A DNA stretch of 36,000 nt, taken from contig LADT01000022.1 of the NCBI GenBank assembly GCA_000961765.1, forward strand, positions 1 through 36,000. The letters run 5' to 3'. Below the pieces are notes generated by a model. That model worked only from the letters and a program-made list of their open reading frames with translations, had not been told where the DNA came from and ran no database searches. Source of the DNA: Clostridiaceae bacterium BRH_c20a (GTDB lineage Bacteria > Bacillota > Peptococcia > Peptococcales > BICA1-8). Position numbers and translations under genes: made by a program. This document shows, piece after piece, positions 1 through 36,000 of this stretch; position 1 is the first letter of the stretch, and each line of letters starts with the position of its first letter.

Positions 1-475
1 GAAGAATCTTAAGATCCTTCGGTCGTTCCTCCCTCAGGATGACACAGCAACAATCAATAGCTTTCATAGCAATGACAATATTACTTCCTTATGACACCCT
101 GACATTCGGCGGCAATGCTGTGGATATAGCTTTTTACCATAATTTTGGGAGTTAGACTTTAAATTATACAATTTCGGTGTTTTGCTTAACTTCTCATTAT
201 ACTTGTGATATACACAGATAATGGAATCTACTCTTTGGGTTCGCTTTTAGATTCAAGTGTTTTGATTCGTGCTTCTAATTCTTCAATTTTTGTCTCTTGA
301 TGTATAAACACCGTTATTAGAATGGCAATAATAAGTGCAACAAAAACAAGGATTGCCCAAAAGTTCTCAAAAATAAGTATTCCACCAAAGAAAAGAAAGA
401 TATAGCACAGTATAAGGCTTATTGCAAATGTTCCAAGAAAATTTTTCATTACTTATTCCTCCTTTATTTCTACAG
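1..475. repeat. 475-bp direct repeat, copy 1 (with copy 2 at 7300-7773)
   Basis: This segment matches 7300-7773 almost base for base. Both hold the right half of a palindromic element (AGATCCTTCGG followed by CTCAGGATGACA), a noncoding stretch, and a 73-codon gene with its ribosome site. The coding part differs by one silent base; the noncoding part carries several substitutions and small indels. The match ends at TTTCTACAG. The window edge cuts copy 1 on its left side. Confidence 0.92.
228..449 (-). CDS. small two-helix membrane protein with charged coiled-coil tail (copy 1)
   Basis: The 73-residue protein has two hydrophobic segments (about residues 5-26 and 29-48) joined by a short turn, then a hydrophilic tail from about 50 rich in E and K with leucines and isoleucines spaced as in a short coiled coil. 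The start is an ATG with AGGAGG eight or so bases upstream. An identical protein is encoded at 7524-7745. I do not recognise the family. It is probably a cytoplasmic-membrane protein whose tail could mediate oligomerisation; that is inference from composition only. Confidence 0.75.
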   Translation of the reverse strand: MKNFLGTFAISLILCYIFLFFGGILIFENFWAILVFVALIIAILITVFIHQETKIEELEARIKTLESKSEPKE

Positions 476-492
476 TAACAATTAATCAGATT

Positions 493-732
493 TTATTTAA
501 ATTCTATAACGATACTATCGAAATATTTATTGTCAAAATATACATCAAATCTCCATATGCCTTTATGTGGAATCGTTTGGCTTGTTATATTCTCCTGAAT
601 TTGTACACCTTTTTTATTTCCATCTTTATCTGTAGGTATTTTTTCATCTTCATTGATTAACACTTGCCTGACTTTTGGTACATAATGGTCTTCCCAGCTT
701 ATATCAGCATGCAAACTATTAATTGCGGTCAA
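493..732 (-). pseudogene. C-terminal fragment of an unrecognised protein
   Basis: The frame encodes 79 residues ending in the aromatic-rich strand-like run WRFDVYFDNKYFDSIVIEF, which looks like the last strands of a beta-rich domain. The only possible start is a TTG lying inside the end of the upstream lipoprotein gene (14-base overlap) and it has no Shine-Dalgarno sequence. The simplest reading is that the 5' part was lost when this tail was joined to the lipoprotein gene. Translational coupling to that gene cannot be excluded. Function unknown. Confidence 0.4.
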
Positions 733-2152
733 TTTCTTTTATCTTGATTTCTTCCGTATTATTGCTGCGGGAAACCAAAGCCAGTTTATCTCCCTTTGGT
801 GACCAGGTGGGGTAAATCTCATGGGCTAGATCGGTAGTAAACTGTTTAGTCTTATCCTTTTTCCAGAGATAAAGATCCCAATTCCCGGTCTTATTAGATG
901 TAAAGACGATGCTCTTCCCATCAGGAGAGAACGCCGGATGTTTCTGATAACCAGCGGTAGACTCCATTGAAGTTAATGAGTTCTTCGATAAATCATAGAG
1001 TAAAATTCCTGTACCTTCCCTTTTAAATGATCTTACTGCATTAAGACTTTTCCATTGTCCCACCACTATGCTGTTTAGGTCGGGGGACTGATTACTCCGG
1101 TCAAAATTAGGTATTTGTCCTTTTCCTAATAACAGCTTACCAGGCTCTTTTCCGTCTTCTTTAACCTGAAAAAGATTATACCGGTAAGCATGGCTGTGAT
1201 TATAGTTTTGGTGGGTTTTTAGGACCAACAAATTGCTATTATCCTGCCAGCCTACGAAAATCTGTCCATCTACCGGATGCAGGCCTTTTCCATCATTATT
1301 TGCCACTGCCAAAGATCTAATGTTATCCGAATGGGCATCCACTCCCCCTAAATCCAGCTGGATAGCAATTCTTTTACCATCTGGGGACCACCAGGCCGAG
1401 GCATTAAAGGGGCCGACCCCAGCAATTCTCTCTAAATCTGCGGCGGAAACCACTACTTTTTCTTCCTTACCTTCACGATCTACAATACGTATCTCGGGTA
1501 GAGAAAGCTTGTCTGACTTGGGGATTATTTTAGCATACAGGATAGATCTATCATCAGGAGCCCAACTGGCCCTCCCAGGCCAGCCCAGACCGGTGGCTAA
1601 AAGCGTTTTATCCCCGTTTTTAAGACTCATCTTCCAAAGTTCTGCGGTATCACTCTCTTTAGGTCGTACCAGGTATACTATTTCTTGCCCATCGTGGGAC
1701 CACTGCGGATTGATAATTTCTTTATCTCCCTCAAATTCAGTATGGTATGAAAATTTAAGTGTTTCTGCTTTCCCTATGGACTGGTTTTGGATGCCGTTAA
1801 TCTCTAAGGTGTAGATTGTATCCGGTTGAAGCTTTTTCTGGGGTTCCAGGTAGATTTCCCGGGGGTTATGTTTAGAACCTTGTACTTTAAAGTTTAATTC
1901 TGGTTCAAAGGAAACTGCCTTTTCAAGGAAAACGGGATCAACTTCCTTAGTAAAAATTAACTGGAAAACCGTATGTTCTAAGGGCAAAAACAAGTAGGGA
2001 TCATCCGGAATCACCCTCTCTAAGGGAGGCAATACCGGGGCCGGTTGAACAGTGGAATTTTCAACTTTTTCTGTATCAATAGAAGAACACCCGTAGATAA
2101 AAAGCACCAAAGCAAGAATGCCTGACAAAATAATATAGTGTTGTTTCAACAC
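719..2152 (-). CDS. lipoprotein with TolB-like beta-propeller (PD40/WD40-like repeats)
   Basis: I place the start at the GTG at 2152, eight bases after GGAG; an earlier in-frame GTG (2161) overlaps the ribosome site. The 477-residue product begins with a lipoprotein signal (LFIYGC, lipidated Cys about residue 22). Next comes a domain resembling bacterial Ig-like Big_5 domains (about 35-135), which describes a tensile 'expected values' module. From about 140 onward it carries TolB-type propeller blades: repeated W/FSPDGK motifs (NPQWSHDGQ, WSPDGKRIA, AFSPDGKSIVF, WSPKGDKLA). It should be anchored outside the membrane. Such propellers usually bind peptides or act as scaffolds; the ligand here is unknown. 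It is monocistronic as far as the spacing shows. Confidence 0.85.
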   Translation of the reverse strand: MLKQHYIILSGILALVLFIYGCSSIDTEKVENSTVQPAPVLPPLERVIPDDPYLFLPLEHTVFQLIFTKEVDPVFLEKAVSFEPELNFKVQGSKHNPREIYLEPQKKLQPDTIYTLEINGIQNQSIGKAETLKFSYHTEFEGDKEIINPQWSHDGQEIVYLVRPKESDTAELWKMSLKNGDKTLLATGLGWPGRASWAPDDRSILYAKIIPKSDKLSLPEIRIVDREGKEEKVVVSAADLERIAGVGPFNASAWWSPDGKRIAIQLDLGGVDAHSDNIRSLAVANNDGKGLHPVDGQIFVGWQDNSNLLVLKTHQNYNHSHAYRYNLFQVKEDGKEPGKLLLGKGQIPNFDRSNQSPDLNSIVVGQWKSLNAVRSFKREGTGILLYDLSKNSLTSMESTAGYQKHPAFSPDGKSIVFTSNKTGNWDLYLWKKDKTKQFTTDLAHEIYPTWSPKGDKLALVSRSNNTEEIKIKEIDRN

Positions 2153-2210
2153 GAATATCACTCCTTTGCCATGTTAGGTAATTTAAAACTATAGTTGAAT
2201 TACAGTTCCT

Positions 2211-2537
2211 TCAACTGCTTAGAACTTTATTGGAAACAAGTCGCGAAATTCCCAGTAATAAACAAACTACACTAATTACCCATAAAACACCGGAAGTACC
2301 GATACTCAATGACGCATTTTCCGAACCCATCGGATTATTACGTTCAAATGTATTAATAGCTTCTAAAATTTTATAACCCGCAAAACTAAAGAAAACGATA
2401 TATGCAAGAAACCATCTGAATGCTTCTTTGTTGAATTTATGTTCATACCAGAGAGCAATCAAAGAAATAAGCTGAATTGCCATGACTATTATAAAACCCC
2501 AGTTAAGCATTCCGTATACTTCAGCTTCTAAATACAT
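2211..2537 (-). CDS. small three-helix membrane protein, unknown
   Basis: The 108-residue protein has three predicted membrane segments (about residues 12-30, 41-58 and 83-101) and a short polar loop between the second and third. The ATG is preceded by AAGGAGGTG at good spacing. It sits 50-60 bases upstream of the propeller lipoprotein gene on the same strand, so the two may be cotranscribed. No family recognised. Confidence 0.65.
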   Translation of the reverse strand: MYLEAEVYGMLNWGFIIVMAIQLISLIALWYEHKFNKEAFRWFLAYIVFFSFAGYKILEAINTFERNNPMGSENASLSIGTSGVLWVISVVCLLLGISRLVSNKVLSS

Positions 2538-2643
2538 TTCCCTGCACCTCCTTAATTGGTTTACTATATATGGCCCAGATTGTTTTTATATTTTTAGGAA
2601 TAATAAGCAATATAAGTTATTTGAGTAGGAAAGGAATTTAAAA

Positions 2644-2937
2644 GTGTCAGCTTTTATACCTTTAGCAACTACAATTATCTTTGGCTTTTTCAGTTTTCTT
2701 TGTTTTTATTATGCCTTTAAACCTTTTGAAAACGACCACGAAGATTACCTTGATGATATTCTCTCTCATGCCAGTTTCTTTGAAATTATACAATTATTTT
2801 TTTTCTTGCTTTTGAAAATTTGCAAGAAGTTTTTGCCGCACAAAATTTATATTATTGCATTCCGTATTTTTTGTTTTTTAATTGGTGCATTATTTTTAGT
2901 TCCTATAATAATAGTATGGCTGCTTTACTTTAGCTAG
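2644..2937 (+). CDS. small membrane protein, unknown
   Basis: This 97-residue protein starts with GTG, preceded by AGGAAAGGAA. It contains hydrophobic segments at about residues 5-25, 43-58 and 70-95, with an acidic stretch (ENDHEDYLDD) between the first two. It is divergent from the gene at 2537 and convergent with the lipoprotein ending at 2985. Very phenylalanine-rich. No function assigned. Confidence 0.55.
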   Translation: MSAFIPLATTIIFGFFSFLCFYYAFKPFENDHEDYLDDILSHASFFEIIQLFFFLLLKICKKFLPHKIYIIAFRIFCFLIGALFLVPIIIVWLLYFS

Positions 2938-2984
2938 TTAAAGAATGATTACGCCGTATTTTTTACATGACACTCACCTAGATG

Positions 2985-3644
2985 TTATACAAAGTAGAGG
3001 CTCCCATCCTCCCGTTGTTTTAAGGTAAAAGTGTCCGTATACTCAATCAGGTCAAAACTTTGAGAATATGGTCGCACCAGTACGGCTGTTATAGTGCCGT
3101 CGCTGTTTCTTACAACCTTTTCCAGACGCTTGCCCCTTAAAGAACCCTTATAGGAAGGCCGGGGGGGCTGTCTTTTGTCGCCTGGGCTGAAAAGAAAGGC
3201 TTTTCTTTGCGAATCGTAGTTGCCTGCACTAATTTGGGATACGTCCAGGTCGTCTAAATCAAAATATCGCTTTGCATATTCAAGAACTGTATCCAAGGGA
3301 AAAAGCCGCAGGTAACTGCCTTCACGATCAAGTTCGAGTTTCTGGGCATCATGCTCGTTTATGTACTTGGCCCAGCAGAACTGGGCTACATACCAAGGAT
3401 TTATTTCCTTTGCATTGTTAAAGTCACGAGAGATCCCCACCAAATTAGCTGAATCAAATAAATATTCTTGCCAGAGCTTTTCCAGCTCTACCGGGTCCGT
3501 AATCTCACCGTAATTTAAATTTACCTCTTGTTTAGTATTGTCCGGAACTTGCACCGGTGAACCTTCATAACTCTTTTGACATCCGGTAACAAGTATTAGA
3601 AGCAAAATAAGCCAAATAAATATTAGAAAATGTTTCATCTTCAT
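2985..3644 (-). CDS. hypothetical lipoprotein
   Basis: The 219-residue product opens with a lipoprotein signal ending LVTGC (Cys 22). The remainder is soluble and mixed alpha/beta, with no motif I recognise. It follows the 249-residue lipoprotein gene (stop 3717) on the same strand with a gap of about 70 bases, so the pair may form one transcript. It is expected on the outer face of the membrane. Confidence 0.7.
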   Translation of the reverse strand: MKMKHFLIFIWLILLLILVTGCQKSYEGSPVQVPDNTKQEVNLNYGEITDPVELEKLWQEYLFDSANLVGISRDFNNAKEINPWYVAQFCWAKYINEHDAQKLELDREGSYLRLFPLDTVLEYAKRYFDLDDLDVSQISAGNYDSQRKAFLFSPGDKRQPPRPSYKGSLRGKRLEKVVRNSDGTITAVLVRPYSQSFDLIEYTDTFTLKQREDGSLYFV

Positions 3645-3716
3645 AGATTAACACCTGCCCTGTTATAGTGTTTCCCATATCCTTTCCCTAATTTTCCCCA
3701 CCTATTTTAAGTAACC

Positions 3717-4466
3717 CTAATCACAGATAGACTTTCCAACATAATTACTGATTAAATTATGTTCCCCTTCTAAGGTTTTAGAAGCTTTAAAATATAATTG
3801 GTGGTAGCCTTCTCGGTAAGCACCAATTTCGTCACCCTCTTCAAAATGCGGCACATCCATCAGATGCCTTCTTATATCTGTTAAGATACGCCTGGCATCA
3901 ATTATTGCTAAAACATCTCTATGTTCTAGGGCATACTCACATAAACCTTTGACTGTATTCAAGTCATCAATGATAGGCTGATAAGAAGTAAATGCTTTGG
4001 CACCATCCATACAGATATCTACTCCATATAGATTATTCCTTTCATAGGCATCCCAGCGCTTATGCTTCTTATCAATAAGTTCTTTGTAGCGTCCGTCCAC
4101 CACTACCTTTGCTAACTGGTATTCTGATGATTCTATAAAATCACCGAAATCATTAACTCTGTTATCTTTTAGACCTTGATAAATCTTTTTTCTTAAATCG
4201 TAGCGTTCTTTGCCTGTTAAAGTTGGTTTTAATTCATAAGGATTAATTGCTTCAACTAAACTAATGACCTCTTCTTCCGTTAGGTTATCCGGGATAGGTT
4301 CTGCAATCACTTCCTCATTGGTTTTATCTACTGATGCCGCTTCAGATGAATTTTCTTCTATGGGCTCACCTTCTGGAAATGCATTATTGTTTGTTTGACC
4401 ACAACCCAGCATGAAAATACTTATAAAGCAAAGTAATATAGTTAAGATAAGGTTTTTCCTATTCAT
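3717..4466 (-). CDS. hypothetical lipoprotein (survivor of a duplicated lipoprotein pair)
   Basis: I start at the ATG at 4466, seven bases after AGGAGG; a longer frame to 4502 has no ribosome site and would mask the signal. The 249-residue product has the lipobox MLGC (Cys 22), then an acidic, Asn/Glu/Ser-rich linker (to about residue 60), then a helical charged domain. No catalytic motif recognised. A stretch of about 35 bases inside this gene (4186-4219) and its upstream leader recur at 34526-34584, where the gene itself has been deleted. Upstream lie the collapsed remains (4501-4575) of a gene related to the lipoprotein gene at 34604-35905. Confidence 0.72.
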   Translation of the reverse strand: MNRKNLILTILLCFISIFMLGCGQTNNNAFPEGEPIEENSSEAASVDKTNEEVIAEPIPDNLTEEEVISLVEAINPYELKPTLTGKERYDLRKKIYQGLKDNRVNDFGDFIESSEYQLAKVVVDGRYKELIDKKHKRWDAYERNNLYGVDICMDGAKAFTSYQPIIDDLNTVKGLCEYALEHRDVLAIIDARRILTDIRRHLMDVPHFEEGDEIGAYREGYHQLYFKASKTLEGEHNLISNYVGKSICD

Positions 4467-4470
4467 AACA

Positions 4471-4654
4471 AATTCCTCCTCTACAAACTCTCTAATTCTC
4501 ATTCATAGCCAGGATGGCTTTATTAGTCCAGTTAGGCAAAAACATATTCTATATTTCAAAATTAACAACTCCTTAATATTCTCCCATTTATCTAAACTTC
4601 TATATTACATAAAGGTGTAAATAGATTAATTAAACCTCACCTAATTTATTAGTA
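4471..4654 (-). pseudogene. collapsed remnant of the large lipoprotein gene (compare 34604-35905)
   Basis: Bases 4501-4533 match 34585-34617, the last codons and trailer of the large lipoprotein gene. Bases from 4534 match 35878 onward, the same gene's first codons, ribosome site and leader. About 1.26 kb between them is missing, with a TT microhomology at the junction (CCAGTTAGG). The leader match continues to at least 4654, where the window ends on the other copy. Confidence 0.85.
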
Positions 4655-4925
4655 CCGAACATAAAGAAAACATTACAAATTATTACCACTCCCAATAAAA
4701 AATGAAGGTTTTTTCTTTATCCTTTGCTGTTTTAACGGCATACACGGCTATAATGTCATCCAGTTATCTACCCGCATATTATCTTAATTTCCACCTGATA
4801 GGTTTTATAGGGCAAAACCTTTCTTGATTTTTGGGCAAAAGAAAAAGGCGCTGATTCTCAGTGCCCTTAACTATAGTCATCTGTGTAATCACAAGCCTCT
4901 TTATCACTGCCCGCCATCCTTTATT
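4655..4925. other. intergenic, no gene seen
   Basis: AT-rich stretch with stops in all frames. I see no convincing promoter, hairpin or gene here. It separates the lipoprotein relic from the decayed genes that follow. Confidence 0.5.
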
Positions 4926-5045
4926 TTAATCTTATCTCTACTTCCTTCCCAAGGCATCGGGCAACTTTAGCCAGAAAGTCAAGGGATGGCATAGCCAATC
5001 GCCAGATTTTTGTAAAATCAATATCCTTCCCATAGTCAAATTCTA
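4926..5045 (-). pseudogene. C-terminal relic of an HTH (HigA-like) regulator
   Basis: On the minus strand one frame reads about 40 residues, including SLDFLAKVARCLGKEVEIRL. This resembles the last helix and strand of HigA-type Xre antitoxins (LxxIAxALGxxLEI). No start codon and no helix-turn-helix core remain. It lies just downstream of another decayed gene, as an antitoxin would follow its toxin; that pairing is inference. Confidence 0.4.
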
Positions 5046-5067
5046 TTTTACATATTTACCTATATTT

Positions 5068-5544
5068 TTATTTTTTGTCCGAATTTATATCTTCAGACGG
5101 CCAAAGGGGATTGCTCTTTAGAATTTCCTCAACTTCTTCAAAGCCTGTCTGAAAGGCATGATTATACCGGGCACGCAGTGCAAAGACATATTTAGAATTG
5201 CCGGCCAGCTTACTCGGGCCGATAGCCGCACTGACAAAAAATTCTCCTTTATTTAGGGCGCCACTGCTCAAGTGTAAAAATCATAATTGGAATGTCCTGA
5301 CGCGGGGCATTCTGAGTCCAATCCGGATGCCGTATTAAAAGCTGTGGGCCAGTTTCAGCAATTTCAGCTGAACTGGATACGCCTTCCCATTGTTCCTCAA
5401 TAATCGTATACCCTTTCCAAGTTTCCGGTAAACCTCTGCAGGGTAGAAACTCGTATCCTCCAATTTTTGAATGCTGTTCATACTATCTACGTATTTTTCA
5501 AGCCTATCCACATTATCAGCCATTAAGGAAATTATTGAAAGCAT
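5068..5544 (-). pseudogene. decayed gene in at least three frames, unknown family
   Basis: A coherent protein can be read only by changing frame. Segment one runs from 5544 (containing NVDRLEKYVDSM). Segment two, about 5475-5276, includes GLPETWKGYTIIEEQWEGV and RHPDWTQNAPRQDIPIMIF and ends with LEQWRPK then stop. Segment three, 5271-5068, continues with LNKGEFFVSAAIGPSKLAG. The change at about 5275 falls exactly where LEQWR would run into ALNKG, so it is a real frameshift. I do not recognise the protein. Confidence 0.5.
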
Positions 5545-5619
5545 TTATGTCATCACCAAAATAAAGGTATTTTCAAACTTGGGATCAATGAGATTTCATA
5601 ACCTGTTATATTTGTTTAC

Positions 5620-5668
5620 ATATATGTATATTTTTTATTGACGTATATGTATATTATGTGCTAATATA
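5620..5668 (+). promoter_or_regulatory. promoter of the first DUF4258 module with repeated 12-mer
   Basis: TTGACG (5638-5643) and TAATAT (5662-5667) are separated by 18 bases. The 12-mer TATATGTATATT occurs at about 5621 and again at 5644, so one copy lies upstream of the -35 box and one inside the spacer, 23 bases apart. The core is close to palindromic. This is a plausible operator for the HTH protein encoded at 6501; binding is inference. Confidence 0.6.
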
Positions 5669-5708
5669 GAATTAGAATTTCTGTTCTATACATAAGGAGG
5701 GAAAGAGT

Positions 5709-6068
5709 TTGGTATGTTCTATACTATCTGAGTTAAGCAAATCACTTGAGAACGAAGCTAAAAGCCTAATCAAAGCTAACAAAGTCAAATGGAGTCCACA
5801 TGCTTTGACTGAATTGGACAATGATGGCGTTAAAACAGATGAGGTCAAAACAGCAATTGATTCACTTCAGCTAATTGAGTTGTTCTGGACACATGGCTTT
5901 AACTCACCGAAATGTGTTTTCTACTTGCAAATCCCGGGAAAACCACATTTCCACATTGTTACTCTATTGAGTGACGACAGTATCCTTATTAAGACTGGAT
6001 ATTTAGCTTTAGACCCAAACAAATTCAAAGGTGATGGAAAAACAAGAGTACGTGATATTGAAAAATAG
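5709..6068 (+). CDS. DUF4258-type protein, probable toxin of an MqsRA-like module
   Basis: I start at TTG 5709, eight bases after GGAGG. The 119-residue product has an N-terminal helical extension, then the DUF4258 pattern: WSPHALTELDNDGV (about 27-40) with its conserved His, a helix, and a C-terminal strand pair (PHFHIVTLLSDDSILIKTGY) ending in DPNKF. Proteins of this family are commonly found next to YgiT-type zinc-finger antitoxins and are thought to be RNase-like toxins related to the MqsR/RelE group. Its own promoter is directly upstream, and the zinc-finger and HTH genes follow after 148 bases. Confidence 0.72.
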   Translation: MVCSILSELSKSLENEAKSLIKANKVKWSPHALTELDNDGVKTDEVKTAIDSLQLIELFWTHGFNSPKCVFYLQIPGKPHFHIVTLLSDDSILIKTGYLALDPNKFKGDGKTRVRDIEK

Positions 6069-6216
6069 GATTGGAGGGGGCCTTTCCCCCTTCCAAAGCC
6101 ATAATATAAATGTTTGCAAATTACTAATATAATTTTAGACAAATTATTTAAGTTTTTAAAATGTACGAATACAAATTGTTTTTTGTTTAATAATTAATAC
6201 TGAGAGGTGATTAATA

Positions 6217-6498
6217 ATGAAATGTGTATTTTGTAATTGTGAACTTAAGAAACACACTCAAACAATTGAACGTAGATTAAAAAATCGAATAATCTATATT
6301 AATAACGTTCCAGTTGATATTTGCATAAGTTGTGGAGAAGTTTACATTGATGATAGTATTGTTACAGAAATGAATAACATGCTAAATAGAATACAGTTTA
6401 AGGATCTTAACAACGTTTTATTTGTAGATTTTAATGAAGAGAGAGAAACTAATTTTAAACTTTTTTCTCCTCAACAAAATAAATTAGCGACTACTTAG
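6217..6498 (+). CDS. YgiT-type zinc-finger protein, antitoxin half
   Basis: The 93-residue product has two CxxC knuckles (C3/C6 and C36/C39) around the beta-hairpin usual for the YgiT/MqsA N-terminal domain, which binds zinc and contacts the toxin. A C-terminal tail follows, but no helix-turn-helix: that domain is on the next gene, two bases downstream. The ATG follows GAGAGGTGA. I infer that zinc finger and HTH work together as a split MqsA. Confidence 0.78.
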   Translation: MKCVFCNCELKKHTQTIERRLKNRIIYINNVPVDICISCGEVYIDDSIVTEMNNMLNRIQFKDLNNVLFVDFNEERETNFKLFSPQQNKLATT

Positions 6499-6500
6499 TT

Positions 6501-6755
6501 ATGTCTAAGAATAAAGAAGTCTTTTTAAAGAACAACTTAAAAGAAATAAGGCAACGACTCCAAATAACTCAGGATGAATTGTCATCAGAAATAGGTGTAC
6601 AGAAATCTTATTACAGTCGTTTAGAACGAGGAGATTTTATTCCAAGCATTAAAATATGCTTAATTATACATCAGGCACTGCTCAAAATATATTTTGATAA
6701 AACAGGAAAACATTTGGAAAAACTGAGTATCGAAAGACTCTTTTATTTACAATGA
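6501..6755 (+). CDS. Xre-family HTH regulator, probable DNA-binding half of the antitoxin
   Basis: The 84-residue protein is almost entirely an Xre/Cro HTH: LKEIRQRLQITQDELSSEIG, then a recognition helix VQKSYYSRLERGDFIPS and a last helix pair. It begins two bases after the zinc-finger stop, so it is almost certainly translationally coupled. In MqsA the equivalent domain is fused to the zinc finger. It likely represses the promoter at 5638-5667. A good terminator follows immediately. Confidence 0.8.
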   Translation: MSKNKEVFLKNNLKEIRQRLQITQDELSSEIGVQKSYYSRLERGDFIPSIKICLIIHQALLKIYFDKTGKHLEKLSIERLFYLQ

Positions 6756-6761
6756 TTTATT

Positions 6762-6787
6762 GCCCAACTAATTGTTGGGCTTTTTTG
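6762..6787 (+). terminator. rho-independent terminator of the first DUF4258 module
   Basis: GCCCAAC and GTTGGGC form a seven-base perfect stem with a TAATT loop, directly followed by TTTTTT. It lies six bases after the HTH gene stop. Confidence 0.88.
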
Positions 6788-6842
6788 TGTTCTCTTGATT
6801 GAGGATTTAGCCTACGTGTCACCATTTCTGACGCTCACCAAC

Positions 6843-7236
6843 CTCATAGTAGTTCCCTTGATAAACAATAAGGGCAGGTGCCACAATGCCCACAGGATAC
6901 CGATTATTAGACTGGAGGTCAGGGCACTGTACCTGGACTGCAGCCTAAGCAAGGCAAATCCGCGCCCTGCCACTTCCTCAGGTATGGCAGGGAGCAGGTA
7001 TTTCAGGAAAGTAAGGAGCAACGTAAGGGACGGTATTCCTCTCAACTCCCTGCCCCATTTCTCCCTTTAAACCCATAGAGGCAAACATAATTACCACACT
7101 TCCCAATACTACCACCATGTACCAGAGGATTCCTACACGCCAGCGCAAGAGAGGTTTGAACACTTCCTCCCCGACTTTTTTACCGTATAAGGCACGAGAT
7201 ACAATAAAGACAGCCGCCAGCGGCCCAACACCGCCA
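6843..7236 (-). pseudogene. truncated CPBP (CAAX-like) protease gene copy
   Basis: About 394 bases match the middle of the intact CPBP gene (26100-26495), with roughly 15 substitutions counted by eye and a two-base deletion near 7038 that shifts the frame. Both ends of the gene are missing. The catalytic motif EEVAWRG has become EEVAGRG. The short frames 6812-7045 and 6978-7241 are the two halves of this relic. The copy is clearly dead. Confidence 0.9.
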
Positions 7237-7259
7237 ACCATTAGGAGGGTGTTTTAAAG

Positions 7260-7343
7260 AAGCTGTCATCCTGAGCGATAGCGAAGGATCTTACGTAGTG
7301 AAGAATCTTAAGATCCTTCGGTCGTTCCTCCCTCAGGATGACA
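7260..7343. repeat. palindromic interspersed repeat (GTCATCCTGAG ... CTCAGGATGAC)
   Basis: TGTCATCCTGAG and CTCAGGATGACA bracket inner arms GAAGGATCTTA and TAAGATCCTTC, giving a long imperfect hairpin. The right half also begins copy 1 at base 1. This type of palindrome is widespread as a dispersed repeat in many bacterial genomes. It marks the junction between the CPBP relic and repeat copy 2. Confidence 0.8.
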
Positions 7344-7773
7344 CAGCAACAATCAATAGCTTTCATAGCAATGACAATATTACTTCCTTATGACACCCTG
7401 ACATGCGGCGGCAATGCTGTGGATATAGCTTTTACCAAAATTTTGGGATTTAGGCTTTAATATACAATTTCGGTGTTTTGCTTAACTTCTCATTATACTT
7501 GTGATATACACAGATAATGAAATCTACTCTTTGGGTTCGCTTTTAGATTCAAGTGTTTTAATTCGTGCTTCTAATTCTTCAATTTTTGTCTCTTGATGTA
7601 TAAACACCGTTATTAGAATGGCAATAATAAGTGCAACAAAAACAAGGATTGCCCAAAAGTTCTCAAAAATAAGTATTCCACCAAAGAAAAGAAAGATATA
7701 GCACAGTATAAGGCTTATTGCAAATGTTCCAAGAAAATTTTTCATTACCTATTCCTCCTTCGTATTTCTACAG
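7300..7773. repeat. 475-bp direct repeat, copy 2
   Basis: Second copy of 1-475. Here the full palindrome upstream is visible. Sequence identity stops after TTTCTACAG at both copies, and the flanks are then unrelated. Confidence 0.92.
7524..7745 (-). CDS. small two-helix membrane protein with charged coiled-coil tail (copy 2)
   Basis: Its product is identical over all 73 residues to that of 228-449. Start and AGGAGG ribosome site are also conserved, although the base just upstream has changed (ACCTATTCCTCC against ACTTATTCCTCC on the plus strand). Two membrane segments, then a Glu/Lys-rich tail. It lies upstream of the CPBP relic and about 100 bases downstream of the BsuPI-type lipoprotein gene on the same strand. 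Function unknown. Confidence 0.75.
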   Translation of the reverse strand: MKNFLGTFAISLILCYIFLFFGGILIFENFWAILVFVALIIAILITVFIHQETKIEELEARIKTLESKSEPKE

Positions 7774-7847
7774 AAAATATAAGCAATCCTAGTTTCGCAT
7801 TTTAGTTGTTATGTTCATTATTAAAATTAACATAATAAATATGGAAA

Positions 7848-8615
7848 TTAGTTAATAACTATATCCTTTATTGCCGTTAATTCATCAGAACTAATTTTTT
7901 TTTTGCCATCAACCCTAGGAAATAGTTTTATTGTAATAGAGTATTTCCCAGGTTCAACTCTACTGTCATTATTATCTTTATAGTCCCAAACCCCTGAAAA
8001 CGAAAGCTTTTCATCCTTCTTTAGCTTATTTTGAGTAATTGCGGGCAAATAAATTTCCTTACCGTAGGACCACCTGTAAACTTCTTTGCCTTCAGTATTC
8101 TCAACGAAGAAATCAAACTCCCGTCCCACATCGAAGTCAAGCCTTAAGATTTTCTCTGAAATATTACACAGGAAAAAGACAAGCTTGACTTCGCTCCCTT
8201 CCTGTTTGATATCCAATTCAGTATCAAATAATCCTGTTACAGGCTTTTGGGATTCTTCCTTCCATTGTCTCGCTTGTTCCATGAACTCGGAACTTACTTT
8301 GGTTATCTTTTTCGATGGTTCAATTATTATGGTATTACTGTCTGTTTTCACCTTTGTATCAAATTCAATCTTACTTCCCTTTTTGTGGATATCCTTGGCA
8401 GGATAAAAAGCATTTCTTAGCTTCAATATTTTACCCTCAACCACTAAATTTGCTTTTTCGTATAAAGCAGATGTGGGATTATATATGGGTGAATCGCTCC
8501 GGACCTTTACAATATTGTTTTCAGTGTTTATTGCTTTACTTGTACAAGCAACGTACAAAAAGATTATCATAACTATTATACTCAGTAATGTTATAGATCT
8601 TTTGAAATTCCTCAT
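7848..8615 (-). CDS. lipoprotein with BsuPI-like (intracellular proteinase inhibitor) domain
   Basis: I start at ATG 8615, nine bases after AGGTGG; the longer frame to 8750 has no ribosome site and would bury the signal. The 255-residue product has lipobox YVAC (Cys 24). The C-terminal 110 residues fit the BsuPI fold: a beta-sandwich with DFDVGREFDFFVENTEGKEV, then YRWSYGK, and a closing VEPGKYSITIKL. BsuPI inhibits the major intracellular protease in Bacillus, but lipoprotein versions are common and of unknown role. A 50-base relic of the same gene's 3' end lies at 25731-25780. Confidence 0.78.
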   Translation of the reverse strand: MRNFKRSITLLSIIVMIIFLYVACTSKAINTENNIVKVRSDSPIYNPTSALYEKANLVVEGKILKLRNAFYPAKDIHKKGSKIEFDTKVKTDSNTIIIEPSKKITKVSSEFMEQARQWKEESQKPVTGLFDTELDIKQEGSEVKLVFFLCNISEKILRLDFDVGREFDFFVENTEGKEVYRWSYGKEIYLPAITQNKLKKDEKLSFSGVWDYKDNNDSRVEPGKYSITIKLFPRVDGKKKISSDELTAIKDIVIN

Positions 8616-9090
8616 TTTTATCATCCACCTAAGAGAAACATTTTCTGTATTTAAGACGTAATAATATCCAAATTGTTCCTTCAAAATTTCATATAATCGA
8701 ATTCTGGCTGAATAACTATTTTCCCCTCCTGGTCGCCTTTTCCGAAACAATGTCTCTGTCTCCTACCCTGCTTCATACATGACCACGACGGCTCAACTTA
8801 TAGCTTTTCATAATATTAGTACCGGAAATTCATTAAATATGTGGCTTATCTTAAACCCACATAAACTACTATCCCCCTTTTGCGCCTGCAGCACTAAAAA
8901 AGGGCTGGTACATCACTTGATTTTCCATGTCTTTTTTTCTCTTCCTTGGCTTCTAATTCATCCTGAAACTTTAATGTTTCTTCTAATTCAAACGCCAAAT
9001 ATGGATGATATTAGAATTAAGATGAGGAAAGGCGGATTATAGTTTTAATTTTACTAAATTAGTATTATAATTTATACATGGAGGAAAGAT
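8616..9090. other. intergenic with one possible gene fragment (8892-9005, minus)
   Basis: Nothing with a start and ribosome site is visible. On the minus strand about 8892-9005 reads FELEETLKFQDELEAKEEKK, ending DVPALF and stop, an acidic helical tail that looks like the end of a lost gene; I cannot name it. A TATAAT (9066-9071) lies before the second DUF4258 gene, without a good -35 box. Confidence 0.4.
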
Positions 9091-9357
9091 ATGAATGAAA
9101 GAGAAATATTAGAATTAATTAGGAATACCACCCTACAAAAAGGTTTTATCTTAACGGAACATGCTTCTGACCAGGCAGCTATTAGAAAAATGAGAAGCCC
9201 TGATATTAGCGATATTTTATTAAATGCTAACCGTGTTATAAGAAATGATATAGGCAAATATGGGGATAATATTTACAAGATAAAGGGTGGTGCAAAAAAC
9301 AGAAGCTTAGCTGTTTGTATCGCAAAAAATGGCACTTTAATAATAACCGTGATGTAA
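9091..9357 (+). CDS. DUF4258-type protein, probable toxin (second module)
   Basis: The 88-residue product has the DUF4258 pattern in compact form: LTEHASDQAAIRKMRSPDI (His about 24, then the basic helix), a strand with DNIYKIKGG, and a final strand SLAVCIAKNGTLIITVM. The ATG follows GGAGG at seven bases. It is followed after only 7-16 bases by a YgiT-type zinc-finger gene, the usual pairing for this toxin family. It is shorter than and clearly different from the protein at 5709. Confidence 0.75.
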   Translation: MNEREILELIRNTTLQKGFILTEHASDQAAIRKMRSPDISDILLNANRVIRNDIGKYGDNIYKIKGGAKNRSLAVCIAKNGTLIITVM

Positions 9358-9364
9358 TGGGGGG

Positions 9365-9595
9365 GTGTTGAATTTGAATAAAAGTAATTGTGGTATTTGC
9401 GAAGGAAAATTAATCACAATAATAAAAACGAGGAAAAAGTACATTATAGATAACGTAGAATATTTTGTTCCAAATGTCAAAGTTCTAAAATGTAGTAAAT
9501 GTGGCGAAGAATTTATAACCGAAGAAGTTCATGATTATATTATGGATTATATTGAGGAAGCCGATAATAATCGTATATACTCTCTTACAAATTAA
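9365..9595 (+). CDS. YgiT-type zinc-finger antitoxin (second module)
   Basis: The product (76 residues from GTG 9365, 73 from TTG 9374) has two CxxC pairs (CGIC near the N-terminus and CSKC about residue 43) and an acidic C-terminal helix (EEVHDYIMDYIEEAD). The run of G at 9358-9365 is the ribosome site and fits the TTG at 9374 better. There is no HTH gene here, in contrast to the first module, and a hairpin follows at once. It is the expected antitoxin for the DUF4258 protein. Confidence 0.75.
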   Translation: MLNLNKSNCGICEGKLITIIKTRKKYIIDNVEYFVPNVKVLKCSKCGEEFITEEVHDYIMDYIEEADNNRIYSLTN

Positions 9596-9598
9596 GAG

Positions 9599-9628
9599 GA
9601 GGGGTATCCTTCGCAAAGGAAACCCCTC
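9599..9628 (+). terminator. hairpin after the second DUF4258 module
   Basis: GAGGGGT pairs with ACCCCTC, and inside it TCCTT with AAGGA, around a four-base loop. TATTTGTTT follows. It starts a few bases past the stop of the zinc-finger gene. Confidence 0.72.
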
Positions 9629-9689
9629 TATTTGTTTCAAATTAGCATGAACATCAAATTTCATTATTTCTTCATCATCAATTAATTTA

Positions 9690-9795
9690 GCTTTTTTCTT
9701 TATGTTGAATCCCTTCCCTTATTTCTAAACCACAGATTTCACATCTTTTCATTCTTTCACCATGCTGTACTAAATAGTTGAAATATGCAACAAGG
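9690..9795 (-). pseudogene. short relic with a CxxC knuckle
   Basis: Minus-strand frame reading FNYLVQHGERMKRCEICGLE followed by IREGIQHKEKS and stop, without a start codon. It looks like the zinc-ribbon end of a lost protein. The rest of 9629-10021 holds only the hairpins listed separately. Confidence 0.3.
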
Positions 9796-9814
9796 GTGGT
9801 TAGTTCCGCCCTTA
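9786..9814. repeat. hairpin after ATGCAACAAGGG (copy 1)
   Basis: AAGGGTGG and CCGCCCTT form a stem with one G-T pair. The leading 12-mer ATGCAACAAGGG also starts the hairpin at 26895-26923, so this is a small dispersed hairpin family. Confidence 0.5.
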
Positions 9815-9842
9815 TTTTATAAACAAAATTTACAATTGATAC

Positions 9843-9885
9843 AACATAATATACCCCTAGGGAACCTCTAGGGGTATATTATGTT
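9843..9885. terminator. perfect 18-bp palindrome with seven-base loop
   Basis: The arm AACATAATATACCCCTAG is followed by GGAACCT and its exact complement. T-rich bases follow on both sides. It is probably a bidirectional terminator, though no intact gene ends here on the minus strand; the nearest is the methyltransferase relic ending at 10022. Confidence 0.6.
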
Positions 9886-10021
9886 TAATTAAATACTTTA
9901 GTTGCACAGAGAAACCTACCTTTTAAATAAAACTAATTACACCTCACGGGGTCTCACAAAACGCTTTTACTATTTACACTGATTTTCAGTTTACTGGACT
10001 TTAATTATTAATTGACATAGT

Positions 10022-10419
10022 TCATTTTAAATTTTTTTTGCTTTTTATTACAGCAAAGACCCCTTCTCCCACTCCATCCATTATTTCCTGAATTTTATTT
10101 TCCAATGTAAATATTGTTTGCTTTTTATCCAAGATTGTAAAACGATTTGTTTCTAGTAATTTAATAATTTCTTTTGCCGAATGAAAATGAGCATGCTTGT
10201 AAAAGTTGTTCGAGTGTTTTTTCTCATTATAGAGTTTCCCCAGAGGAGTTTCTCGGTCTATAAACGCAATGACAAAAATGCCTTCATTGGAAAGTATTCT
10301 CCACACTTCTTTGAATGCCTTATTAGCATCCTTTAGAAAACAGTCTGCCGTTACCATTAAAGCATATTGGAATGTTCCATCTAAATAAATTAACCTCTCA
10401 GTACAGGTTACTTGTAAAA
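10022..10419 (-). pseudogene. C-terminal half of a class I SAM methyltransferase
   Basis: The open frame begins without a proper start (first ATG 10357) and reads VTCTERLIYLDGTFQYALMV, then CFLKDANKAFKEVWRILSNEG. This is motif IV through the post-motif helix of a Methyltransf_11 family enzyme. The N-terminal half, with the SAM-binding glycine loop, is missing and a stop lies just upstream. The tail (about 60 residues) is the usual C-terminal part. It cannot bind SAM as it stands, so it is a relic; the original substrate is unknown. Confidence 0.7.
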
Positions 10420-10464
10420 ACAGTTATTGAATATGTCTGTATAATATTCTAGTGACAAATTTTA

Positions 10465-10785
10465 TTAAAATGTTACTACTTTATCCGCCCATTCTACCAT
10501 TTCGACACAATTAACCATTTTTCCAACAGGACAAACTTCAGTTCCATCCAAATTTCTTAATCTTAGACAACTTCCGCAAGCAAGCAATTTACCTTCAAGT
10601 TCATGGAAGGTTGATATTTGGGTAGCCACATCGAATGTTTCATGGGTAAGGTTGACAATTTCCACACCTTCACTCACGAGAAATACCTTTACCTCATGAC
10701 CTTCTTTCTTTGCAGTTACTGCAAACCTCATTGCACTCCAGGCTTTTTCGTATTCCTTTGTTTGTATAATTACTCCAAGTTTCAT
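10465..10785 (-). CDS. DsrE/DsrF-like family protein (sulfur relay type)
   Basis: The 106-residue product has the DsrE fold signature: GVIIQTKEYEKAWSAMRFA, a second strand VKVFLVSEGVEIV, and a cysteine-bearing loop LLACGSCLRLRN (C70, C73) followed by C85 and C93. DsrE-type proteins carry persulfide sulfur between partners. It is the last gene of operon A, 49 bases after the permease gene, with AGGAGG-type ribosome site. With the cysteine desulfurase of the same operon it could accept persulfide sulfur; that is inference. Confidence 0.85.
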   Translation of the reverse strand: MKLGVIIQTKEYEKAWSAMRFAVTAKKEGHEVKVFLVSEGVEIVNLTHETFDVATQISTFHELEGKLLACGSCLRLRNLDGTEVCPVGKMVNCVEMVEWADKVVTF

Positions 10786-10833
10786 TTCAATTCCTCCAAT
10801 TTTTCAAATTTAGATTATTAATTATTGCCTACA

Positions 10834-11601
10834 CTAAAATAAGATATCCACCCACATCTTGATTGCTGAGCCGCAAATTAAAACAGCTAAGATTATTTTT
10901 AATGTTTTCTCGGGAATAAACTTACTTAATTTACCTCCTAAACGGGCTCCTGGAAAAGCACCAAGTGTTATTGCTAGGGCTAAAGACCAAATCATTTGAC
11001 CTGACAAAACTTTACCAATAAAACCAGAAGCCGCAGAAAAGAAAACAATGCCTAAAGAGCTACCCACAGTAATTCTTAAAGGTATTCTTAAAATATAAAG
11101 CATTATGGGTACCAGCATAAAGGCTCCCCCTGCACCTACTAGACCAGCTAGTGCACCAACTATACCTGCAGAGGCTGCTGCAAGTGGTTTGTTAAAGATT
11201 AGCTCTTCACTTTCTGAGGTATTCTTTTTAGGGATAAACATCATTACAGAAGCAATTAATGCTAAAGTAGCAAAGATTATTGAAAGAAATTCCTCGGGAA
11301 CATATTTTGAACCAAAGCCACCTATTAATGAGCCAATAATAATACTGGTACCCATCCAAATAACTAATTGACTATTAACAAAATTATTAGACTTATGAAC
11401 TAATACCGCACTACCAGTTGCAACACAAACCTGCACAATTGTTATAGCCGCTATAGTTTGCATAGACAATTGCTCTACCCCAAGTAATGGCGGAACAAAA
11501 TATAGTAAGGGTATCATAATAATGGCTCCCCCTATACCCGCCATACCAGCTATAAACGCTCCTACAAAACCTAAAATTGCAACGATTAAAAATATATTCA
11601 A
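10834..11601 (-). CDS. TSUP family permease (TauE/SafE, sulfite exporter family)
   Basis: The 255-residue protein has about eight membrane segments and the two internally repeated glycine-rich motifs of the family: GFVGAFIAGMAGIGGAIIMIPL near the start and GALAGLVGAGGAFMLVP in the middle. The start is a TTG, eight bases after GGGAGG. TSUP proteins move sulfite, thiosulfate, sulfoacetate or similar anions. Its place between a cysteine desulfurase and a DsrE-like gene suggests a sulfur oxyanion as substrate. Confidence 0.9.
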   Translation of the reverse strand: MNIFLIVAILGFVGAFIAGMAGIGGAIIMIPLLYFVPPLLGVEQLSMQTIAAITIVQVCVATGSAVLVHKSNNFVNSQLVIWMGTSIIIGSLIGGFGSKYVPEEFLSIIFATLALIASVMMFIPKKNTSESEELIFNKPLAAASAGIVGALAGLVGAGGAFMLVPIMLYILRIPLRITVGSSLGIVFFSAASGFIGKVLSGQMIWSLALAITLGAFPGARLGGKLSKFIPEKTLKIILAVLICGSAIKMWVDILF

Positions 11602-11634
11602 AATAATAACCTCCCAATCTAAAAGGGTTAATTG

Positions 11635-12690
11635 TTATAAAATTATTTCTTCTAGTTGATTAATTACAGTATCTAATTCTTCTTTGGTAGTATATTTACC
11701 AAGACTAAATCTTATTGCACCATGTCCAACCTCTTCCGAAACACCCATTGCTTTTAGTACGGGAGAAATGGTGGTTTGCCCTGAATGACATGCAGAACCC
11801 GTTGATACGGCTACATTTTTAAGTCTATCTATAATTTCGTGACCCTTAAAACCTTTAAAGCTAACATTAAGCGTATTTGGAAGCCTTTTCTCGGGGTGAC
11901 CATTGAGTTTTATTTTATTATTAAATCTATCCTTTAAGCCTGCTAGGAAATAATCGGTTAATTGTTTTATATTATTGTTATTTAAGATTTGACTTGCAAT
12001 TTCACATGCTTTTCCTAAGGCTACATTATAAGCTGTATTTTCAGTTCCAGCACGCCTTCCGTCTTCGTGACCTGCACCATGAATTAATGGTTCGACAGTA
12101 ACACCTTTTTTAACATATAAAGCCCCTATTCCTTTGGGGGCATATAGTTTATGCCCTGCTATTGTAAGGAAATCTAGGTCAAGATCTTTAACATCAATCG
12201 GTACTTTTCCTACCGATTGTGAAGCATCGGTATGAAATAGAATGTTATGCTTGCGGCAAGTTTCCACTATCTCTTTTATAGGTTGGATTGTCCCAGTTTC
12301 ATTATTGGAGTGCATAATTGTAACTAGAATGGTTTTATCGGTAATATTTTTTTCTAAGTCTGCCGTCCTAACCATTCCGTATTCATCTACTGGCAAATAG
12401 GTAACCTTATATCCTAATCCTTCCAAATATTTGCTTGGGTTTAATACTGCTGGGTGTTCAATCATCGATGTAATAATATGGTTCCCATTATTCTTATGGG
12501 TATGGGCAACACCTTTAATTACTGTATTATTTGATTCACTGCCACCGCTTGTAAAAATGATTTCTTCTTTCTGGCAGTTTATTAAATCAGCTATTTGTTG
12601 TCTGGCTTTTTCAATTGCTTTTTTAGCAGCTATACCCAATTCATGATTGCTTGATGCATTCCCAAAGTTGTTGTAAATATAAGGAAGCAT
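11635..12690 (-). CDS. cysteine desulfurase (NifS/IscS type), 5' end frameshifted
   Basis: A PLP enzyme that takes sulfur from cysteine as a persulfide. Visible motifs, numbered from ATG 12690: SGGSESNNT (48-56), HSNNETG (127-133), the PLP lysine in AGHK (181), and the catalytic cysteine in STGSACHSG (301). This frame lacks the first 19-20 residues of the family. They are present upstream in another frame from GTG 12746 (MIYLDYNATTPIDKK), ten bases after GGAGG. One base lost near 12703-12708 would restore a full protein of about 370 residues. Second gene of operon A, 41 bases after the ferredoxin-like gene. Confidence 0.88.
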   Translation of the reverse strand: MLPYIYNNFGNASSNHELGIAAKKAIEKARQQIADLINCQKEEIIFTSGGSESNNTVIKGVAHTHKNNGNHIITSMIEHPAVLNPSKYLEGLGYKVTYLPVDEYGMVRTADLEKNITDKTILVTIMHSNNETGTIQPIKEIVETCRKHNILFHTDASQSVGKVPIDVKDLDLDFLTIAGHKLYAPKGIGALYVKKGVTVEPLIHGAGHEDGRRAGTENTAYNVALGKACEIASQILNNNNIKQLTDYFLAGLKDRFNNKIKLNGHPEKRLPNTLNVSFKGFKGHEIIDRLKNVAVSTGSACHSGQTTISPVLKAMGVSEEVGHGAIRFSLGKYTTKEELDTVINQLEEIIL

Positions 12691-12699
12691 AGCATCAGC

Positions 12700-12746
12700 T
12701 ACTTCTTATCAATAGGTGTTGTAGCATTATAATCCAGATAAATCAC
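12700..12746 (-). other. frameshifted 5' end of the cysteine desulfurase gene
   Basis: From GTG 12746 the frame reads IYLDYNATTPIDKK and then TAG. Downstream, the other frame reads VADAMLPYIYNN, the normal continuation. Adding a base in GATAAGAAG (for example AAGGAAG) joins IDKE to VADAM. Either a genuine mutation or a one-base error in a short G run. Confidence 0.85.
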
Positions 12747-12786
12747 AAGTAGTATCCTCCTTCTTAGCAGTATAGTTAAAGCTAGT

Positions 12787-13464
12787 TTAACTTGCTTTTT
12801 TGTAGTTATCATCTTTAAAACTAAGAGCACTTCTTGGACATTCAGCAATACAATATGAACATTTTAAACAATCGCCATCATTTACAACACCAATATCCCT
12901 ATAAGAACCAGGTTTTATTTGCATACGGCATACTGCGTTACATCTACCACAGTTATTACATACCTCACTTACTAATAGAGGTTGTTTGCCACGACCTAAA
13001 ACATTAGCCATGGTACCCATGGGGCAAAACATGCACCATATACGTTGATGATAAATAACTCCCAGTAAAAGCCCTATAATAGTTGTTACCGTCAAAATTG
13101 TAACAAAGGGTTTACCCATGTAATAGTAGTCACCCCATACCTTTGGTAGCTGTAAAGCTACCATGGACATTAAAAAAATTAACCAACCTAAACGGAAACC
13201 AGGATGCCGAAATAATTTAGGAACTTCCTTTTGCCTACTGAAGCGGCTAAGAAAAGAGTCAAAGAAACTCCCCCTAGGGCACATCCAGTCACACCAATAC
13301 CGCCCTTTGATCACCCCATATCCCATAGCCATAACCATACAGAAAACCATAAAGTAACTTAATGGAGGATAAAACCAGCCTCCGATTAATAAAGCAACAA
13401 GTATAAAACCTAGCCACTGCTGAACTTTAAGTTGTTTATTGGTTTTTGAATTTATTTCTATCAT
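12787..13464 (-). CDS. membrane 4Fe-4S protein, NapH/polyferredoxin type
   Basis: The 225-residue product has about four membrane segments and two CxxxCP-like motifs at their cytoplasmic ends (CDWMCP, C58/C62; CMFCP, C144/C147), as in NapH/CcoG-like quinol-to-ferredoxin proteins. The C-terminus carries two 4Fe-4S clusters: C169/172/175/179 and C199/202/205/209. It likely passes electrons from the quinone pool to a soluble partner. First gene of operon A, ATG after AAAGGAG, with the LysR-type element 31-100 bases upstream. Confidence 0.88.
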   Translation of the reverse strand: MIEINSKTNKQLKVQQWLGFILVALLIGGWFYPPLSYFMVFCMVMAMGYGVIKGRYWCDWMCPRGSFFDSFLSRFSRQKEVPKLFRHPGFRLGWLIFLMSMVALQLPKVWGDYYYMGKPFVTILTVTTIIGLLLGVIYHQRIWCMFCPMGTMANVLGRGKQPLLVSEVCNNCGRCNAVCRMQIKPGSYRDIGVVNDGDCLKCSYCIAECPRSALSFKDDNYKKAS

Positions 13465-13494
13465 ATGATTATTCTCCTTTAGCTTAAGTTTTTA

Positions 13495-13568
13495 TTTAAT
13501 TTTATAATTGCAAAATGTATAATACAAATATATAAATATATAGAAAACCATTGAAAATATCTATGGTT
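13495..13568 (-). promoter_or_regulatory. LysR-type promoter element A (operon A)
   Basis: Read on the minus strand: T-N11-A dyad AACCAT ... ATGGTT (13546-13568), then -35 TTGTAT (13522-13527), 17 bases, -10 TAAAAT (13499-13504). On the plus strand the fixed blocks are TTTAATTTTA, then 45 bases, then ATTGAAAATATCTAT. Elements B and C have the same blocks at the same distances. The dyad centre is about 64 bases before the predicted transcript start, the classic LysR-regulator position. Confidence 0.85.
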
Positions 13569-13653
13569 AGGGGTAAGAGTATCATAGTTATGGATAAATA
13601 TGCAGAGAGATGACTTGATTCCGCTTTAAATCTAATACACCTTTCTATATTCT

Positions 13654-14529
13654 TCAGCAGCAATCATTTAGGTTTAATGACTGAATTAATTTCTTCATTT
13701 TTGGAAAAACTGCAAGTGCATTTTTATAAAATACATTTTCATGAAAAGCCTCTGGTATTATATCCTTAATAAACTCAATATAAGGACTAATTGGCACAAG
13801 TGGCCAGTCGGATCCGAATAAAACTTTATTGTATTGACTAGCATATTCTAAGCCTTGCTTGATATATTCGACATATAACTTCTTATCTTGCATTTTCTTT
13901 ATTTGCTCTCTATTTCCTGCAATAAGTCCTGATAAGTCAGTATATACGTTATGATTTTTAGATATTAATTCAGCTGTGTCCATTATCCAAGGAACCCCCA
14001 TATGACAAATAATGAACGTTATATCTTGGTGTTTCACAGCCAATTCATCTATAGTTAATGGGTGTGAATATTTTAAAAGTCCACGAGATGATTGTGTATT
14101 GCCACAATGAATAGCAACTGGAACATTATATTTTTTAGCAAGTTCATATATTGGGTCATAGATAGCATCATAAACGTAGTAATGAAAATAACCTGCATAA
14201 ATTTTGATTCCTGTAACCATATTTTTATTAAGTTCTTCTTCAATAAAATTTATCTCGCTACTGTTTTGTTTAATTTGTTCAGGATTTACACCCACACATG
14301 ATAATAGACAATCTAACGTTCCATCCTCCAGAATAAACTCTTTAGGATAGCCAGATGGTTTATAAGGTTTTCGATCCGGGGTAGCCATTATTACTCCAGC
14401 AACCACATTTGATTGTTCAAATTCTTTTTTTAGTCCACTGGCACTGTAGTTTAAATAACCAATCTCTCTAGCAGTCGTTTTAAATCCTTCTCTATTTGAA
14501 AAATGAAGGTGTGAATCAATTATTTTCAA
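13654..14529 (-). CDS. amidohydrolase 2 family metal-dependent hydrolase
   Basis: The 291-residue protein has the TIM-barrel metal ligands of the family: DSHLHF (residues 5-10), the strand-end His in VAIHCGN (about 148), FIICHMG (about 174), and the aspartate in LFGSDWPL (about 245). Relatives include decarboxylases and lactonases acting on small carboxylates; the substrate cannot be told. Start is TTG 14529 after AAGGGATG. It follows the thioredoxin reductase gene by about 90 bases and is probably the second gene of operon B. Confidence 0.85.
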   Translation of the reverse strand: MKIIDSHLHFSNREGFKTTAREIGYLNYSASGLKKEFEQSNVVAGVIMATPDRKPYKPSGYPKEFILEDGTLDCLLSCVGVNPEQIKQNSSEINFIEEELNKNMVTGIKIYAGYFHYYVYDAIYDPIYELAKKYNVPVAIHCGNTQSSRGLLKYSHPLTIDELAVKHQDITFIICHMGVPWIMDTAELISKNHNVYTDLSGLIAGNREQIKKMQDKKLYVEYIKQGLEYASQYNKVLFGSDWPLVPISPYIEFIKDIIPEAFHENVFYKNALAVFPKMKKLIQSLNLNDCC

Positions 14530-14619
14530 AACACTTCATCCCTTCGTATTTTTGTTTTTAAAATAATAAAATACATTTTCTCATTTTAAGACGTCACAGC
14601 TTCATCAAGCCCCATTTCT

Positions 14620-15540
14620 TTAATTACCTCCATGTTCTAATAAGTATTCCTCTAAGGCAGTTATAACCTCTGCACCATCACCAACTGCCGTAGCCACCTG
14701 TCTTAACCTCTTTTGCCTAATATCACCAATAGCAAAAACACCAGGTAGATTTGTTCTAAGCATACTATCAGTTAGTACATATCCATACTCATCAAAACCA
14801 ATTTCCCTTGGTAAATAGTCACTATTAGGTATATAACCTACAAAAATAAAGACCCCCGAAGCATTAATTCTAGTTTTTTCTTGAGTTCTCACATTATGAA
14901 TTGTAAGCTCCTCTACATTTTCAGTACCTCTGATTTCATCTACTACACTATCCCAAAGAAACTCAATTTTTGCGTTATTAATGGCCCTATATTGAGCTAT
15001 TTTATTGGCCCGTAGTTGGTCACGACGGTGTATGATTGTTACCTTTTTACAAATTTTTGCCAAATAAAGAGCTTCCTCTACTGCTGTGTCCCCTCCCCCT
15101 ATTACTACAACTTCTTTATCTTTAAAGAAAAATCCATCACAGGTAGCACAATATGATACACCTTTACCTCTAAACTTACTCTCCCCGTCAACACCTAATA
15201 CTTTGGGGCGAGCCCCGGAAGCAATAATTACAGCTTTAGATTCATAAATTTTATCACCTAACTTAACTTTTTTTTGATGCCCCTCAACTTCAATCCCATC
15301 TACATATTGGAACTCCATATCTACACCAAATCCTACAGCTTGTTCATAAAACTTCATCATTAACTCTGGTCCAGAAATCCCTCCTGGAAACCCAGGATAA
15401 TTCTCAATGGTATCTGTAGTAGCCGCCTGGCCACCAGGAGCACCAGTTTCTAAAATTAATGTTTTATATCCTGCCCGGGCTGTATAAATTGCCGCCGTCA
15501 TGCCGGCGGGACCAGCTCCAATAACAATTACATCATACAT
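14620..15540 (-). CDS. trxB: thioredoxin reductase-like flavoprotein
   Basis: The 306-residue product shows the whole family pattern: FAD loop GAGPAG (8-13), GGQAATTDTIENYPG, redox cysteines in YCATCDG (C131/C134), NAD(P) loop IGGGDTAVEEA (147-157) and the FAD-contacting GVFAIGDIR near the end. It should reduce thioredoxin or a related disulfide/persulfide carrier with NAD(P)H. No thioredoxin gene adjoins it, so a partner in this island (for example a DsrE-like protein) is possible but unproven. AGGAGG precedes the ATG; element B lies 170-240 bases upstream. Confidence 0.93.
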   Translation of the reverse strand: MYDVIVIGAGPAGMTAAIYTARAGYKTLILETGAPGGQAATTDTIENYPGFPGGISGPELMMKFYEQAVGFGVDMEFQYVDGIEVEGHQKKVKLGDKIYESKAVIIASGARPKVLGVDGESKFRGKGVSYCATCDGFFFKDKEVVVIGGGDTAVEEALYLAKICKKVTIIHRRDQLRANKIAQYRAINNAKIEFLWDSVVDEIRGTENVEELTIHNVRTQEKTRINASGVFIFVGYIPNSDYLPREIGFDEYGYVLTDSMLRTNLPGVFAIGDIRQKRLRQVATAVGDGAEVITALEEYLLEHGGN

Positions 15541-15712
15541 AATCTTGACCTCCTATAATAAATTCCTTTGAAATTCTATATAACCTGTTCTTTTAAGTGA
15601 CAATGTTCTATGAATAAAACTTAAAATTATAATTATTATAAAGATAGTAAAATATAGAACTTCAAAACCAATTGTATTCAAAAAGCTAATTGCTACTTAG
15701 GTCTTTAATTTA

Positions 15713-15782
15713 TTTAATTTTAAAATAATAATTTATATAATACAAATATATAAATATATGAAATATTATTGAAAAAATCTAT
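15713..15782 (-). promoter_or_regulatory. LysR-type promoter element B (operon B)
   Basis: Same architecture as element A: TTTAATTTTA (15713-15722), 45 bases, ATTGAAAAAATCTAT (15768-15782). Minus-strand -10 TAAAAT and -35 TTGTAT are 17 bases apart. The dyad flanks are ATTAT/ATAAT. The predicted leader to trxB is about 165 bases, longer than for the other operons. Confidence 0.82.
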
Positions 15783-15888
15783 AATTGAGAATTAATAATG
15801 TTATCGTTTCTTTCAGGAACAAGATATTTAATAATTTTTACATGACCGAATTGATAGGTTTCCGCAGATTATTAATTTACACACTATT

Positions 15889-15916
15889 AGACCCCAGATC
15901 AAAAGTTCTGGGGTCT
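15889..15916. terminator. bidirectional terminator between operon C and operon B
   Basis: AGACCCCAGA and TCTGGGGTCT form a ten-base perfect stem around an eight-base loop, with T-rich sequence on the plus side. It sits about 60 bases after the DsrE-like gene stop. Confidence 0.8.
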
Positions 15917-15975
15917 TCTTAATATACACTTTGGTTGAGAAATTTTTAACCTTTTATTCACCAATATCCTTCAGT

Positions 15976-16332
15976 TTAGAATGTAATAATTTTATCACTG
16001 TTAGTAACCCATTCAGCTAATTCAGCCATTGTAGATTTTTGTGCGCCCTCAAAATAAGGATGATTTTTATAAATTCCGCAACGGGCCATACATGTTCCAC
16101 ATACCTTAACCGGAACGCCTTGGGAAATAAGCTCTTTAAGCATTTGAGATAAATCCTGGTCATACCCTTCAGGTGGCTTGCAAATGTCTCGTGCCATATC
16201 AACAGAATCATTCATTAAAAATATTCTTACTTCCTGTCCTGTTTCCAATAGTTTTCCTGCCAAACGCAATCCATTCCACGTTACATCTGTACTATCATAG
16301 GGTTCACGATTAAAAATGATTAGAACTTTCAT
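15976..16332 (-). CDS. DsrE-like family protein, cysteine-rich variant
   Basis: The 118-residue product matches the DsrE/DsrF fold: VLIIFNREPYDSTDVTWNGLRLA, the strand VRIFLMNDSVDMA, and the cysteine loop VKVCGTCMARCGIY (C78, C81, C85). The cysteines lie where the family carries its reactive thiol. It is only distantly similar to the operon A DsrE-like protein. ATG after AAAGGAG, about 30 bases past the dxs-like fragment, so cotranscribed from element C. Confidence 0.83.
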   Translation of the reverse strand: MKVLIIFNREPYDSTDVTWNGLRLAGKLLETGQEVRIFLMNDSVDMARDICKPPEGYDQDLSQMLKELISQGVPVKVCGTCMARCGIYKNHPYFEGAQKSTMAELAEWVTNSDKIITF

Positions 16333-16363
16333 AACAAAACTCCTTTCAAGATTTTTTTATTTT

Positions 16364-16747
16364 TTAAATTAATAAGTATGCACTAAAATCCCTAAATTCT
16401 GGCCCAGTATTGAAAACATCATGTTCACTCTCACTAAACTTCGGAAATCCCGATAATCCTCCTAATTTCCTGAGTGAATCAAACTGGTCCCTTCTTCCCG
16501 TTACTATTTTGTGAACATACGACTGATGACCAACATCCCAGATAATTTTATCAGAAGGTGAATTGAACACCCTACGTAGGGCAAGTGTCAGTTCTACCAC
16601 ACCTAAATTAGAAGCAAGATGACCCCCTGTTTTAGATATTTTATTAATCAAAAAACTCCTTATCTCAACTGCCAATTGGGTAATTTCCTCAAAATTCAGT
16701 TTTTTTATATCATTTGGAGAGTTGGCTTTATCCAAAAGGTTAGTCAA
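16364..16747 (-). CDS. truncated 1-deoxy-D-xylulose-5-phosphate synthase (N-terminal part only)
   Basis: The 127-residue frame is a good match to the first 115 or so residues of DXS (normally about 620). Visible are [20 protein letters not shown], then [20 protein letters not shown], then [14 protein letters not shown]. The next DXS motif (GTGHSSTS) is replaced after NTG by [12 protein letters not shown] and stop, so the ThDP-binding and transketolase parts are absent. It cannot be an active DXS. Yet it has a start (TTG 16747) with AAGGTG, and an intact promoter element upstream. It may be a relic kept as a leader of the operon, or a repurposed small protein. Confidence 0.8.
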
Positions 16748-16813
16748 ATAGGTCTCACCTTCATTTTTAGTTCTAGGTAATTTTATTTAAGCATTCTCCA
16801 TTTTCTCTTTTTG

Positions 16814-16885
16814 TTTAATTTTATATTAATAAAATGCCTACTACAAATATATATATGTTAAAATTACTATTGAAAATATCTATAG
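16814..16885. promoter_or_regulatory. LysR-type promoter element C (operon C / lysR divergent region)
   Basis: TTTAATTTTA (16814-16823), 45 bases, ATTGAAAATATCTAT (16869-16883). Dyad flanks are ACTAT/ATAGT. The minus-strand -35 is TTGTAG and -10 TAAAAT, directed to the dxs-like fragment. The dyad ends 17-19 bases before the lysR ATG on the other strand, so binding would probably also block lysR, the common autorepression layout. Confidence 0.85.
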
Positions 16886-16901
16886 TTAGAGGTGAGTAAT
16901 A

Positions 16902-17795
16902 ATGAACTTTACCCATTTAAGGTCCTTTTACTATGTGGGGAAATATTTGAGTTTTTCTGAAGCAGCAAAAAATTTATATATTAGTCAGCCCACAGTTTCC
17001 ATACAAGTAAGAAGATTAGAAGAAGAATTACAAGTTAAGTTAATTGAACAATTGGGAAAGAAAGTCTATCTGACTGATGCAGGTAAAAGGTTATACAGTT
17101 ATGCAACTGAAATATTTAAGCTTGCAAAAGAAGCTAATTTAATGATAAATGATATTAGTGATTTTAACATTGGGCAAGTTTTATTAGGTGCTGGCACAAC
17201 AGCAGGCATTTATTTGCTTCCTGAATTACTTGGTTCTTTTAAAGCAGACTATCCAAAAGTAGAAATTAAATTACAAATAGGTAATTCTAAACATATTACT
17301 CAAAGGCTACTTGATAATGAAATTGATTTTGCAGTAATTGGTGAGGGGCTGGATTTAGATTTAGATTTAAGATCTCAATCAATAACTAAAGATGAGTTAG
17401 TTTTAATAGTCTCACCTAATCATCCTTTGGCTATAAAAACTGAAGTATCTATTTTAGATTTATGTAATGAAACATTTATTTTAAGGGAAAGAGGTTCTAG
17501 TTCTAGGGAAATTTTCGAAAACTCTATTATAAAAAATAATGTAAAAATAAATGTAGCAATGGAGTTCAATTGTGTAGAAGCTATTAAAAAAGCAGTTTCA
17601 GCAAATTTAGGTGTTTCTGTTGTTTCTAACAGTTCCTTTAAATTAGAAAAGCAACAAAATGTAATTGCCAGTCTAAAAATCAAAGACCTTGATTTGGTGA
17701 GAAATATTTATTTGGTTTATCATAAAGACAAAGAATTTGCAAATGTTATTAAGAATTGTATCAAGTATATATCTTTAGGAATAGACATTAAGTGA
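16902..17795 (+). CDS. LysR-family transcriptional regulator
   Basis: The 297-residue protein has the winged HTH at 1-60 (FTHLRSFYYVGKYLSFSEAA, then LYISQPTVSIQVRRLEEEL) and a two-lobed effector domain (about 90-290), with GQVLLGAGTTAGIYLLPELL as its entry. It resembles the CysL/CbbR branch of LysR proteins that respond to sulfur or carbon metabolites; the ligand is not evident. ATG after AGAGGTGAG. It is transcribed away from operons A-C, and I infer it controls them through elements A, B and C. Confidence 0.93.
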   Translation: MNFTHLRSFYYVGKYLSFSEAAKNLYISQPTVSIQVRRLEEELQVKLIEQLGKKVYLTDAGKRLYSYATEIFKLAKEANLMINDISDFNIGQVLLGAGTTAGIYLLPELLGSFKADYPKVEIKLQIGNSKHITQRLLDNEIDFAVIGEGLDLDLDLRSQSITKDELVLIVSPNHPLAIKTEVSILDLCNETFILRERGSSSREIFENSIIKNNVKINVAMEFNCVEAIKKAVSANLGVSVVSNSSFKLEKQQNVIASLKIKDLDLVRNIYLVYHKDKEFANVIKNCIKYISLGIDIK

Positions 17796-17846
17796 AGTTA
17801 CAGATTGCTACATTTATTCAAGTAGTCTTTTCAAATAGTAAAATAA

Positions 17847-17873
17847 GAGAACCCCTTTAAAAGAGAAGTTCTC
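17847..17873. terminator. possible bidirectional terminator between lysR and chrA
   Basis: GAGAAC and GTTCTC lie 15 bases apart, with partial pairing inside. It sits between two converging genes, which is its main support. Confidence 0.45.
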
Positions 17874-17882
17874 CCATTGTCT

Positions 17883-19091
17883 TTAAAAACCGTAAAATGC
17901 AATTCCACCAATAATACAAAAAGAAACAACTTTCCATGGGGCAACTCTCCAAAACATTAGCATACCAAAGGCGATAAGGGCTAAGCTAAAGTCAAAAGGA
18001 TTATTTATTGCTTTGGTCCAAATAGGGTCATATAGTGCTGCTAATAATATCCCCACTACAGCTGCATTAATACCAGTTATTGCTGATTGAAACTTTGAAT
18101 TCATTCTTATAGCTTGCCAAAAAGGCAAACCACCGATAATGATTAAAAATGAAGGGAGAAATATGGCAACAGTTGCAGTCAAAGAACCTATTAACCCCTT
18201 TGCAACTGCACCCAAATATGCTGCAAAAGTAAACAATGGACCTGGTACAGCTTGAGCGGCACCATAACCTGCAATAAATTGAGTTTGACTTGCCCAGCCT
18301 ACAGGCACAACCTCAGCTTGGAGTAAAGGAAGAACAACATGACCCCCACCAAAAACTAATGAACCGACACGGAAAAAACTATCAAAAATTGCAAGAAGTT
18401 GATTGTCACTTACTTGTCTTAAAAGTGGTAAGCCCAATAGTAGAACAATAAATATAACCCATGAAGCCAAAGATATACCTCTACTAATAGGTATATTGAT
18501 GCCTAGCGAAGAATCCTCAACTTCTATTTTAGGGAGAAATAACCACCCAAATATTCCTGCAAGTAAAATAATTAATATTTGTTTCATGGTGAAAGGTAGT
18601 AATAAAGTAAGGACAGCAGAAAAAACTACTATAGTCGCTCTAGTTTTATCAGGAGCTAAAGATTTTGCCATTCCCCATACAGCATGGGCTACAACGGCAA
18701 CAGCAACTATAGTAAGACCATGAAGCCAGCCTGCATTACTAATATCATATCCTTGAACGAAGGTAGCAAAAAGGAATAATACAAAAGCTGAGGGAAATGT
18801 AAAACCAATCCAGGATGCAACTCCCCCCATCAATCCAGCCCGTAAAATACCAATTGCTATACCTACCTGACTGCTTGCGGGTCCAGGTAGAAATTGACAG
18901 AGAGCTACTAAATCAGCATAGCTTTTCTCATCTAACCATTTGCGCTTTTCTACATACTCATTTCTAAAGTACCCCAAGTGTGCTATAGGACCTCCAAAGG
19001 ATGTTAAGCCTAATCTTGAGGCTACACTAAACACTTCAATCATCTTTCGGAAGAAGTTAGTATCTTTATTCAGGTTATCATTTTTTTGCAC
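17883..19091 (-). CDS. chrA: chromate transporter family protein (CHR, two-domain form)
   Basis: The 402-residue product has two homologous CHR halves. The N-terminal half has FGGPIAHLGYFRNEYV, then LPGPASSQVGIAIG. The C-terminal half has FGGGHVVLPLLQ, then GYGAAQAVPGPLFTFAAYLG. About ten to twelve membrane segments. Known members export chromate, a sulfate analogue, so a sulfate-like anion is a reasonable natural substrate next to the sulfur island. Start is GTG 19091 after AAGGAGG. A weak look-alike of the LysR dyad lies at about 19180-19195 but without the promoter blocks. Confidence 0.92.
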   Translation of the reverse strand: MQKNDNLNKDTNFFRKMIEVFSVASRLGLTSFGGPIAHLGYFRNEYVEKRKWLDEKSYADLVALCQFLPGPASSQVGIAIGILRAGLMGGVASWIGFTFPSAFVLFLFATFVQGYDISNAGWLHGLTIVAVAVVAHAVWGMAKSLAPDKTRATIVVFSAVLTLLLPFTMKQILIILLAGIFGWLFLPKIEVEDSSLGINIPISRGISLASWVIFIVLLLGLPLLRQVSDNQLLAIFDSFFRVGSLVFGGGHVVLPLLQAEVVPVGWASQTQFIAGYGAAQAVPGPLFTFAAYLGAVAKGLIGSLTATVAIFLPSFLIIIGGLPFWQAIRMNSKFQSAITGINAAVVGILLAALYDPIWTKAINNPFDFSLALIAFGMLMFWRVAPWKVVSFCIIGGIAFYGF

Positions 19092-19359
19092 AATTATTTT
19101 CCTCCTTAAGCTTCATAAATCATTTTCGCGGTTGCCTTAATATTATGTTTCATTTCGTGTATAACTTATTGAATTAAATTAATGAAAATATTTTTCCTAT
19201 CTTATTATCCTAACCTCTCCTTATTTTCTCTACTAAACCTATTCCCATTTGCAAATTAGTTGCATTTTAAAATTAATACTTGAAACTCATTTTCTGCTTA
19301 GTGAAAGTGGTTAATAATTGTTTAGGAACTTTTGCATAATAAATAAAAAATTAAATCCC

Positions 19360-19420
19360 TTGCCTTCAAAAAGATACTTTGTTAAAATAATATCGTATTC
19401 CGATATCATATCGCGATACC
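19360..19420 (+). promoter_or_regulatory. fetAB promoter with PadR-type dyad
   Basis: TTGCCT (19360-19365), 17 bases, TAAAAT (19383-19388). Directly after the -10 box lies the dyad ATATCG-TATTC-CGATAT (19390-19406), then ATATCGCGATAC (19408-19419). The same dyad with the same five-base spacer is at 25160-25176, in front of padR. This position would suit a repressor. The region 19092-19359 holds nothing else that I recognise; 19421-19579 is leader with a possible 15-codon frame at 19502. Confidence 0.75.
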
Positions 19421-19579
19421 TAAAATTATATATATGGGTAGGAAAAAATGCAATACTAAATTTTAAGGAATATTTAATCTAAGGTATTTTAGAAAAAGGA
19501 AATGACCGTTAAGGATAAGATTAGAAATGAGGAATCGAAAGAGGCTTAAGAATTTATAAGATTAGGGGGTAAAATTTAA

Positions 19580-20206
19580 GTGTTTTTACTTAAAGACGTG
19601 AAATACAAAGATATTTTATATATTAAGGACCTAGAGATTCCTAGGAAGAAAATTACTTCTATTGTAGGAGAAAGTGGTAGCGGAAAATCCACACTGCTAA
19701 AACTTTTAAATAAATTAATAAGTTGTGATACTGGAGATGTCTTTTATAATAATCAACCACTTAGTGAAATAGACTCAGTTGAATTAAGAAGAAATGTAGT
19801 ACTGCTTCCCCAATCTCCTTCTATCTTTAGTGGGAGTATTAAAGATAACCTCTTGATAGGACTAAAGTTTTCTGAAAAGCCGCTAGCTTCCGATAAGAAG
19901 TTAGTTGAAGTGCTAAAGCTGGTCAAATTGAACAAGGAATTAAGTGAATATGCAAATAATTTATCTGGTGGAGAAAAACAAAGACTAGCTATTGGTAGAG
20001 TACTTCTGCTGGAGCCCGAAGTATTACTATTAGATGAGCCTTCCTCAGCTCTTGATGAGGATACAGAAAACATGATTATTATGGCATTAGTAAACTATAC
20101 TAGGGAAAAAAATAAGACCCTTATAATGATCACTCATTCTAAAAATGTAGCCTATCAATTTTCTGATAGAATTATTGAAATAAAAAAAGGGACAGTAATA
20201 AATTAG
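19580..20206 (+). CDS. fetA: ABC transporter ATP-binding protein, FetA type
   Basis: The 208-residue protein has Walker A GESGSGKST (30-38), Q-loop LLPQSPSIF, signature LSGGEKQR, Walker B VLLLDEPSSALD and H-loop MITHS. It is a stand-alone ATPase paired with the FetB-type permease gene 15 bases downstream. FetAB is known in E. coli as an iron exporter that protects against oxidative stress. GTG start, with GGGGG twelve bases upstream, a rather long spacing. The upstream dyad suggests PadR control. Confidence 0.88.
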   Translation: MFLLKDVKYKDILYIKDLEIPRKKITSIVGESGSGKSTLLKLLNKLISCDTGDVFYNNQPLSEIDSVELRRNVVLLPQSPSIFSGSIKDNLLIGLKFSEKPLASDKKLVEVLKLVKLNKELSEYANNLSGGEKQRLAIGRVLLLEPEVLLLDEPSSALDEDTENMIIMALVNYTREKNKTLIMITHSKNVAYQFSDRIIEIKKGTVIN

Positions 20207-20221
20207 AAGGGGGTGTAGTCT

Positions 20222-21007
20222 ATGAACGGAGTAATAGACTTACAATTATGGCAAATGGCAGCAGCCTATCTTTTCATTGTAATTTTACTCTTTATTGTAA
20301 GAGCGAGAGGTATCTCACGGGAAAGAGAAATTTTAGTTTCTACAATACGAATGACAATCCAACTTATATTAACAGGCTATATTCTTGTCTTTTTATTTGA
20401 AAATATAAACCCACTATACACAATTTCTGTAATAGCAATTATGGAAGCATTTGCTATTTATAATATTTTCACAAGAACAAAAGTGAAACTTTCGAGACCG
20501 CTCAAAAATATAATTGCTTTTTCTATGCTATTTGGAACTTTATCAAGCCTTATGTTTTTCTTACTTGTGGTAATTAATATTTCACCTTGGTATGATCCTA
20601 GATACTATATACCCATTGCAGGAATGCTTATTGGTAATTCAATGACTGGTATTTCATTAGGTGTCAACAGGCTTGTAGATGGGATGATTTCTCAGAGGCA
20701 TCTTGTTGAATCTGCATTAATGCTTGGTGCAACTCCCAAAATGGCAGCGAAAGATTATGTCAATAATGCTTTTGATGCTGCCATTCTTCCAACAGTTAAC
20801 TCTATGGTCGGAATGGGTATTGTCTTTTTGCCAGGAATGATGACAGGACAAATTCTCTCTGGTATATCTCCTATAACTGCAATTGAGTACCAAATAGCAA
20901 TCATGCTTGGTATTGTTGGAAGTGTTGCATTAACTGTAATATTATTTGTTCAACTAGGCTATAAAACATTCTTTAATGAGCATAGTCAGTTAATAATTAG
21001 TGATTAG
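20222..21007 (+). CDS. fetB: ABC transporter permease, FetB/UPF0014 family
   Basis: The 261-residue product has about seven membrane segments and the family signature runs GMLIGNSMTGISLGVNRL and ESALMLGATPKMAAKD, then MVGMGIVFLPGMMTGQILSG. Length matches the family. It forms the membrane part of the transporter with FetA. The substrate in characterised members is iron; given the DoxX/DoxD and redox genes nearby, a metal or redox stress role is plausible. ATG after GGGGG. Confidence 0.92.
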   Translation: MNGVIDLQLWQMAAAYLFIVILLFIVRARGISREREILVSTIRMTIQLILTGYILVFLFENINPLYTISVIAIMEAFAIYNIFTRTKVKLSRPLKNIIAFSMLFGTLSSLMFFLLVVINISPWYDPRYYIPIAGMLIGNSMTGISLGVNRLVDGMISQRHLVESALMLGATPKMAAKDYVNNAFDAAILPTVNSMVGMGIVFLPGMMTGQILSGISPITAIEYQIAIMLGIVGSVALTVILFVQLGYKTFFNEHSQLIISD

Positions 21008-21087
21008 AAAAAAACAATTTAATTATTCCCCGCAATCATTAAATAGTCCTGAGGTCTATATCCAAACCTCAAATCCGATATTTTCTT

Positions 21088-21143
21088 TTGACAATTTAAT
21101 TAATATATAAAATAATAAGTTAAAACCTTGTTAAACTAAACAA
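21088..21143 (+). promoter_or_regulatory. promoter of the two-component system with palindromic box
   Basis: TTGACA (21088-21093), 17 bases, AATAAT (21111-21116). Twelve bases on lies TTGTTAAACTAAACAA (21128-21143), with arms TTGTT/AACAA. A partial match, TTGTTAAACGAA, lies upstream of the DoxX/DoxD gene at 23279-23290. This might be the response regulator's binding site. Confidence 0.55.
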
Positions 21144-21173
21144 ACCAATATATCTTATTTAAGGTGAATACAA

Positions 21174-21349
21174 ATGCTATATTTTTATGAATTTTTTTAT
21201 AAAGCCTTCAGTGGCTAGCGTTTTTTGCAATTATTCATGCTTTCGCAGATTGGGGACATGTTTTCATTCCAATTCAACAACAATACTCTAGCGAACAAAC
21301 ATACCTAATACTTCGTATTCTTAGGATTATTGTTAATGCCTTATCTTTT
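21174..21349 (+). other. frameshifted 5' end of the histidine kinase gene
   Basis: ATG 21174 follows AAGGTG and reads YFYEFFYKAFSG then TAG at about 21216. The next frame, open from 21202 or so, reads WLAFFAIIHAFADWGHVF and continues without break into the kinase. One added base in GTGGCTAG joins them. The kinase thus lost its first membrane segment from the intact frame. Confidence 0.75.
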
Positions 21350-22519
21350 ATGTTTATAGTTCAGTTTGGTGTATCGCTATGGATTAATACCAAAAATAAG
21401 TGTGGAAAATTGAGGTTAATGCCAATAACTATTTTTACTTTATGGTTATCCTACCTTTTTATTACTATCCTATCCTATGATTATAGGAGTAATCTTGAGT
21501 GGATACGAATTGGCGATATTTGGTCCAGATATTTAATGGCTTTTCCAGGTGCTTTTCTATCGGGTTATGCAATTTTACTACAGAAAAACGAATTTAAAAA
21601 ATTTGGTTTTACTAGATTTCTTTGGTCTTTACAAATTGCAGCTATTTCTTTCATTATTTACAGCTTGTCCGCAGGACTAATTGTACCTTCTGGGTCGGTT
21701 GGTCTATCTACTCTAATAAATTCTGATATGTTTTTCCAAATGACTGGAATACCCATTGAAATTATAAGAGGTATTAGTGGACTCGTTCTTTCCATTTCTA
21801 TAGTTATAATTTTACAAGTATTTGATAAAGAGTACATTCTTCGTATCCAAGAAATCGAGATAGCTAAAGCAAGATTAGAAGAAAGAAATAATCTAGCACA
21901 AGATTTGCATGATGATATTATTCAGTCTTTGTATGCTACTAACTTAGAAATAGAGGATATTAAACTATCGGTTGATAAAATAAATGATAAAAAATCTCAG
22001 GAAGTATCGGAAAAATTGTCTTTTCTTTTAAAAAACAGAAGTAAAATAATAGATCAAATTCGTGAATATATTGGTGAGCTAAAGATGGCTAATCGTGTCG
22101 AAGTATCTTTGCGGAAGCGCCTAGAAAATTTGATTAATGAATTTGATTTAAAAAACAAAATGTATGTAAAATGTGAGTTTGATTTAAAAGATGAGCTAGT
22201 TTCTTTAACTACCCAATACCATTTAACTCTAATCTTAAAAGAAGCTGTAAGTAATGTTATTAGACATGCTAAAGCTCAGAACTTCTTGGTAAGAATAAGT
22301 AGTAATGACACAGATTTGATATTAGAAATTAGTGATGATGGAGTCGGGTTTAACGAAAGACCCGATAAAAATTACTACAAGAAGGGTTTAGCACAGGGTC
22401 TGAATAATATAAAGAAAAGAGTAGAAATTTTAAATGGCTTCATAGAAATTAAAACCAAGGTTAACGAGGGAACTAAAATTATTATTAAGATACCAATTAA
22501 CGGAGGTCAGTATGATTAG
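21350..22519 (+). CDS. NarL-family sensor histidine kinase (membrane sensor, HisKA_3)
   Basis: Coordinates give the in-frame part from the first ATG; the true start is probably 21174, beyond a frameshift. The N-terminal 155 residues hold about five membrane segments and little extracellular mass, so it may sense inside the membrane. Then comes a short coiled coil and the HisKA_3 H-box ERNNLAQDLHDDIIQSLY (His 187), followed by HATPase_c with EAVSNVIRHAK and DDGVGF. Its last codons overlap the response regulator gene by eight bases, so they are a pair. RBS and promoter lie at 21160 and 21088. Confidence 0.88.
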   Translation: MFIVQFGVSLWINTKNKCGKLRLMPITIFTLWLSYLFITILSYDYRSNLEWIRIGDIWSRYLMAFPGAFLSGYAILLQKNEFKKFGFTRFLWSLQIAAISFIIYSLSAGLIVPSGSVGLSTLINSDMFFQMTGIPIEIIRGISGLVLSISIVIILQVFDKEYILRIQEIEIAKARLEERNNLAQDLHDDIIQSLYATNLEIEDIKLSVDKINDKKSQEVSEKLSFLLKNRSKIIDQIREYIGELKMANRVEVSLRKRLENLINEFDLKNKMYVKCEFDLKDELVSLTTQYHLTLILKEAVSNVIRHAKAQNFLVRISSNDTDLILEISDDGVGFNERPDKNYYKKGLAQGLNNIKKRVEILNGFIEIKTKVNEGTKIIIKIPINGGQYD

Positions 22520-23183
22520 ATTAATGATTGTTGATGACCAGAAAGTAGTCCGCGTAGGATTAATTAATATTTTAAAGCATTACCCTAATCTTAATGTTAT
22601 AGGTGAAGCAGGTTCACAAGATGAAGCTATTAAAAAATCTACGGAGATTAAGCCTGATGTAATTCTCATGGATGTAAAGCTATCAACTGTGGGACAGATT
22701 AGCCAAAATAACGGAATATCTGCCTGCCGTAAAATAAAAGAAATTTTACCCAATACAAAAATAATTATGCTTAGCTCATTTGCTGATGATGAATTAATTC
22801 ATGAATCCATCTTAGCTGGTGCTAATGGATACTTATTAAAAGGAATAGATAGTAAAGAATTAATAAAATCCATTGAAATGGTCATTGATGGAAAATCAGT
22901 TTTAGATCCAAATATAATTGATAAAGTATTAGTAACGATGAGGAAAATGTCAAAACAGCAAACACTTTTGGATAAATTAACAAAACAGGAAATAGAGATT
23001 CTGAAATTGATAGCCTTAGGTAAAAAAAATAAAGAAATCTCCTCTGCAATGTGTCTAGGTGAAAAAACCATAAGAAATTATATAAGTCAGATATTATCGA
23101 AGTTAAATGTTAGTAATCGGGTAGAAGCAGCCAATTTCGCTTTACAGAATGATTTATTTAATTTTAAAAAGGACATGTCCTGA
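22512..23183 (+). CDS. NarL/FixJ-family response regulator
   Basis: The 223-residue protein has a receiver domain: acidic pair DD at 8-9, phosphoacceptor D54 in ILMDVKLS, and lysine in YLLKG. After D54 there is an insertion (STVGQISQNNGIS) where most relatives have a short PGMDG-type loop. The C-terminus is a LuxR-type HTH (LTKQEIEILKLIALGKKNKE ... EKTIRNYISQILSKLNVSNR). It starts inside the kinase gene and ends in a terminator. Its target may be its own promoter and the DoxX/DoxD gene just downstream. Confidence 0.93.
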   Translation: MIRLMIVDDQKVVRVGLINILKHYPNLNVIGEAGSQDEAIKKSTEIKPDVILMDVKLSTVGQISQNNGISACRKIKEILPNTKIIMLSSFADDELIHESILAGANGYLLKGIDSKELIKSIEMVIDGKSVLDPNIIDKVLVTMRKMSKQQTLLDKLTKQEIEILKLIALGKKNKEISSAMCLGEKTIRNYISQILSKLNVSNRVEAANFALQNDLFNFKKDMS

Positions 23184-23207
23184 TTTTTTGCTGGATATGT
23201 CCTTTTT
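23166..23207 (+). terminator. terminator after the response regulator gene
   Basis: AAAAAGGACAT and ATGTCCTTTTT form an eleven-base stem around a 20-base loop; the stem begins in the last codons of the gene. Confidence 0.85.
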
Positions 23208-23372
23208 ATTTGTGACATTTTTTGAACTGAGGAAATGAGTATTAACACTATTAAATAAACGGGTAGTAAAGGATAATCTTGTTAAACGAATATTCACCAT
23301 TTCATGAACAAAGTTGTTATATATTTCACAGCAAGGTGGGTATTCAAAAAAAAACCTAAGGAGGAGATGAAA

Positions 23373-24761
23373 TTGTCAAGAGACGGTAACAAAAATTATT
23401 CTTCAACTAGTCCGTGGATTGCATTTGTTAGAATTTTTTTAGGTGCTTTTTGGCTGTATGAGGTTACAATTGGTCATAACTGGAAAACAGGTAGTTTTAC
23501 CTCAGGTCCCCACCCTGGTTTGTTTGGTCCTGAAGCAGGTAGTTATTTAATTGAACAAGGTAATGCAGGAATAGAAGCAGGTGGCTGGGCTTGGTTTGGT
23601 TGGTTTTTAGAAAATATTATGTATCCTAACGCTGCTCTTTGGGGTTACTTTGCAGTTGCAGTACAACTTATTTTAGCTTTTGCTTTTCTTTTTGGGATAT
23701 TTGTTCGACCAATGGCTTTATTGGGATTAAGCATGGACTTATTTATCTTCTTCCTAGGTAATTCTCGAATACCTCCCTTCTTCTCACTTGGGCACTTATT
23801 TGTACTATTTACAGACGCTGGTATGCATCATGGTATTGATGCCTGGATTATTGATAAGTATAAAGAAACCAAAAGTTTTACTTCCAATCTACTAAGGTCT
23901 ATTATCACACTAAATTTCATTACACCTTCTATGAGACGCATAATTGCATCCATTTGCACTATTCTCTCAGTTTACTTTTTATTAGAACTGGCAATGATAT
24001 CATCTGGTAAAATGAAGATGGTTAGTATGGATTTAGCCGTTTTATTTGGCTTTGTTGCCTTTGGTCTTTTTGTTTACAAGGATAAAATGGATAAAGTTTC
24101 TTTAACGGTTTCCCTTTTGCGAATTTGGCTTGGGTATAGATTCTTACATGAGGCTATTGTTCGTAATGTACCAGCTGTAAACGGCTTGCCTGGTTGGGGA
24201 ACGAAGCAACAACTAACTGAAGTATTTCAGTTTATTAGCGAAAAACATTGGGGTATTTTCTCAAGCATAGTGGCAAACTTATTTACTCCTATGGCTGGTA
24301 TTTGGTTAACAATCTTTATTATTGTAAATACATTGGTTGCTATTATGCTTATCCTTGGAATACGAACTCGCCTAGCAAGTAAAATAGGTCTTATATACTT
24401 GTCCCTGCTCATTGTAATTGGTTTTACCCGTTATGCACCTTTTGTTTTCGGATATTTATTTGCTGTTTATACTCTCGATGGCGGCAAATTATTTAGCTTT
24501 GATAGCCTAAAGGATTATAAGCCGAAAATTGGAATCAGCTTATCCAATACTGCAATAGTTACTTTATTTGCTGTAGCTGTCATAGCAGTTGTAGCAGCCA
24601 ATGTTGATCGAATCCTCCCCGATGGATATAAAACCAGCATGGGTCCAGTAATGGGGGCTATGGTAGCGATGTTAACTTCTATAATTGGTTTATGCGGTGC
24701 ATGGCAAAATGGATTTGCATTCGTATTTGGTGCAAATAAAAAAGCTCAGCTAGCAAAGTAA
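23373..24761 (+). CDS. DoxX/DoxD-like membrane protein, two modules
   Basis: I choose TTG 23373, eight bases after AGGAGG; ATG 23367 is only two bases from it and 23304 has no ribosome site. The 462-residue product has two DoxX-like modules in tandem, each opening with an arginine-glycine-rich helix (FVRIFLGAFWLYEVTIG; LLRIWLGYRFLHEAIV), with eight or more membrane segments in all. DoxD with DoxA forms the thiosulfate:quinone oxidoreductase of Acidianus, and DoxX-type proteins also occur in sulfur-detoxification complexes. No DoxA is adjacent, so the activity is uncertain. Its neighbours (two-component system, PadR) suggest stress-responsive expression. Confidence 0.8.
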   Translation: MSRDGNKNYSSTSPWIAFVRIFLGAFWLYEVTIGHNWKTGSFTSGPHPGLFGPEAGSYLIEQGNAGIEAGGWAWFGWFLENIMYPNAALWGYFAVAVQLILAFAFLFGIFVRPMALLGLSMDLFIFFLGNSRIPPFFSLGHLFVLFTDAGMHHGIDAWIIDKYKETKSFTSNLLRSIITLNFITPSMRRIIASICTILSVYFLLELAMISSGKMKMVSMDLAVLFGFVAFGLFVYKDKMDKVSLTVSLLRIWLGYRFLHEAIVRNVPAVNGLPGWGTKQQLTEVFQFISEKHWGIFSSIVANLFTPMAGIWLTIFIIVNTLVAIMLILGIRTRLASKIGLIYLSLLIVIGFTRYAPFVFGYLFAVYTLDGGKLFSFDSLKDYKPKIGISLSNTAIVTLFAVAVIAVVAANVDRILPDGYKTSMGPVMGAMVAMLTSIIGLCGAWQNGFAFVFGANKKAQLAK

Positions 24762-24782
24762 ATAAATTAGTCTACTTTTATA

Positions 24783-24818
24783 AAAAACCACTTAGCAAAA
24801 AATCACTAAGTGGTTTTT
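24783..24818. terminator. bidirectional terminator between the DoxX/DoxD gene and padR
   Basis: AAAAACCACTTAG and CTAAGTGGTTTTT form a perfect 13-base stem with ten-base loop. Both flanks serve as U-tracts for converging genes. Confidence 0.92.
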
Positions 24819-24823
24819 ATAGT

Positions 24824-25132
24824 TCAATCCTTAATTTCTTTAAAAAGTTCAAAGGCTTTCCTCTTTGCTTCTTCTAAAACTTCAATTCCTTGATTAGTAA
24901 TTTTATAATACTTTCTTATCTTACCTTCGACATTTTTTTCTTCTATCTCTAAAAGCCCTTTTGATTCCATTTTGTGAAGTATCGGATAAAGTGTCCCAGG
25001 ACTCATATCATATCCATGACCCTGAAGTTCTTCTATCATCCACGAGCCAAAAAAGGGTTCTTTCTTTGCATGATGAAGAATGTGTATTTTTATGAATCCA
25101 AGAAATAATTTCCTAATAATCTGTTCCTGCAT
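24824..25132 (-). CDS. PadR-family transcriptional regulator
   Basis: I start at ATG 25132 (AAGGTG seven bases upstream), giving a standard 102-residue PadR. Features: HHAKKEPFFGSWMIEELQ, the winged-helix core MSPGTLYPILHKMESKGLLE, then wing KIRKYYKITNQG and a C-terminal dimer helix. The frame could run to ATG 25168, but that codon lies within the operator dyad. PadR proteins usually repress their own gene and transporter genes and release DNA on binding a small molecule. The operator shared with fetAB identifies that operon as the likely target. Confidence 0.9.
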   Translation of the reverse strand: MQEQIIRKLFLGFIKIHILHHAKKEPFFGSWMIEELQGHGYDMSPGTLYPILHKMESKGLLEIEEKNVEGKIRKYYKITNQGIEVLEEAKRKAFELFKEIKD

Positions 25133-25159
25133 GACTATCACCTTACCTGCTGTTTTTTG

Positions 25160-25180
25160 ATATCGCATCCCGATATTATA
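25160..25180 (-). promoter_or_regulatory. padR operator dyad overlapping the -10 box
   Basis: ATATCG-CATCC-CGATAT (25160-25176), same half-sites and spacer as at 19390-19406. The minus-strand TATAAT (about 25175-25180) overlaps it. The -35 region is poor. The site is 28-44 bases before the ATG, as for autorepression. Confidence 0.75.
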
Positions 25181-25305
25181 AAGTTAGTATATCAGAACAT
25201 ATTTGTATAATCAAGTAAGTTGAACTGGCACAAAATTTTTCTTAGTCAAAAATAAATGGAAAACTAAAGCTTTATAGTTCCATAAAATTCATTTTCCTTT
25301 TATTC

Positions 25306-25609
25306 CTATCTTAAAAAATTATCTAAATCTACTAATGACAACTTATTAACGACTTCATAACCATTTCCCCTTCCCCTGGGCTTAATTATAACCGTTCCCA
25401 TGTTTGGGATTTGACCTAACCCTAACCCTTTGGGGAAACTGTGAGCAATTATAACTTTGTTACTCCCTGAAGGTGGCTTGGTCTCTAACTTTGATTTAAG
25501 AGAATGTAATATTCTATTTTGTTCATCATTAGATAAATTTCCACTTAACCTATAAATTTCAAGCCAAAATGGGTCAATTTGAACACTTTCTGAACCGAAT
25601 GCACTGCAA
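25306..25609 (-). pseudogene. C-terminal relic of a histidine phosphatase family gene
   Basis: About 98 codons without a start read FGSESVQIDPFWLEIYRLSG, later SNKVIIAHSFPKGLGLGQIP and GYEVVNKLSLVDLDNFLR then stop. The VIIAHSFP segment corresponds to the second catalytic histidine strand (usually VxxGHGxP). The N-terminal RHG motif is lost. A stop lies just upstream of 25609. The region 25181-25305 holds nothing. Confidence 0.6.
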
Positions 25610-25690
25610 GCTTATAATCCTTTATGCATTCATTTAAAATCCTCTACCTAAGTTAGCGAACAAAATTCTTGTTTTGTCGTAGCAATAATA

Positions 25691-25730
25691 ATGGGTCACG
25701 AACAACCCCCTGTGTTGTTTCGTGACCCAT
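25691..25730. terminator. long hairpin before the BsuPI relic
   Basis: ATGGGTCACGAACAAC pairs with GTTGTTTCGTGACCCAT, one base bulged, with a short C-rich loop. No clear gene ends here, so it may instead be a small dispersed repeat. Confidence 0.55.
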
Positions 25731-25780
25731 AGGAAATAGTTTTACTGTAATAGAGTATTTTCCAAGTCCAACTCTACATG
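25731..25780 (-). pseudogene. 50-bp relic of the BsuPI-type lipoprotein gene
   Basis: Aligns with 7916-7966 inside the intact gene (7848-8615): AGGAAATAGTTTTACTGTAA against AGGAAATAGTTTTATTGTAA, continuing to CAACTCTAC with a few substitutions. It encodes the PGKYSITIKLFP strand region. Nothing else of the gene is left. Confidence 0.8.
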
Positions 25781-25830
25781 TTTTTATATTCTATCCATTG
25801 TCTTAAGCTAGTTCCTCCTATTTATCAATG

Positions 25831-26643
25831 TCAGTGATTCAGAATGTCCGCTCTCATATTTTCAGTGATGCGTACGCCCCGGCGGGAAAAATGGGTTGGC
25901 CCAAATGCAATCACAATAATGGTTGCGAGAGTGAGAACTACTTCCGTTTGTTCCACTCCGGCATTAGGGCCTACTGTATTTGACACGGCATGGAAGATGG
26001 TAACGATGAGCACGCTGCCCTTAGAGTTGTTATAGAGCCAGGTGTATAGAACAGCAACGGCTATAACCCCAAGGAAATAAGGTATTAAGGGATACGTAGC
26101 CATAGTAGTTCCCTTGATGAACAATAAGGGCAGGTGCCACAATGCCCACAGGATACCAATTATTAGACTGGAGGTCAGGGCACTGTACCTGGACTGCAGC
26201 CTAGGCAAGGCAAATCCGCGCCATGCCACTTCCTCAGGTATGGCAGCAAACAGGTATTTCAGGAAAGTAAGGAGCAGCGTAAGGGACGGCATTATCCTCT
26301 CAACTCCCTGCCCCATTTCTCCCTTTAAACCCATAGAGGCAAGCATAATTGCCACACTTCCCAATACTACCACCATGTACCAGAGGATTCCTACACGCCA
26401 GCGCAAGAGGGGTTTGAACACTTCCTCCCCGTCTTTTTTACCGTATAAGGCACGGGATACAATAAGGACAGCCGCCAGCGGCCCAACACCGGCAAATACA
26501 TATAAAAGTGGGCTGTTGAAGGGAAAAAAGCCGTGTGAGTATGCTGCCTGTGGTACCCAACCTAGCCACGTTATAATAAAGGCCAGGATATAAAAAGCAA
26601 AGACCGGTTGTCTTCTCATCCATGTTTGAATGCGTTCAGCCAT
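25831..26643 (-). CDS. CPBP family intramembrane glutamic endopeptidase
   Basis: I start at ATG 26643, eight bases after AGGAGG; the longer frame to 26694 has none. The 270-residue product has about seven to eight membrane segments and the CPBP motifs: EEVAWRG (E137/E138, R142), FxxxH-type WALWHLP (H170) and FHAVSN (H218, N222). This is the CAAX-protease-like family that in bacteria serves bacteriocin immunity, maturation or signalling; which one is unknown. A broken 394-base copy lies at 6843-7236. Confidence 0.9.
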   Translation of the reverse strand: MAERIQTWMRRQPVFAFYILAFIITWLGWVPQAAYSHGFFPFNSPLLYVFAGVGPLAAVLIVSRALYGKKDGEEVFKPLLRWRVGILWYMVVVLGSVAIMLASMGLKGEMGQGVERIMPSLTLLLTFLKYLFAAIPEEVAWRGFALPRLQSRYSALTSSLIIGILWALWHLPLLFIKGTTMATYPLIPYFLGVIAVAVLYTWLYNNSKGSVLIVTIFHAVSNTVGPNAGVEQTEVVLTLATIIVIAFGPTHFSRRGVRITENMRADILNH

Positions 26644-26974
26644 GATGGCTTCCTCCTTTTTATCAAGATCATTTGGTGGTCTATTGATTATCAAACGGAT
26701 ATTTAGATTGCCCCCGAAGGTTATCCCATCTTCAATTAAAAATAATGATTAAGTATTCTCTACTAACCCCTGATTTCCTTCCCAAAATTTCCATTAATTT
26801 CACATAATTAAGGCCTTTGAGAGGGCTATCCCTAATTAATATAGCATTGGCCGGGTGTAATAAGGAACAAGCTTATAATGAACAAAATAGTACTATGCAA
26901 CAAGGGCAGGACGAACCTGCCCTATTCTTATATCGTTAAAATGTAGATACAGTGCAACATTAAAATAGATACTG
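26644..26974. other. intergenic with one hairpin
   Basis: No gene seen. It carries the ATGCAACAAGGG hairpin at 26895-26923 and the upstream region of the CPBP gene, in which I see no clear promoter. Confidence 0.5.
26895..26923. repeat. hairpin after ATGCAACAAGGG (copy 2)
   Basis: AGGGCAGG, loop ACGAA, CCTGCCCT: eight-base perfect stem. The same leading 12-mer precedes a related hairpin at 9786-9814. Confidence 0.6.
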
Positions 26975-27355
26975 TTAATCCAATTCCTTAAAGCCAACAG
27001 GTCCTCCGAAAAGATTTAAGAAGCTTACTATTTTAACAGGACGTTCAGAGTTAGAATCTGTTAATTTTTTGATTCGATAAAGAATGTCTATACCAACGTC
27101 TTCGGATTTTTCAACAGAAATTATTTCTATCTGTTGTCCGCTTTGACCAATTATAATAGCATATGTTTTTAAACCTATTTGTGCCATTCCCTTACTAGTA
27201 TTTTCACTAAATGGAATATCTGCTATTTGGCTTTTTATTTCTTGAGGAGCATCCGACAGTGTTAACTCTTTATACGCGACATCTTTTTGCAAATAAAATG
27301 TGACTGAAATTAGTGCTAAAAAGATTACAATACCTATTGTGAATTTCTTTTTCAT
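26975..27355 (-). CDS. small exported/membrane-anchored protein, possibly PrcB-like
   Basis: I start at ATG 27355 (GGAGG twelve bases upstream; TTG 27358 is the alternative). The 126-residue product has an N-terminal hydrophobic helix (about 6-22) without lipobox, then a compact domain: KGMAQIGLKTYAIIIGQSGQ, IEIISVEKS, and a closing VKIVSFLNLFGGPVGFKELD. The strand order resembles the PrcB C-terminal (protease-complex) domain found in many Firmicute exported proteins, but the match is weak. It lies next to the RAYT element. Confidence 0.6.
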   Translation of the reverse strand: MKKKFTIGIVIFLALISVTFYLQKDVAYKELTLSDAPQEIKSQIADIPFSENTSKGMAQIGLKTYAIIIGQSGQQIEIISVEKSEDVGIDILYRIKKLTDSNSERPVKIVSFLNLFGGPVGFKELD

Positions 27356-27392
27356 CAATTTACCATTCCTCCTGCTTACATTCTATATGTCA

Positions 27393-28207
27393 TCAATAAA
27401 ACCAATGGCCGTGACTGGGGACGGTCCTTTGACACGCTTGACATAAATACTCATTTTTCTTGCCCCTCATCCTCTGCACAATTCCTATGTTCAATCCCAA
27501 AAGATCGGCTATTCCTCGAATTGACAGCTGAGTTTTTTTTCTTAGGTTTAATATGACTTCCTGCAGATAATGCCTATTACAATGAGTCTTTAAATCAGTA
27601 ATTGACAGGTTATTGTCCTTTAAGTATTTTTCCACCTCCCAAGAATTATCCATCTCCTGAAAAATAAACACATCAGAATCATCTTCCTTTATATCTATAA
27701 TTGAAAAATTCCTTAAAATTTTCAATAGCTTTGTTTTTCTCCTGGGAAAATAAAGCGAGTATTTCCCAGGTATCTACCAGGTCATTATTCTTATTATCCC
27801 TTTTACTTACATAATCAATATAACTGCTCCATGGATATTCTAAGATATCACTTACCATACCTGCCTGATAAGGATTATTATGTATATATCTTACAACTGC
27901 CATAAGATGTTTTTCATCATCAATAGTCTCACTCTTAAACCTATCCTGAAATAAATGGCCTACTCGATTATATTTCTTATTAAAAAAGCAAGCATAACTG
28001 GTATTAATTCTTTTCATTACACCTGCAATATTTTCTGTTCTAATTAATAGATGAACATGGTTATTCATTAAGCACTATCCATACAGGTCAAAAACTTCTA
28101 ATAGCTTCTCCCGGTCCCTGTCATCTTTGAAAATTTCCCTTTTCTCATTCCCCCGAATCATTACATGATAAAAACCAGACTGGCATATGTCTACTTGTCC
28201 TTGCCAT
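27393..28207 (-). pseudogene. RAYT-type (REP-associated tyrosine, Y1_Tnp) transposase, frameshifted
   Basis: ATG 28207 follows GGGGGGTGAT and reads MARTSRHMPVWF, then continues in another frame (HVMIRGNEKREIFKDDRDRE), with a deletion/stop at about 28075 before the HUH motif NNHVHLLIR. The middle (28068-27679) has RYIHNNPYQAGMV and EYPWSSY, typical of the Y1 family. The C-terminal part (27725-27393), in a third frame, has a Xre-like helix pair and runs into the left terminal repeat. At least three frame breaks: inactive. Confidence 0.85.
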
Positions 28208-28275
28208 TAGATCACCCCCCTAGAGTATTCTATCATATTTAAATTATGCTGTGTCAAAGGACCGTCCCCAGACAC
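27411..28275. mobile_element. RAYT-associated element with 25-bp inverted terminal repeats
   Basis: The left end (27411-27435) and right end (28251-28275) are inverted copies, 24 of 25 bases alike, with core GTGTCAAAGGACCGTCCCC. They enclose the whole transposase relic. I see no flanking target duplication, as expected for single-strand HUH transposition. Confidence 0.82.
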
Positions 28276-28424
28276 ATTTTAGATGCTATTTTCTTGATAA
28301 TAAAACAATAAATATACCCTATCATTTTCAGAAAGGTAGGTGATGAGAAAAAACTGGTCACAACATATACAGCAAAAATTATTAAAAATGTCATTAAAAG
28401 GAATATAAATATAATTCTGAAAAT

Positions 28425-28922
28425 TTATAAAAATAATATTAATAGTAGGAAGGAAATTAAGGTCATAAAAAGATAACTTAGCTTACCTGGTAATTTAAAG
28501 TACAGTAGTATTCCCGAAATAGCCGAGATAGAAAAGAAAGCAACTAATAAACTTGAATAATGAATAAGTCGCCAAAAACCATTAGATTCCCAATAAGTAT
28601 TTATAAAGTAGGCATCTAAAATTAAACTTTCCACTTTCATCCCTAATATAGCAAGGGTTAGGAAAAGTAATAACTGCCATTTAAAATGAACAATATATTC
28701 TGAAATTTGTGCCGGAAAATAGTCCTCTTCCCATTTCTCTTTCATGTTAAATGGAATTACAGTGACAATTGTAAAAATTAGAACCGAAAATATAATCAAA
28801 TCTAAATATAATATCCCTATCAAATTAAAAAGATCAAACAATATTCCCTCGGACATAGGTTTCACCAACTTAAATAAACTATGTTGCTTTATTATTACTA
28901 ATTTCCTTTTCGCAAAAAGCAT
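28425..28922 (-). CDS. membrane protein, four predicted helices, unknown
   Basis: The 165-residue frame (or 143 from ATG 28856) has membrane segments at about 36-55, 82-98, 118-138 and 145-163. Start uncertain: 28922 has AAGGGG only three bases away, 28856 has a weak GGTG. Nothing in the sequence points to a function. The gap to the RAYT element is 150 bases and empty. Confidence 0.5.
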   Translation of the reverse strand: MLFAKRKLVIIKQHSLFKLVKPMSEGILFDLFNLIGILYLDLIIFSVLIFTIVTVIPFNMKEKWEEDYFPAQISEYIVHFKWQLLLFLTLAILGMKVESLILDAYFINTYWESNGFWRLIHYSSLLVAFFSISAISGILLYFKLPGKLSYLFMTLISFLLLILFL

Positions 28923-29223
28923 GGACCCCTTCGTTTTGATTAAATTTCTTTTCAGTATTGTCTATTAGCTTATCAATTTTTTAGTTTTCAAATGATATAA
29001 AAAATTAAAAGTTCATATCCAACAAACAGGACCGCTTTATAGTTCTATAATCCCGCCAGGTTATTTGCGGCTAATAAAAAACAAGCCCGAAGTTATTAAA
29101 TTCGGATTCGCATGCTTGTGCATCTTCAACTTTATCTTGAAAAACCTTGAAGGCTAACAATTTCTACATAAAGTTAAGAAAATTCTAATATTATTATAAA
29201 AAACTATAGAAGAAGGCGTTAAT
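28923..29223. other. intergenic with a possible hairpin at 29081-29119
   Basis: CCGAA/TTCGG inside ACAAGC/GCTTGT forms an imperfect hairpin upstream of the DUF3888 gene. No promoter is convincing. Confidence 0.4.
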
Positions 29224-29640
29224 ATGAAAAGAATATTAATTCTGCTGTGCATAGTTTTGCTTATTACTTTATGCTTATACAACCTAGGTAAATCTATATT
29301 TGTTAATACAGACTTAACTGACTTCATAAAAGAACCTAAAGAAAACACCCCAGAACAACTCTATCATGATATTGCACTAACACTCCTTGCTCCCCATATA
29401 GATATTGCCCTTAATAATTATTATGGTGAACCCACACAATATGGTTTATATGATACTAATATATTAGATATTAATAGACCAAATGGGCTTTATAAGTTTG
29501 ATGTTAGACTGAAAGTGACCCCATTTGTTGGTGCACATAATACAATTGGTGAGGATGTAATCACTTTTAGAATTTCAAGCGGAGAAGTAATTTTTTTAGA
29601 TTTTGTACATTTAAAAGACTATCCAAGACTCCAAAATTAG
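29224..29640 (+). CDS. DUF3888 family exported protein
   Basis: The 138-residue product has an N-terminal export/membrane helix (about 4-22) and then the DUF3888 pattern: LYHDIALTLLAPHIDIALNN, YYGEPTQYGLYD, LDINRPNG, then FDVRLKVTPFVGAHNTIGED and ITFRISSGEV. Family function unknown; usually found in Bacilli and Clostridia as a small secreted protein. Start ATG after GAAGGCG. It stands alone between converging or unrelated genes. Confidence 0.82.
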   Translation: MKRILILLCIVLLITLCLYNLGKSIFVNTDLTDFIKEPKENTPEQLYHDIALTLLAPHIDIALNNYYGEPTQYGLYDTNILDINRPNGLYKFDVRLKVTPFVGAHNTIGEDVITFRISSGEVIFLDFVHLKDYPRLQN

Positions 29641-29720
29641 AATTAATACATTCTATGTTGTAAGAAATATTACATTTATAGGGACATAATGTATTTACTA
29701 TAGATCAATTTTTCTAAATT

Positions 29721-30103
29721 CTATTCTTCTTCAAAAACTTGGGCTACAACCTCACAAGTATTACCTTTACCAGATTTTAATAAGTATTCAATAAAATATC
29801 CTTTATAATGTTCACTGTATCTCTTCTCAATTACAATTTCAGTAAATTCACTGGCTTTAATACTAGGGTTTGCAGAAAATTTATCACGGGTACTATCCTT
29901 AGTAAGTTCTATTATTTCTCTGTCATATTTCAAATCCTTGATTATAGGGTCCCCTTCTTTAGTAAAACCAACAACTCTTATCATATCAGGAACATTTCCT
30001 TGAACATTGTCTACAAAAATATTTAGCTTTTCGAGATTATAAATTTCTTTTGGTGTCTAAATAATATCATTATTTTCAACACCTAAAATAATAACATTTT
30101 TTT
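29721..30103 (-). pseudogene. DUF4362-type gene, with internal stop and no signal peptide
   Basis: From TTG 30103 (GGGGGAG upstream) the frame reads KKNVIILGVENNDII then TAG, then continues in the same frame as TPKEIYNLEKLNIFVDNVQ and VGFTKEGDPIIKDLKYD up to the stop at 29721. The EGDPII-DLKYD-IELT pattern is that of DUF4362. Normal members start with a lipoprotein signal, which is absent. The intact-looking frame 29721-29984 is only its C-terminal part. Confidence 0.7.
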
Positions 30104-30483
30104 TCAAATAAACTCCCCCTTATTATTTTTAGACGACTATACTGGGGAATAGTTCCAATCTTTCTTAACTATTATTAGATAGCACATATTTAACTATGAA
30201 ATAATATTTACAGCATGTGCATTATTAAAGGCTAAAGATAGTTTTCTTTAGCCTTTATCGTTACTTATGAACACTTTAGTTGGACGCGAACTAAATACCT
30301 TACTTTAATTCGTACTAAAATGAGTAAAAAAGTTTGTATAAGGAAAACTAGGTTTGAATATATTCTTGGGGTGATATAGGTTTACACTAGAGGCTAATTC
30401 TATTCACATAGTAATCGTCAAATAGTCACCAAAAAACATAACAAGCAGGGTGCAAATCTATTTCCCGTTTTTAAATATAATGA
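30104..30483. other. intergenic holding one strong terminator
   Basis: Holds the ribosome site of the DUF4362 relic (30104-30115) and the terminator at 30227-30256. No other gene or site is evident. Confidence 0.5.
30227..30256. terminator. terminator, 12-bp perfect stem
   Basis: AAAGGCTAAAGA and TCTTTAGCCTTT surround a six-base loop. It lies downstream of the minus-strand gene ending at 30484. Confidence 0.8.
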
Positions 30484-31119
30484 TTAATTGACTATTTCAA
30501 TCTTTTCAACCAATTTTCCATCTTGTTTAAGCCACTCTATTAATGTGCCTTTTCCATATTTATACTTTATCAACTCGTTTTCAGAAATAACCTGTTTTCC
30601 AAACGAACTAAGAGAATCCTGTGGTTCCTCAACTTCCTTATTATTAACGTCATATATCCCTACGCCTTGATTTTTAAATAAATGAAATTCAGAAGTCAAC
30701 TTCCTATTAACCATAAATTTACTAATACCATTTTCATTAATATAATTAACTATTCTACAGGGATAAATATCATTATTGGTAAAAACCAATAAAAGAAACT
30801 GCCCTTTTGCTTTAACAACTTTATAGACTTGTTCCTTATCTAAAAACCATTTATCTAAGAAAGGGGCTAATTTTTCTTCAAATATTTTATACTGTTCAAG
30901 CATAATTTCCTTTTCCCGCCAGTCAATGTCTATAAGTTCCTCTTCTTTAACATCAGTTCCGCAAACTTTGCATCTATAAGTGTAAGGGAATACAAAAGGA
31001 ATCCAACAAAAGAAAATTCCAAATGGTATGAATAAAAGTATGATACAGACCACTACTCTCAATCCAATAGAATAGCTTTTTTCTATGCTATCACTCTTAC
31101 ATTCAGGGCATAGCTTCAC
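30484..31119 (-). CDS. zinc-ribbon membrane protein, unknown
   Basis: GTG start with GAGGAG nine bases upstream, 211 residues. An N-terminal CPEC knuckle (C4/C7) and a second CKVC knuckle (about 50-53) form a zinc ribbon interrupted by two membrane segments (about 20-47), a layout seen in several Firmicute membrane proteins. The remaining 150 residues are cytoplasmic, charged and beta-rich (FLLLVFTNNDIYPCRIVNYI). It follows the anti-sigma gene by 57 bases on the same strand. Function unknown. Confidence 0.65.
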   Translation of the reverse strand: MKLCPECKSDSIEKSYSIGLRVVVCIILLFIPFGIFFCWIPFVFPYTYRCKVCGTDVKEEELIDIDWREKEIMLEQYKIFEEKLAPFLDKWFLDKEQVYKVVKAKGQFLLLVFTNNDIYPCRIVNYINENGISKFMVNRKLTSEFHLFKNQGVGIYDVNNKEVEEPQDSLSSFGKQVISENELIKYKYGKGTLIEWLKQDGKLVEKIEIVN

Positions 31120-31175
31120 TCTACCAACTCCTCATGATATTTATTGCATATTTAAATTTACTGTAGCCCTTAAGG

Positions 31176-32672
31176 CTATTTCTCACTGATATCAATAGTA
31201 TACTTCTGCCGGGGCAGGAGTTTCCCCATACTGTCCAGTGTTAAAGAAAACTTCGAGCTTTGAGAATCATATAGAGAGAAAAAGAGTTCTCCGTCTTTAC
31301 TATATGTGAAACGACCCTGGCCTTGCTTTAGCTCCTTTTCATCTGCCAGGACGAAGTGGGGCAGTAAATCCTGATACCCTGTATCTTGTGCTTTTTCCAG
31401 CCGGTAATTGATGAAAACCCGCTCCTTTTCCCGCCATGCTTTACTGATTATTATTTTCCCTTCTTTTAAAGGTATCACCTTATCCAATTTAATTTCTGCC
31501 TCTTTGCTAAAATCCAGGCTAATTTTATCCATGTTGTTTGCCTTGGTAAAAACATAAATGGGAGGCAATAAAAGCTCAACTTCCTCCGTTTGCGGCTCCA
31601 CCAAGTCAAATTTCAAGGACATTTCCACCTGACAGGGAAACTGGGTAGTTCTATATTCACCGCCTTGCACAGTAATTTCCTGACGCCGGTTTAGATCATA
31701 CAAAGCCGGCCGATTGGTAGCAGGGTCCTCACTCCGGAAATTGACCCCAAAAGTGGCCGCATAATTAGGGATAAGACCTCCGGGAGCCGTGGGACCGGGT
31801 GGTGGTGGCGCATCATCTGGGATTTTACTAAAGGAAGTAGGGAAAAAAGCTTCTCTTCCCACACTAATTCCGGCAACAGAGCCGTCATAGGGCCAATCCA
31901 GCTTTAACTTAAATTCCGATTGACTCACACCCAAAACTGCTTTTTGGAGACCGATAGTAACACCTTCCACTTTTTCTTCCATATTAGGATAAACTATCCG
32001 GGTATGCTGTAAGGTTTGGGTAATATCCACCGGAAAAAGAAACTCTATTTCTTCTTTTTCCTCAGGATAGTTCAAGGCAATACGAGCTTTTTCCACCTCG
32101 GCTTTAAGTGGCTCAAACTCCACTACATAATATTTTTTCTGTAAAACCCGACTGCTTCGCTGCATGTATTCCTGGCCGGTTTCATCACTAAGGGAAATTT
32201 CTAATAACTTCTCTCCGGGTTTAGCAATTTTTAAAAAAAGGATAGTCCGGGAGTTATCAAAAATTCCTTTTTCCAGTGTGATTTCCGTATTATTTAATGC
32301 TCTAGTTTGGTTAATTTCCGTAAAAAGCCCCAATTCGCCGACCAAACGGTAACTGGGATCATCCAAGCTTACATGCTTTCCAGCAGTATAAGAAGCATAA
32401 CCTATACCTGCTCCGCCCAATAGCAGAAAACAAATTCCCAGTATAGCTGTTTTTTTGAGGCTGGCTATTAGTTTATCTCCTACCCCTTGTTCCGCTTTAA
32501 ATTCCTGTTCAGGCAAAATATCTAACAGGGGCTCCTTTAGTTCTTCCCAGGTTTTTTGACAGGAAATACATTGGGCCAGATGTTTTTCTATATATTCTTT
32601 TGTTTCAGGACTCACTAGATTTTCCGAGTATAAAGGAAATAGATCTTGTATTAATTGACACTCTTTACTCAT
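31176..32672 (-). CDS. transmembrane anti-sigma factor (zf-HC2) with DUF4179-like sensor region
   Basis: The 498-residue protein begins with the anti-sigma zinc finger: H31-x3-C35-x2-C38 in KHLAQCISCQ. One membrane segment follows (about 74-95), then a 400-residue extracytoplasmic part made of beta-sandwich repeats of the DUF4179/DUF5643 kind (ALNNTEITLEKGIFDNSRTI). It should bind the ECF sigma factor in the cytoplasm and release it upon an envelope signal. Its ATG overlaps the sigma gene stop by four bases. The lipoprotein at 34604-35905 shares the same type of external domain. Confidence 0.88.
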   Translation of the reverse strand: MSKECQLIQDLFPLYSENLVSPETKEYIEKHLAQCISCQKTWEELKEPLLDILPEQEFKAEQGVGDKLIASLKKTAILGICFLLLGGAGIGYASYTAGKHVSLDDPSYRLVGELGLFTEINQTRALNNTEITLEKGIFDNSRTILFLKIAKPGEKLLEISLSDETGQEYMQRSSRVLQKKYYVVEFEPLKAEVEKARIALNYPEEKEEIEFLFPVDITQTLQHTRIVYPNMEEKVEGVTIGLQKAVLGVSQSEFKLKLDWPYDGSVAGISVGREAFFPTSFSKIPDDAPPPPGPTAPGGLIPNYAATFGVNFRSEDPATNRPALYDLNRRQEITVQGGEYRTTQFPCQVEMSLKFDLVEPQTEEVELLLPPIYVFTKANNMDKISLDFSKEAEIKLDKVIPLKEGKIIISKAWREKERVFINYRLEKAQDTGYQDLLPHFVLADEKELKQGQGRFTYSKDGELFFSLYDSQSSKFSLTLDSMGKLLPRQKYTIDISEK

Positions 32673-33184
32673 GCCTGTTCATCTCCCTCTAGTTCTTGAT
32701 AAACCTGGTGCAGATTTCTTTTAGCCCTAAAAAAGGTAACCCTAGCCCAATTAACTGTTTGACCCCAGATTTCGGCAATCTCTTCATAACTTAACTGTTC
32801 ATATTCCTTTAAAATTAATACTGTTCGATGATTCTCCGGAATTTTTAATAATGCATGGGCAATTCTTTCCCTTGCTTCCTGGATAACAATTTGCTCACCG
32901 GGGTCCTCGACCCTAAATTCCGTGTCCGACCAGGGGTATTTATCAAAAGGAAGCCATTTATCCTTACTTTTCTTGCGCAAATTTTTGAGATACACATTGC
33001 GGGCAATGGCATAAAGCCATGTTTTAGCTGACGATTTCTGGTGAAAGCGATGGATAGAAAGGCAGGCTTGATAAAAGGTTTCCTGGGTCAACTCCCCTGC
33101 CTCTTCCATATTTCCCGTCAGACGCAAAAAATAGCGTAAGATAAGATTTTTATAGAGTTCATACAATTGTTGCACTCGTTCCAT
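32669..33184 (-). CDS. ECF RNA polymerase sigma factor
   Basis: The 171-residue product has region 2 (LILRYFLRLTGNMEEAGELT, then AKTWLYAIARNVYLKNLRKK) and region 4 (ALLKIPENHRTVLILKEYEQ, LSYEEIAEIWGQTVNWARVT). It is the size and type of SigM/SigV-like ECF factors. It forms an operon with the anti-sigma factor (four-base overlap). Weak ribosome site (GGGG about 15 bases upstream), so expression is probably low. Confidence 0.92.
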   Translation of the reverse strand: MERVQQLYELYKNLILRYFLRLTGNMEEAGELTQETFYQACLSIHRFHQKSSAKTWLYAIARNVYLKNLRKKSKDKWLPFDKYPWSDTEFRVEDPGEQIVIQEARERIAHALLKIPENHRTVLILKEYEQLSYEEIAEIWGQTVNWARVTFFRAKRNLHQVYQELEGDEQA

Positions 33185-33265
33185 AATATTACCACAACCC
33201 CGATGTATAGATTACAACTTATCTTCTTAACTTCTATACAGACGGGGCTAAATCCTATTATGAAT

Positions 33266-33709
33266 TTATCCTTTTATTGTTTCTTCCGTTAACATCTTCC
33301 TAGAAGCTACTACCCTTCTCCGTCCTTGGGCCACTATTTTCTGGACTTCCTGAGGAGTGATAGATAAAACCTGAGCAATTTGCTCATAGTCATACTTAAA
33401 TATATCTTTGAGAATCACACCACAACGTAATTGGACCGGTAAACTAAGTAAAATCTTTTGCACTTCCGCTCCTTCTTGGAATTCTATAAAACCGTAGTAT
33501 TTTACAAATTCCTGCCAAATACCTTTTAATAGTAATAAACTATTGTCCTGGCAGTGCTTATAATGGCCTTCAATGGAAAATTCAACCAGTTTTTCCGCTG
33601 CTTTCCGGTTGCCACAAAGGCGGTAGGCAAATTTATATGCAAAAAATATTATTTCGTTATCTATATTCAAACCTGACTTCATAGCTCTGACCAACTCCTC
33701 ATTTCTCAA
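33266..33709 (-). CDS. sigma-70-like protein with a degenerate region 2
   Basis: The 147-residue product (TTG 33709, or ATG 33682 with GAGGAG) has a recognisable region 4: LLSLPVQLRCGVILKDIFKY, DYEQIAQVLSITPQEVQKIV. The N-terminal half only vaguely follows region 2 (FAYKFAYRLCGNRKAAEKLV) and lacks the -10 binding motif (DxxQxxF, WLYxIxRN) visible in the ECF factor next to it. It lies about 80 bases upstream of that ECF gene on the same strand. It could be a regulator of that sigma factor or a decayed paralogue. Confidence 0.72.
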   Translation of the reverse strand: MRNEELVRAMKSGLNIDNEIIFFAYKFAYRLCGNRKAAEKLVEFSIEGHYKHCQDNSLLLLKGIWQEFVKYYGFIEFQEGAEVQKILLSLPVQLRCGVILKDIFKYDYEQIAQVLSITPQEVQKIVAQGRRRVVASRKMLTEETIKG

Positions 33710-33762
33710 CTATTTATTTAGTACCGTTTAGAGGCTATTCATTACAAAAAAATATAAATTAA

Positions 33763-33786
33763 CCCGAGGTTGATTTGAACCTCGGG
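33763..33786. terminator. terminator overlapping an open frame
   Basis: CCCGAGGTT and AACCTCGGG are perfect nine-base arms with a six-base loop, with T-rich sequence on both sides. It falls inside the 3' part of the frame ending at 33728, which suggests those last codons are not translated normally. Confidence 0.85.
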
Positions 33787-33789
33787 CTA

Positions 33790-34459
33790 GTTTATATTTT
33801 TTAAAGTAATATTGCTCCAACAGCATTATTGAAAAGGGAAAAAAGAAAGTGTTCCCCCGGAAAACAGCCAAATGGAAATTAATAAAACTAATAAAAATTT
33901 TTCTGATGTATCTCAAAAAAACCTCTTGATTAAAAACTTCAATTGTTATGGTAGCTATAATTCTGGCAAAAAGAGAAGTCAGTTCCCATGTATAGTCATA
34001 ATTTCTTACTGCCGTTATGTTCTCAGTGAATGTAACTGATTGTACCTCCAAGCCTTTCGCATCTACATTGTAGTAACTGTCAAAAGCATACCGTTCATAT
34101 ACTTCTTCGCTAACAGCAAACTTGTCATATTCAGGGAAGTAGAGTAAAATTTTAAACTTGGATGGAGGATAGTACCCCCAAGTAAACTGCGAAGTTTCAG
34201 TACAATCACTAAAGTATTGCAAAAAATGTTATCCGTCTTTATCCTTATAGGATGCAAATTTTTCCCAAATTTTGTATCCTTCATCACCCTTATGATATCT
34301 TTGGTTATTACGGTGCTCGTCTATAGCACTGTGCGGTCCTGTAGAACTTACTTCTGACAGTAAAGTCACATAATATTTTTCATTTTCAAGTCCTTTGAAA
34401 TCGATCACAACTGAAGGTTTGGGGCCTATACTTAAATTAACAATGACTGAAACAACCAA
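33790..34459 (-). pseudogene. membrane-associated protein gene with one nonsense codon
   Basis: Two frames are the halves of one gene. Upstream 34459-34229 reads LENEKYYVTLLSEVSSTGPH and ends SYKDKDG; the TAA at 34229-34231 stands where a Tyr codon would fit, and the same frame continues HFLQYFSDCTETSQFTWGYY and SYDYTWEL-type sequence through a membrane helix (LFARIIATITIEVF). This matches a family of Firmicute exported/membrane proteins whose name I do not recall. The 5' end lost its signal peptide and the 3' end changes frame and enters the terminator. Confidence 0.72.
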
Positions 34460-34486
34460 TTTCTCAACTTACAATTTCTCAACTTA
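34457..34486. repeat. tandem 15-bp duplication
   Basis: CAATTTCTCAACTTA occurs twice in a row, at the broken 5' end of the gene above. Confidence 0.85.
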
Positions 34487-34525
34487 TCTTTCACTTTTTG
34501 CAGTATTGTTGTTTATTAATTTTAA

Positions 34526-34603
34526 TCTTTTTCTTAAATCGTAGCGTTCTTTGCCTGTGCTCCTCTACAAACTTTCTAATTCTCATTCATAGCCAGGATG
34601 GCT
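34526..34603 (-). pseudogene. relic of the lipoprotein gene at 3717-4466
   Basis: 34526-34559 matches 4186-4219 (CTTAAATCGTAGCGTTCTTT) inside that gene; 34560 onward matches 4472 onward, its ribosome site and leader. About 250 bases in between are missing, including the start codon. Confidence 0.85.
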
Positions 34604-35905
34604 TTATTCGTCCAGTTTAATGGAGATTTCTTTATTAAGGAAAATGGAGGAGGTAAGATTGTCTATAGTTACCCCAATGGTTGAGGACTTCTTTATAAAA
34701 TCAGCTTCTATAAAAGCTCCCATCCTGTTGCCGGGACCTTGGCTTCTTTGACCTAAGTTCCCTTTCTCCCCTTTTTCGTTGGTAACAGTCATCATGTTTG
34801 CAATTTTTCCGTATTTTGTAACACCATCTCCGCCAGAATAATCATCATTTAAGGCGGATATCGCCCAAAAGCCTTCGTAAGGCTCTTCCATATTGTCTTG
34901 TAGTTGGTGGAGAATTTCAATATTTAAACCCCGGTCATCAACAAATACTTCTTCCAAAAAGGTTTTATTATTCCTCTTTTCTCCTAATAATTTATTAACT
35001 TTAAATCTTTTTCCGGATTCTTTATTTAGGTATTCTTGATAAGGTGCCGTATCTAATGTAAAAGAAACTTGGTCGGTCCCTATTAAACTTAGCTGTTCCA
35101 ATTTTAGGTGAAGCTCTGTGGGGAGCTGGTCAAAAGGCAGAAAAGTCAGGCGAAAACCGTTTTCTTCCTCAGTACGATATATACCTGTAAAATGTCTCTC
35201 TTCATTATCATTAGTGCCAATCTTGGCTTTTAAGGTATAGAATTGTTCCTCTTCCTTTCCCTTTAAAAACCCTGTAATTTCATTCTCCCCTACCCCTAGA
35301 GTTAAGCTTTCTAAAACCAGCTTCCTGCCTAAAACATCAATTTCCTGATTTAGATTATAAGTTTCTTCTACTTCTTTGGCTTTTGCAAAATTTATCGGCA
35401 CTCTAATTTGTATATCCTGGATAAGTTCCAGATTATTTTCATAATTTAAGACAATACCGCTTATAATCACATCTTCCACTTGCTCTAATAAAGCATTGGT
35501 GTTTCTGTCCCTTAAAGAACTAAATGTCAGTCTGCCATAATATTTACCATCAATAACCATATTTTCCTTAGGATAACCGCCATTATACCCCGGGGATGAG
35601 ATTAATACATCGGGATGGCCTAATTTAAAGTTAATTTCTTTAAGTTTTTCGGGAAAAGAGCTCAGGGAATAAAAGATATATACCTCTTTACTGTTATACC
35701 AAACTTTCTCAATAGTTAAAGCCATTCCTTCCTTAATTTCCTGTGTGATTTTAGGTTCTACCACAAGACCCAAATCTTCAGCTCGTTTCAGGCCCGGTGT
35801 ATGTTTTTGTCTATATTCCTCTACTTTATTTTCCGAAGGCTGGCATCCGGAAATCAACATAAAAAATAGAATTAGGATTAGGCAAAAACATATTCTATAT
35901 TTCAA
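34604..35905 (-). CDS. lipoprotein with DUF4179/DUF5643-like domains
   Basis: I start at TTG 35905, eight or so bases after AAAGGAG; TTG 35914 touches the ribosome site. The 433-residue product has lipobox LISGC (Cys 21). Its domain opens with KEGMALTIEKVWYNSKEVYI, similar to the extracytoplasmic part of the anti-sigma factor at 31176, and ends with a second beta-sandwich (FLEEVFVDDRGLNIEILHQL). It is probably a surface sensor or decoy related to that regulatory system; no function is shown. Its 5' and 3' ends are duplicated at 4501-4575. Confidence 0.78.
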   Translation of the reverse strand: MKYRICFCLILILFFMLISGCQPSENKVEEYRQKHTPGLKRAEDLGLVVEPKITQEIKEGMALTIEKVWYNSKEVYIFYSLSSFPEKLKEINFKLGHPDVLISSPGYNGGYPKENMVIDGKYYGRLTFSSLRDRNTNALLEQVEDVIISGIVLNYENNLELIQDIQIRVPINFAKAKEVEETYNLNQEIDVLGRKLVLESLTLGVGENEITGFLKGKEEEQFYTLKAKIGTNDNEERHFTGIYRTEEENGFRLTFLPFDQLPTELHLKLEQLSLIGTDQVSFTLDTAPYQEYLNKESGKRFKVNKLLGEKRNNKTFLEEVFVDDRGLNIEILHQLQDNMEEPYEGFWAISALNDDYSGGDGVTKYGKIANMMTVTNEKGEKGNLGQRSQGPGNRMGAFIEADFIKKSSTIGVTIDNLTSSIFLNKEISIKLDE

Positions 35906-36000
35906 AATTAACAACTCCTTTTTCTTCTCCAGCTTATCTAAACTGCCATTTACAAAAAGGTGTAGATAGATTAATTAAGCCTCACCTAATCTATTAGTGA
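35906..36000 (-). promoter_or_regulatory. leader of the large lipoprotein gene (conserved in the 4.5-kb copy)
   Basis: Contains AAAGGAG and the start region, and matches 4562-4654 with about 85 percent identity by eye. No clear -35/-10 is visible. Confidence 0.6.

Follow-up and report, generated by a model that had tools for sequence, protein, structure and literature searches.

The dyad ATATCG-N5-CGATAT is very probably the operator of a PadR-type regulator, and fetAB and padR, each preceded by it in the window (the whole stretch of 36,000 nucleotides analysed here), very probably form a split, two-promoter regulon of that regulator. The assignment of the site rests on its conservation upstream of padR relatives and on its presence at padR-linked fetAB loci. 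We consider it highly likely that a PadR dimer binds the dyads and represses padR and fetAB until induced; the fetAB leader probably stems from an old padR-fetAB operon. The features concerned are as follows:

17883–19091, minus strand: chrA-type chromate efflux transporter gene, divergent from fetAB (TIGR00937, 349.6 bits versus a cut-off of 171.7; full-length)
19360–19388, plus strand: candidate fetAB promoter, TTGCCT-N17-TAAAAT, TG-extended (consensus scan)
19390–19406, no strand: predicted fetAB operator, primary dyad, ATATCGTATTCCGATAT, exact ATATCG-N5-CGATAT
19403–19419, no strand: predicted fetAB operator, secondary dyad, ATATCATATCGCGATAC, two mismatches, offset by 13 bp
19448–19573, plus strand: probable decayed second padR, 5′ end ATGCAATACTAAATTTTAAGGAA..., with an internal deletion, stops and a 3′-end-like stretch at 19529–19573
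19580–20206, plus strand: fetA-like ABC ATPase gene (PF00005, 107.5 bits)
20222–21007, plus strand: fetB-like permease gene, UPF0014 family (PF03649, 286 bits versus a cut-off of 22.6)
24824–25132, minus strand: padR, 102 residues, MQEQIIRK... (PF03551, 71.3 bits versus a gathering cut-off of 27)
25160–25176, no strand: predicted padR operator, single dyad, ATATCGCATCCCGATAT, exact ATATCG-N5-CGATAT
25186–25214, minus strand: candidate padR promoter, TTGATT-N17-TATACT with TG extension (consensus scan)

The two exact dyads and the related second site in fetAB had been picked out in the initial annotation, and all three are present at these positions. The primary fetAB dyad, which the secondary dyad overlaps, has the highest PWM score in the window (23.9) and begins 1 bp past the extended −10 box of the candidate fetAB promoter, in agreement with its earlier placement just after that box. 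The padR dyad ranks second (19.4) and ends 28 bp from the padR start codon; it had been described as lying over the padR −10 region but is better placed just downstream of the candidate −10 box (25214–25186, minus strand). Both promoter assignments are only plausible, since promoter-like matches in the window are no more numerous in total than in shuffled sequences. The padR start at 25132 was set by alignment of 14 relatives; a longer open reading frame to 25168, proposed by the ORF finder, is unlikely, as its start would fall inside the operator.

In the proposed mechanism the product of 24824–25132, a PadR-type winged-helix repressor, would bind ATATCG-N5-CGATAT as a dimer, and the overlapping fetAB doublet may hold two dimers. 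With the dyads at the predicted transcription starts of fetAB and padR, bound PadR would block RNA polymerase, resulting in autoregulation and in control in trans of fetAB 5 kb away. PadR would be released by an inducer, perhaps a metal, an oxyanion or redox stress (for its relative ChrI, chromate), and FetAB-type export would then be switched on, perhaps together with the divergent chrA-type gene. Among the observations that count against this reading, the padR site is a single dyad whereas most relatives have a doublet, and the second fetAB dyad carries two mismatches.

At fetAB loci the presence of the site follows that of padR. We compared 30 other loci, 29 from the 398 genomes of a phylum sample plus the second fetAB of this genome. 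The site is present at each of the 14 that have padR next to fetAB and at one of the 16 that do not (Fisher p = 2e-7), and this lone positive has a weak site 678 bp away. No operator was found at this genome's paralogue (C92:18671–19444, 67% identical), which adjoins riboflavin biosynthesis and molybdopterin oxidoreductase genes (L160), nor at an unlinked second fetAB copy in another genome (G272). The window fetAB is the exception, having the strongest site of the window and its intact padR 5 kb away. Apart from the weak site 678 bp off, it alone among the surveyed fetAB loci has a site without an adjacent intact padR, and the survey thus holds no second natural example of control in trans.

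A second, decayed padR likely lies between the fetAB operator and fetA. The start of the remnant, ATGCAATACTAAATTTTAAGGAA, matches padR starts of relatives at 24 of 30 bases and stands at the spacing from the operator expected of padR, as judged by alignment to the padR start of a relative (L050). With a PWM of padR 5′ ends the remnant ranks third of 71,942 window positions, and with a PWM of 3′ ends the stretch before fetA ranks ninth of 71,912. When the fetAB leader was aligned to padR-fetA junctions, the mean score was higher than in any of the 150 shuffles or 62 AT-rich controls; the best single alignment is not significant, being equalled or exceeded in 20 of the 150 shuffles, whereas the mean score and the anchored positions are. 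The matches to the 5′ and 3′ ends of padR anchor the leader better than an alignment to the middle of PadR, which was set aside. With a decayed padR between operator and fetA, the control region of fetAB is therefore probably that of a former padR-fetAB operon. The simplest history is that the operon's padR was lost to decay while another padR, still intact, assumed control in trans, so that the fetAB operator would have survived because this intact PadR acts on it. The PadR tree joins the intact PadR, at moderate support, to padR-fetAB operon members from Petroclostridium and another Clostridia genome.

The same remnant, with its stops and large deletion, would also suit a history in which the fetAB dyad is itself a relic, fetAB having become constitutive upon decay of the operon's padR, with PadR left to control padR alone; the two mismatches of the secondary dyad would agree with this. 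We regard this as unlikely. The primary dyad keeps all 12 of its specified positions, whereas the padR remnant matches at about 80% at best over its first 30 bases (24 of 30); the fetAB site still outscores every other in the window, which also retains, not far off, an intact padR preceded by the same site.

Comparison of PadR relatives points to the owner of the site. For 80 relatives with flanking sequence (53–82% identity) we took the best dyad in the 150 bp preceding padR: in 66 of the 80 it has at most one mismatch and in 38 it is exact, compared with at most one mismatch in 6 of 6,561 control stretches of like size. In 69 of the 74 loci with a site, a second dyad is offset by exactly 13 bp, the two having the central ATAT in common. 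Setting this genome aside, a scoring site accompanies 25 of 28 padR orthologue loci in the separate phylum sample of 398 genomes. A blind search of these genomes for the 30-bp doublet gave six matches versus none for the reversed pattern, four of them upstream of padR relatives and two unrelated to padR, at a toxin-antitoxin-like locus (L119) and at nanE/PTS genes (L120). The latter is a near-perfect 30-bp palindrome of the same hexamers upstream of the nanE/PTS genes (L120:1501–1530); no padR relative was found in the 3 kb around it, and it is possibly another regulator's site.

Two other gene products of the window bind DNA and are encoded close to the sites, a NarL-type response regulator (22512–23183) and a LysR-type protein (16902–17795), but ownership of the dyad by either is very improbable and we rejected it: padR alone is conserved beside the site, neither of the other regulators is, and the dyad precedes padR in Bacilli, Staphylococcus, Fusobacteria and Proteobacteria where both are absent. 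The earlier proposal that PadR owns the dyad and has fetAB under its control is strongly supported by comparison, with the site tracking padR over several phyla and occurring at padR-linked fetAB loci but at almost no others.

The dyad is also rare. The genome search suggested in the initial annotation, a pattern scan of 4,512,870 bases in 92 contigs, found two exact copies and no more in the 4.51 Mb, both in the window and 5.8 kb apart, so the dyad is not common. Of the three one-mismatch copies, one is at the end of mreD and the others fall within a ptb-like gene and a recombinase gene. A dinucleotide model predicts 0.096 exact copies per genome, and the chance of two within 6 kb is approximately 1e-5. 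Coincidence of the two dyads is a negligible prospect and was rejected: although the four window matches with up to two mismatches were reached in 4 of 100 shuffles, the finding of two exact sites so close together against that expectation, and above all the strong conservation and co-occurrence with padR in the comparative data, refute it.

The regulator belongs to the PadR family by both sequence (PF03551) and fold; its AlphaFold model (pLDDT 92.9) has the winged-helix fold and matches PadR structures, the best PDB match being Rv3488 (7wh4/5zi8). Rv3488 of Mycobacterium tuberculosis (PDB 5zhc, 5zi8, 7wh4) is the closest solved relative, with 41% identity and a TM-score of about 0.9, but the window PadR falls below the cut-off of the curated Rv3488 family (NF053635, 107.2 versus 140 bits) and is a relative rather than a member of that family. 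Among characterised systems the nearest is ChrI of Bacillus cereus SJ1, a PadR-family regulator of the chrIA1 operon, where Cr(VI) raises the transcripts of both chrI and chrA1 (PMC2936356), as would fit an autoregulated repressor. The likeness, a PadR-type regulator beside a chromate transporter, is one of gene type and context; Bacillaceae PadR-chrA operons among the relatives of the window PadR do have the dyad upstream. The ChrI paper describes neither an operator nor a link to FetAB (PMC2936356), and the window system differs in that fetAB is the partner of the operator and padR is a lone gene with a promoter of its own. The window regulator is kin to the chromate-induced ChrI and to Rv3488. 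Its relatives share invariant histidines (H17, H21, H39 and H53, padR numbering) and lack a conserved cysteine; these histidines are candidates for metal or oxyanion sensing.

padR stands mostly with fetAB or a chromate transporter gene, and the only widely recurrent genes around it are of the FetAB and CHR types. FetAB genes neighbour both close and remote relatives, on the same strand or divergently, and chromate transporter genes are in the padR operon in Bacilli and divergent in many Clostridia; in operons led by chrA the dyad precedes chrA (L042, L052, L164, L169, L171). These partners switch many times on the PadR tree (26 changes versus a shuffled mean of 46), in which many forks are unresolved. 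Sites accompany padR-chrA loci in Staphylococcus, Cetobacterium, Bradyrhizobium, Leclercia and an E. coli multidrug-resistance plasmid, and the site at a Comamonas locus is weak. In one Clostridia contig (L042) a doublet at 624–653 precedes the chromate transporter gene that leads padR-fetAB; a second doublet there (4854–4883) precedes a gene for a 99-residue membrane protein with no assigned family, downstream of uppP.

The chrA-type gene of the window, which the initial annotation had passed over, is in the cluster, 300 bp from the fetAB operator. Besides fetAB, chromate transporter genes are what this PadR recurs with. Relatives of its product (52–69% identical) are encoded directly after the dyad and padR in Bacilli and in two representatives of the class to which the window belongs, and on these comparisons the chrA-type gene is a possible member of the PadR regulon. 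No strong operator was found by PWM scan at the other chromate transporters of this genome, where the best site, at a pair on contig C81, scores just 9.5.

The window transporter resembles E. coli FetAB (YbbLM), a putative iron exporter, in combining a UPF0014 permease and an ABC ATPase in one operon, but its proteins are far under the FetA and FetB equivalog cut-offs (NF007601, 132.9 versus 292 bits; TIGR00245, 143.5 versus 410 bits). Because both miss these cut-offs, the name iron exporter is not established here and ‘iron-export-type’ is a superfamily label only. Of the earlier suggestion that PadR represses an iron-export-type transporter, the link between PadR and fetAB is thus supported by comparison and the iron export is not established.

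Neither the operator nor PadR control of FetAB was found described in the literature searched, which covered few subscription papers, and the shared operator and the FetAB branch appear to be undescribed. From the sequence comparisons, the operator very probably belongs to a widespread ChrI/Rv3488-like PadR lineage controlling FetAB- and ChrA-type exporters. We give even chances to the broader proposal that this lineage, spread over several phyla and using one fixed operator in 13-bp-offset doublets, controls UPF0014/FetAB and ChrA transporters that replace or accompany each other. If so, the FetAB-type transporters of this clade would answer the signal of the chromate transporters (oxyanion or redox/metal stress) and would not simply export iron. 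The predicted DNA site is that of a widespread regulator, to which the padR beside chrA on common multidrug-resistance plasmids also belongs, and would tie the poorly understood UPF0014/FetAB transporters to chromate transporters via one regulator. With it the regulon could be read from any genome, and the inducer, and hence the true substrate of the exporters, could be sought directly.

On one such plasmid, E. coli pGN4554-5 (L164), a chrA-padR unit encodes the same PadR and ChrA types and has the same dyad, ATATCGAATTTCGTTAT, 68 bp before chrA; it differs in having no FetAB, in its order of chrA then padR, and in a PadR relative about 47% identical. The operator ATATCGAATTTCGTTAT and a weaker second copy (L164:1723–1752) lie downstream of sul1 and near mph(A)-region genes. 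Relatives of the window PadR occur in 1,836 plasmid records.

The two-component system (21350–23183) and DoxX/DoxD-like gene (23304–24761) do lie between the two sites, as had been stated, but no operator was found at either in a site scan of the window, and neither is a recurrent partner. The window's two-component system follows fetAB, and one directly follows padR-fetAB in two Clostridia genomes (L047, L055). The DoxX/DoxD-like gene adjoins padR convergently, and a DoxX-family gene directly precedes a padR of the same type on a Salinimonas plasmid (L168).
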